From: Bacteroidales bacterium | GTDB lineage: Bacteria > Bacteroidota > Bacteroidia > Bacteroidales > UBA932 | Direction: 5' to 3' | DNA: 42,531 nucleotides | NCBI GenBank assembly: GCA_017458145.1 | Contig: JAFTGA010000002.1 | Span: forward strand, 1 to 42,531 | Part shown: piece after piece, positions 1 to 42,531 of the stretch | Position numbering within the stretch: position 1 is the stretch's first letter | How the letters are laid out: the number at the start of each line of letters is the position of its first letter | The notes under the pieces: generated by a model | What the model saw: the letters and a program-made list of their open reading frames with translations, nothing else | Told to the model about the DNA's origin: nothing | Databases searched by the model: none | Position numbers and translations under genes: made by a program

Positions 1-361
1 AGCGGCGGCGCAGGCGGGGGTGAGCTACACGGGCCTTCGCTCGCACGTGCTGTTCTACCACCGGGAACTGGCGGACGCACGGCTTCGCCAGCGGGAGGAC
101 GCGGCAGGCCGGAAGGTGGCGCGGGGGCAGCGGGGCGGCAACGGCGCGCACCGCGAGCCCAAGCCGGAGACGGTGGCGAAATACGCCGAAGCTCTGCGGC
201 TGGTCCAGGAGACGGAGCTGACCTACGTCGAGATCGCGGCGAGGTGCGGCGTGGGGGAGGGCGGCCTGCGCAACTACCTGCGCGTCTGGCATCCGGCGTT
301 GATGCAGGGCCGGGCCGTCTCTCAGAAGGAGAAATCTATCTTGCTTACGCCGGGGCCGTAG
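1..361 (+). CDS. Helix-turn-helix repeat protein, 5'-truncated by window edge
   Basis: The reading frame is already open at base 2, so the gene begins upstream of the window; a GTG at position 20 is an internal valine rather than a convincing start. The visible part (about 119 residues) holds two copies of one unit: GVSYTGLRSHVLFYHRELA near the left edge, and IAARCGVGEGGLRNYLRVW about 70 residues later. Each reads as a helix-turn-helix: a short helix, a glycine-valine turn, and a recognition helix ending in an aromatic- and His-containing stretch. A basic, glycine-rich linker separates the copies. A DNA-binding role is inferred from this pattern; I do not recognise a named family. Its 3' end overlaps the 3' end of the convergent HAD lipoprotein gene by 40 bases. 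Confidence 0.6.
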   Translation, partial: AAAQAGVSYTGLRSHVLFYHRELADARLRQREDAAGRKVARGQRGGNGAHREPKPETVAKYAEALRLVQETELTYVEIAARCGVGEGGLRNYLRVWHPALMQGRAVSQKEKSILLTPGP

Positions 362-1374
362 ATGGTCTTGAAGTCGTCCCGCATGGAGATGACGTGGTAC
401 CCGGCAGCCTGCCACTGAAGGCCCAGCGAGAGGGCCTTTTCCCGGTTGGCGTGGTCATCGGCCGGATTGTCGGCGATGAGCATGAACGCGGCGCTCCGGT
501 ATCTGGGGTTGGCCAGGCAGTAGTTGTGCATCGCGCAGTCGCCGCCGCTGTTGCCGAACGACAGCACGGGGACCTTGCCGATCTCCTGGGCGATCTGCAT
601 CACCTTGTTGTTCTTGAGGTTCTTGATGAGGAGTTCGTCGGTCCTGACGAGGTCTTCGTCCTGCGCGAGGGTGTAGTCGACGCCGGCCTGGTCGCCCTGG
701 CGGGAGGACATCAGCCGGACGTCCATCCCGATCACGCGGTCGGGCCCGATGCCCAGCGGCTCCACCAGCGCGCGGCAGATGAAGCGGTCGGAGCCGGACA
801 CGACGTAGTAGGTGAAGCCGTTGGCCTTCAGGTAGTCAAAGATCTCCAGCATCGGCTTGTAGAAGCTCTGTGCGTAGGTCATTCCGGAGAATCCGTTCGC
901 GGGCTTCGCCGCATACGCCTTTACGTAGGCGTCGAACCCGGCGATCGTCATCCCGGCATAGGCCTTGGCTGCCGCGCGGGCGTGCTTCATGTCGAAGTGG
1001 TCCGGCAGCGGCGTCCCGTGGCGGACGAAGTCTCGGATCTGCAGGGCGGTCTCCCGCACGTCATCCGGGGCGGCGTCCCGGTAGGCGGGATCGTCCAGAA
1101 CGCGGTATTCCAGCAGGTTGTATTCGAAGTAGGTCGGGTAGAGCTCCCCGATGAACGTCCCGTCCATATCGAAGGTGGCGATCCGGTCCTCCTGCCGGAT
1201 GAAGTGGGCGGAGGCGGGGTTCGTGACGTCCTGGACATATTCCTGGAGGACGGTGATGGACTCGCAGGTGTTCCAGAGCGTGAAGGGGGAGGCGCTGGGG
1301 TGGACCAGGACCTGCCGGCTGCAGCCCGTGAACACCACGGCGAGAAGGATGAAAAAGAACAGGCGGTTCTTCAT
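322..1374 (-). CDS. HAD-superfamily phosphatase-like lipoprotein
   Basis: Encodes 350 residues. The ATG at 1374 is chosen because it opens a clean lipoprotein signal (hydrophobic stretch ending FTGC, lipidated Cys18); the frame stays open upstream but that part has no sensible protein character. HAD motifs are in order: FDMDGT with the nucleophile Asp69 and Asp71, VVSGSD around residues 191-196, a lysine-bearing stretch near 251-257, and GNSGGD at 274-279 for the metal. The roughly 100-residue cap between motifs I and II resembles phosphoserine-phosphatase-like HADs. The family hydrolyses phosphate esters; the substrate here is unknown, and the lipid anchor implies action in the periplasm or at the envelope. 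A 57-residue lipoprotein gene lies 23 bases upstream, probably in the same operon. Confidence 0.8.
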   Translation of the reverse strand: MKNRLFFFILLAVVFTGCSRQVLVHPSASPFTLWNTCESITVLQEYVQDVTNPASAHFIRQEDRIATFDMDGTFIGELYPTYFEYNLLEYRVLDDPAYRDAAPDDVRETALQIRDFVRHGTPLPDHFDMKHARAAAKAYAGMTIAGFDAYVKAYAAKPANGFSGMTYAQSFYKPMLEIFDYLKANGFTYYVVSGSDRFICRALVEPLGIGPDRVIGMDVRLMSSRQGDQAGVDYTLAQDEDLVRTDELLIKNLKNNKVMQIAQEIGKVPVLSFGNSGGDCAMHNYCLANPRYRSAAFMLIADNPADDHANREKALSLGLQWQAAGYHVISMRDDFKTIYGPGVSKIDFSF

Positions 1375-1397
1375 GGTACGGGGGATTGAGACAGGAC

Positions 1398-1571
1398 CTA
1401 CAGGCCCAGGAGGGCTTTGATCCGCGGCTGCAGGTAGGGTGCCACCTGCGCGTAGGGAAGGGTGAATTCGGGCATGCCGTCCATCACGTCCACGAGCTCC
1501 GCGGGGGTGGAGGTGCAGGCGGCCGCAAGCGCAAGGGCTGCGATCAGGCCGGGGAAAAGGGATTCTTTCAT
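1398..1571 (-). CDS. Small predicted lipoprotein (57 aa), hypothetical
   Basis: A short ORF upstream of the HAD lipoprotein on the same strand. It begins MKESLFPGLIAALALAAAC, a signal peptide followed by a cysteine at residue 19 that could be lipidated, although the residue three before it is Ala rather than the usual Leu. The mature part is only about 38 residues (TSTPAELVDVMDG and a Pro/Tyr/Gln stretch) and ends IKALLGL. I recognise no family. Support comes from the signal peptide, the 23-base spacing to the next gene and a near-consensus -7 box upstream. It could also be the eroded start of a larger lipoprotein. Confidence 0.5.
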   Translation of the reverse strand: MKESLFPGLIAALALAAACTSTPAELVDVMDGMPEFTLPYAQVAPYLQPRIKALLGL

Positions 1572-1588
1572 ACGTCAAAAATATCGTG

Positions 1589-1596
1589 TAAAGATA
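1589..1596 (-). promoter_or_regulatory. Near-consensus -7 box for the small lipoprotein/HAD operon
   Basis: On the minus strand the bases read TATCTTTA, one mismatch from TAnnTTTG, 17 bases before the ATG at 1571. No good -33 box is visible. Confidence 0.35.
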
Positions 1597-1618
1597 CGAA
1601 GAATTGGGCATAAATGCG

Positions 1619-1626
1619 TATTTTTG
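1619..1626 (+). promoter_or_regulatory. Bacteroidetes -7 box upstream of lipoprotein gene 1643
   Basis: TATTTTTG matches TAnnTTTG and lies 16 bases before the ATG at 1643. It is divergent from the minus-strand box at 1589-1596. Confidence 0.55.
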
Positions 1627-1642
1627 CGGAAACGCACGATGT

Positions 1643-2149
1643 ATGAAACTTAAGATTCTGTTTGTCATGGCTCTCGCATTGCTCGGGATGGCCTGCTCCG
1701 GGCGGGCGCCCAAAGGGAAACTCACGTATTGCAGTTACGCCGAATCAGGCTCCGCCGGACTCGGCAAGGATTATTGCGAACTGATCGCCGATCCGGGCAC
1801 TACGCCCAAGGTCGTCGTGGCGCTCCATATCGGCAACCGCTTCCAGGATCCCGAGATCCGCCGGGAATTCCCGGTCGATGCCGCCGTCGTGGACTCGCTC
1901 CAGAACCTGCTGTCGGAGCGCAAGGTATATAAGCTGAACGGTTATCATCTGGATGAGCCGATCACCGGAGGCTACGCCCACCGCATCTACCAGGAGTATG
2001 ATTCCGGCGATAAGGTGGAGGCGAAGTGGTACGGCCACAAGGTCAAGGATGCAGCGTGGTCGGCCTACCATATGATTGAGGCCTTCTTCGCTCCCTGGCG
2101 GGAGCGGGCGGAGGCGGAAGCCGCAGAAGCGCAGCCGGAGGAAGCATAG
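1643..2149 (+). CDS. Hypothetical lipoprotein (168 aa)
   Basis: The ATG at 1643 opens MKLKILFVMALALLGMAC, a lipoprotein signal with Cys18; the frame extends 13 codons upstream, but that part contains the -7 promoter box. The mature protein has a paired-cysteine region (TYCSYAESG... DYCELI), a central section rich in Asp, Tyr and His, and a C-terminal Glu/Ala-rich tail (ERAEAEAAEAQPEEA) that looks helical. I do not recognise a family or assign a function. It is a single-gene unit: it has its own promoter and is closed by a strong hairpin at 2175-2213 shared with the convergent rhaT gene. Confidence 0.7.
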   Translation: MKLKILFVMALALLGMACSGRAPKGKLTYCSYAESGSAGLGKDYCELIADPGTTPKVVVALHIGNRFQDPEIRREFPVDAAVVDSLQNLLSERKVYKLNGYHLDEPITGGYAHRIYQEYDSGDKVEAKWYGHKVKDAAWSAYHMIEAFFAPWRERAEAEAAEAQPEEA

Positions 2150-2174
2150 GCCCGGCGCCGGGACACATGGAATG

Positions 2175-2213
2175 GAAACAGGCGGAATGCAGCAAGTGCG
2201 TTCCGCCTGTTTC
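2175..2213. terminator. Strong hairpin between lipoprotein gene and rhaT
   Basis: A perfect 13-base inverted repeat (GAAACAGGCGGAA / TTCCGCCTGTTTC) with a 13-base loop lies between two convergent genes. The short A-run on the left and T-run on the right fit a bidirectional terminator. Confidence 0.75.
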
Positions 2214-2232
2214 GTCAGGATGCGGTGCTGTG

Positions 2233-3273
2233 CTATCCGATGAACTGGGGGAGGAAGGTGCTGAAGACCAGGATCACGAGGCCGCAGACGAGCACGGCGA
2301 TGGTCTTGGTGGAGCAGCCTTTCCACTCCTTGAGGATGATGCCCCAGACATTGGAGAAGGTCACGTTGAGCGCCATCAGGATGCAGAAGGCGAGGGTGTC
2401 CATCGCGCTGCCCGGCACGAAGAACGAGCGGCCCAGGCTCAGTCCGAAGAACTGGCTGTACCACAGGGCGCCGGCGAGCAGGCAGAAGAGCAGGTTGTTG
2501 CCCCAGACTTCTTTCTTGGCGTAGTCGCCCCAGGTCTTGTTCTTGGTGTTCTGCCAGAAGCAGTAGACGGCGTTGGTCACGAAGCCGCCCAGGGTCACGA
2601 GGAACGTGGCGGGCAGAGTCTTGAACATATCCGCCGTCTCGGGGAAGTTGATGCCCTTGCCGAACTCCAGGCCGACGTTGAAGCAGCCGCTCATGAAGCC
2701 GGCGAGCAGCGCGATCGCAAGGCCCTTCGGGAAGTTGAAGTCCTTGACGGCGGCCTTCTTCTCCTCCTCGCTGAGGGAGGCGGATTTCATGCCGCCCGCG
2801 ATGCCGATGACGGCGATGCCGACCAGGCAGACGACCACGCCCAGGATGACGGAGAAGGTCAGCGACTCCAGGGCTTTCATCTCCGGGAAGAACATGTTGA
2901 GCAGGACCGGCCCCATGATCGTGCCCAGGCCGGCACAGGTGCCGAGGGCGATGGACTGGCCGAGCGCAACGCCCAGGTAGCGCATCGACAGGCCGAAAGT
3001 CAGGCCGCCGACGCCCCAGAGCACGCCGAACAGGATGGTCATCCAGACGTTGAACGAGTTGGCGTTCGCAAACAGTTCACCCACCGAGTGGCCGGAGGGG
3101 ACGGCAAGCAACAGGCCGAGGAAGGGTAGGACCAGCCAGGCGAAGACGCCCTGGACGATCCAGTAGGACTCCCAGGACCAGCCTTTGATCTTGTTGATCG
3201 GGACGTAGCAGCTTGACTGGCAGAACGCCCCGATCGCGATGATCAACAGGCCCAAAAGAATAGACGAGCCCAT
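2233..3273 (-). CDS. rhaT: L-rhamnose/proton symporter RhaT
   Basis: A 346-residue polytopic membrane protein with about ten hydrophobic segments, the usual RhaT size and topology. It opens with the family's N-terminal helix (GSSILLGLLIIAIGAFCQSS) followed by CYVPINKIKGWSWE, and carries the glycine-rich ALGTCAGLGTIMGP region and the LALNVTFSNVWGI-type ending seen in RhaT proteins. The family couples inner-membrane uptake of L-rhamnose to protons. It is the last gene of rhaB-rhaA-rhaT, 9 bases after rhaA, so it should be co-expressed with rhamnose isomerase and kinase. Nothing looks truncated. Confidence 0.93.
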   Translation of the reverse strand: MGSSILLGLLIIAIGAFCQSSCYVPINKIKGWSWESYWIVQGVFAWLVLPFLGLLLAVPSGHSVGELFANANSFNVWMTILFGVLWGVGGLTFGLSMRYLGVALGQSIALGTCAGLGTIMGPVLLNMFFPEMKALESLTFSVILGVVVCLVGIAVIGIAGGMKSASLSEEEKKAAVKDFNFPKGLAIALLAGFMSGCFNVGLEFGKGINFPETADMFKTLPATFLVTLGGFVTNAVYCFWQNTKNKTWGDYAKKEVWGNNLLFCLLAGALWYSQFFGLSLGRSFFVPGSAMDTLAFCILMALNVTFSNVWGIILKEWKGCSTKTIAVLVCGLVILVFSTFLPQFIG

Positions 3274-3282
3274 AGCGGCGGA

Positions 3283-4536
3283 TTAGCAGCGCTTGGAGGT
3301 GACGTCCTTCTCGTACTGCTCGATGCAGCCGATGAACTCCTCACCCACGGGCACGTTGTTCTTGTAGTTGATGTAATCGTACACGGCGCCGAACGGGAGG
3401 GTCTTGGCCTCCTCGAGGAGGGCGAGACGCTCGAAGCCCTGGCCGTTGGCCTCGTATTCGCGCAGCTTGGCAAGCGGCTCGAGCAGGGCGCTCAGGATGC
3501 ACTTCTGCGTGGCGCGGGCACCGATGATGTAGGCACCGATACGGTTGATGGAAGCGTCGAAGTAGTCCAGACCGACGTGGGCGCGGTGCAGGGCGTCGGC
3601 GCGGACAAGCTCCTTGAAGAAATCGAGGGTCGGGTCGTTCATGATCGTCACGTGGTCGGAGTCCCAGCGGACCGGACGGGAGACGTGCAGCATGAGTTCT
3701 GGCACGTAAAGGAGCAGGGCGGACACCTTGTCGGCGACGTTCTCAGTGGGCTCGTAGTGGCCGGTGTCGAGGGTGTACATCACCTTGCGGGTGGCGCAGT
3801 AGCCCTCGAAGAAGTCCATGGAACCGACGGTGTAGCTCTCGAGACCGATGCCGAAGAGCTTGGCCTCGACGCAGCTCTTCATGCCCGGCAGGTCCTCCTT
3901 GAGGATCTCGTCGAGGGAGTCGGAGAGGATCTGGCGGTATTTCAGGCGGTTGACCGTGAGGTCTTTCTGTCCGTCATGGACCCAGATGTTCATGATACAG
4001 GGATCGCCCTGGGCCTTGCCCATCGCGTCGGCAATGCGGCGGCAGCGCTTGGTGTGCTCGATCCAGAATTCGCGGATGGCGGGGTCGGGGTTGGCCAGGG
4101 ACAGGCTGCCGCTCTTCGGGTGGCTGAAGGAGGTGGAGTTGAAGTCGAGCTTCAGGTTGTTCTCCTTGGCCCACTCGATCCAGCTCTGGAACTGCTCGAC
4201 ACCGATCTGGTCGCGGTCGATGGCCTTTCCGCCGTAGTCGGCATAAATGGCGTGGAGGTTCACCCTGTGGTTGCCTGCAAGCAGCGTCTTCACGAATTCG
4301 AGGTCAGCACGCACCTCGTCGATGTTGTTGGCGCGTCCCGGATAGTGGCCGGTGGTGCGGATACCGCCGGAAACTTCCTTCTTGCTCTCGAAACCGACCA
4401 CGTCGTCGGTCTGCCAGCAATGCAGGGAGATTTGCTGCTTCTCGAGCTCAGCGATGGCTTTGTCGGTGTCTACGCCGATGGCGGCATAGCGCTCTTTGGC
4501 GATCTCGTACGCCTTGAGGATTTGCTGTTCGTTCAT
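3283..4536 (-). CDS. rhaA: L-rhamnose isomerase
   Basis: A 417-residue cytoplasmic enzyme of the usual family length that interconverts L-rhamnose and L-rhamnulose. Recognisable blocks include SLHCWQTDDVVGFE near the N-terminus, the metal-site regions SCVEAKLFGIGLESYTVGS and YTLDTGHYEPTE, the His/Asp stretch LHVSRPVRWDSDH, and LDYFDASINRIGAYIIGAR near the C-terminus. The expected metal-binding Glu, Asp and His residues are visible. It lies between rhaB (26 bases upstream) and rhaT (9 bases downstream) in one operon. No signal peptide. The assignment rests on full-length resemblance to RhaA. Confidence 0.95.
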   Translation of the reverse strand: MNEQQILKAYEIAKERYAAIGVDTDKAIAELEKQQISLHCWQTDDVVGFESKKEVSGGIRTTGHYPGRANNIDEVRADLEFVKTLLAGNHRVNLHAIYADYGGKAIDRDQIGVEQFQSWIEWAKENNLKLDFNSTSFSHPKSGSLSLANPDPAIREFWIEHTKRCRRIADAMGKAQGDPCIMNIWVHDGQKDLTVNRLKYRQILSDSLDEILKEDLPGMKSCVEAKLFGIGLESYTVGSMDFFEGYCATRKVMYTLDTGHYEPTENVADKVSALLLYVPELMLHVSRPVRWDSDHVTIMNDPTLDFFKELVRADALHRAHVGLDYFDASINRIGAYIIGARATQKCILSALLEPLAKLREYEANGQGFERLALLEEAKTLPFGAVYDYINYKNNVPVGEEFIGCIEQYEKDVTSKRC

Positions 4537-4562
4537 TGTGTAGAGAAATTGGTTTTGAGTTG

Positions 4563-5981
4563 TTATTTAGTAGGATTATAGACTTTGAGTTCGACGGAGT
4601 TGGCGACGATCTGCCGCATTTGGGGCAGGGTGTCCACCAGGCCCTGGGCCTTGATCTGGAGCAGGACGTTGCCGAGGGCGGTGCCTTCGGTCGGGCCGCA
4701 GATTACGGGCATCTGCAGTTCGTCGGCCGTCATCTGCATCAGGTGCTTGTTGAGGGAGCCGCCGCCGATCACGTGCAGGCACTTGATCGGATTGGGGGAC
4801 ATCTCCTGAAGGATGCTGATGATAGCGGTGTAGCGGTGTGCCAGGGACTTGTAGATGCAGCGGATGTACTCGGCCGGGGTGCGCGGGGCGATCTGGCCGG
4901 TGCGCTCGCAGTAGTCATCGATGGCCTTGCACATCGAGACGGGATGCGCGAACGCCGGGTCGTCGGGGTTGATGATGGAGCCGAAGCGGGTGGTCTCGCA
5001 CAGGGCGGTCAGCGGACCGATCTCCTGCGGGACGTCCTTGAACTCCGGACGGCACTGCTCGAAGAGCCACAGGCCGCAGATGTTCTTGAGGAAACGGGTC
5101 GTGCCTTCGATACCGCCTTCGTTGGTGAAGTTCTGCTTGAAGCTCTCGTCGGTGATGATCGGGGTGGGGGACTCGATGCCCATCAGGGACCAGGTGCCGC
5201 AGGAGAGGTAGGCGTAGTTGGCGTCCTTGGCGGGCACGGCGGCCACGGCGGAGGCGGTGTCGTGGGCGGCGATGGCCACGACCTTGACCTCGGATCCGAT
5301 GCCGGTGGCGTCCTGCACCTGCTTGCTCAGCGGGCCGATCACGGTGCCGGGCTGGGTCATCGGGCCGAACTGCTCGCGCTTCAGGCCGATGCTCATCAGC
5401 AGATCCTTGTCGAGATCGCCGGTGACGGGGTTGAGCAGCTGGGAGGTGGAGGCCACGGTGTATTCGCAGATGGCCTGGCCGGTCAGCATATAGATGAGTG
5501 CGTCCGGGATGAAGAGAATCTTGTCGGCGTGCTCCATCGCAGTGCAGCCGTTGTGGCGCAGGGTGTCGAGCTGGAACAGGGAGTTGAACTCCATGAACTG
5601 GATGCCGGTCTTGTCGTAGACCTCGCGCTTGTCGTGCATCTTCATGTAACGGTCGATGGCGCCGTCGGTATGGGAGTCACGGTAGCAGTAGGGCAGGCTC
5701 AGCAGCTGGCCGTCCTTGCCGAAGAAGGCGAAGTCGCAGCCCCAGGTGTCGATGCCGATGGTCTCGATCCGGATCCCTTCGCTCACGGTCTTGCGCAGGG
5801 CGATGAGGATTTCGTTGTAGAGGGCGGGGAGATCCCAGAAGAGGTGTCCGCCGAGGGGAATCTGGGGGTTCTTGAAACGGGTGAGTTCGCGCATTTCGAC
5901 CTTGTGGCCGTCGTAGGTGGCGATGATGGTGCGCCCGCTGGTGGCACCGAGGTCGACTGCTAAGTAGTTCTTGGTAGGCAT
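4563..5981 (-). CDS. rhaB: Rhamnulokinase
   Basis: A 472-residue FGGY-family sugar kinase that phosphorylates L-rhamnulose with ATP. It opens with the phosphate-binding motif AVDLGATSGR (residues 8-17), then IGIDTWGCDFAFFG (around 76-89), the catalytic-base region AAHDTASAVAAVPA near 240, CGTWSLMGIE, and the adenosine-binding loop HVIGGGSLNKHLMQ near 405. DTWG and HDTASAV are characteristic of rhamnulokinases within FGGY. It is the first gene of the rhamnose operon; its start lies 28 bases downstream of a TATATTTG box and faces the DUF4861 gene. No aldolase (RhaD) or regulator is present in the window. Confidence 0.94.
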   Translation of the reverse strand: MPTKNYLAVDLGATSGRTIIATYDGHKVEMRELTRFKNPQIPLGGHLFWDLPALYNEILIALRKTVSEGIRIETIGIDTWGCDFAFFGKDGQLLSLPYCYRDSHTDGAIDRYMKMHDKREVYDKTGIQFMEFNSLFQLDTLRHNGCTAMEHADKILFIPDALIYMLTGQAICEYTVASTSQLLNPVTGDLDKDLLMSIGLKREQFGPMTQPGTVIGPLSKQVQDATGIGSEVKVVAIAAHDTASAVAAVPAKDANYAYLSCGTWSLMGIESPTPIITDESFKQNFTNEGGIEGTTRFLKNICGLWLFEQCRPEFKDVPQEIGPLTALCETTRFGSIINPDDPAFAHPVSMCKAIDDYCERTGQIAPRTPAEYIRCIYKSLAHRYTAIISILQEMSPNPIKCLHVIGGGSLNKHLMQMTADELQMPVICGPTEGTALGNVLLQIKAQGLVDTLPQMRQIVANSVELKVYNPTK

Positions 5982-6009
5982 ATTGGTCTTTGTTAAGAAG
6001 TGGTATCTA

Positions 6010-6017
6010 CAAATATA
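6010..6017 (-). promoter_or_regulatory. -7 box of the rhaBAT operon
   Basis: The minus strand reads TATATTTG, 28 bases before the rhaB ATG at 5981. It is back-to-back with the plus-strand box at 6030-6037, only 12 bases apart, so upstream elements of each promoter must overlap the other. Confidence 0.7.
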
Positions 6018-6029
6018 CGCAAAATTCTT

Positions 6030-6037
6030 TATATTTG
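6030..6037 (+). promoter_or_regulatory. -7 box of the DUF4861 gene, 5 bases from ATG
   Basis: TATATTTG ends 5 bases before the ATG at 6043, so the transcript probably begins at or beside the start codon. No ribosome binding site fits in that space. Confidence 0.65.
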
Positions 6038-6042
6038 CCCCT

Positions 6043-6909
6043 ATGAAACAAAAAATCTACCTCGCAGCCCTGGCTGCCCTCCCGCTATTGTTCTCGTGCG
6101 CGCGCAGCGACGCACAGACTGCCTACAGCCTTTTCTGGCGTGCTGACAGCCTGCAGGTCAAGGAGATCGTCTCCGAACAGGCCGTCCAATACAGCTTCGT
6201 CGGCCATCACGGTGCGGCCGTCGAGAACTCGCACTGCGCCCTGCGCATTTATTTCAACGACAGCGGCGCCATCGACGTCTATTCCAAGAGCGGTGCGCAG
6301 ATGGAGCTGCGGAAGTATCTCTGGTATCCCACCGCGGAGCAGATGGCCGCGGAAGGCGCCGGCTGCGACGAATACCTCGTCGGCAAGACGGTAGGCCTGG
6401 GCGGCGTGGCCCTCTGGGACGGCGGGAAGGAGGTCAAGCTGGTGGCCACGAAAGGCCGCACGGCCCGCGTGGGCGAGATCAAGGGCGGCGCTTTCGCCGA
6501 GATGATCGCCTACGGGGTGATGTACAAGGGCGAGCCGGTGGACGTGTCCATCCGCGTGGAAGTGACGGACGGCAGCCGCGTGGCGAAGGTCATCGCCACC
6601 GAACTGGGCGGCCGCAAGGTCCAGTTCCTCACGGGCGTGAACTACCATCCCGGCGAGACGGTCGAGTTCGGCAAAAAGTATATCAGCGTCTGGGGCGTGC
6701 ATCCGGCCGACGTGTCGCAGAACCCCTGCGAGCTGGGCGGCGGCATGTGGTTCCGGCCGAACAGGTTCGAGGCCCCCGAGCAGACCGACAACATGGTCCG
6801 CATCATCTCCAAGCCGGCTTCCCGGATCGAGACGCAGGTCGTGGCCGCGTCCGTCAAGGAGTCCGAGCTGAACACGGCGGAGAAGTTCGCCGCGTATATG
6901 CGGAAGTAG
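6043..6909 (+). CDS. DUF4861-like lipoprotein, divergent from rhamnose operon
   Basis: Encodes 288 residues. The ATG at 6043 opens MKQKIYLAALAALPLLFSC, a lipoprotein signal with Cys19; the frame runs 24 codons further upstream but through the promoter. The mature protein looks beta-rich. Segments such as SGAIDVYSKSG, LRKYLWYPTAEQM, VGLGGVALWDG and DNMVRIIS resemble the DUF4861 family, which I know as often lying near rhamnogalacturonan- and pectin-degradation genes; the biochemical function is not established. Sharing an intergenic region with rhaBAT supports a role in rhamnose-containing glycan use. No catalytic motif is recognised, so an enzymatic or binding role remains open. Confidence 0.65.
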   Translation: MKQKIYLAALAALPLLFSCARSDAQTAYSLFWRADSLQVKEIVSEQAVQYSFVGHHGAAVENSHCALRIYFNDSGAIDVYSKSGAQMELRKYLWYPTAEQMAAEGAGCDEYLVGKTVGLGGVALWDGGKEVKLVATKGRTARVGEIKGGAFAEMIAYGVMYKGEPVDVSIRVEVTDGSRVAKVIATELGGRKVQFLTGVNYHPGETVEFGKKYISVWGVHPADVSQNPCELGGGMWFRPNRFEAPEQTDNMVRIISKPASRIETQVVAASVKESELNTAEKFAAYMRK

Positions 6910-6911
6910 GC

Positions 6912-6934
6912 TCCGGGTCAAGCCCGGAATGACG
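6912..6934 (+). repeat. Dispersed intergenic repeat, copy 1
   Basis: The 23-base core TCCGGGTCAAGCCCGGAATGACG forms a 6-bp hairpin (TCCGGG/CCCGGA). It recurs with one mismatch on the opposite strand at 42366-42388. It lies just after the DUF4861 stop, between convergent genes. Confidence 0.6.
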
Positions 6935-6955
6935 TTAGGCCGAAGCGCCGGAATC

Positions 6956-8878
6956 TCAGCGCAGCACGATGACCGCTCCGTCGTCCTTCGGGAGACTGAG
7001 CGGTTTTTTCGCGGCCGCGCCGGTCTGCAGGCCGTCCTTGCCGGTGCTGTAGACCAGGGCGGTGCCGCCCAGGCGCCGCTCGATGGCGCGCACGTCCACC
7101 GTCAGGGGCTGCTCTTCGGAGGCGTTGACGGCCGCGACGTACCAGGTGGCGCCGTGGCGCCGCGCGAGCACGATGTTGCGGCCGGGGTAGCCGTCGAGCA
7201 GGCGCGTCTCGTCCCAGGTGGTCGGCACCTCGCGCAGGAAGCCGATGGCAGCCGCCGGGGCGTCGCTGAGGTTGTTGGGCGTGATCGCGAAATGCTGGAT
7301 CGGGTTCTGGTAGAGCACGGCGACGGCCAGTTCGGCGGCGTCGGTAGTCCGGCGGACAGTGCCGCGCACGCGGCCTTTCGCGTCGGGCGCGCCGTTCAGC
7401 CGGTGCAGGTAGCGGTTGAGGAAGACCCCGCCGAACTCCATGCTGCCCACGGTGTTGCGCAGGAAGGGGTGCAGGGCGGCGTTCTGGGACTCGAGGTCGC
7501 AGTGGACCTGGCCGAAGACCAGGTTTTCGGAGGCCAGCACGGCCTCGCTGCCGACGTAGTTGGGGTACATCCGCTCCCAGCCGCGGGGCAGGGTGGCGCC
7601 GTGGAAGATGCACATCAGGCCGTGGTCGTCGGCGTCGCTCAGGATCGCCTCATACAGGCGCATCGTCTCCTGTTTGTCCCCGCCGAAGAAGTCCACCTTG
7701 ATGCCTTTGACCCCGATGCGCTCCAGCCAGCGCATCTCCGGCTTGCGGACCAGCGGGTCGCACATGATGTCCGTCGGGCTCTGGACGATGTCGTTCCACC
7801 AGCCGCTGGAGGAGTACCACAGGAACACGTCCACGCCCTTGCTGCGGGCGTAGCGGACCAGTTCTTCCATCCCGGCGCGGCCGAATTCCTTGTCCCAGCC
7901 GGCGTCGATGAGGATGTAGGGCCACTGCATCTGCGCGGCCAGGTCGATGAAGGCCAGCTGGTCGGCCTTGTTCATGCTGTCGTCCTGCCAGACGATCCAG
8001 CTCCAGCTGCTCTTGCCGTAGCGGTAGCCGCGGGAGCTCTCGTAACGGGGCTCCACCACGTCGAAGGCGATGGTCGTCTCCACGATGGGCGCGAGGTCCG
8101 CCCCTACCGTCAAGGTGCGCCAGGGGGTAGCGCCGGGCAGGGCGAAGGCCGGCTCCACGGTGCCGTTGCCGTTGTTCTCCTCCGGCAGGGGGAAGGCGAT
8201 GCCGTAGCCCTCGGCGGCGTCCCAGTCGGACAGATGCGAGGCGCAGTAGCGGCTGTCCACGCCGGTCTCGCTGACCAGCACCCAGCCGTCGCTGCCGATG
8301 CGGAACAGGCAGGGGAAGGTGTAGCCGTGGCCGTACTGCGACGGGGTGGCGAGCGGGGCGTCGAGGGTGTAGAATTCCTCGTAGCTGGGCTTGCTGCGCT
8401 TCCAGCCGATCATCGCATGGCTCTGCGGGGTGAGGAAGCCGGTCGCGCCCTCCGGGAAGCGGAAGGCGGTCGCTTCGCGCAGCACGCGGACGCTGCCGGT
8501 CTCCGTGTCGCGGGGCAGCAGGTAGCGGAACGCGGCGTCGTTGGCGGTCAGGTGCCATTCGATGTCCAGCGCCCGTCCATCGGGGTTCTGGCAGTGCAGC
8601 ACGGCCCGCACGGCGGCGTGGTCGATGTGCGAGGCCTTGATGCGGTCCAGGACGTAGGTGTCGCGCACGTCTTCCGTCTCGGCGGAGACGACTTCGAGCC
8701 GGGTGTAGTCAGCTTCGTTGGTCTGCAGGCCGAGAAGGGAGGGGGAGACAAGGGTCTTGCCGTCATAGGCGATTGCGTAGCGGAGGCGGCCGCTGTCGTC
8801 GGACAGGCGGACCTGAAGGCGGGCGTCCGGGCCGCCCAGGACGGGCAGCACTGCAAGCAGCAGGGTGAGGAGTTTCAT
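6956..8878 (-). CDS. Glycoside hydrolase family 97 (alpha-glucosidase/alpha-galactosidase type)
   Basis: A 640-residue exported enzyme: signal peptide (first ~18 residues), a long N-terminal beta-sandwich, a (beta/alpha)8 barrel and a C-terminal beta domain, the usual GH97 plan. Landmarks are SSRGYRYGKSSWSW (about 281-294), YILIDAGWD (321-329), VFLWYSSSGWW (351-361), IKVDFFGGDKQ with Asp396, and GSEAVLASE with Glu445 and Glu451. In the family an Asp at this barrel position serves as nucleophile in the retaining alpha-galactosidase branch, whereas the inverting SusB branch uses Glu; the KVDFF motif therefore favours a retaining enzyme (inference). It would act in the periplasm on alpha-linked sugars released from plant glycans. 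Transcribed alone, divergently from the MscS channel gene. Confidence 0.88.
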   Translation of the reverse strand: MKLLTLLLAVLPVLGGPDARLQVRLSDDSGRLRYAIAYDGKTLVSPSLLGLQTNEADYTRLEVVSAETEDVRDTYVLDRIKASHIDHAAVRAVLHCQNPDGRALDIEWHLTANDAAFRYLLPRDTETGSVRVLREATAFRFPEGATGFLTPQSHAMIGWKRSKPSYEEFYTLDAPLATPSQYGHGYTFPCLFRIGSDGWVLVSETGVDSRYCASHLSDWDAAEGYGIAFPLPEENNGNGTVEPAFALPGATPWRTLTVGADLAPIVETTIAFDVVEPRYESSRGYRYGKSSWSWIVWQDDSMNKADQLAFIDLAAQMQWPYILIDAGWDKEFGRAGMEELVRYARSKGVDVFLWYSSSGWWNDIVQSPTDIMCDPLVRKPEMRWLERIGVKGIKVDFFGGDKQETMRLYEAILSDADDHGLMCIFHGATLPRGWERMYPNYVGSEAVLASENLVFGQVHCDLESQNAALHPFLRNTVGSMEFGGVFLNRYLHRLNGAPDAKGRVRGTVRRTTDAAELAVAVLYQNPIQHFAITPNNLSDAPAAAIGFLREVPTTWDETRLLDGYPGRNIVLARRHGATWYVAAVNASEEQPLTVDVRAIERRLGGTALVYSTGKDGLQTGAAAKKPLSLPKDDGAVIVLR

Positions 8879-8906
8879 TGGATGTGTTATTTCCCGCGAA
8901 TTTAGT

Positions 8907-8914
8907 TATTTTTG
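8907..8914 (+). promoter_or_regulatory. -7 box upstream of the MscS-type channel gene
   Basis: TATTTTTG matches TAnnTTTG, 42 bases before the ATG at 8957. A purine-rich GAAAGAAAAAAG stretch directly precedes the ATG. Confidence 0.55.
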
Positions 8915-8956
8915 TAGATTGAAGGAAACAGATAACAGAGCCTTGAAAGAAAAAAG

Positions 8957-11581
8957 ATGAAAAAGAAAAGGATCCTCGCGCTGCTCTTCGCGTTCGCGCT
9001 GGCGCTGCCCCTTGCCGCCGTGCTGGGCGAGCGGAACCTGGCGTCGACCCTGCACTCGCTGCGGGCCGAGCTGGAGGCCGACTACGAGAAGATCTTCACG
9101 TCGCAGGGACGCCTCGCGGAGCAGCACGGCCGCCAGCACGACCAGATGGTGTCCATCATGAAGAAGTGCAACGAGCTCTCGCTGATGCTCTATTCCCAGA
9201 AGCAGGAATACACCTTCGACCTCACTTATGCGCTTGAGTCCGTGACAGAGGAGTACAACGACTTCAACCGGAACCGGATGCCCTACGACCGCATCGTGAG
9301 CCAGCTGGACATCGAGATCGACCGCTATTCGCGCCTGATCGAGTCACTGCGCCGCCTGCCGCCCCAGCTGTCGGACCTCGACATCAAGGACCTGCCGGAC
9401 AGCCTGCGCTACCGCAACGACAGCATCAAGGTGGACATCCTCGAGATGGAGCGCCAGCTGGGCCTGACTGAGGAGGATGCCGAGGCACTCGAGGACGACA
9501 CCTTCGTGCTGGACGAGGAGGGGCAGCTGGAGCGCGATTCCTGCATTTTCTTCGCCACGACGATGCTCAAGATGTACTCTGCCAACAAGGACTACATCGT
9601 CGAAGACAGCACCCATTATGAGAATGTCTATCTGCGCCTCAAGGAGTCGTACGACTACGCCCAGCGGCGCTACAAGATCCTCCAGAACCGGATCTTCGTG
9701 GAGGGCCAGACCCCTTACGGCACGATTCTCGGCAATTTCGGACGGTACTGGAAGCGGGCCGTGGCCGGGATGGAGGACCGCTACCTCGCTACATCCCGGG
9801 TGCTGGCCGCCGGCTCGGGCACCGTCACGGAGAGCCAGTGGGGCGGACGGGTGTTCGTCCGGTTCATCATCATCTTCGTGCTGGCGCTGCTGTCCAGCGT
9901 CCTGGCGGCCGGCCTGGTGGTCTGGCTGCTGCCCCGCTTCTTCCGGAATCTCCGCACGCCGTCCTACCGGCAGCGCCGCTTCACGCTCGCGCTGCTGGGC
10001 GGCATCGTGGTCTTCGCCCTGCTGATGATGAGCAATCCCGGCGGCAGCTACGTCGCCCGGGCGTCCACTTCGCTGGTGCTGACCTATTCCTGGCTGGTCG
10101 CGGCAATCCTGCTGTCGCTGCTGATGCGCCTGGAGCCGGTCCAGCTGGGACGGGGCCTGCTCCACTATCTGCCGATGTCGGTCCTGGCCCTGTTCGTGTT
10201 CGGCGTGCGAATGGTCTTCCTGCCCAACGCCATGATGAACATCCTGTTCCCGCCCGTGCTGCTGTTCTTCCTGGTCTGCCAGTTGCTGGTCTGCCTGTAC
10301 ACGGGGCCGAAGCTGATGCAGAGCGACCGGGCCATCGGTTGGGTGTCGTTCGCGGTCATCCTGGTCGCGCTGGTCACGGCGCTGCTGGGGTATGTCTTCC
10401 TGTCCATGCTGGTCCTGCTGTGGTGGTTCTTCCAGCTCGCCTGCATCCAGACCCTGACGGCGATCTTCAACCGGCTGGTCTATTACCGCGACAACCGTAT
10501 GCAGGACCGGATGAACGAGTACCGCAGGAAGATCAACTTCGTCACCGGGCCGGAGCGGGACAAACTGCTGCTGCCCGCCACCTGGTTCTACGACCTGGTG
10601 CGGATGGTGCTCATCCCGGTCCTGACCCTGATGTCCTTCCCGTTCTGCGTGCGGATGTCGCTGAATGTCTTTGACTTCTCGGATCTCTACCAGGAGTTCT
10701 TCACCATGTCCTTCGTCAACCTGACCAATGCCGAAGGGGCCGAGATCCTGCGCATCTCCTGCTATAGCATCGTGCTGACGCTGGGGCTCTTCTTCGTGTT
10801 CCGCTATGTCGGCTACGTGGCCCGCGGGCTCTATATGGGCGTGAGCTACCGCACCTTCCTGCACCGCAACAAGCGCAAGGTCGTGCGCAGTAACGAAGTC
10901 AATCTCTCGCTGGGCAACAGCATCGTCAGCGTGGTGGTCTGGTTCACCTATGTCGTGATTGTGGTGCTCCTGCTCAAGATCCCGACCGGCTCGCTGTCGC
11001 TCGCCGTCGGCGGCCTCTCCGCCGGTATCGGCCTCGCGATGAAGGACGTGCTCAACAACTTCATCTACGGCATCCAGCTGATGTCCGGCCGACTGCGCGT
11101 GGGCGACTGGATCGAGTGCGACGGGGTCCGCGGCAAGGTCACGGACATCAGTTACCAGAGCACGCAGATCGAGACCACGAGCGGCGCGCTGATGTCCTTC
11201 CTCAATTCGTCGCTCTTCGCCAAGAACTTCACCAACCTCACCCGCAACAATTCCTACGAGTACACCAAGATCACGGTCGGGGTGGCCTATGGCACGGACA
11301 TCGAGCGGGTCCGGGAGGTCCTGACCCGGGCCACGGAGGCCCTGCTGACCAAGGATGCCTACGGACGCGACATCGTGGACCCGAAGCGGGGCATCCGCGT
11401 CGCGCTGGGCGAGTTCGGCGACAGCGCCGTGGAGATTGCCGTCAAGCAGCACGTGCTCGTGTCCGAGCGCTTCGGCTATATCGACCGGGCCCGGGAAGTC
11501 ATCTACAAGGCGCTGGGGGAGGCGGGGATTCAGATCCCGTTCCCGCAGTGCGATGTGCATATTGCTGAAAAAGAATCGTGA
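8957..11581 (+). CDS. Large MscS-family mechanosensitive channel
   Basis: An 874-residue inner-membrane protein. Residues 1-24 form a signal peptide, followed by a predicted periplasmic helical, partly coiled-coil region (to ~290, Glu/Lys/Gln-rich) and multiple membrane helices (about 300-680). The conserved pore helix is AVGGLSAGIGLAMKDVLNNF, then the beta-rich cytosolic MscS domain (RVGDWIECDGVRGKVTDISY) and alpha/beta C-terminus (ITVGVAYGTDIERV). Much longer than canonical MscS (~290 residues), it resembles the MscK/MscM-like group with extra N-terminal domains. The family opens on membrane tension to relieve osmotic pressure. A 27-codon mini-ORF overlaps its stop codon. Confidence 0.9.
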   Translation: MKKKRILALLFAFALALPLAAVLGERNLASTLHSLRAELEADYEKIFTSQGRLAEQHGRQHDQMVSIMKKCNELSLMLYSQKQEYTFDLTYALESVTEEYNDFNRNRMPYDRIVSQLDIEIDRYSRLIESLRRLPPQLSDLDIKDLPDSLRYRNDSIKVDILEMERQLGLTEEDAEALEDDTFVLDEEGQLERDSCIFFATTMLKMYSANKDYIVEDSTHYENVYLRLKESYDYAQRRYKILQNRIFVEGQTPYGTILGNFGRYWKRAVAGMEDRYLATSRVLAAGSGTVTESQWGGRVFVRFIIIFVLALLSSVLAAGLVVWLLPRFFRNLRTPSYRQRRFTLALLGGIVVFALLMMSNPGGSYVARASTSLVLTYSWLVAAILLSLLMRLEPVQLGRGLLHYLPMSVLALFVFGVRMVFLPNAMMNILFPPVLLFFLVCQLLVCLYTGPKLMQSDRAIGWVSFAVILVALVTALLGYVFLSMLVLLWWFFQLACIQTLTAIFNRLVYYRDNRMQDRMNEYRRKINFVTGPERDKLLLPATWFYDLVRMVLIPVLTLMSFPFCVRMSLNVFDFSDLYQEFFTMSFVNLTNAEGAEILRISCYSIVLTLGLFFVFRYVGYVARGLYMGVSYRTFLHRNKRKVVRSNEVNLSLGNSIVSVVVWFTYVVIVVLLLKIPTGSLSLAVGGLSAGIGLAMKDVLNNFIYGIQLMSGRLRVGDWIECDGVRGKVTDISYQSTQIETTSGALMSFLNSSLFAKNFTNLTRNNSYEYTKITVGVAYGTDIERVREVLTRATEALLTKDAYGRDIVDPKRGIRVALGEFGDSAVEIAVKQHVLVSERFGYIDRAREVIYKALGEAGIQIPFPQCDVHIAEKES

Positions 11582-11664
11582 TGGGGACGCCGGGACACAA
11601 ACGCATCCAGTCGGTGGATGTGGCCCGGGAGGTGTTCGATGCGTTGTTTTCTGCGCAGCGTTGA
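11581..11664 (+). CDS. Possible 27-residue mini-ORF coupled to the channel gene
   Basis: An ATG overlaps the channel's TGA by one base (TGATG) and opens MGTPGHKRIQSVDVAREV, ending FDALFSAQR. The junction favours translational coupling and the composition is protein-like (VDVAREVFDAL would form an amphipathic helix). No family is recognised. It could be a genuine small protein, a remnant, or chance. Confidence 0.25.
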   Translation: MGTPGHKRIQSVDVAREVFDALFSAQR

Positions 11665-11686
11665 CGGGATTCCCGGGGATTATTTG

Positions 11687-11694
11687 TATTTTTG
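11687..11694 (+). promoter_or_regulatory. -7 box of the SGNH hydrolase/GH28 operon
   Basis: TATTTTTG matches TAnnTTTG, 23 bases before the ATG at 11718. No well-spaced -33 box is seen. Confidence 0.5.
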
Positions 11695-11717
11695 TGAGAA
11701 CAACCCATAACCAATTT

Positions 11718-12539
11718 ATGAGACATACACTTGTTTTCCTGCTTCTTTTGCTGTCCTGCACCGCGGCGCTTGCCCAGCCGCAGATCCGCAGCCAGTGGGA
11801 GGGTGCGCGCGTGGCGTTCCTGGGCGACTCGATCACGGACGCCCGCCAGATCGGCACCACCAACGACGTCTATTGGCACATGCTGGAGGACATCCTCGGC
11901 ATCCGGCCGTATGTCTACGGCATCAGCGGCCATCGGATGAACCAGATCATCGGCCAGGGCGAGCGCCTGGAGCGCGAGCATGGCCAGGACGTGGACGCGA
12001 TCATCGTCTTCGTGGGGACCAACGACTACAACGGCGGCATCCCGCTGGGCGACTGGTACAGCTATTCCTATGAGCAGACCGTGGCCGCCAACCGGCAGAC
12101 GGGCCGCCAGGAGGTGGTCCGCCGGCACCGCGAACTGGTCTACGACGATGCCACGTTCCGCGGCCGCGCCAACACGACGCTCCGCTGGCTCAAGACCCAC
12201 TATCCCGACAAGCAGATCATTTTCCTGACCCCGATCCACCGGGCGTTCGCCCAGTTCAGCGCTGACAACATCCAGCCGCCGGAGTCGTTTTCCAACGCCT
12301 GCGGCCTCTTCATCGACGACTACGTGCAGGCCGTGCAGGAGATCGCCAACGTCTGGGCCGTGCCCGTGATCGACCTGAACAGCATCAGCGGACTGTACCC
12401 GATGCTCGACGAGCACGCGCATTATTTCCGCAACGCCGACACGGACCGCCTGCATCCCAACACCCCCGGCCACGTGCGGATGGCGTGGGCGCTGGCTTAC
12501 CAGCTGCTGGGCTACCCGGCCGCTTTCCCGACCGAATAA
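11718..12539 (+). CDS. Secreted SGNH/GDSL-family hydrolase (carbohydrate-esterase-like)
   Basis: Encodes 273 residues. The ATG at 11718 opens MRHTLVFLLLLLSCTAALAQ, a signal peptide; the longer open frame upstream overlaps the channel gene and is not convincing. SGNH blocks are clear: FLGDSITDAR with catalytic Ser38, VFVGTNDYNGG with the oxyanion Gly/Asn, and DTDRLHPN with Asp243 and His246. The family hydrolyses esters such as acetyl groups on polysaccharides. It lies 16 bases before a GH28 gene in the same operon, so removal of acetyl or other ester groups from pectin is a reasonable inference, though substrate is not shown by sequence. Confidence 0.85.
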   Translation: MRHTLVFLLLLLSCTAALAQPQIRSQWEGARVAFLGDSITDARQIGTTNDVYWHMLEDILGIRPYVYGISGHRMNQIIGQGERLEREHGQDVDAIIVFVGTNDYNGGIPLGDWYSYSYEQTVAANRQTGRQEVVRRHRELVYDDATFRGRANTTLRWLKTHYPDKQIIFLTPIHRAFAQFSADNIQPPESFSNACGLFIDDYVQAVQEIANVWAVPVIDLNSISGLYPMLDEHAHYFRNADTDRLHPNTPGHVRMAWALAYQLLGYPAAFPTE

Positions 12540-12555
12540 AACCAATCAACCCGAT

Positions 12556-13971
12556 ATGAAACGATTATTGACCGTTCTCTGCCTGGGGCTTGCCGCGATG
12601 GCGCTCCAGGCCAAAGTGTACAACGTGCGTGACTTCGGCGCTGCCGGTGACGGCGTGCAGATCGACTCTCCGGCCATCAACGCCGCCATCGAAGCCGCAG
12701 CGGCCAAGGGAGGCGGCGTGATCCTGTTCCCCGCCGGCGTGTACAGCAGCTATTCGATCCGTCTCAAGGACAACATCACCCTCCGGCTCGAGAAGGGCGC
12801 CGTGATCAAGGCGGCCAAGCCCACGGCCGAGCAGGGCTATGACGTCGCGGAGCCGAACCCCTGGGACATGTACCAGGACTTCGGCCACAGCCACTGGCAG
12901 AACTCCCTGATCTGGGGCATCGGCCTGAAGAACCTCAAGTTCGAGGGGGAGGGGCTGATTGACGGCACGGACGCCCTCTCGCGCGGCCTGGGCCGCCAGG
13001 GACCGATCGCCGAGGCCAACAAGGCCATCGCCCTGAAGGAGTGCAAGAATGTGACCATCACCGGGATCAGCCTGCTCAACAGCGGCCATTTCTCCCTGCT
13101 CCTGACCGGGGTGGACAACCTCAAGATCGACCGTGTGCTGTGCGATACGAACCGCGACGCCTTCGACATCGACTGCTGCGCCAACGTGCGGATCACCAAC
13201 TGCGTGGTCAACTCGCTCAACGACGACGGCATCGTGCTCAAATGCTCCTACGGCCTGGGCCGTCCCAAGGCCACGGAGAACGTTCTGATCAAGAACTGCA
13301 CTGTGTCCGGCTATGACCCGGGCACCGTCTATGCGGGGACCTACGGCACCACCATCACGGCTGCGCCGGACCGCGACGGCCCCACGGGCCGCGTGAAACT
13401 GGGCACCGAGAGCAACGGCGGCTTCCGCAACATCCGCATCGAGAACGTCACCTTCAAGCGCTGCCGCGGCCTTGCCCTGGAGACGGTGGACGGCGCTCCG
13501 ATGGAGAACATCAAAGTCCGCCATTTGCGAATGGACGACATCTGGAACTCTCCGATCTACATCCGCATCGGCGACCGGATGCGCGGCCCCAAGGAACTGC
13601 CCGCCTCGATCGCGCGCAACATCGAGATCTCCGACGTGGTGGTGACGAACTGCGACACGCGCTACGCCCTGCTGATCGTCGGACTGCCCGGCAATCCGGT
13701 GGAGAACGTGACGCTCAAAGATATCCACATCCAGTACAAGGGCGGCCTGACCAAGGAGGACGCCCGCCTGCAGCGCGGGGCCAACGCCTTCTTCTTCGGG
13801 CGCAACAGCGGCTATCCCGAGCCCTCGGCCCACGGCATCCAGCCCGCCTGGGGCCTGTCGATGCAGCACGCCCGGAACATCACCTTCAAGAACGTGACGA
13901 TGGAGCTGATGGCTCCGGACGAGCGCGAGAAGATCTTCCTCGACGACGTGGAAGGGTTCAGCTGGGAGTAG
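12556..13971 (+). CDS. Glycoside hydrolase family 28 (polygalacturonase-like)
   Basis: A 471-residue exported right-handed parallel beta-helix protein. Signal peptide MKRLLTVLCLGLAAMALQA is followed by VYNVRDFGAAGDG, the usual opening of GH28 and pectate-lyase-fold enzymes. Catalytic landmarks: NRDAFDID (Asn199, Asp201), NDDGIVLK (Asp223, Asp224) and GRVKLGTESNGGFRNI (Arg279-x-Lys281), corresponding to the GH28 N-x-D, D-D and R-x-K signatures. The family cleaves galacturonan or rhamnogalacturonan backbones or side-chain ends. Its operon partner is the SGNH hydrolase just upstream; together they suggest attack on esterified pectin in the periplasm. Exo- versus endo-action cannot be told from sequence. 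Confidence 0.88.
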   Translation: MKRLLTVLCLGLAAMALQAKVYNVRDFGAAGDGVQIDSPAINAAIEAAAAKGGGVILFPAGVYSSYSIRLKDNITLRLEKGAVIKAAKPTAEQGYDVAEPNPWDMYQDFGHSHWQNSLIWGIGLKNLKFEGEGLIDGTDALSRGLGRQGPIAEANKAIALKECKNVTITGISLLNSGHFSLLLTGVDNLKIDRVLCDTNRDAFDIDCCANVRITNCVVNSLNDDGIVLKCSYGLGRPKATENVLIKNCTVSGYDPGTVYAGTYGTTITAAPDRDGPTGRVKLGTESNGGFRNIRIENVTFKRCRGLALETVDGAPMENIKVRHLRMDDIWNSPIYIRIGDRMRGPKELPASIARNIEISDVVVTNCDTRYALLIVGLPGNPVENVTLKDIHIQYKGGLTKEDARLQRGANAFFFGRNSGYPEPSAHGIQPAWGLSMQHARNITFKNVTMELMAPDEREKIFLDDVEGFSWE

Positions 13972-13975
13972 TCCG

Positions 13976-14006
13976 TTGCGGGATTGACAATTAATCCGTA
14001 TATTTG
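13976..14006 (+). promoter_or_regulatory. Promoter of the aminotransferase gene
   Basis: A TTG at 13976-13978, a 20-base spacer and TATATTTG at 13999-14006 match the Bacteroidetes -33/-7 pattern. The ATG follows at 14025. Confidence 0.65.
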
Positions 14007-14024
14007 TAGACATTGCAGATTGTC

Positions 14025-15218
14025 ATGGAGATTTCCCAGCGCGCCCAGAACATGCCTTCTTCCCCGATCCGGAAGCTGGCGCCCTATGCCGATGCCGCCA
14101 AGCGCAACGGCGTGCATGTGTATCACCTCAATATCGGCCAGCCGGACATCCCCACGCCGCAGTGCGGCCTGGACGCCCTGAAGAGCGTGGACCGCAGCAT
14201 CCTGGAATACAGCCCGTCTGACGGCTACCTGTCCCTGCGTACCAAGATGGTCCAGTACTATGCCGAGTACGGTATCTATCTGTCGCCCGAGGAAATCATC
14301 ATCACGACGGGCGGCTCGGAAGCTGTGCTTTTCGCCTTCCTGGCCTGTCTGGGACCCGGCGACGAGGTGATCGTGACGGACCCGTTCTATGCCAACTACA
14401 TGGCCTTTGCCATCTCCGTGGGCGCCGTGATCAAGAGCGTGAAGACCTGCATCGAGGATGGCTTCCGGCTGCCCTCCGTGGAGGCGTTCGAGGAGCAGAT
14501 CACGCCGCGCACCAAGGCTATCCTGATCTGCAACCCCAACAACCCGACGGGCTACCTGTACACCCGCAAGGAGATGCAGCGCTTGCGCGATATCGTGAAG
14601 AAACACAACCTGTTCCTCTTCAGCGACGAGGTATACCGCGAGTTCATCTATACCGGGATGCCCTATATCTCCGCCTTCCACATGGAGGGGATCGAGGACA
14701 ACGTGGTCCTGTTCGACTCCGTGTCCAAGCGTTATTCGGAATGCGGCATCCGCATCGGTTGCCTCTGCACCAAGAACCGTCAGGTGCGCGACGCCGTGAT
14801 GAAGTTCTGCCAGGCCCGCCTGTCCCCGCCGCTGCTGGGCCAGATCGTGGCCGAGGCCTCCGTGGGGGTGCAGAAGGAGTATCTGCACAATGTCTATGAA
14901 GAATACCTGGAGCGCCGCAATTACTTGATTGACGGACTCAACAAGATACCGGGCGTGTATTCGCCCATCCCGATGGGCGCCTTCTATACGATGGCGAAGC
15001 TCCCCGTGGACGATGCCGAGAAGTTCTGCATCTGGTGCCTGCGCGATTTCCAGTGGGAAGGCGCGACGGTGATGATGGCGCCCGGCGCCGGCTTCTACAC
15101 GGAGCCGGGGGAGGGCCGTCAGGAGGTGCGTATCGCCTATGTCCTTTGCAAGGAAGACCTTGCCCAGGCCCTCGTCGTGCTGCAGAAAGCCCTCGAGGAC
15201 TATCCGGGCAGACAATAG
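14025..15218 (+). CDS. Class I/II PLP-dependent aminotransferase
   Basis: A 397-residue fold-type I aminotransferase. The ATG at 14025 is preferred to an upstream in-frame TTG at 14013 because it begins MEISQRAQNMPSSPIRKL, as related enzymes do. Landmarks: LNIGQPD (35-41), ILICNPNNPTGYLYT (166-180, substrate and PLP Asn), FSDEVYREF (199-207, Asp/Tyr contacting PLP) and SVSKRYSECGIRIG with the Schiff-base Lys235 and a conserved Arg. It resembles aspartate/aromatic aminotransferases acting on amino acids and 2-oxoglutarate; substrate cannot be assigned. It is cytoplasmic and transcribed alone. A very strong terminator follows, shared with the convergent GH51 gene. Confidence 0.88.
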   Translation: MEISQRAQNMPSSPIRKLAPYADAAKRNGVHVYHLNIGQPDIPTPQCGLDALKSVDRSILEYSPSDGYLSLRTKMVQYYAEYGIYLSPEEIIITTGGSEAVLFAFLACLGPGDEVIVTDPFYANYMAFAISVGAVIKSVKTCIEDGFRLPSVEAFEEQITPRTKAILICNPNNPTGYLYTRKEMQRLRDIVKKHNLFLFSDEVYREFIYTGMPYISAFHMEGIEDNVVLFDSVSKRYSECGIRIGCLCTKNRQVRDAVMKFCQARLSPPLLGQIVAEASVGVQKEYLHNVYEEYLERRNYLIDGLNKIPGVYSPIPMGAFYTMAKLPVDDAEKFCIWCLRDFQWEGATVMMAPGAGFYTEPGEGRQEVRIAYVLCKEDLAQALVVLQKALEDYPGRQ

Positions 15219-15252
15219 AGTTGCGTTGCAACTCAGGTTAGGTAGTAGTGCA

Positions 15253-15283
15253 GCGGCCGGTCCCGAAAGGACCGGCCGCTTTT
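15253..15283. terminator. Strong terminator between aminotransferase and GH51 genes
   Basis: A perfect 11-bp stem (GCGGCCGGTCC / GGACCGGCCGC) with a CGAAA loop is followed by TTTT on the plus strand. It sits between convergent genes. Confidence 0.85.
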
Positions 15284-15289
15284 GCATGG

Positions 15290-17332
15290 CTACTTCAGTT
15301 CGAATACGTAGATGTCGAAGGTGTAGGGGCTGAGGGACACTTCGAGCGAGCGGTCGCGGGAGCGGGCTTCGGCGGGGCCGGGCCTGCGGCCCTCGGCGGC
15401 AGCGCGCTCGGCTGCCGTGGACGGGATGGCGCTGAAGGCGCTGCGCACGGGTGCGATCTGTTCCGGGGCGTCCAGTGTATTGTCTTCGTAGAGCTTGTCG
15501 GTAGTGAAGCGCACGCGCTCGACGCCGCTGATCCGCTGCCCCTTCTTCAGGCCGGTGAAGCGGATCGGCACGACGCGCAGTTCGGCGGAGGTGTTGACCA
15601 CCTTGACATAGATCCGGTCGCCGTCGATCACGCTGCTGGCGAAGATGCCCTCCTGGCCTTCGGCTCCGCTCACGGAGGCGCCGTCCATCGTGGTCTTCAG
15701 GACGTTCTCTCCCTTGAACTCGGAGTAGAGCTCCTGCACGTGCCAGCTGGCCGTGCGCATGGACCGCAGGTTGTCGTACCAGATCAGGTCGGGACGCCAC
15801 TGCCAGCCGTCCACATGGGCGAACAGGGGCGCGTAGGTGGCCATGTGGACAATGTCTGCGTTGCGCTCCAGGCCGGTCATGAAGGCCGCCTCGAGCAGCG
15901 AGGCGTAGAAGTGGTTGAGCTTGCGGCCGCGGGCGTGGCAGGCGTATTCGCCGGCGAAGACCTTCGGCCCCTTGCGGTCGTAGTTGTCGTAGCGGGCGCC
16001 CTGGGAGAGGAACCATTCGTACGGGCGGTAGAAGTGCTCGTCCACGAGGTCCGCCCCCAGCCGGCGCATCTGGGGCCACAGGTAGTCGAACTGCGCGCCT
16101 TCGGAGTCGGGGCCGGACGAGCCGACGATCCGGATCTCGGGATGGGCGGCGCGGAGGGCCTTCACGAAGGGCTCCAGATGCTCGGGATATTCCTCGCCCC
16201 ACTGTTCGTTGCCGATGCCGATGTACTTGAGGTGGAACGGCGCCGGGTGGCCCATTTCAGCGCGGAGCGCGCCCCATTTCGTGTCCGTGCCGCCGTTGGC
16301 GAACTCGATCAGGTCGAGTGCATCCTGGATATACGGATCCAGCTCGGACACGCTCACGTGCGCGTCCGGCGAGTCGTTCTGGAACTGGCACGCCAGGCCG
16401 CAGCTCAGGATCGGGAGCGGCTCGGCGCCGATGTCCTCGCTCAGGCAGAAGAACTCAAAGAAGCCGAGCCCTCCGCTCTGGAAATAGTCCGGATAAAAGC
16501 GGTTCTGGAAGGTGTATTCCCAGCGGTTCTCATTCAGCGGCCGGTTCTCCACCGGGCCGACGGTGTTCTTCCAGTTGTAGCGCGTGGCCAGATCCGTGCC
16601 CTCGACGATGCAGCCGCCCGGGAAACGGAACACGCCGGGGTGCAGGTCGGCGAGCGCCTGGGCGAGGTCCTTGCGCAGGCCACCCGGCCGCCCCATCCAG
16701 GTGTCGGTGGGGAAGAGGGAGACGTGCTCGAGGTCCACGCTCGTGCCCCGGGACTGCAGGAAGATGCGCAGCGTCGCCTTGGGATCCGTCTGCGGAGCGG
16801 TCAGGATGAGCTCATATTGCTTCCACTCGCGGGAATCGACGGTGATCTCCTCCCGGGTATAATACTGCTTCTCTCCGGAGGAGGCGGGATTGATCAGCTT
16901 TACGCGCAGCGTGGCGCTGCCCCCGTCGGGCACGCGCGCCCACACGCTGAAACGGTAGGTCGCGCCCTCCTGCAGGCCGATACCGAAGAAGCCCTCGTTG
17001 TCCAGGCCGGTCCACTTGTGGGGATGCCCGGGCTCGTGCAGGCGCACATAGTGCGGGTTGCGGGGAAAGGGACCGTCGTCGCGGACCTCCACGCGCCCGA
17101 AGGCCTTCCAGCCCTGCAGGGCGTCCTGCGGGAACTCGAACGAGCGGTTCTTGACCAGCTCGGCGTACAGGCCGCCGTCGGCGGCGAAGTTGATGTCTTC
17201 GAAGAAAATGCCGTACATCGTCGGTTGGATCGGGGCGCCTTTTCCGGCGAGGCTGACCTCGATGGGGCCGGCCCACGCGCTGGCACCCAGCACGAATGCG
17301 GCGGCGAGAGAAAGGATGCGGGAGATGTTCAT
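15290..17332 (-). CDS. GH51 alpha-L-arabinofuranosidase with CBM-like insert
   Basis: A 680-residue exported enzyme. The ATG at 17332 opens MNISRILSLAAAFVLGASAWA, a signal peptide; an upstream open stretch of 122 codons contains the promoter and is not used. MYGIFFEDINFAADGGLYAEL (39-59) starts the catalytic unit, then a carbohydrate-binding-like beta-sandwich (about 65-205), then FRFPGGCIVEG (235-245), the acid/base in IGIGNEQWGEE (Glu376) and the nucleophile in VFAGEYACHAR (Glu462). The C-terminus is a beta domain with an unusual Ala/Arg-rich segment near 620-650. The family removes arabinofuranose from arabinan or arabinoxylan, here probably pectic side chains. Confidence 0.93.
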   Translation of the reverse strand: MNISRILSLAAAFVLGASAWAGPIEVSLAGKGAPIQPTMYGIFFEDINFAADGGLYAELVKNRSFEFPQDALQGWKAFGRVEVRDDGPFPRNPHYVRLHEPGHPHKWTGLDNEGFFGIGLQEGATYRFSVWARVPDGGSATLRVKLINPASSGEKQYYTREEITVDSREWKQYELILTAPQTDPKATLRIFLQSRGTSVDLEHVSLFPTDTWMGRPGGLRKDLAQALADLHPGVFRFPGGCIVEGTDLATRYNWKNTVGPVENRPLNENRWEYTFQNRFYPDYFQSGGLGFFEFFCLSEDIGAEPLPILSCGLACQFQNDSPDAHVSVSELDPYIQDALDLIEFANGGTDTKWGALRAEMGHPAPFHLKYIGIGNEQWGEEYPEHLEPFVKALRAAHPEIRIVGSSGPDSEGAQFDYLWPQMRRLGADLVDEHFYRPYEWFLSQGARYDNYDRKGPKVFAGEYACHARGRKLNHFYASLLEAAFMTGLERNADIVHMATYAPLFAHVDGWQWRPDLIWYDNLRSMRTASWHVQELYSEFKGENVLKTTMDGASVSGAEGQEGIFASSVIDGDRIYVKVVNTSAELRVVPIRFTGLKKGQRISGVERVRFTTDKLYEDNTLDAPEQIAPVRSAFSAIPSTAAERAAAEGRRPGPAEARSRDRSLEVSLSPYTFDIYVFELK

Positions 17333-17355
17333 ATGATGCTGTGGTTGCTTTTTTG

Positions 17356-17387
17356 CGAATTTACTCGTTTTTGCAGAATTTGCCAAA
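17356..17387 (-). promoter_or_regulatory. Promoter of the GH51 gene
   Basis: On the minus strand TTTG (17387-17384), a 20-base spacer and TAAATTCG (17363-17356) give a -33/-7 pair with one mismatch in the -7 box, 23 bases before the ATG. Confidence 0.6.
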
Positions 17388-17452
17388 CCTTTCGAGCAGA
17401 TGAAGATGATCAGCGACCTCGTCGCCAGGCTGTAAATCCCTTTCTTACATGC

Positions 17453-17484
17453 GAAGAAGCCACCCAATCCCGGACGGCTTCTTC
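17453..17484 (-). terminator. Possible terminator after the DUF2207 gene
   Basis: A 9-bp inverted repeat (GAAGAAGCC / GGCTTCTTC) with a 14-base loop lies just past the DUF2207 stop on the minus strand, without a clear T-run. Confidence 0.4.
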
Positions 17485-17501
17485 CTTTGCCTGTGTGCTG
17501 T

Positions 17502-19289
17502 TTACCGCGTGCCTCCGCCATAACCGCCACCGGAATGGCCGCCGCCACCGCCGTACGAGGATCTGCCACCGCCTCCGCTGCTGCGTGACGAGCCGGAATC
17601 AGCGTCCGGATTTTTCGCCGCAACGCTGACGGGGGCGGAAAAACTTGACGTGAGCGCAAGGACTTCACGGAGGTCGAAATCCTTGGTGTTGAAGACATTC
17701 CGGCTGAAGTCTTCGAACTCGGCAGGATACAGGTGCCGGAGATTTGCCGTTACCTTTTTGGATATACCGAAGAGCTGCGCATATATCAGATACTGCTTCC
17801 AAAGTCCCACTTCCGGCGTCTGCCGCTCCGAGACCAAGGTGAAGTCACGAAGGAAGTCCTTGAACTGCACCACCTTGCGGGCCTCGGCCCTGGATGGTTC
17901 ATCCTCAAATGCCTCACCCGTCCATTTCCCACCGTGTTCACGTATCCACACGCGACCTTCGGCTGTAAGGTCGTTTTCAAGCCAATAATACAAGGCGTCG
18001 GGATGGTTCCGGCTCCATCTCTTGAGTTCGCCCTTCTCCAGGATCCCGTTCTCGCCGGCGGCAGCGGTGATGTATCCGAACAGCTTTTTCTCGCTGGAGG
18101 AGACGATGTTTACCGTCGAGTCGTCCGCGATGCGGAGAATGGTCTTCCCTCCGGCATCTTTTTCCGGGTGGATCCGGCCGTCGCTGATCCATTTGAGAAG
18201 GTATGCGCCGATGATGTTCTTTCCCCACTTAGGCGGCCAGATGAGGGCAGATCCGCATTTCAGTACAAAGTAAGACACGGCCAGCCGTCCGTCAAAGGGC
18301 GCTTCCCGGCAGTAGCCGTCGATCTTGCTGGCGCCGAAGAAATTCTCCTTCCAGACTTTTCCGCTGATTACCCGTCTCACATCGCGAAAACGGAAATAGA
18401 GCAGGAGGAGCAGGGCGGGAAGGACCAACCAGAAGGCGAGCCTCAGCCGGGGATCGATGCTGTTCCAGAATGCGGAAAAGCCGCGTCCGGAGGAATAGTC
18501 GCTGCCCTTGCGAGCCTTTTTCTCCATTTCGGAGAAGGGAATGTCCCGCGAGACGGCAGGCTCCAGCAGTCCCTTGTCAAACCGCACCATGGCAATCATC
18601 CGGCTGTCTTTTTTCATGGGAGCCGTGGTCTCCAGGATGACGGCGTTGTTGTTCACCCGGACGGTTCCTTTGTAACCGAAGCCCCAGACGCGCACGTTCT
18701 CCTGCGTCCACTTCGGCCCGCCTGTGTTGTTTGTAATGTACAGCGAGGCGTTCTGGGGAGGGGAGACGAGTCCGGGATTGATGAACATGTGGTTGAAGGC
18801 GTCGTAGTCCTGTAGTCGCTGTACCAGTCCGGAAATGGTATAGGTGATGTACCACTGATGGCTTCCGTAACTGCCCAGCCCCCAGCAGAGCTCAACCCCG
18901 TCGGATCCCTTGTCAACAATGCCGCTCCGGCCAGCTTTTTGAGAGAGGCCGCGCCCGGAATCCCAGCTTCGGCCCTCGTCCAGGTATTCTCTCTCCTCCT
19001 CTCCCTCATACACATGGAAATCGCTGATTTCCATACCATTCAAATTTCCGATGGGGATATGCCATTCGGTTCCGGAAGTAACCATTACATCCCAGGACTG
19101 CAGAATCCCGGCAGATCCGTCAGGATATATTTTACATACAGTTTCGACCGAGCGTATCTCCTGTGCCAAGAGCGGAGATATGCTTAGGCAGGCGAATACT
19201 GCCAGCAGAAGATGAAGAGAAGACGGTCTCCGCCCTAAGAAGCGGGAAAGAGTGTCAGAAAAGCGTATATGTGCGGCGAGCGGTATCAT
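17502..19289 (-). CDS. DUF2207-family membrane protein
   Basis: Encodes 595 residues. The ATG at 19289 is chosen because the longer version would start at a TTG inside the -7 promoter box. A hydrophobic segment (LHLLLAVFACLSISPLLAQ, about 33-51) acts as a signal or anchor and is followed by an extracytoplasmic beta-rich domain (EIRSVETVCKIYPDGSAGI...) that matches DUF2207. A strong membrane helix (FWLVLPALLLLLYFRF, about 302-317), a cytosolic region, and a Gly/Ser-rich tail ending GGYGGGTR follow, a pattern shared by DUF2207/TPM-type proteins. Function is unknown. It has its own promoter. Base composition is less GC-rich than the flanking glycosidase genes. Confidence 0.8.
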   Translation of the reverse strand: MIPLAAHIRFSDTLSRFLGRRPSSLHLLLAVFACLSISPLLAQEIRSVETVCKIYPDGSAGILQSWDVMVTSGTEWHIPIGNLNGMEISDFHVYEGEEEREYLDEGRSWDSGRGLSQKAGRSGIVDKGSDGVELCWGLGSYGSHQWYITYTISGLVQRLQDYDAFNHMFINPGLVSPPQNASLYITNNTGGPKWTQENVRVWGFGYKGTVRVNNNAVILETTAPMKKDSRMIAMVRFDKGLLEPAVSRDIPFSEMEKKARKGSDYSSGRGFSAFWNSIDPRLRLAFWLVLPALLLLLYFRFRDVRRVISGKVWKENFFGASKIDGYCREAPFDGRLAVSYFVLKCGSALIWPPKWGKNIIGAYLLKWISDGRIHPEKDAGGKTILRIADDSTVNIVSSSEKKLFGYITAAAGENGILEKGELKRWSRNHPDALYYWLENDLTAEGRVWIREHGGKWTGEAFEDEPSRAEARKVVQFKDFLRDFTLVSERQTPEVGLWKQYLIYAQLFGISKKVTANLRHLYPAEFEDFSRNVFNTKDFDLREVLALTSSFSAPVSVAAKNPDADSGSSRSSGGGGRSSYGGGGGHSGGGYGGGTR

Positions 19290-19313
19290 GCGGTATAGAT
19301 GCAGGGAACATTG

Positions 19314-19345
19314 CAAATATACGTGCCAACCGAGAGAAAAACAAA
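19314..19345 (-). promoter_or_regulatory. Promoter of the DUF2207 gene
   Basis: On the minus strand TTTG (19345-19342), an exact 20-base spacer and TATATTTG (19321-19314) match the Bacteroidetes promoter; the ATG is 24 bases downstream. Confidence 0.75.
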
Positions 19346-19411
19346 TTTTGCCTTTCCGAGGTGCAGCCGCCAGCTTTTTTGTGCCCGGAGGGGAAAATGT
19401 GAATATAATAA

Positions 19412-20851
19412 TTATTCGAACAGGTCCTCCATTGTTACGACTTTTTGAAACTTCCCGGCATATTCATTCCGGTGGAGGCCGTAGGTGGTAATCAATACAG
19501 AGATGACCGGCTTTTTGTGCTTGGTGATTTCCATTGTGCGGTTAATCCGCTCCTGAATCTTTATGGCATAGTCGTGGTCGACCGCAAAAGACCCTTGTCG
19601 GAATTTTATCTCGCAAAGGCTGATCTTGCGGTCGTCCCGGTCGATAACAAGGTCAATCTGCATTTCTCTTGCCTTATCTGTCCCGGGAACAATCCAGGAA
19701 GATTCGCGCGTGATGACATCTCCGATGCCCAGGGCTCGTTTGATTTGCCGGATATGCGCAAAACATACATCTTCAAAAGCATGTCCTGCCCAGGAAGATG
19801 CCGCAGGAGAGTTATGCATTGACTGCCAGTACGTTGTTGCATCCTGATTGTTTTTTACATGCTTAAGGTAAAATATGCAGAAGGGATCGGAAAGCCTATA
19901 TTTTGTCAGTTCTTCTCCAAACGGGACATAGGGCGTTATCAAAGCGCTGTTGGTCAGTGCCTTCAACAATCTTGTGAGGCCTCCTCCAGATGTAAAATCC
20001 CCCTTGGACGCAATTTCTTCCCGCGAGTAGCCCGATCTTTTCCCCGCGAGAATCGTCACAATCTTCTGCAATTCTTCCGGATTGGCAAACTGGGAAGAAA
20101 AAAGTTTGTCAAACTCATCGCCAAGCGGTGCTTTCCTACCATAAAGGAGGGCATCGAAGTTCTGCGGGACACTGAACCCCCTGCTGAAAAGGTCCAGATA
20201 ATAGGGGATGCCGCCGAATGCCATATATGACTGGATGATGTCGTATTCATCCATCGCATATCCGCCTTCGCGGAAGAACTCCCGGCACTCTTTCAGCGTA
20301 AACGGTTCAATATACATCGGAAGAGTCACTCTTCCATACAGACCGCCTTTATTATTTAGGAGTTTGTCAAGAATCCACGATGTAGCGCTACCGCACACGA
20401 CCAGTCTGGCACTCTTTCGGGCTAGTACCCAGTCATTGGCAAAATGCTCAAATGCCGACAGGAAATTGGAGCGGGGAGTATCCATCCACGGCAACTCATC
20501 TATGAAAATGACTTGACTGTCGCCATTATCCTTGCTCTCCAGCAGACTCTGTAGAAGATGAAAGGCATCTACCCAGTTTGTGGGAATTGGCTCTTCCGCG
20601 GAAAGACCGTAGTTTCTGAGCGAATAATGAAATTCTTGGAGCTGAAGCCTCATGATATTCCGCTTATATTTCTTTTCCTTTTCATCAAATGGGGATACAG
20701 CTGTATGCTTGAAGGCGTATTGATTCTGAAAAAACTCATTCACAAGAAAAGTCTTTCCTACGCGCCGTCGGCCATAAATCGTAATAAACTGTGCCCGTGG
20801 TTTACCGGTAGCCTCTCTAAGAAGCTCAAATTCTCTTTTACGTCCAATCAT
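19412..20851 (-). CDS. AAA+ ATPase with C-terminal DUF234 nuclease-like domain
   Basis: A 479-residue cytoplasmic protein. The ATG at 20851 is preferred over an upstream TTG at 20872, which lies inside the -7 box. Walker A is GRRRVGKT (27-34), Walker B VIFIDELPW (114-122), with a sensor-like VVCGSATSW further on. The middle looks like a winged-helix segment (SREEIASKGDFTSGGGLTRLLKAL), and the C-terminal part carries LVIDRDDRKISLCEIKF, the D...ExK pattern of the DUF234/PD-(D/E)xK nuclease fold. Such standalone ATPases are common in Bacteroidetes and archaea; their role is unclear. The gene is visibly AT-richer than its neighbours, suggesting transfer. Its promoter overlaps repeated TTTGGCC elements. 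Confidence 0.88.
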   Translation of the reverse strand: MIGRKREFELLREATGKPRAQFITIYGRRRVGKTFLVNEFFQNQYAFKHTAVSPFDEKEKKYKRNIMRLQLQEFHYSLRNYGLSAEEPIPTNWVDAFHLLQSLLESKDNGDSQVIFIDELPWMDTPRSNFLSAFEHFANDWVLARKSARLVVCGSATSWILDKLLNNKGGLYGRVTLPMYIEPFTLKECREFFREGGYAMDEYDIIQSYMAFGGIPYYLDLFSRGFSVPQNFDALLYGRKAPLGDEFDKLFSSQFANPEELQKIVTILAGKRSGYSREEIASKGDFTSGGGLTRLLKALTNSALITPYVPFGEELTKYRLSDPFCIFYLKHVKNNQDATTYWQSMHNSPAASSWAGHAFEDVCFAHIRQIKRALGIGDVITRESSWIVPGTDKAREMQIDLVIDRDDRKISLCEIKFRQGSFAVDHDYAIKIQERINRTMEITKHKKPVISVLITTYGLHRNEYAGKFQKVVTMEDLFE

Positions 20852-21062
20852 AATGTCGTTGTTTGGCCACAAATGTATAAAAAAGATATTGTTTGGCCAA
20901 ATTAAATGTTGCTATTTGGCCGCAGGCGCTGGAATTGTCATGCTCTTGGCCAATTAGAAAGGTCTTTCCTGCACGGTCATAAATAATTTCAGCTGCCGTC
21001 CGGTGCGTCACGGCATAATGCATCTCGTCAGGGTCAAATAATTTGTTCTCTTTTGCGTTCAT
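20838..21062 (-). pseudogene. Remnant of a RhuM-family gene
   Basis: From the ATG at 21062 the frame reads MNAKENKLFDPDE then MHYAVTHRTAAEIIYDRA, which strongly resembles the conserved core of RhuM-family proteins (typically MHYAV-x-HTAAELI-x-RAD). After that the similarity stops, the frame runs into the TTTGGCC repeats and it overlaps the ATPase start. RhuM proteins usually exceed 250 residues, so this is a fragment of under 40 meaningful residues. It may mark an excised mobile or defence-type locus. Only recall of the family supports this; no search was run. Confidence 0.5.
20862..20952. promoter_or_regulatory. Array of four TTTGGCC elements over the ATPase promoter
   Basis: TTTGGCCA occurs at 20862-20869 and 20892-20899, TTTGGCC at 20915-20921, and CTTGGCCA at 20945-20952, spaced 30, 23 and 30 bases. 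The core TTGGCCAA is palindromic. On the minus strand the promoter is TTTG (20901-20898), a 20-base spacer and TACATTTG (20877-20870), so one element overlaps the -33 box and one the start-site region. This pattern suggests operators for a repressor or autoregulation (inference). Confidence 0.5.
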
Positions 21063-21206
21063 TGAAACAACTTCATGGTTCTTCGTGTAAATATGCAAAT
21101 AATCTTAACTGACTACGGTGATGGTGCGAGTAAAATATGACAACTGTTTTGAAGATTGCGCGATGCCGGGATTTGGCACAGCAGTTATATTTGCATCAAA
21201 AAAAAC
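21063..21206. other. Intergenic region upstream of the GH30 gene
   Basis: Together with the RhuM remnant and the TTTGGCC array this forms a gap of about 350 bases between the ATPase and GH30 genes. Apart from a -7 box TATATTTG at 21186-21193, 13 bases before the GH30 ATG, I see no gene or clear structure. Confidence 0.5.
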
Positions 21207-22352
21207 ATGAAGCATATTTTGATTCGTTTCTTTGCCGTCGCAGCCCTTCTGGGCTTCGCCGCCTGCAACCCGGACAAGACAGAATGGGTCAGTACGACTT
21301 TTGATTCCCCCTGGACCGTACAATCCATTCCGGCGGCAAAAGCCGAAAACGGGGCGGGAGAGTGCGTAGTCGTGGACCCCGCGAAGACCCTGCAGGCGGT
21401 GGAGGGCTTCGGCACCTGCTTCAACGAGCTGGGCTGGACCTCCCTGTCCGAGCTGTCCGAGGAGGACCGCACGGGAATCATCCGGGACCTCTTTTCCCCG
21501 GAGGGGCTGGGCCTGACGATGGCGCGCATGCCGGTGGGCGCCAATGATTTCTCGGTGGATTATTATTCCTACGACGACACCCCGGGCGACCTGGCGCTGG
21601 AGCATTTCTCCATCGCCCACGATGAGCGGACGCTCCTGCCTTTCATCCGGGCGGCGCTCGCCGTGCGGCCGGACCTGCGCATCTGGGCCTCGCCCTGGTG
21701 CCCGCCGGCGTGGATGAAGGTCAACGGCCACTACGCCAACACCTCCACGCTGCCCATCAAGCAGCGCTTCGAGCAGATGATGAAGAACCGTAGCGACCGC
21801 CCCGATGACGTGCGCGCCACCGGCGGCTCCTCCTTCGGGATGAATCCGGCGATGCTGCCGGACAACGGCCTCCCACTCGATGCCCAGATCCGCGAAGGCC
21901 AAGATGCCTTCCGGCTGGAGCCGGAATACCTCGAGGCGTATGCCCGCTACTTCGGCAAGTTCATTGACGCCTACCGCGCGGAGGGGATCGACATCCGGAT
22001 GGTGATGCCGCAGAACGAGCCGAATTCCGCTCAATGGTATCCCGCCTGCACCTGGACCCCGGAAGGCTTGGCGCAGTTCATCGCCTGTCTTGGACCCGAG
22101 ATGCAGAAACGTGGCGTAGAGGTATGGCTGGGCACCGTCGAACGCGCCGATCCCGAGATGTGGGACCGCATCCTGACCGACCCGAAGGCCGCGTATATCA
22201 GCGGCATGGGCTTCCTGAATCCCGACGGCCGGACCGTGCTGCTGCTCGCCAACAAGGATGTGGCCCCGAAGACGGTCAGCGTGGAGCTTGCCGGCCGGGT
22301 CCGGGCCTTCGAACTCCCTGCCGGATCGGTCAATACCCTTGTGCTGGAGTAG
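21207..22352 (+). CDS. GH30-family glycosidase with internal deletion removing the nucleophile
   Basis: A 381-residue predicted lipoprotein (Cys20 after a signal peptide; ATG at 21207 behind a TATATTTG box). It follows GH30 through VEGFGTCFNELGW, MARMPVGANDFS, WASPWCPPAWMK and the acid/base motif MPQNEPN (Glu271). After YISGMGF (residue 336) it jumps directly to LNPDGRTVLLLANKD, which is normally part of the C-terminal beta domain. The stretch that usually lies between, roughly 100 or more residues with the barrel end and the catalytic nucleophile Glu, is absent, while the frame stays open. The product should be inactive as a glycosidase unless the gene is mis-assembled. GH30 members are usually closer to 480-500 residues. 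Confidence 0.8.
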   Translation: MKHILIRFFAVAALLGFAACNPDKTEWVSTTFDSPWTVQSIPAAKAENGAGECVVVDPAKTLQAVEGFGTCFNELGWTSLSELSEEDRTGIIRDLFSPEGLGLTMARMPVGANDFSVDYYSYDDTPGDLALEHFSIAHDERTLLPFIRAALAVRPDLRIWASPWCPPAWMKVNGHYANTSTLPIKQRFEQMMKNRSDRPDDVRATGGSSFGMNPAMLPDNGLPLDAQIREGQDAFRLEPEYLEAYARYFGKFIDAYRAEGIDIRMVMPQNEPNSAQWYPACTWTPEGLAQFIACLGPEMQKRGVEVWLGTVERADPEMWDRILTDPKAAYISGMGFLNPDGRTVLLLANKDVAPKTVSVELAGRVRAFELPAGSVNTLVLE

Positions 22353-22374
22353 AGAAAACTTACTGCTATTTTGT

Positions 22375-22382
22375 TATCTTTG
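22375..22382 (+). promoter_or_regulatory. -7 box of the DUF1593 operon, 6 bases from ATG
   Basis: TATCTTTG matches TAnnTTTG and ends 6 bases before the ATG at 22389, suggesting a leaderless or nearly leaderless transcript. Confidence 0.6.
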
Positions 22383-22388
22383 CGGAAT

Positions 22389-23867
22389 ATGAAAAAGCTT
22401 TTTCTATTCCTCATGGGCCTTGCGCTGCTGTGCGGCGCAGGGTGCTCCGCCCCCGGCCCGCAGGAGCCGCAGCGCCCCCGCGTCATCGTGACGACGGACG
22501 GTGAGATCGACGACGAATGCTCGCTGGTCCGCTTCCTGCTCTACTGCAACGAGTGGGACGTGGAGGCCATCATCACCAGCAGCTCGCAGTACCACTGGCG
22601 GGGCCACAAGTGGGCGGGTGACGATTGGATGGACACCGTGATGGGCGCATACGCCCAGGTGTATCCCAAGCTCGTCAGGCACGACGCCCGCTATCCGTCG
22701 CCGGAGTTCCTGCGGGAGCGCAGCTATCTGGGCAACGTGGACGCGGAAGGGGAGATGGAGCAGGTCACGCCGGGCTCGCAGCGCATCGTCGAGGTCCTGC
22801 TGGACCGCAGCGACCCGCGCCCGGTCTGGATCCAGGCTTGGGGCGGAGTGAATACGCTCGCCCGCGCCCTCAAGACCATCGAGGAAGAGCATCCCGAGCG
22901 GATGCAGGAAGTGGCGGAGCGCCTGCGCCTCTACAACATCTGGGAGCAGGATTCTACCTACCAGAGCTATATCCGGCCCCATTGGGAGAAATACGGCATC
23001 CTGGTGATCATCAGCGACCAGTTCGAGGCCATCGCCTACCGCTGGCATACGGCCCAGCCGAAGGAGAACTGGCCCTGGCTGGAGAGCGCCTGGATGAAGA
23101 AATGGATCCTCGGCGTGGGGCCGTTGGGCGCCACCTACCGGGCCTGCGAGGACGGTGACTGGTTCAACCCCACGAATGTCTCCGGCATGCCGCGCCAGGG
23201 CGCTTTCCCGGCAATGGCGGGGGATTTCCGCTCCGAAGGGGATTCTCCATCTTATATGTACGTCATCCCGACCGGGATGAACGACCCGGAGCACCCGGAC
23301 TGGGGCAGCTGGGGCGGACGATATGTCCCTCTTCGGGAGAATGTCTGGGTGGATCCGGTTCCGGATTCTACCTATGTCTATCCGAAAGGACGTATCTACA
23401 GTTCCAATACCTGGGGACGCTCTTCCCTGCGGGGAGACATCCCGGCGACGGAAGCCCAGGTAGAGGCCTATTTCCGGCCGATGACCCGTTGGACCCGCGC
23501 CTTCCAGAACGACTTTGCGGCCCGCATGAGCTGGACCGTCCTGTCGCCGGAGGAAGCGAACCACCAGCCTGCCGTACAGCTGGAAACACCCTTCATGAAT
23601 ACGGCGAAGCCGGGGGAGAGCGTCACCGTCCGCGTGGCGGCGACCGATCCCGACGGTGATGCGCTGACCCTCCGCTGGTGGCAGTACCGGGAGGCCGGCA
23701 CCTGCCCGCTGGAGGCGGAGATCGTCGCGCCCGGACAGGCCGAGACCCGGATCACCGTGCCCGAGGAAGCCATCCCCGGCTCGACGCTTCACTTCATCTG
23801 CGAGGTCACGGACAACGGCGAACCCGCCCTGACCCGCTATGCCCGGACAATCATAACGGTCAAATAA
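22389..23867 (+). CDS. DUF1593 (nucleoside-hydrolase-like) lipoprotein, first copy
   Basis: A 492-residue lipoprotein; signal MKKLFLFLMGLALLCGAGC gives Cys19. The mature protein opens RVIVTTDGEIDDECSLVRFL with Asp37, Asp41 and Asp42, the Asp cluster that binds Ca2+ in the inosine-uridine nucleoside hydrolase fold, and continues with WIQAWGGVNTLARAL, both features of DUF1593. The C-terminal ~100 residues (VTVRVAATDPDGDALTLRWW) form an Ig-like beta domain. DUF1593 proteins are common in polysaccharide-degrading bacteria; a glycan-related hydrolase role is suspected, not proven. It is coupled to the second DUF1593 gene by overlapping stop and start (TAATG). Confidence 0.85.
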   Translation: MKKLFLFLMGLALLCGAGCSAPGPQEPQRPRVIVTTDGEIDDECSLVRFLLYCNEWDVEAIITSSSQYHWRGHKWAGDDWMDTVMGAYAQVYPKLVRHDARYPSPEFLRERSYLGNVDAEGEMEQVTPGSQRIVEVLLDRSDPRPVWIQAWGGVNTLARALKTIEEEHPERMQEVAERLRLYNIWEQDSTYQSYIRPHWEKYGILVIISDQFEAIAYRWHTAQPKENWPWLESAWMKKWILGVGPLGATYRACEDGDWFNPTNVSGMPRQGAFPAMAGDFRSEGDSPSYMYVIPTGMNDPEHPDWGSWGGRYVPLRENVWVDPVPDSTYVYPKGRIYSSNTWGRSSLRGDIPATEAQVEAYFRPMTRWTRAFQNDFAARMSWTVLSPEEANHQPAVQLETPFMNTAKPGESVTVRVAATDPDGDALTLRWWQYREAGTCPLEAEIVAPGQAETRITVPEEAIPGSTLHFICEVTDNGEPALTRYARTIITVK

Positions 23868-25129
23868 TGAAACGGCTCCTTTTATTGGTAGCGTGCGGCG
23901 TCATGACGTTCTGCCTTTCGGCCTGCCGCCAGGAGGCGGAACCGGCCCGTCCGCGCGTGCTGGTCAGCACGGATATCGGCGGCCCGGATGAAGATGATTT
24001 CCAGTCCATGGGTCATCTGCTGATGTTCAATGATCTTTTCGATCTGGAGGGACTGGTGTCATCCCCATCCTTCGGTGGCGGATCCGTGCGACCCATCCTG
24101 CATCTGATCGATTTGTACGCCGAAGACTTCTCCGGTGGAGGATATCGCTCTTCTGACAGCCTGAAGGCGCTGGTCCATCAAGGTGTGGACAGGCTTGCTC
24201 CGGCAGCCGGCTACCGTGTGTCGACAGATGGATCGGACTGGATTGTCCGATGCGCGCGCAAACCCGATCCCAGGCCCCTGTATGTACTTGTCTGGGGCGG
24301 GCTGGAGGACCTGGCCCAGGCGCTCCATGATGCACCGGATATCGCCGGTAAGCTCCGGGTTTACTGGATCGGCGGCCCGAACAAGAAATTCAGCCCGGAT
24401 GCCTATTCATATATCGTTTCGCATTTCCCGGACCTGCATTTCATCGAGAATAATGCTTCCTACCGGGGCTTCATCCATAACGACCGGAGAGAGAGCGCTT
24501 TCGGCCGGGACTTCTATGAGAAACACATGAAAGGAACCTCTGCCCTTGCGGACGATTTTGTGGCGCATTGCGGCGGCATCGTCCGGATGGGAGATACGCC
24601 TTCCGTGCTGTATATGCAGAATTACCGGGAGATGGATCCTGAAAATCCCGGCGCTGAGCATTGGGGCGGGCGTTTCGAGCGGATGACGCATTCCTCCCGC
24701 AGGGTGTTCGACAGGCCGCTGACGGTCCGGGATACCGTGCCGGTGTTCTCGATCGTGGAAATGCACCTTCGCGGACCGGTTCGTCCTCAGGATACGGGGG
24801 AAGCCTGCTTTACCCTGCATTGCCTGGGGCAGGACTGGGACGGTTACTATCTGGGTGATGGCCGTTACCAGGTCCGGTATGCTCCCAAGGCGGCCGGTGT
24901 CGTGCCTTATACGATCGATGGAGCCGTAGAGCAGAGCGGTACTTTTGTGGTGGACAACCATTGGCCGGGCAACCCGCACCCGGATGATTGGACCGTGGGG
25001 GAGAACTGGTGGACTGACGTGCAGGATCCTGATGAATTCGAAGATGTCCATCAAGGCGCACAGACAGTAGCCCGCTGGCGGGATGCCGCTTTGCGCGTCT
25101 GGGCGGACCGTTGTCAAAACGTGAAATGA
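23867..25129 (+). CDS. DUF1593-like lipoprotein, second copy
   Basis: A 420-residue lipoprotein (Cys20) whose ATG overlaps the last base of the previous gene's TAA. It is a diverged paralogue: RVLVSTDIGGPDEDDFQSM carries Asp36, Asp41, Asp43 and Asp44 of the nucleoside-hydrolase-like metal site, and LYVLVWGGLEDLAQAL matches the WGG motif of the first copy. Overall identity looks low and the C-terminal domain is shorter. Base use is somewhat less GC-biased than in the first copy, hinting at separate origin. Substrate unknown. Its stop overlaps a new ATG (ATGA) that begins an 11-residue remnant. Confidence 0.78.
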   Translation: MKRLLLLVACGVMTFCLSACRQEAEPARPRVLVSTDIGGPDEDDFQSMGHLLMFNDLFDLEGLVSSPSFGGGSVRPILHLIDLYAEDFSGGGYRSSDSLKALVHQGVDRLAPAAGYRVSTDGSDWIVRCARKPDPRPLYVLVWGGLEDLAQALHDAPDIAGKLRVYWIGGPNKKFSPDAYSYIVSHFPDLHFIENNASYRGFIHNDRRESAFGRDFYEKHMKGTSALADDFVAHCGGIVRMGDTPSVLYMQNYREMDPENPGAEHWGGRFERMTHSSRRVFDRPLTVRDTVPVFSIVEMHLRGPVRPQDTGEACFTLHCLGQDWDGYYLGDGRYQVRYAPKAAGVVPYTIDGAVEQSGTFVVDNHWPGNPHPDDWTVGENWWTDVQDPDEFEDVHQGAQTVARWRDAALRVWADRCQNVK

Positions 25130-25161
25130 AAAAGAAAATGATATACGCGGTGCTGCAATAG
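25126..25161 (+). pseudogene. Eleven-codon remnant coupled to the DUF1593 stop
   Basis: The ATG overlaps the DUF1593 stop in the ATGA arrangement of coupled genes, reads MKKKMIYAVLQ and then hits TAG. The lysine start followed by hydrophobic residues looks like the first turn of a signal peptide. It is probably the start of a lost third gene. Confidence 0.35.
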
Positions 25162-25263
25162 AATTGAAGATTCTGCAAACAGATATGAAGATACCGGAAG
25201 GCTTTTCCGGGTGAAAGAACCTACATTTGGGGTAGTATTCAGACAATCTACAAAACCCCGAAT

Positions 25264-25446
25264 ATGAAAAGAACAGCAGTCCTTCTATTCGCGACCCTTT
25301 GCCTGGCGGCAGCGACTATCCCCTGCATCCGGGCAGGAATGAGCTGTCCGTCAGAAATTGAACATTCCGCACAATTTCTGAACAACCGGACACGGAAAGT
25401 CCGGCAAGAAATAGCTACTTTTGCGAAACTCATACAACTCACATAA
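25264..25446 (+). pseudogene. Signal-peptide-bearing short ORF, probable gene remnant
   Basis: Sixty residues: MKRTAVLLFATLCLAAATIP then CIRAG form a good Sec signal peptide, but the mature part is only about 36 residues, matches nothing I know and runs through the GH3 promoter box. A -7 box lies 34 bases upstream. Either a truncated secreted protein gene or a small secreted peptide. Confidence 0.35.
25416..25423 (+). promoter_or_regulatory. -7 box of the tandem GH3 operon
   Basis: TACTTTTG matches TAnnTTTG, 33 bases before the ATG at 25457. Confidence 0.55.
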
Positions 25447-25456
25447 TTCAACGGAT

Positions 25457-27784
25457 ATGAAGAAATACTTTCTGATGGCCGCCGCCGCCCTGATGGGCGT
25501 GTCCGCGCTGGCCCAGCCGCAGCTGAGAAAGGACAACATCGACGAAGTCCTCGCTGCGATGACCCTGCAAGAGAAGGCCACCCTGCTGGTCGGCGGCGCC
25601 CGCGCCGCGGTCGTGAACGGCGTTACCTCCGGTGTCGCCGCCCAGGTGCCCGGCGCAGCCGGCAACACCCGTCCCATCGAGCGCCTCGGCATCCCGGGCA
25701 CCGTCCTCGCCGACGGCCCTGCCGGCCTGCGCATCAGCCCGACCCGCGAAGGCGCCTCCCAGACCTTCTACTGCACCGGATTTCCGGTGGGTACGCTCCT
25801 CGCCAGCTCCTGGGACACCGCCCTGGTGGAGCAGGTGACCGACGCGATGGGCAACGAGGTCCACGAATACGGTGTGGACGTGCTGCTTGCCCCGGGTATG
25901 AACATCCACCGCAACCCGCTCTGCGGACGCAACTTCGAGTATTTCTCCGAGGATCCGCTCCTGTCCGGCAAGATGGCCGCCGCCTACGTGCGCGGCATCC
26001 AGAAGAACGGTGTGGGCACCTCGATCAAGCACTATGCAGCCAACAACCAGGAGACCAACCGCAACGAGAACGACGCCCGCATCAGCGAGCGTGCCCTGCG
26101 CGAGATCTACCTCAAGAACTTCGAAATCGCCGTCAAGGAGTCCGATCCCTGGACCGTGATGTCCTCCTACAACCAGCTCAACGGCGAGTACACACAGCAG
26201 AAGAAGGATCTGCTGACCACCGTCCTGCGGGACGAGTGGGGCTTCAAGGGCATCGTGATGACCGACTGGGGCAACAAAGCGGGGACCGTCAAGTCCGCCT
26301 GGTCCGGCAACGACCTGATGGAGCCGGGCAACCAGAACGAGATCGACCGCATCGTCGCGGGCGTGCAGGACGGCAGCCTGGACATCAAGGATGTGGACCG
26401 CAATGTCCGCCGGATGCTCGAGTACATCGTCCGCACCCCGTCCTTCGCGAAGTACAGGTATTCCAACAAGCCGGACCTCAAGGCCCACGCCGCCGTGGCG
26501 CGCCGCGCCGCCGGTGAGTCGATGGTCCTGCTGCGCAACGAGAACGCCGCCCTCCCGCTGAAGGGCGCCGGGAAAGTGGCCCTGTACGGCGTCTCCGCCA
26601 TCGACTTCGTCGCGGGCGGTACCGGTTCGGGCGACGTCAACAAGGCCTACGTCGTGAATATGGAAGACGCGATGGTCCAGGCCGGCTTCACCCTGGAGAA
26701 AGACCTCGTCGACTACTACAAGGCCTTCGCCGCTTATGACAAGGCCCAGACGACGCTGAGCGGCACCGGCAATAACTGGTTCACCCGCCGCAAGCTCGCT
26801 GAGATCGCCGTCCCCGCCGCCGCCATCGAGCGTCAGGCGAAGGCCAATGACCTGGCCGTCATCGTGCTCGGCCGCAACGCCGGCGAAGGCGCCGACCGCA
26901 AGATGATTGACGACTTCGAGCTGACCGCCGTGGAGCGCGAGCTCCTGCAGAACGTGAGCGCCTCCTTCCACGCCCTGGGCAAGAAGGTCGTGGTCGTGCT
27001 CAACATCGGCGGCGTGATCGAGACCAACTCCTGGAAGAATCTCGTGGACGCCATCCTGCTGCCCTGGTCTCCGGGCCAGGAGGGAGCGAACGCCGTCGTC
27101 GACGTGCTCACCGGCAAGGTGAACCCTTCCGGCAAGCTCCCGATGACCTTCCCGGTCAATTTCATGGACCATCCGTCCTCCGCCAACTTCCCGTACAACT
27201 ACACCCGTCCGCAGAATTTCGGCTGGAACCGCGGCCCGCAGCAGCCCGTCAAGGACGTGGACTACACGGAATATGAAGAAGGGATCTATGTCGGCTACCG
27301 CTACTTCAACACCGCCGGCAAGGAGGTCTCCTATCCGTTCGGCTTCGGCCTGAGCTACACCTCCTTCGCCTATGGCAAGCCGGTGGTGAAGGCCACGGCG
27401 GACGGCTTCGAGGCCAGTGTCACCGTGACCAACACCGGCTCCGTGGCCGGCAAGGAAGCGGTCGAACTCTACGTGACCGCCCCCGAGGCCGGGCTCGCCA
27501 AGCCCGCCCGCGAACTCAAGGCCTTCGCCAAGACGCGCGAGCTCAAGCCGGGTGAGAGCCAGACCCTCACGATGAAGGTGGACAACTACTCCGTCGCCTC
27601 CTTCAACGACGCCGCCTCTGCCTGGGAAGCCCCTGCCGGGACGTACCGCGTGCAGTTCGGCGCCAGCGTCGAGGACATCCGCGCCACGGCCGTCTATACC
27701 CTCAAGAAGGCGCAGAGCTGGCCGGTGAACGACCTGTTCAAGCTGGAGCAGCCGCTGGAGGAAATCACCGTAACGAGAAAATAA
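25457..27784 (+). CDS. GH3 beta-glycosidase, exported (first of tandem pair)
   Basis: A 775-residue enzyme with a Sec signal peptide (MKKYFLMAAAALMGVSALAQ). GH3 architecture is complete: N-terminal (beta/alpha)8 domain with VLADGPAGLRI, NFEYFSEDPLL, IKHYAANNQET and the nucleophile in GIVMTDWGN (Asp270); an alpha/beta sandwich domain with VVLNIGGVIETNSW and GKLPMTFP; and a C-terminal fibronectin-III-like domain starting FEASVTVTNTG. The family releases terminal beta-linked glucose, xylose or related sugars. The start at 25457 follows the promoter box; an earlier TTG start lies in that box. It forms an operon with the second GH3 gene, 12 bases downstream. Confidence 0.92.
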   Translation: MKKYFLMAAAALMGVSALAQPQLRKDNIDEVLAAMTLQEKATLLVGGARAAVVNGVTSGVAAQVPGAAGNTRPIERLGIPGTVLADGPAGLRISPTREGASQTFYCTGFPVGTLLASSWDTALVEQVTDAMGNEVHEYGVDVLLAPGMNIHRNPLCGRNFEYFSEDPLLSGKMAAAYVRGIQKNGVGTSIKHYAANNQETNRNENDARISERALREIYLKNFEIAVKESDPWTVMSSYNQLNGEYTQQKKDLLTTVLRDEWGFKGIVMTDWGNKAGTVKSAWSGNDLMEPGNQNEIDRIVAGVQDGSLDIKDVDRNVRRMLEYIVRTPSFAKYRYSNKPDLKAHAAVARRAAGESMVLLRNENAALPLKGAGKVALYGVSAIDFVAGGTGSGDVNKAYVVNMEDAMVQAGFTLEKDLVDYYKAFAAYDKAQTTLSGTGNNWFTRRKLAEIAVPAAAIERQAKANDLAVIVLGRNAGEGADRKMIDDFELTAVERELLQNVSASFHALGKKVVVVLNIGGVIETNSWKNLVDAILLPWSPGQEGANAVVDVLTGKVNPSGKLPMTFPVNFMDHPSSANFPYNYTRPQNFGWNRGPQQPVKDVDYTEYEEGIYVGYRYFNTAGKEVSYPFGFGLSYTSFAYGKPVVKATADGFEASVTVTNTGSVAGKEAVELYVTAPEAGLAKPARELKAFAKTRELKPGESQTLTMKVDNYSVASFNDAASAWEAPAGTYRVQFGASVEDIRATAVYTLKKAQSWPVNDLFKLEQPLEEITVTRK

Positions 27785-27796
27785 TCTGACAGAGAT

Positions 27797-30118
27797 ATGA
27801 AGAAAGCACTGATGTTTGCTTCTTCCTGCCTGCTGTTCGCCGCCTGCCAGGGCGGCGATCCGCAGTTGGGAAAGGCCTCCGTGGACAAGGTCCTCGGAGC
27901 GATGACCCTCGAGGAGAAGGTCCATTTCGTGATCGGCACCGGCATGTCCGGCGCCTCCGGAGACAATGCCGTCATCGGCGCCACCAAGAAGATCGTGCCC
28001 GGTGCGGCCGGTACCACGTATCCGATTGAGCGCCTGGGTATTCCGTCCATCGTACTGGCCGACGGCCCTGCCGGCCTGCGCATTGATCCGACCCGGGAAG
28101 GGGAGACGCGCACCTATTACTGCACCCATTTCCCGATCGGGACCCTGCTCGCTTCCACCTGGAACCAGGAACTCGTGGAGCAGGTGGGCACCGCGATGGG
28201 CGAGGAAGTCCACGAGTACGGCGCCGACGTGTATCTCGCTCCGGCCCTCAATATCCACCGCCATCCGTTGAACGGCCGCAACTTCGAATACTATTCCGAG
28301 GATCCGGTCATCGCCGGCAAGACCGCCGCGGCGTATGTGCGCGGCGTCCAGAAGAACGACGTGGGCACTTCCATCAAGCACTTTGCCTACAACAACCAGG
28401 AGACCAACCGCACGGGCAACGACGCCGTGATCAGCCGCCGCGCCCAGCGGGAGATCTACCTCAAGGGCTTCGAAATCACCATCAAGGAGTCCGATCCCTG
28501 GACGGTGATGTCCTCCTACAACAAGATCAACGGCACGTACACTTCCCAGAGCCGCGACCTGCTGACCACCATCCTGCGTGACGAGTGGGGCTACAAGGGC
28601 CTGGTGATGACCGACTGGTTCGGCGGTGACGACGGTGCGGCGCAGATCGCGGCCGGCAACGACATGCTCCAGCCGGGCACGGACAAGCAGTACGAGCAGA
28701 TCATGGCCGCCCTGAAGGATGGCTCGCTGAGCGAAGCCGAACTGGACGTGTGCGTGCGCCGCGGCCTGGAACTCGTGCTCCGCAGCCCCAAGGCGAAGGG
28801 CTATGCCTACGGCAATGAGCCCGACCTCAAGGCCCACGCCGCCGTGACGCGCCAGAGCGCGCTGGAGGGCATGGTCCTGCTGGAGAACAAGGGTGTGCTC
28901 CCGCTGCAGGGGACCGGCAAGGTGGCCCTCTTCGGCTGCACCTCCTACGATTTCATCCCGGGCGGCACCGGCTCCGGCAACGTCAACCGCGCCTACACCG
29001 TGTCCCTGCTGGACGGCCTGAAGAACGCCGGTTTCACGGTGGACGAATCCTTCAAGGATGTGTACCTGCGGCACATCTCCGAGGAGGAGGCTGCCTTCAA
29101 GGCGTCGCTGCCTGACGACCAGAATTCTGCCTTCTACCCGGTTCCGCGTCCGTCCGAGCTGGTGATTTCCGCGCCGGAACTGGCGGTCTCTTCCCGCGCC
29201 AATGACCTGGCCATCATTACCTTCGGTCGCAACTCCGGGGAGTTCTTCGACCGCTCCGCAGCCGACTTCTCCCTGTCCGCCCAGGAGCACAAGCTCCTGC
29301 AGGACGTGACCGCCGCCTTCCACAAGGCCGGCAAGAAGGTCATCGTCGTGCTCAACATCGGCGGCGTGATCGAGACCGCATCCTGGAAGAACATCCCCGA
29401 CGCCGTCCTGCTGGCCTGGCAGGCCGGACAGGAGGGCGGCAACTCCGTGACGGACATCCTGACCGGCCGCCAGAGCCCGTCGGGCCGTCTGCCGATGACC
29501 TTCCCGGTGAACCTGATGGACGCCGGCTCTTCGGCCAACTTCCCGATCGACGCCGACACGGGCTTGTACTTCGTGAACCGCCGTGAGGACATCGGCCAGA
29601 AAGACGTGGACCGCACGGTCTATGCCGAGGGCATCTATGTGGGCTACCGCTGGTTCGACAAGAAGGGCCTGCAGGTGTCCTACCCGTTCGGCTACGGCCT
29701 GAGCTACACGACTTTCGCCTATGCCAACCCGGCCGTGAAGGCCGCCGCGGACGGTTTTGACGCCACCGTGGAGGTGACCAACACCGGTGCCGTCGCGGGC
29801 AAGGAAGTCGTCCAGCTCTATATCTCCGCCCCCGCGGGCGGCCTGGACAAGCCGGTACGCGAACTCAAGGCCTACGCCAAGACCCGCGAACTCAAGCCGG
29901 GCGAGACCCAGACCGTGACCCTGCACGTGGACGCCTACGGCCTGGCTTCCTTCAATGAAGCCGCGTCTGCCTGGGAAGCCGCGGCAGGCGAGTACACCGT
30001 CGCCTTCGCCGCCAACTCCCGCGACATCCGCTGCTCGCTGCCCTTCACGCTCTCCCAGGCCCAGTCCTGGCCCGCCCACGACGTGCTCGCCCCGCAGCAG
30101 GCCATCCCGGCTCTCTGA
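27797..30118 (+). CDS. GH3 beta-glycosidase, lipoprotein (second of tandem pair)
   Basis: A 773-residue paralogue of the previous gene, clearly related along its full length, with the nucleophile in GLVMTDWFGG (Asp273), NFEYYSEDPVI, IKHFAYNNQET and the C-terminal fibronectin-III-like domain. The main difference is at the N-terminus: MKKALMFASSCLLFAAC is a lipoprotein signal (Cys17), so it should be membrane-anchored while the first is soluble in the periplasm. Loops after the nucleophile also differ (WFGGDDG versus WGNKAG), which may change specificity. A strong terminator at 30147-30181 ends the operon. Confidence 0.92.
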   Translation: MKKALMFASSCLLFAACQGGDPQLGKASVDKVLGAMTLEEKVHFVIGTGMSGASGDNAVIGATKKIVPGAAGTTYPIERLGIPSIVLADGPAGLRIDPTREGETRTYYCTHFPIGTLLASTWNQELVEQVGTAMGEEVHEYGADVYLAPALNIHRHPLNGRNFEYYSEDPVIAGKTAAAYVRGVQKNDVGTSIKHFAYNNQETNRTGNDAVISRRAQREIYLKGFEITIKESDPWTVMSSYNKINGTYTSQSRDLLTTILRDEWGYKGLVMTDWFGGDDGAAQIAAGNDMLQPGTDKQYEQIMAALKDGSLSEAELDVCVRRGLELVLRSPKAKGYAYGNEPDLKAHAAVTRQSALEGMVLLENKGVLPLQGTGKVALFGCTSYDFIPGGTGSGNVNRAYTVSLLDGLKNAGFTVDESFKDVYLRHISEEEAAFKASLPDDQNSAFYPVPRPSELVISAPELAVSSRANDLAIITFGRNSGEFFDRSAADFSLSAQEHKLLQDVTAAFHKAGKKVIVVLNIGGVIETASWKNIPDAVLLAWQAGQEGGNSVTDILTGRQSPSGRLPMTFPVNLMDAGSSANFPIDADTGLYFVNRREDIGQKDVDRTVYAEGIYVGYRWFDKKGLQVSYPFGYGLSYTTFAYANPAVKAAADGFDATVEVTNTGAVAGKEVVQLYISAPAGGLDKPVRELKAYAKTRELKPGETQTVTLHVDAYGLASFNEAASAWEAAAGEYTVAFAANSRDIRCSLPFTLSQAQSWPAHDVLAPQQAIPAL

Positions 30119-30146
30119 GACATCTTTGATTGTCAGCTACTTGCAG

Positions 30147-30181
30147 AAGACCTTCGGAAGAGATTCTCCGAAGGTCTTTTT
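30147..30181 (+). terminator. Terminator after the GH3 operon
   Basis: A perfect 12-bp stem (AAGACCTTCGGA / TCCGAAGGTCTT) with an 8-base loop is followed by a run of five T. Confidence 0.88.
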
Positions 30182-30234
30182 GTATATGCCGATCCAATCA
30201 ATTTTTTTCGTATCTTGTCAAAAATATTCCGAAC

Positions 30235-30465
30235 ATGATCAGAAAATGGATCCACCGTGCGCTGAAGGGCGCATCGCTGACGACGGCGCTATTTGTCTTC
30301 CAGGCCTGCTACGGCACGCCTCCGGATAGGATTGATCATCCTGCTCCGCCGGAGGAGCAGGCTCAATGGGCCGCGCAGGAGCAGGACGCGCCGGAGGAAG
30401 TGGTCCCGGAGGAGGGGCGTGAAGCCGCCTCTGAGAAGCAATCCGGAACGGACGCAGCCGAATGA
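30235..30465 (+). CDS. Small lipoprotein partner of the radical SAM enzyme
   Basis: A 76-residue predicted lipoprotein: MIRKWIHRALKGASLTTALF leads to VFQAC, lipid-bearing Cys25, then a conserved-looking YGTPPDRIDH. The rest is acidic and Pro/Gln/Glu-rich (PPEEQAQWAAQEQDAPEEVV) and probably disordered. Its stop overlaps the radical SAM start (ATGA), so the two are translationally coupled. This matches what I recall of the rSAM/lipoprotein pairs of Bacteroidetes (TIGR04133 with TIGR04134), in which a short lipoprotein with Cys-Tyr-Gly precedes the enzyme. A role as substrate for modification is inference. Confidence 0.7.
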   Translation: MIRKWIHRALKGASLTTALFVFQACYGTPPDRIDHPAPPEEQAQWAAQEQDAPEEVVPEEGREAASEKQSGTDAAE

Positions 30466-31532
30466 TCGGCCGTCTGCTCCACCGTGCCTTCCGCGCCAAC
30501 GAGACGGCGGTTCATGAGCTGAACTACCTCTTCTGGGAGTGCACGACCCGCTGCAATCTTCACTGCCGCCACTGCGGCAGTGATTGTTTTGCGGCGAGCC
30601 GCGACGTGGATATGCCCCTGGAGGACTTCCTGCGGGCCTTCGACACCATTCCCGCACAGGAGCGGGCGCAGCCCTTCACCGTCGTGCTGACGGGCGGGGA
30701 GCCGCTGCTGCGCCCTGATATCGGCGAGGTGGGACGGGCCCTGCGGAGCCGGGGCGTCGGCTGGGGGATGGTCTCCAACGGATGGTTCTACGATGCGGCG
30801 ATGCATCGGAAGCTGATGGCCGCCGGGATGGGCACGCTCACCATCAGCCTGGACGGGCTGGAAGCCTCGCACGACTGGATGCGCGGCCGGGCCGGGAGTT
30901 ACTCCCGCGCGCTGGAAGGCATCCGCCTGGCGGCCGCGGAGCCGCGGCTGAACTTCGACGTGGTGACCTGCGTCAACCGGCGCAATTTCCGCGAAGTGGA
31001 AGTCCTGTATGACCGTCTGCAGGTCCTGGGGGTGCCGCAGTGGCGCATCTTCACGATCATCCCGATCGGCCGCGCCGCCGACGATCCCGAGATGCACCTG
31101 ACCGACGCGGAGTTCGTCTCCCTGATGGACTTCATCGCCGCGAAGCGGGAGCTTCCGGGTCCAGCCCGTCCGATGAAAGTTACTTTCTCCTGCGAGGGCT
31201 ATCTCGGCCCGTACGAAAACAAAGTGCGGGACGTGCCGTATTTCTGCCACGCAGGGATCAACATCGCCTCGGTGCTGATCGACGGGCGGATCTGCGCCTG
31301 TCCCAACATCGACCGGGACGCGTTCTGCCAGGGCAACATCTACACGGACGACTTCTGGCAGGTCTGGCAGGAGCGCTTCGGGCCTTTCCGCGACCGCAGC
31401 TGGACCCGCAGGGGCCCCTGCGCGCACTGCAAGGTCTGGCGCGACTGCCTGGGCAACGGGATGCACAACTGGCACGGCTCCTGCGAACAGGTCCTGAACT
31501 GCCATTACGGGAAAATCATCAATGCACGATAA
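30462..31532 (+). CDS. Radical SAM enzyme of the rSAM/lipoprotein system
   Basis: A 356-residue radical SAM protein. The 4Fe-4S motif is CNLHCRHC (Cys31, Cys35, Cys38) inside FWECTTRCNLHCRHCGSDC, which also has Cys27 and Cys42; this extended form is what I recall for the TIGR04133 family. TGGEPLLRPDI follows as the SAM-binding GGE motif. The C-terminal part has a SPASM/twitch-like cysteine set: FCHAGINIAS, ICACPNIDRDAFCQGNIY, PCAHCKVWRDCLGN and a last pair near the end, probably for auxiliary clusters. Such enzymes often modify peptides. Its coupled upstream lipoprotein is the natural substrate candidate; the next gene, an S46 peptidase, starts immediately after its stop. Confidence 0.88.
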   Translation: MIGRLLHRAFRANETAVHELNYLFWECTTRCNLHCRHCGSDCFAASRDVDMPLEDFLRAFDTIPAQERAQPFTVVLTGGEPLLRPDIGEVGRALRSRGVGWGMVSNGWFYDAAMHRKLMAAGMGTLTISLDGLEASHDWMRGRAGSYSRALEGIRLAAAEPRLNFDVVTCVNRRNFREVEVLYDRLQVLGVPQWRIFTIIPIGRAADDPEMHLTDAEFVSLMDFIAAKRELPGPARPMKVTFSCEGYLGPYENKVRDVPYFCHAGINIASVLIDGRICACPNIDRDAFCQGNIYTDDFWQVWQERFGPFRDRSWTRRGPCAHCKVWRDCLGNGMHNWHGSCEQVLNCHYGKIINAR

Positions 31533-33602
31533 ATGAAAAAATTATTTGTTCTTACCCTGGCCCTGCTCGCCGTCCTGCCCGCTCTGCGCGCGGAGGAGGG
31601 GATGTGGCTGCCGATGCTGATCTCGCAGCGCATAGAGGATATGCAGGCCCACGGCTTCCGGCTGACGGCCGAAGATGTGTACAGTATCAACCAGGCGTCG
31701 CTCAAGGATGCCGTAGTGCTGTTCGGCTCGGGCTGCACGGGCGAGGTGGTCTCGCGTGACGGCCTGCTCTTCACCAACCACCACTGCGGCTACGGCCAGA
31801 TCCAGCAGCACAGCAGCGTGGAGCACGACTACCTGAAAGACGGCTTCTGGGCGATGAACCGCGGCGAGGAGCTGCCCAATCCCGGGCTGACCGTCAGTTT
31901 CCTGGAGCGGATGGACGAGGTCACGGCGGCGGTGCTGAAGGGCTATGTGCCGACGATGAGCGAGGCGCAGCGCGACTCCGTGGTGCGGGTCAATTCCGAC
32001 GCCATCGTGAAGTCGGTGGCCAATCCGGACAAGGGCGTCCGCGCCCGCGTGGAGGCGCTCTACTACGCCAACCAGTACTTCCTCTTCGTCTATAAGGTGT
32101 ACCGCGACGTGCGTCTGGTCGGTGCTCCGCCGTCCTCGATCGGCAAGTTCGGCGGCGACACGGACAACTGGATGTGGCCGCGCCACACGGGGGATTTCTC
32201 TATCTTCCGCATTTATGCAGATAAGAATAATGAACCGGCTGATTATTCGGAGGATAACGTTCCGTTCCATCCGAAGCGCTTCTTCGAGATCTCCCGCGCC
32301 GGCGTGCAGGAGGGCGACTTCACTTTCGTGTATGGCTGCCCGGGCAGCACGAAGGAGTACGTGACCTCCGACGAGGTGCGCTATGTGGGCGAGGTGTCCG
32401 ATCCGCAGAAGATTGCCCTGCGCACCCTGCGCCTGGACATCCTCCAGAAGTACATGTCGCAGGACCAGGCCGTCCGCATCCAGTACTCTTCCAAGTATGC
32501 CAATATCTCCAACGCCTGGAAGAAGTGGCAGGGGGAGTCGAAGGGCATTGCCCGGCTGCACACCGTGGCGGCGAAACAGGACTTCGAGCGGCGCTTTGCG
32601 GCCTGGGCCCGGGGGACGCGCTATGAGGGCCTCCTGGACCGTTTGTCGGGCCTCTACGCCCGCCGCAATCCGGCATTCCGCGCGTACGAATACTACACCG
32701 AGACGGTGCGGACCGTCGAACTGCTCTCCTTTGCCGCCCAGGTGCAGGCCGCGCTGGCGGGCGGACGGGAGGTGGCGCCGGTCTCCGGGCGCTTCTACAA
32801 GGACTACTACCAGCCCATCGACGAGGAGATTTTCGTGGCGATGCTGTCGGCCTTCGACAAGAACCTGGAGCCCGGCTACAAGCCGGAGTATTTCCTCCGG
32901 AAACTGGCGGAATACGGCTCCGTGGAGGCCTGGAGGGATGATCTGTATGCCCGCTCGCTGTTCACGGATCCTGCCCGCGTGGCCGCGCTGACTGCGGACG
33001 ACCTGGCCGCCGTCGAGGCCGATCCGGCCTGGGAACTCTACGACGCCTTCAGCCAGTGGTACCTCGCAGAACTGCGGCCCGTGATATCGGAGACTGCCCA
33101 GGATATCAATCTGGCATACCGCGCCTATATGCGCGCGCAGATGGAGTTCGAGCCCGGCAAGGCCTTCTATCCCGACGCCAACCTCACGCTGCGTGTCGCT
33201 TACGGCCACGTGGCGGGTTACAGCCCTTCCGACGCGGTGTACTATGCGCCGGTGTCCACGCTCAAGGGGATCATCGAGAAGGACAATCCGGATATCTTTG
33301 ATTATGACATCCCGCAGGCCCTGCGCGATATCTATGCCGCTGGCGGCCACGATGCCCAGCCGGTCTGCTTCTTGGCGACCAACCACACTTCCGGTGGCAA
33401 CTCCGGCAGCCCGGTGATCAACGCCGACGGCCGTCTGATCGGGATCAACTTCGACCGCGTGTGGGAGGGGACGATGAGCGACATCGTCTTCGATCCGGAC
33501 TACTGCCGCAATATCTCGCTGGACATCCGCTACCTGCTCTTCGTCGTGAAGGAGATCGGCCATGCGGACTGGCTCCTGGACGAAATGGTCTTCGCGGACT
33601 AG
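31533..33602 (+). CDS. S46-family dipeptidyl-peptidase (DPP11-like)
   Basis: A 689-residue exported serine peptidase with signal peptide MKKLFVLTLALLAVLPALRA. The trypsin-like catalytic triad is clear: TNHHCGY (His83/84), RHTGDFSIFR (Asp221) and SGGNSGSP (Ser624). In this family the residue downstream of the serine sets specificity: Gly in DPP7 (hydrophobic P1), Arg in DPP11 (Asp/Glu P1). Here GINFDRVWEGTMSD places Arg642 there, favouring acidic P1 cleavage. It would release dipeptides in the periplasm. The gene starts directly at the radical SAM stop (TAAATG), implying co-transcription, though the functional link is unknown. Confidence 0.92.
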   Translation: MKKLFVLTLALLAVLPALRAEEGMWLPMLISQRIEDMQAHGFRLTAEDVYSINQASLKDAVVLFGSGCTGEVVSRDGLLFTNHHCGYGQIQQHSSVEHDYLKDGFWAMNRGEELPNPGLTVSFLERMDEVTAAVLKGYVPTMSEAQRDSVVRVNSDAIVKSVANPDKGVRARVEALYYANQYFLFVYKVYRDVRLVGAPPSSIGKFGGDTDNWMWPRHTGDFSIFRIYADKNNEPADYSEDNVPFHPKRFFEISRAGVQEGDFTFVYGCPGSTKEYVTSDEVRYVGEVSDPQKIALRTLRLDILQKYMSQDQAVRIQYSSKYANISNAWKKWQGESKGIARLHTVAAKQDFERRFAAWARGTRYEGLLDRLSGLYARRNPAFRAYEYYTETVRTVELLSFAAQVQAALAGGREVAPVSGRFYKDYYQPIDEEIFVAMLSAFDKNLEPGYKPEYFLRKLAEYGSVEAWRDDLYARSLFTDPARVAALTADDLAAVEADPAWELYDAFSQWYLAELRPVISETAQDINLAYRAYMRAQMEFEPGKAFYPDANLTLRVAYGHVAGYSPSDAVYYAPVSTLKGIIEKDNPDIFDYDIPQALRDIYAAGGHDAQPVCFLATNHTSGGNSGSPVINADGRLIGINFDRVWEGTMSDIVFDPDYCRNISLDIRYLLFVVKEIGHADWLLDEMVFAD

Positions 33603-33611
33603 CGGTCCGTT

Positions 33612-35267
33612 CTATTTGCGCTGGTACAGATAGCGCTTGATGCTGCGCTTGGGCGTGCGCTCAAAGTCCTCGGGGAGGAATTCGAGCCGGCTCAGGCGCG
33701 CATAGTTCGGCAGTTCCTTGTTCACGACCGGCAGGCTGGCGCTCAGCAGCGCCTCCAGCTGTTCGCGCTCCATGCCGTCCTGCTCGCCCTTGTGCCAGTC
33801 GGGATAGACCAGGGCCGTCAGCCCGCCTTCGTCCTCGATGACGAGCGAATCCACGACATAGTTGAGGTTGTTGAGTACGCCTTCGATTTCTTCAGGGTAA
33901 ATGTTTTGTCCTGAAGGACCAAGGATCATGCACTTGGAGCGTCCCTTGAGGTAGAGGTAGCCGTCGGCGTCCAGCACGCCCATGTCGCCCGTGCGGAACC
34001 AGCCGTCCTTGGTGAAGGCCTGCGCCGTGGCTTCCGGATTCTTGAAGTAACCCAGGAAGACGTTGGCGCCGCGCACCTGCACTTCGCCCGGGACGTTCTC
34101 CGGGTCGGGGGAATCGATGCGGATCTCCATGTAGGGAGCGGCCTGGCCGCAGGAGAAGAGTCGCGTCCTGTCGTGGTGGGCATAGGCGATGATCGGGGCG
34201 CATTCCGTCATCCCGTAGCCGACGGTGAAGGGGAACTCGATCTTGCGGAAGAAACGCTCCACTTCGGGATTGAAGGCGGCGCCGCCGATGATCACCTCGA
34301 TGAACTGTCCGCCGAAAGTCGCCACCAGTTCCTTGCAGATCTTCTTCTGCAGGAACTGGTCCACGATCGGCAGACCGAACAGGATCTTGTTCTTGTCCAG
34401 GATGGGTTTCAGCTTGGATTTATAGATTTTCTCGATGATCAGCGGCACGGAGATGATGATGTCGGGCTTGATGTCGGCGAACGCCTGCATGATGATCTTC
34501 GGGCTCGGGACGCGGGTCAGGAAGTGGACGTGCATGCCGATCGTCATCTCGAAGAGGAACTCGAACATCATCCCGTACATGTGGGCGGAGGGGAGCATCG
34601 AGACGACGCTGCTCTCGCAGTTGAGCTGCGGCAGGGCGTAGTTGTGCGCGAAATCAATGTTGGACCACAGGGCGCGGTAGGGAATCATCACCCCCTTGGA
34701 AAAGCCGGAAGTGCCGGAGGTGTAGTTGATGACGGCCAGCTCGTCCGGGCTGTCCACGTAGTAGGCCAGGTCCTCCGGACCGAAATGGTCCGGGTATTTC
34801 CGGCCGAAACTCTCATTCAGGTGTTCGCGGATATGCCACAATTCTTCTGTCTTGGCATATAGGAACTTGAATGTATTTATCTGTACAATCACATCAATTC
34901 CTGGCATTTCGTCGGCCTGCAGTCCTTCCCAGATGACTTCGTCCACGAAGAGGACTTTGGCCTCGGCGTGGTTGACCAGATAGTGGATGTTGCCGGGCTT
35001 GAACTCGTGCAGGATGGGCACGGGGACGGCGCCGTAGGTAAGCGCCGCCAGGAAACTCACGCCCCAGTTGGCCTGGTTGCGGGAGCAGATGGCCACCTTG
35101 TCGCCTTTTTTCAGGCCGCACTGCTCGAAGGCGATGTGGAGTTTCTCGATCCGGCGGGCTACATCACCGTATTTCAGGGTGATTCCCTGGTAGTTGGACA
35201 GGGCCGGGCGGTCCCAGTGCTTGACGAAGCTCTCCTGAAGGAGCTGGTTGACGGAGGTAAAGTTCAT
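33612..35267 (-). CDS. AMP-forming acyl-CoA synthetase (long-chain fatty acid type)
   Basis: A 551-residue member of the ANL adenylating superfamily that activates a carboxylate, probably a fatty acid, with ATP and then CoA. The ATG at 35267 gives MNFTSVNQLLQESFVKHWD, the usual start; a longer frame extends 17 codons into the promoter region. Motifs: P-loop YTSGTSGFSKG (182-192), GYGMTECAPI, DGWFRTGDMG, and the C-terminal KGRSKCMILGPSGQNIYPEEIE region; a catalytic lysine stretch (TPKRSIKRYLYQRK) ends the protein. Specificity is not shown by sequence. It converges on the S46 peptidase gene with only 9 bases between stops. Confidence 0.88.
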   Translation of the reverse strand: MNFTSVNQLLQESFVKHWDRPALSNYQGITLKYGDVARRIEKLHIAFEQCGLKKGDKVAICSRNQANWGVSFLAALTYGAVPVPILHEFKPGNIHYLVNHAEAKVLFVDEVIWEGLQADEMPGIDVIVQINTFKFLYAKTEELWHIREHLNESFGRKYPDHFGPEDLAYYVDSPDELAVINYTSGTSGFSKGVMIPYRALWSNIDFAHNYALPQLNCESSVVSMLPSAHMYGMMFEFLFEMTIGMHVHFLTRVPSPKIIMQAFADIKPDIIISVPLIIEKIYKSKLKPILDKNKILFGLPIVDQFLQKKICKELVATFGGQFIEVIIGGAAFNPEVERFFRKIEFPFTVGYGMTECAPIIAYAHHDRTRLFSCGQAAPYMEIRIDSPDPENVPGEVQVRGANVFLGYFKNPEATAQAFTKDGWFRTGDMGVLDADGYLYLKGRSKCMILGPSGQNIYPEEIEGVLNNLNYVVDSLVIEDEGGLTALVYPDWHKGEQDGMEREQLEALLSASLPVVNKELPNYARLSRLEFLPEDFERTPKRSIKRYLYQRK

Positions 35268-35336
35268 GCGATTCTTTTTTGCGGGTGCAAAGTACTCCAA
35301 ATTCTTTGGATATTCCAAATGAACAGGTAATTTTTG

Positions 35337-35366
35337 TTGTGATATGGGAAAAATTGATTACCTTTG
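35337..35366 (+). promoter_or_regulatory. tRNA-Ala promoter
   Basis: TTG (35337-35339), a 19-base spacer and TACCTTTG (35359-35366) form a good -33/-7 pair, 11 bases before the tRNA 5' end. Confidence 0.75.
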
Positions 35367-35377
35367 CATCCGCTAAC

Positions 35378-35450
35378 GGGGGTATAGCTCAGTTGGTAGA
35401 GCGATAGGTTCGCAATCTATAGGTCAGGGGTTCGAATCCCCTTATCTCCA
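35378..35450 (+). tRNA. tRNA-Ala (anticodon CGC)
   Basis: A complete 73-base cloverleaf: 7-bp acceptor stem with the alanine identity pair G3:U70, D-arm GCTC/GAGC with AGTTGGTA, anticodon loop TTCGCAA (anticodon CGC, reading GCG), and T-arm AGGGG/CCCCT with TTCGAAT. The discriminator base is A and the CCA end is not encoded. Confidence 0.95.
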
Positions 35451-35456
35451 CGGTAA

Positions 35457-35499
35457 AAAGAGGGTGACTCAATCAGCAGACTGATGAGCCACCCTCTTT
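35457..35499. terminator. Bidirectional terminator between tRNA-Ala and pfkA
   Basis: A 10-bp stem (AAAGAGGGTG / CACCCTCTTT), extended inward by CTCA/TGAG after one mismatch. On the minus strand it is followed by TTTTT, so it ends the pfkA operon as well as the tRNA transcript. Confidence 0.8.
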
Positions 35500-35507
35500 C
35501 GATTTAT

Positions 35508-36479
35508 TTAAATCGACAGGATGCTCAGGACATTGATGAGCTCCTTGTCGATGGGCTTGTCGTAGTGGACGGCACGGGAGATCGGGACATAGACGATCTG
35601 GTCGTTCTTGATGCCGACCATCACGTTGCGCTGGCCCTCCTTGAGCGCTTCGATGGCGGCGACGCCCAACCGGCTCGCAAGGATACGGTCCTGGGCGGTA
35701 GGGGAGCCACCGCGCTGCAAGTGCCCCAGAATGGAGACCTTCACCTTGTATTCTGGGTATTCCTGACGCACACGCTCGGCGTAGTGCATGGCGCCGCCGT
35801 CCTTTTCGGACACGATCACGATCGAACTGTTCTTGCTTTTGCGGATGCCCCGCCCGATGAAAGCGGCCAGCTGGTCGATGTCGGTATTGTCCTCCGGGAT
35901 GATGGCGGCTTCCGCACCGGAGGCGATGGCGCTGTTCTGGGCCAGGAATCCGGCATCGCGGCCCATCACCTCCACGAAGAAGATGCGGTCGTGGCTGTTG
36001 GCCGTGTCGCGGATCTTGTCCACGCATTCCATGATGGTGTTGAGCGCGGTGTCGTATCCGATGGTCAGATCGGTGCCGTACAGATCGTTGTCGATCGTGC
36101 CGGGCAGGCCGATCACGGGGATTTCATGCTCGCTGGCGAGGGCCTGGGCGCCCGAGAGGGAGCCGTTTCCGCCGATGACGACGAGGGCGTCTATGCCGAA
36201 CTTCTTGACGTTCTCAAAGGCCTTGGCCCGGCCCTCGGGAGTGCGGAACTCTTCGCTTCGCGCCGTTTTCAGGAAGGTGCCGCCGCGCTGGATGGTGTTG
36301 CTGACGCTGGAACTGGTGAGCTCCTTGATGTCGCCCATGATGAGGCCCTCCCAGCCGCGGTAGATGCCGAAGACCTTCCATCCTTCGTAGATGGCCGCGC
36401 GGGTGACGGCGCGGATGCAGGCGTTCATTCCAGGTGCATCTCCACCTGAGGTAAGAACTCCTATAGAACTGATTTTCAT
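35508..36479 (-). CDS. pfkA: 6-phosphofructokinase
   Basis: A 323-residue cytoplasmic glycolytic kinase that phosphorylates fructose 6-phosphate. Motifs: GGDAPGMNA (12-20), [17 protein letters not shown] (102-111) in the nucleotide site, PGTIDND (126-132) with the catalytic Asp, MGRDAGFLA and [16 protein letters not shown] for sugar phosphate binding. The Gly after Asn105 fits ATP rather than pyrophosphate use. Length equals that of bacterial PfkA. It follows the LOG-family gene by 7 bases as the second gene of an operon. Confidence 0.94.
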
Positions 36480-36486
36480 TTCAAAA

Positions 36487-37395
36487 CTATTTTGAGGGTG
36501 TTAAATCCGGATGAAATGACAGGATCTCCCGGACGACCTCTTCCGGATCATCAGAGATGGAGAGGAGCAGCTGTTTGTATTTGCCGCGGGCCATCATGTC
36601 CTGGAGGAAGGGGTACACGGGGATGTCCTTGCAGAAGAAGTCCACGCCGAAGAAGGCCATCGGACTGGACACGTCCACGCTCAGGTAGTGGTCCTGGGCG
36701 GCTTCCTGGAAGATTTCCTGCAGGGTGCCGGCCGAGCCGGGCGTGAAGATGATGCCGCCCACGGCGAAGGTCAGGATGTTGTCTTCCCGGATGCTGTTGT
36801 CGTAGTATTTGGCAATCTGGGTGGCGAAGGGCGTGGAGGGTTCGTGGCCGTACAGCCAGGTCGGAATGCCCAGGCTCTCGTAGCGGTCCTGCGGATATCG
36901 CTCCATCACCTGAAAGGCGGAGGAAATCCAGCCCTTTTCGCGGAAAGTGTCCGCCACGCACAGGATCTTGATGGCCTCGTCCAGTTCCGCTTCGGTGCGG
37001 CCTGCCATCCAGGCGCCCAGGTGCGTGGCTTCCATCGCGCCGGGACCGCCGCCGGAGATCATCAGTTTGCCGTGTTCGGTCAGCATTTTGCTCATCAGGG
37101 CCACCTTGCGGAACTTCGGGTCGCTGCGGTGCAGGGCATGTCCGCCCATCACGCCGACCACGTCGGCCGGTGACCATTTCTTGAGATAACGGTGGATCGC
37201 ACTGCTGATGGAGTGGTCATGCAGCGCGCGGGGGAGGGTGACTTCCAGGTCGCGGCAGCGTTTGCCTTCGGCGATGAAGTCGGCGTACACACGGCCGTCG
37301 TAGCACTGGGCATAGGTGCTCTCATCGGCGGGATCGAAACCGTCATACAGGGATGCGGCGTCGTAGAGGTCCTTGCGGATTTGGAAATTGTCCAT
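36487..37395 (-). CDS. LOG-family (lysine decarboxylase-like) protein
   Basis: A 302-residue Rossmann-fold protein of the LOG family. Diagnostic motifs are [16 protein letters not shown] (around 113-128) and [16 protein letters not shown] further on, corresponding to the PGGxGTxxE active-site motif with Ser in place of the second Gly. Family members split nucleoside 5'-monophosphates to release base and ribose phosphate; many were misnamed lysine decarboxylases. It is longer than classical LOG proteins (~190 residues), with an N-terminal extension of about 75 residues. It leads a two-gene operon with pfkA. Confidence 0.85.
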
Positions 37396-37414
37396 AACAG
37401 CTCGTATTTCTTTG

Positions 37415-37422
37415 CGAAGATA
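37415..37422 (-). promoter_or_regulatory. -7 box of the LOG/pfkA operon
   Basis: The minus strand reads TATCTTCG, one mismatch from TAnnTTTG, 19 bases before the ATG at 37395. The 242-base region to the next gene is notably AT-rich; I see only this and the box at 37590. Confidence 0.45.
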
Positions 37423-37589
37423 CGAAAAAATATGCGTTTTTGCGCAGATGCCAGGAGAAGAATAATTTCAAAAATAAATAATTGACAATAAGCATAAAAA
37501 ACAAATATGTTTAATGCGACAACAAAAGTGTTATCGCGAAAAATGGTCATTTTTTTGCTGAAAATGGGGTGCAGACGAAGATAAATTAT

Positions 37590-37597
37590 TATATTTG
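37590..37597 (+). promoter_or_regulatory. -7 box of the DUF1508 gene
   Basis: TATATTTG matches TAnnTTTG, 40 bases before the ATG at 37638; the leader is AT-rich. Confidence 0.55.
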
Positions 37598-37637
37598 TCG
37601 AAAGCGAAAACTCATTAACACTTTAAACAATACAACC

Positions 37638-37973
37638 ATGGGTAAATTTGTTGTCACTCTCCGCAAGAACGGCGAGTTCCAGTTCAACCTGAAGGCCACC
37701 AACGGCCAGGTCATCCTCTCCAGCGAAGGCTACACCACCAAGGCTGCCTGCCTGAACGGCATCGAGTCCGTCCGCAAGAACGGTCCCGTCGAGGACCGCT
37801 ATGAGATCAAGGAAGCCAAGAACGGCAAGCCTTTCTTCAACCTGAAGGCCTCCAATGGCCAGGTCATCGGCTCCAGCCAGATGTATGCCTCCGAGCGTAC
37901 GATGAAGCAGGGCATCGCCTCCGTGATGCGCAACGCCGTCGATTCTCCCGTCGTGGAGGAGCTTGGCGAATAA
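37638..37973 (+). CDS. YegP-like DUF1508 protein (two repeats)
   Basis: A 111-residue protein made of two DUF1508 repeats: NGEFQFNLKATNGQVILSSE (about 11-30) and NGKPFFNLKASNGQVIGSSQ (about 62-81), each followed by a helix (GIESVRKN, GIASVMRN). This is the YegP arrangement; the fold is small alpha/beta and the function is unknown. The ATG at 37638 (ATGGGTAAATTT) is used; a TTG-like start upstream lies in the promoter leader. Its codons are strongly biased toward major ones (AAC, AAG, GGC, ATC), suggesting high expression. A strong terminator follows. Confidence 0.88.
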   Translation: MGKFVVTLRKNGEFQFNLKATNGQVILSSEGYTTKAACLNGIESVRKNGPVEDRYEIKEAKNGKPFFNLKASNGQVIGSSQMYASERTMKQGIASVMRNAVDSPVVEELGE

Positions 37974-37992
37974 TTTTGCCTGAAATCCCCGG

Positions 37993-38027
37993 GGCCGCGG
38001 ACTTTTTTGTTTGTCCGCGGCCTTTTT
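37993..38027 (+). terminator. Terminator after the DUF1508 gene
   Basis: A perfect 10-bp GC stem (GGCCGCGGAC / GTCCGCGGCC) with a T-rich loop is followed by TTTTT. The -33 box of the next promoter lies across its loop. Confidence 0.85.
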
Positions 38028-38041
38028 CTTTTGTATCTTTG
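38010..38041 (+). promoter_or_regulatory. Promoter of the SpoU methyltransferase gene, overlapping a terminator
   Basis: TTTG (38010-38013), a 20-base spacer and TATCTTTG (38034-38041) form a strong -33/-7 pair. The -33 box begins in the terminator loop, and the -7 box ends 6 bases before the ATG at 38048. Confidence 0.7.
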
Positions 38042-38047
38042 TCGGGT

Positions 38048-38764
38048 ATGAGCAGCATCACGCAGGCAGAAATCAAGCAGGTCCGCTCGCTGCGGGAGAA
38101 GAAATTCCGCGACGAGTCCGGGCTTTTTGTCGTGGAGGGGGAGAAGATGGTGCAGGAGGCGCTGGCTTCGGATTTCGAGGTGGTGCGCGTGTGGCGCCGC
38201 GAGGAGATCGGCGAAGCCGCCATGGAGCGCATCAGCCAGTTGTCTTCGCCTTCGCCCGTGCTGGCGGTCGTCGCGCGGCCGGCGGAGCCCGCCGAGCCGG
38301 CGTTCGGCCACGCGCTGTACCTCGCCCTGGACGGCGTGCGGGACCCCGGCAACCTGGGGACGATCCTGCGCATCGCCGACTGGTTCGGCGTCACGGCGGT
38401 CTTCCTGTCCGGCGACTGCGTGGAGCCGTACAATCCCAAGTCCGTCCAGTCTTCGATGGGCTCCATTTTCCGCGTGCGGGCCGTTACGGCCGACCTGCCG
38501 GCACTCGCGCGGCGATTCCGCGCGGCGGGGATGCGTGTTTACGGGACGTTCCTGGACGGGAAGAACCTGTACGGCGAGGCGCTCGACGCGGAAGGGCTCG
38601 TGGTAATGGGCAATGAAGCGGCGGGAATCCGCCCGGCCCTCGCCGCCGAGGTGGACGCCCGGCTGCTCATCCCGCCATACGGCGGATCCGGCCGCCCGGG
38701 CGCGGAATCCCTCAATGTGGCCGCAGCCACGGCCGTGACACTCTCAGAATTCCGTAGAAGATGA
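38048..38764 (+). CDS. SpoU/TrmH-family RNA 2'-O-methyltransferase
   Basis: A 238-residue methyltransferase. N-terminal part (RSLREKKFRDESGLFVVEGE, ~13-32) is the substrate-binding domain; the C-terminal SPOUT domain shows all three motifs: DGVRDPGNLGTILRIADW, VVMGNEAAGI and AESLNVAAATAV. The family uses S-adenosylmethionine to methylate ribose in rRNA or tRNA. The ATG at 38048 lies next to the promoter box; the longer frame upstream runs through the terminator. It overlaps the downstream TamL gene by 4 bases (ATGA). Confidence 0.9.
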   Translation: MSSITQAEIKQVRSLREKKFRDESGLFVVEGEKMVQEALASDFEVVRVWRREEIGEAAMERISQLSSPSPVLAVVARPAEPAEPAFGHALYLALDGVRDPGNLGTILRIADWFGVTAVFLSGDCVEPYNPKSVQSSMGSIFRVRAVTADLPALARRFRAAGMRVYGTFLDGKNLYGEALDAEGLVVMGNEAAGIRPALAAEVDARLLIPPYGGSGRPGAESLNVAAATAVTLSEFRRR

Positions 38765-40947
38765 AGCGCATACTGTTGTTTATCATTGCTTTGCTTGCGC
38801 TTATCTCATGCAGCACTACAAAGCTTCTCCCTCCGGGGACCTACCGCCTTGCATCCAACAAGGTGGTCTTCGACGGCAAGGAGAAGGTGGCCTCCGGCGA
38901 GGTCTCGCAGTATATCCGGCAGAAGCCGAATACCTACTTTGTCCTGGGCTGGAATCCGTTCCTGAACATCTACAACTGGTCCGACGGAAGCGACCGGGGG
39001 ATCAACCATTTCTGGAAGAAAATCGGCGAAGCGCCTGTCGTGTTCGACCCTTTGCTGGCCGACAATTCCCGCTCCAACATCGCCAATCACCTCCAGACCC
39101 TGGGCTACTTCGGCTCCCAGGTGGACACGTCGGTCCAGTACCGGCGGCGTCTCGCCAATGTGACCTATACCGTCCGGCTGGGCAAGCGCTACCAGATCGA
39201 CACCATCATCTACGACGTCCCGGGGGGCGAGTTCGGCCGGGCCTTCAGCGCCGACAGTGCTAACATCACGGTCAGGCCCGGGGACTACCTGGCCGAGAAA
39301 TCCCTGGAGGCGGAGACGGTCCGCGGCGCTTCCGCGATGCGCAACCGCGGGTTCTATGAGTTCAGCAAGAACAACTACGCCTTCGAGGCCGATACGCTCA
39401 CGGACCGCACGAAGCTTTATTTCCGGATCATGGAGCATACGCGGGGCGGCTCCGCCGCCGAGGACGCGCCTTTCGCGCGCTACCGGATCGGCGACGTGCG
39501 GATCAGCCATCCCACCGACATCAAGTTCCGGGAGCAGCTCCTGCGCAAGTTCAACATCATCCGTCCCGGGGCGCTGTACAGCGAGCGCATGGTCAATACG
39601 ACCTACAGCCGTTTCTCCGCGCTGAAGGTGTTCAACAATGTCAATATCGAGATGACGCCCGCCGACAGCGCCGTCGTGGACTGCGACATCCGCCTGAGCG
39701 GGACGGACCTGGTGGGCTTCAAGGCCAACTTCGAGGCATCGACCAACGCCTCGGGGCTGATCGGTTTTTCGCCGCGGCTGAACTTCTACCACAAGAACAT
39801 CTTCCACGGCGGCGAGTGGCTGAACCTGGGCTTTACCGGCAACTGGCAGTGGCTGCCGAGCACCGGGGCCCTGTCTTCCGAATTCGGAATTACCGCCAGC
39901 GTGAGTTTCCCGCGCCTGCTGGGATTCCCGATGGGGTGGATGCGGGGCGGCAACGTGCCGCGGACCGAGATCAAGGCATCCTACAACTACCGCAACCGGC
40001 CCGAGTACAAACGGAGTCTGGCCTCGCTTGAGCTGGGGCTTTCCGGACAGCTGGGCCGGAATTTCTTCTATCAGATCTCCCCGCTGCGCCTGGACTATGT
40101 GCGGCTGTTCGGCATCGACGAAGACTTTATGGCCATCCTGATCATGTATCCCTACCTCTGGGACACGTTCGAAGACCATCTGGATGCCGGCGTGGGCGGG
40201 ATGATCTACCACACCACCAATTCGGACGTAGTCCCGAAGACGGCCTATCACTATGAGCGGCTCCGGCTGGACCTGTCCGGGAATCTCCTGTCGCTGTTCA
40301 ATCCTTTGCTCCCTGTCTATGAGTATAAAGATATCGGCATAGCGGAGCGGATGATTCTCGGGGTGCCCTACAAGCAATATGTGCGTGCGGAGCTGGACCT
40401 GGGCCGCGTGCTGCGCTTCGGACTGAACAACAACCACGCGCTGGCGATGCATTTCGTGGCGGGTGTCGGTTTTGCCTATGGCAACTCCGTCGCACTGCCT
40501 TTCGAAAAGCAGTTCTACTGCGGCGGTGCCAGCAGCATGCGTGGCTGGCAGGCCCGTACGCTGGGACCGGGTTATTCCCAGATGAGCGATTTTTACCAGC
40601 TGCCCAGCCAGACGGGCAACTTCAAGCTGGAAGCTGACCTGGAATACCGTTTCCCGATGTTCTGGAAACTCGAAGGCGCGCTGTTCGCCGAAGCGGGCAA
40701 CGTGTGGAGCCTGGACAGGCGTCTTTCCGGGGAGGACGCCGCCCGGGAGCGGCCCAGCCTGGGCAGCATCGCCGGCGACTGGGGGCTCGGGCTGCGCGTC
40801 AATCTCGATTTCATCCTCCTGCGCCTGGACGCCGGTTTCAAGGTGTACGAGCCTTCACGCGAGGCGGGGCATCGCTGGCTGGGGCCGAAGGGATGGTTCT
40901 CCAGCAACGGCTTCGCCATCCATTTCGGCGTGGGCTATCCTTTCTAG
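38761..40947 (+). CDS. BamA/Omp85-family outer-membrane lipoprotein (TamL-like)
   Basis: A 728-residue outer-membrane protein starting with a lipoprotein signal (MKRILLFIIALLALISC, Cys17). A periplasmic part with POTRA-like segments (about 30-320, e.g. YQIDTIIYDVPGG, FNIIRPGALYSERMV) leads to a beta-barrel with the Omp85 hallmark CGGASSMRGWQARTLGPG. A lipid anchor on a BamA-like barrel is the TamL form typical of Bacteroidetes, which works with TamB in outer-membrane assembly. It ends in Phe (YPF), as expected for barrel proteins. Translationally coupled to the SpoU gene. Confidence 0.88.
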   Translation: MKRILLFIIALLALISCSTTKLLPPGTYRLASNKVVFDGKEKVASGEVSQYIRQKPNTYFVLGWNPFLNIYNWSDGSDRGINHFWKKIGEAPVVFDPLLADNSRSNIANHLQTLGYFGSQVDTSVQYRRRLANVTYTVRLGKRYQIDTIIYDVPGGEFGRAFSADSANITVRPGDYLAEKSLEAETVRGASAMRNRGFYEFSKNNYAFEADTLTDRTKLYFRIMEHTRGGSAAEDAPFARYRIGDVRISHPTDIKFREQLLRKFNIIRPGALYSERMVNTTYSRFSALKVFNNVNIEMTPADSAVVDCDIRLSGTDLVGFKANFEASTNASGLIGFSPRLNFYHKNIFHGGEWLNLGFTGNWQWLPSTGALSSEFGITASVSFPRLLGFPMGWMRGGNVPRTEIKASYNYRNRPEYKRSLASLELGLSGQLGRNFFYQISPLRLDYVRLFGIDEDFMAILIMYPYLWDTFEDHLDAGVGGMIYHTTNSDVVPKTAYHYERLRLDLSGNLLSLFNPLLPVYEYKDIGIAERMILGVPYKQYVRAELDLGRVLRFGLNNNHALAMHFVAGVGFAYGNSVALPFEKQFYCGGASSMRGWQARTLGPGYSQMSDFYQLPSQTGNFKLEADLEYRFPMFWKLEGALFAEAGNVWSLDRRLSGEDAARERPSLGSIAGDWGLGLRVNLDFILLRLDAGFKVYEPSREAGHRWLGPKGWFSSNGFAIHFGVGYPF

Positions 40948-40951
40948 ATGG

Positions 40952-40993
40952 GGGGCTCCGCCCCAAACCCCAATACACGGGACCGGGCCGGTC
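40952..40993. terminator. Hairpins between TamL-like and GH13 genes
   Basis: GGGGC-TCC-GCCCC at 40952-40964 and the palindrome GACCGGGCCGGTC at 40981-40993 lie between convergent stops. No T-run is present, so a terminator role is tentative. Confidence 0.4.
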
Positions 40994-41005
40994 GGCTGAC
41001 GCCGG

Positions 41006-42292
41006 CTACAGCGGCAGGATGGTGACGTCGAAGGGCGGGACGGTCGCGCAGATGCTGCCGGGGTGCCGGACGGGCAGTTCTGCGGGGAGGGTGAGTTCCA
41101 GCTCGGCGGCGGTGTCCGAGAAATTGCAGGCCACGAGCCAGGCGTGTTTCCTGTCGAAGCGCACGAAGGCGAAATGGCGGTCCGGGTCATAGCCGGGCGC
41201 CGTCTCGTTGCAGTAGGTGAGGTCCCAGGTGCCCCCTTCGGCGAAAGCAGGTTTGACGGCATATTTCAGCAGGGCGCGGTAGCGTCTGAGCACGCCGGCC
41301 TCGTCGCGATTCAGCTTGGAGAGGCCGTGCAGGGAGCGCCACAGCTCGCGCAGCTCGGGCGGATCGCACCAGTTGAAGATGGACGTGCGGCCGCAGGCCC
41401 CGTCAATTCCGTCTTCGCCGACTTCCTGGCCGAAATAGAGCAGGAAGGATGCGGTGTTGAAGAGCAGGGAGCAGGCGAGGGCTGCATAGCCTTTCCGGGC
41501 GGCGCCGAGGAACTCGGGCGAGGCGAGGCGCTGCTCGTCGTGGTTCTCCAGGAAATTAAGCATCCGCGGCTGCATGTCGCCGAGCCACTGCCAGTTCCAG
41601 GTGATGCCGCGCGCGGTGGCGCCGTGGCAGCAGACGGCGCGCAGGGTGTCGTACAGGCCCGACTTGTCGTAGAGCAGGTCGAAGCCCACTTCGTCCAGGT
41701 AGCGGCGGTAGTTGTCTTTCTGATAGACCTCCGCCACGAAGAAGAGGTCCGGGAAATCGGCCCTGACGGCCGAAATCAGCGCCCCGAGCGCATCGGCGGG
41801 GACCAGCTCCACCATGTCGCAACGGAAGCCGTCTACGCCGCGGGAGGCCCAGAAGCGGAGGATTTCCAGCATCGCCGCGCGTGTCTCGGGGGACGACCAG
41901 TCGTTTTTCCGGGTGTCCGTCCAGTCTCCGTCGTACCAGTCGAAACGGCGGATGGCACCTTCATAGTCCGGGGCCACGTGGTTGGGGATGTAATCGATCA
42001 GGACGCGCAGGCCGGCGGCATGGGCGCGCTGCAGGAGCGCGTCGAACTCCTCCATGCGCCGCTCCGGCTCGTCGGCCAGGTACGGGTTCACGTCGAACCA
42101 GTCCGTCACGGCGTAGGGAGATCCGGGATTGCCCTTCACGAAGTCGCGCCCCGTCGCGTGCCGCGGCACGCCAGTCAGCCACAGGTAATCCACGCCCAGC
42201 GAGAGCAGGTAGTCAAACTCCGTCCGGTCCCAGTCCGAAAACTTGCCGTGCCCCCACAGCCGGGGCAACGCCTGATAAATGATCTTTTTCAT
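41006..42292 (-). CDS. Cytosolic GH13 alpha-amylase-family enzyme
   Basis: A 428-residue (beta/alpha)8 enzyme without a signal peptide, so probably cytoplasmic. GH13 conserved regions: LIDYIPNHV (98-106), GFRCDMVEL with nucleophile Asp159, FFVAEVYQ with acid/base Glu188, and NFLENHDEQRL with Asp252. It is compact for the family (usually 450-600 residues) and ends in a short beta-sandwich. The subfamily is unclear; glycogen or maltodextrin hydrolysis, or transglycosylation, are possible. The ATG follows the promoter box by 4 bases. Confidence 0.85.
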   Translation of the reverse strand: MKKIIYQALPRLWGHGKFSDWDRTEFDYLLSLGVDYLWLTGVPRHATGRDFVKGNPGSPYAVTDWFDVNPYLADEPERRMEEFDALLQRAHAAGLRVLIDYIPNHVAPDYEGAIRRFDWYDGDWTDTRKNDWSSPETRAAMLEILRFWASRGVDGFRCDMVELVPADALGALISAVRADFPDLFFVAEVYQKDNYRRYLDEVGFDLLYDKSGLYDTLRAVCCHGATARGITWNWQWLGDMQPRMLNFLENHDEQRLASPEFLGAARKGYAALACSLLFNTASFLLYFGQEVGEDGIDGACGRTSIFNWCDPPELRELWRSLHGLSKLNRDEAGVLRRYRALLKYAVKPAFAEGGTWDLTYCNETAPGYDPDRHFAFVRFDRKHAWLVACNFSDTAAELELTLPAELPVRHPGSICATVPPFDVTILPL

Positions 42293-42296
42293 GCGG

Positions 42297-42304
42297 CAAA
42301 GATA
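42297..42304 (-). promoter_or_regulatory. -7 box of the GH13 gene, 4 bases from ATG
   Basis: The minus strand reads TATCTTTG and ends only 4 bases before the ATG at 42292, so the mRNA probably starts at the initiation codon. Confidence 0.65.
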
Positions 42305-42365
42305 CTATAATTCTCCGACCTGCTCTTCGGAGCGTGGGTACCTAATCGTGAAATTGAAGGTCGTC

Positions 42366-42388
42366 CGTCATTCCGGGCTTGATCCGGA
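42366..42388 (-). repeat. Dispersed intergenic repeat, copy 2
   Basis: On the minus strand this matches 22 of 23 bases of the copy at 6912-6934. The single change breaks the innermost pair of its 6-bp hairpin. Confidence 0.6.
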
Positions 42389-42445
42389 ACCTCCAAAAAG
42401 TAACGTAAATATCTGAAAATAAAGCAGCTGAGAAGCTAACTGCGC

Positions 42446-42505
42446 GGGACATTTTAACGTCCGTTATTTTGTCCCAAAGGTAGATATTTTTTTGAAAACC
42501 GCAAA
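42446..42505 (-). promoter_or_regulatory. Distal promoter with nested palindrome at its start site
   Basis: On the minus strand TTTG (42505-42502), a 19-base spacer and TACCTTTG (42482-42475) form a strong promoter. Directly downstream, 42446-42475 is a symmetrical nested repeat: GGGACA...TGTCCC outside and TAACG-TC-CGTTA inside. The layout suggests an operator at the start site. It could drive a long leader to the GH13 gene or a small RNA. Confidence 0.45.
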
Positions 42506-42531
42506 ACCTGTCCTGAATTATTTCCAGGGCA

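Follow-up and report, generated by a model that had tools for sequence, protein, structure and literature searches.

One of the described systems close to the locus analyzed here is the splicease PlpX, a SPASM radical SAM enzyme that works together with PlpY (PMC10373908, available part). The published splice site of PlpX is XYG, with MYG and LYG as natural sites, and the sequence PIRPLYGLPI is found in published splice tags (available parts of PMC10533398, PMC11002830, and PMC10373908). Protease inhibition is given as the activity of spliceotide products in the excerpts of PMC11117315 and PMC10373908, PlpX is placed under IPR026482 in that of PMC11002830, and 939 predicted splicease systems are attributed to Scott et al. 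(2022) in that of PMC10533398.

A literature search for TIGR04133, TIGR04134, the pairing of a radical SAM enzyme with a lipoprotein or the NCBI product name yielded no paper on any of them. Searches limited to texts combining at least three themes yielded neither a paper linking spliceases to lipoproteins or "Bacteroid" nor one tying DUF1843, Nif11 and XYG together. The terms lipoprotein and Bacteroid are likewise absent from the available part of the splicease text PMC10533398, and the main text of a Bacteroidales RiPP survey (PMC10352776), as far as it was available, mentions neither lipoprotein nor spliceotide. TIGR04133 enzymes may already be among the systems of Scott et al. (2022), so that the proposal made below may not be the first of its kind.

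Organization of the locus

The window, i.e., the whole stretch of 42,531 nucleotides that was analyzed (Bacteroidales bacterium, contig JAFTGA010000002.1), contains a gene pair consisting of a small lipoprotein, P0003, and a radical SAM enzyme, P0001, followed by a peptidase, P0002 (Table 1). Re-reading of the window bore out the open reading frames and coordinates of the preliminary description, including the four bases (ATGA) that are common to the P0003 stop and the P0001 start, and the gapless start of the peptidase gene, whose ATG at 31533 comes right after the P0001 stop.

Table 1. Features of the lipoprotein/radical SAM locus; positions refer to the window.
Feature	Position	Strand	Basis
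Terminator-like hairpin with T run, between upstream gene and lipoprotein gene	30142..30184	+	Fold, sequence
Lipoprotein P0003, 76 aa, acidic, putative substrate	30235..30465	+	ORF and homologues beside homologous enzymes
Codons of Cys25-Tyr26-Gly27-Thr28-Pro29 (lipid Cys and xYGxP), proposed modification site	30307..30321	+	Sequence, motif statistics
Radical SAM/SPASM enzyme P0001, 356 aa, TIGR04133 family	30462..31532	+	ORF, NCBIfam, Pfam
Cys27-Cys42 region of P0001, with CX3CX2C (Cys31, Cys35, Cys38)	30540..30587	+	Sequence, alignment rows
SPASM part of P0001, Cys262 to Cys347	31245..31502	+	Pfam, alignment rows
S46 dipeptidyl-peptidase P0002, DPP11-like	31533..33602	+	PF10459, 716.9 bits

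The hairpin has a folding energy of -23.4 kcal/mol (z -6.3), a value equaled by none of 200 shuffles. It was not among the elements reported by a consensus scan, which also detected no promoter of the sigma-70 type. Since such a strong hairpin with a T run separates P0003 from the upstream gene, the lipoprotein gene probably opens its own transcription unit. Two similar consecutive genes, which by eye are glycoside hydrolase family 3-like, are located at 25421-27784 and 27797-30118, with the second one stopping short of the terminator-like hairpin.

The radical SAM enzyme and its possible relationship to spliceases

The assignment of the enzyme to TIGR04133 in the preliminary description proved correct: P0001 reaches 453.1 bits against a cut-off of 425 and also matches the Pfam families Radical_SAM and SPASM. 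Both the five N-terminal cysteines (positions 27, 31, 35, 38, and 42) and the cysteine-rich C-terminus (262, 280, 320, 323, 329, and 347) are present as described. Within TIGR04133, P0001 represents a low-scoring branch in which the lipoprotein is encoded upstream and carries CYGxP at the lipid cysteine. The same genome (G000) encodes a second TIGR04133 enzyme, L001 (contig C39:24550-25599; 574 bits), with a charged lipoprotein downstream whose tail ends in LLYAVPNVPYREVKEK, whose motif is YAVP instead of YGxP and whose TIGR04134 score covers the signal peptide only and stays below the cut-off.

The second NCBIfam match of P0001 is TIGR04103 (136 bits; the cut-off of 725 is not reached), the family to which PlpX presumably belongs. 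Of the six other TIGR04133-like enzymes scanned, TIGR04103 is second-best for L001 as well, but in the remaining five AhbD or TIGR04053 takes this place and ranks above TIGR04103. In a 47-row tree, the TIGR04133 sequences (14 rows) joined the splicease clade (9 rows, L125 being included twice) with a support of 99/96 and apart from the AhbD-like, NirJ, TIGR04053, and MftC rows. The support of this join was still 99/96 in a 46-row tree from which the duplicate of L125 had been dropped. Placing TIGR04133 in a clade with AhbD/TIGR04053 was rejected by the AU test (p-AU 0.0013), a clade with MftC was not (p-AU 0.093). A 58-row tree, for which 12 further divergent rows (11 with long branches) had been added, left the deep joins open, including the one between TIGR04133 and the spliceases.

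The cysteine sets of the two groups differ. C42 and C244 are cysteines in all 169 TIGR04133-like rows (the window enzyme being counted twice) vs. two and one of the eight splicease-clade rows, respectively, whereas position 333 is a cysteine in all eight splicease-clade rows and in none of the 169 (Gly in P0001). With Gly at 333, P0001 lacks the splicease SPASM cysteine run CX2CX5CX3C. By analogy with anaerobic sulfatase-maturating enzymes, the change at 333 and C244 could mean that one ligand of the first auxiliary cluster has been exchanged for another.

A locus that we compared directly lies on a Nostoc plasmid and encodes a PlpX-type TIGR04103 enzyme (853 bits; cut-off 725) together with a Nif11 precursor ending in GGRGSIALYGLPPELF (ALYGLPPELF), an end that is close to the tails of TIGR04133 partners, one example being L043 with LMYGVPPARF. 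The Nostoc enzyme is followed by the gene of a small protein that would, judged by its place, be PlpY; a phmmer search with this single 71-residue query, which is weak as a probe, yielded no relative at the fetched TIGR04133 loci. P0001 thus resembles PlpX in being a SPASM radical SAM enzyme with an xYG(x)P motif in its partner and, in one tree, in belonging to a sister clade, a join left open by the wider tree, but it is paired with a lipoprotein where TIGR04103 enzymes have Nif11/NHLP precursors, and it has the additional C42 and C244 and no cysteine at 333. Because of the cysteine differences, and since no PlpY-like gene appeared with the one query tried, P0001 is not filed here as a member of the PlpX family; it would rather work like PlpX without belonging to it.

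Peptides with a comparable motif are also found in other parts of the splicease clade. In Agathobacter rectalis, a previously unannotated short peptide ending in PVMYGTGVRM is encoded just upstream of the radical SAM gene (L232:2806-2913). At two Azospirillum loci, three of five DUF1843 peptides contain RPYGPA, MLYGGA or KPYGVA, while the other two start with YMAT, and one of three Aureibacter DUF1843 peptides contains QPYGAG, the others having LYAAG and MYAAS. Some DUF1843/GDL peptides next to TIGR03913-type enzymes carry xYG or xYA near their N-terminus (L234:2147-2860, L235:1787-2242, L242:528-1243). The GDL/DUF1843 (TIGR03913) system is part of the splicease clade and has some short peptides with xYG near the N-terminus, as TIGR04133 partners do; unlike the latter, no lipobox was seen in them. 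At sequence level, this suggests that both systems may perform the same chemistry. For three of the eight splicease-clade rows (L122, L125, L236), the scanned stretches contained no convincing xYG peptide; at L122, this stretch extended only 326 bases upstream of the match.

The lipoprotein P0003

P0003 has a signal peptide with the lipobox FQA/C (ALFVFQA/C) at Cys25, as judged by pattern, and continues with YGTP, so that xYGxP directly abuts the presumed lipid-bearing cysteine (C-Y-G-T-P). It has no match in NCBIfam or Pfam. TIGR04134, the family proposed for it in the preliminary description, was discarded, as the model gave no match to P0003 at E-values up to 10 (cut-off 39.8 bits). Partners of other TIGR04133 enzymes do exceed the cut-off, namely five of the ten partner proteins scanned, and in these five members xYGxP follows the lipobox. 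TIGR04134 proteins have a genomic role like that of P0003, the differences being the short acidic tail of P0003, which is devoid of a further domain, and the unmatched model.

Other genomes encode homologues of the lipoprotein in the equivalent position next to homologues of the enzyme, which indicates that the pairing of P0003 with P0001 is more than chance. In the branch of P0003, the signal peptides are alike up to FQACYG, with seven invariant columns among nine hand-chosen rows. P0003 and its homologue from G036 have little in common outside the signal peptide and CYGT. The acidic tail, which had been regarded as an oddity, turned out to be ordinary in this context. Asp and Glu make up 18-36% of the residues in 20 of 22 short YG partners (mean fraction 0.25 over all 22), and since short partners are usually acidic, the tail of P0003 fits a recurring type.

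A shared Tyr-Gly motif in otherwise differing partners

In 61 genomes (the one of the window and 60 relatives), the lipoproteins encoded beside TIGR04133 enzymes are dissimilar, yet mostly contain x-Y-G-x-P. This was quantified on a set of 168 distinct TIGR04133-like enzymes including P0001 and its paralogue, which is a sample and not a census. Its named loci were drawn from 520 confirmed relatives, of which the 80 best were kept; the 58 TIGR04133-like ones among these were used here (L062-L119), and the rest served in the trees. Further stretches were taken from 393 genomes that belong to the order of the window and comprise automatically selected as well as chosen loci, weighted to low-scoring enzymes. 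Removal of repeats, fragments and weak matches reduced 180 matches to the 168 rows.

A lipobox ORF on the same strand within 700 nt was present for 152 of the 168 enzymes, one with YG for 148, among them the window enzyme, and one with YGxP for 129. These counts were obtained with a relaxed lipobox finder; the first version had recovered a partner with Y[GA]x{0,2}P for 139 of 168 enzymes and was loosened after misses had been seen, which led to the 148 with YG. YGxP is present in 121 of the 156 lipobox ORFs located no more than 120 nt from an enzyme, compared to a mean of 3.15 and a maximum of 8 in residue shuffles. As YG alone was not discriminating, being present somewhere in 45 of 79 control genes, and was dropped as a marker, YGxP near the mature N-terminus was used instead: 118 of the 156 adjacent lipobox ORFs have it within their first 60 mature residues, vs. 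2 of the 79 controls. The controls are lipobox genes of the same loci more than 1500 nt away, taken as longest non-overlapping ORFs. They replaced a first control set (YGxP in 3 of 163), the short members of which resembled shadow ORFs in composition (mean Asp+Glu 0.05). One control match, CYGAP at L107, may be a distant partner. Per 1000 mature residues, the density of YGxP is 8.6 in partners vs. 0.16 in 595 other genes of the loci. Clustering of 143 partners gave 37 clusters, the largest with 98 members, a number of clusters that is inflated by the short tails; two cluster members at L163 look like chance occurrences of YG.

Applied to these 393 genomes, a profile built on the FQACYGxP region detected a lipoprotein in 31 of them at E <= 1e-4, and 29 of these contain a TIGR04133 enzyme (E <= 1e-90) vs. 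93 of all 393. The Fisher value of this co-occurrence is 5e-18, uncorrected for kinship and with 5 of the 31 genomes having supplied rows of the profile. Of the two exceptions, G057 has an enzyme devoid of its middle part adjoining the CYGxP lipoprotein, and in G083 the 1754 bases around the lipoprotein contain no enzyme. Acidic CYGxP lipoproteins with no enzyme in the surrounding stretch and a TIGR04133 gene on another contig were also observed at L013 (G017) and L015 (G033); it is possible that these two are modified in trans.

The 141 distinct YG partners define the shape of the motif. The residue before Tyr is C in 53, E in 35, M in 24, V in 10, and K in 7 partners, and more rarely A (5), L (3), I (3) or D (1), a variety to be expected if this residue retains its side chain. 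After Gly, T (63), V (21), P (19), and S (11) are most common, and Pro occupies the fourth motif place in 119 partners. Two to five copies of YGx{0,2}P are present in 26 partners and none in 8, some partners carrying YA or a YG not followed by Pro. Tyr comes directly after the lipid Cys (distance 1) in 52 cases; in the others, the distance ranges from 2 to 80, with a single, maybe accidental, case at 201.

No adjacent lipobox ORF with YG was found for 20 of the 168 enzymes. These include L097, L101, L105, L106, and L217, whose downstream proteins have no lipobox yet contain YGx{0,2}P, as illustrated by the acidic protein of L217 with three copies of EC(I/V)YGPPPG. The feature in common is therefore Tyr-Gly and not lipidation. 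Also among the 20 are L118 and L060, which belong to the closest relatives of P0001 (69 and 70% identity) and have no recognized partner, and L222, where a CYGVP lipoprotein is encoded 1.4 kb upstream of the enzyme. The motif proteins of L097, L101, and L106 resemble one another in their basic N-terminal start and in a hydrophobic stretch of the AVGAVVAAG type, and a Lachnospiraceae locus (L119) has a lipoprotein encoded upstream of the enzyme (upstream of 5836) with five VYGPP in its acidic tail.

With respect to the earlier suggestion of a modification at or near the lipobox, the proximity stands for the window, where Tyr-Gly abuts the lipid Cys. In other loci, the motif is found at a distance of tens of residues, occurs in several copies or belongs to proteins with no lipobox. 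Judged from these sequences, modification is more likely to take place at Tyr-Gly than at the lipobox.

Proposed reaction and alternative explanations

Taken together, the likeness of the motif to PlpX-type sites and the tree argue for P0001 being a splicease-like enzyme that acts on lipoproteins, in this case beside the lipid cysteine, a reading that we consider somewhat probable. The differing SPASM cysteine set, the search for a PlpY-like gene that yielded none with its single query, the deep joins left open by the wider tree, and the 20 enzymes with no adjacent YG lipobox ORF, close relatives of P0001 among them, count against it. The precursor would probably be bound via its signal peptide as the recognition region, and the enzyme would act in the cytoplasm on the unexported protein. 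Tyr26 would be attacked and its tyramine part lost, which would convert Cys25 to an alpha-keto-beta residue; export, normal lipidation, and signal cleavage would then follow. The likeliest role of the product would be that of a membrane-anchored, protease-reactive alpha-ketoamide exposed toward the periplasm or the cell surface, borne on the acidic tail in P0003 and on a small domain in some relatives. This small domain shows a weak likeness, below the Pfam cut-off, to carboxypeptidase-regulatory-like domains.

The motif evidence fits any reaction at Tyr-Gly, and so the pair might also be a target of other radical chemistry, e.g., a cross-link between Tyr and a neighboring residue, hydroxylation, desaturation, or an MftC-like oxidation. 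MftC acts on Tyr (PMC8326336, available part), its grouping with TIGR04133 was not rejected by the AU test, and the SPASM cysteine set of P0001 is unlike that of the spliceases. On the other hand, the motif as well as the best-supported relationship point to spliceases, and a cyclophane between the Tyr ring and the i+2 beta-carbon is impossible where i+2 is Gly (L082, L083, L105). We therefore regard such chemistry as unlikely, if still worth considering. It appears quite improbable that the enzyme targets a small molecule or cofactor, with the lipoprotein as a mere partner and YG as a binding tag. AhbD, NirJ, and MftC are indeed among the relatives, but a clade with AhbD/TIGR04053 is rejected by the AU test, and the repeated motif copies on variable scaffolds resemble substrates.

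A thioether or another change at the lipobox cysteine itself, similar to sacti- or ranthipeptides, might be suspected from the 53 of 141 distinct partners with Cys immediately before Tyr. Elsewhere, E, M, V, K, and other residues take this place, the Cys-Tyr spacing is highly variable, and five loci have motif proteins with no lipobox at all, which makes this explanation very improbable. For an ordinary small lipoprotein that came to lie beside an unrelated enzyme by chance, one could point to the missing family match of P0003 and to the comparison with G036, with little alike past the signal peptide and CYGT. Adjacency and motif are, however, kept in many genomes, lipoprotein and enzyme co-occur across genomes, and the motif counts contradict such a coincidence, so that we give it next to no credence.

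The splicease-like reading may extend beyond P0001. TIGR04133 and its near kin, which were found in Bacteroidota and, by contig assignment, in Spirochaetota, Fibrobacterota, Fidelibacterota, and Bacillota, could constitute a splicease branch whose substrates are mostly membrane-anchored lipoproteins, a generalization that we advance tentatively and place somewhat short of probable. A specific candidate site and a reaction that can be tested are thereby proposed for an orphan radical SAM family, which is common in the order of the window (93 of the 393 genomes sampled). If the proposal is true, backbone splicing to beta-amino acids would modify proteins of the cell envelope, beyond small peptide products, and a single residue would be involved in both splicing and lipidation wherever the motif abuts the lipobox.

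The neighboring S46 peptidase

The preliminary description of P0002 as a DPP11-like peptidase is in line with its best solved relative, the Asp/Glu-specific dipeptidyl-peptidase DPP11 (5jxf, 609 bits; DPP BII, 325 bits), although the only S46 match in NCBIfam is DPP7 with 630 bits, under its cut-off of 1200. The order lipoprotein-radical SAM enzyme-S46 peptidase, for which conservation had been considered, did not hold up as a general unit: an ORF lies on the same strand no more than 250 nt downstream of 123 of the 168 enzymes, and among these only the window enzyme and L063 are followed by an S46 gene; the close relatives L062 and L118 are not. Apart from partner proteins, no other common downstream gene stood out at the TIGR04133 loci. 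The peptidase is probably co-transcribed with P0001, but it is not a conserved part of the system. A DPP11-like peptidase of the Asp/Glu type here adjoins a locus whose lipoprotein has a Glu-rich tail, a pairing to which little weight is given since the gene order is confined to the window and L063.
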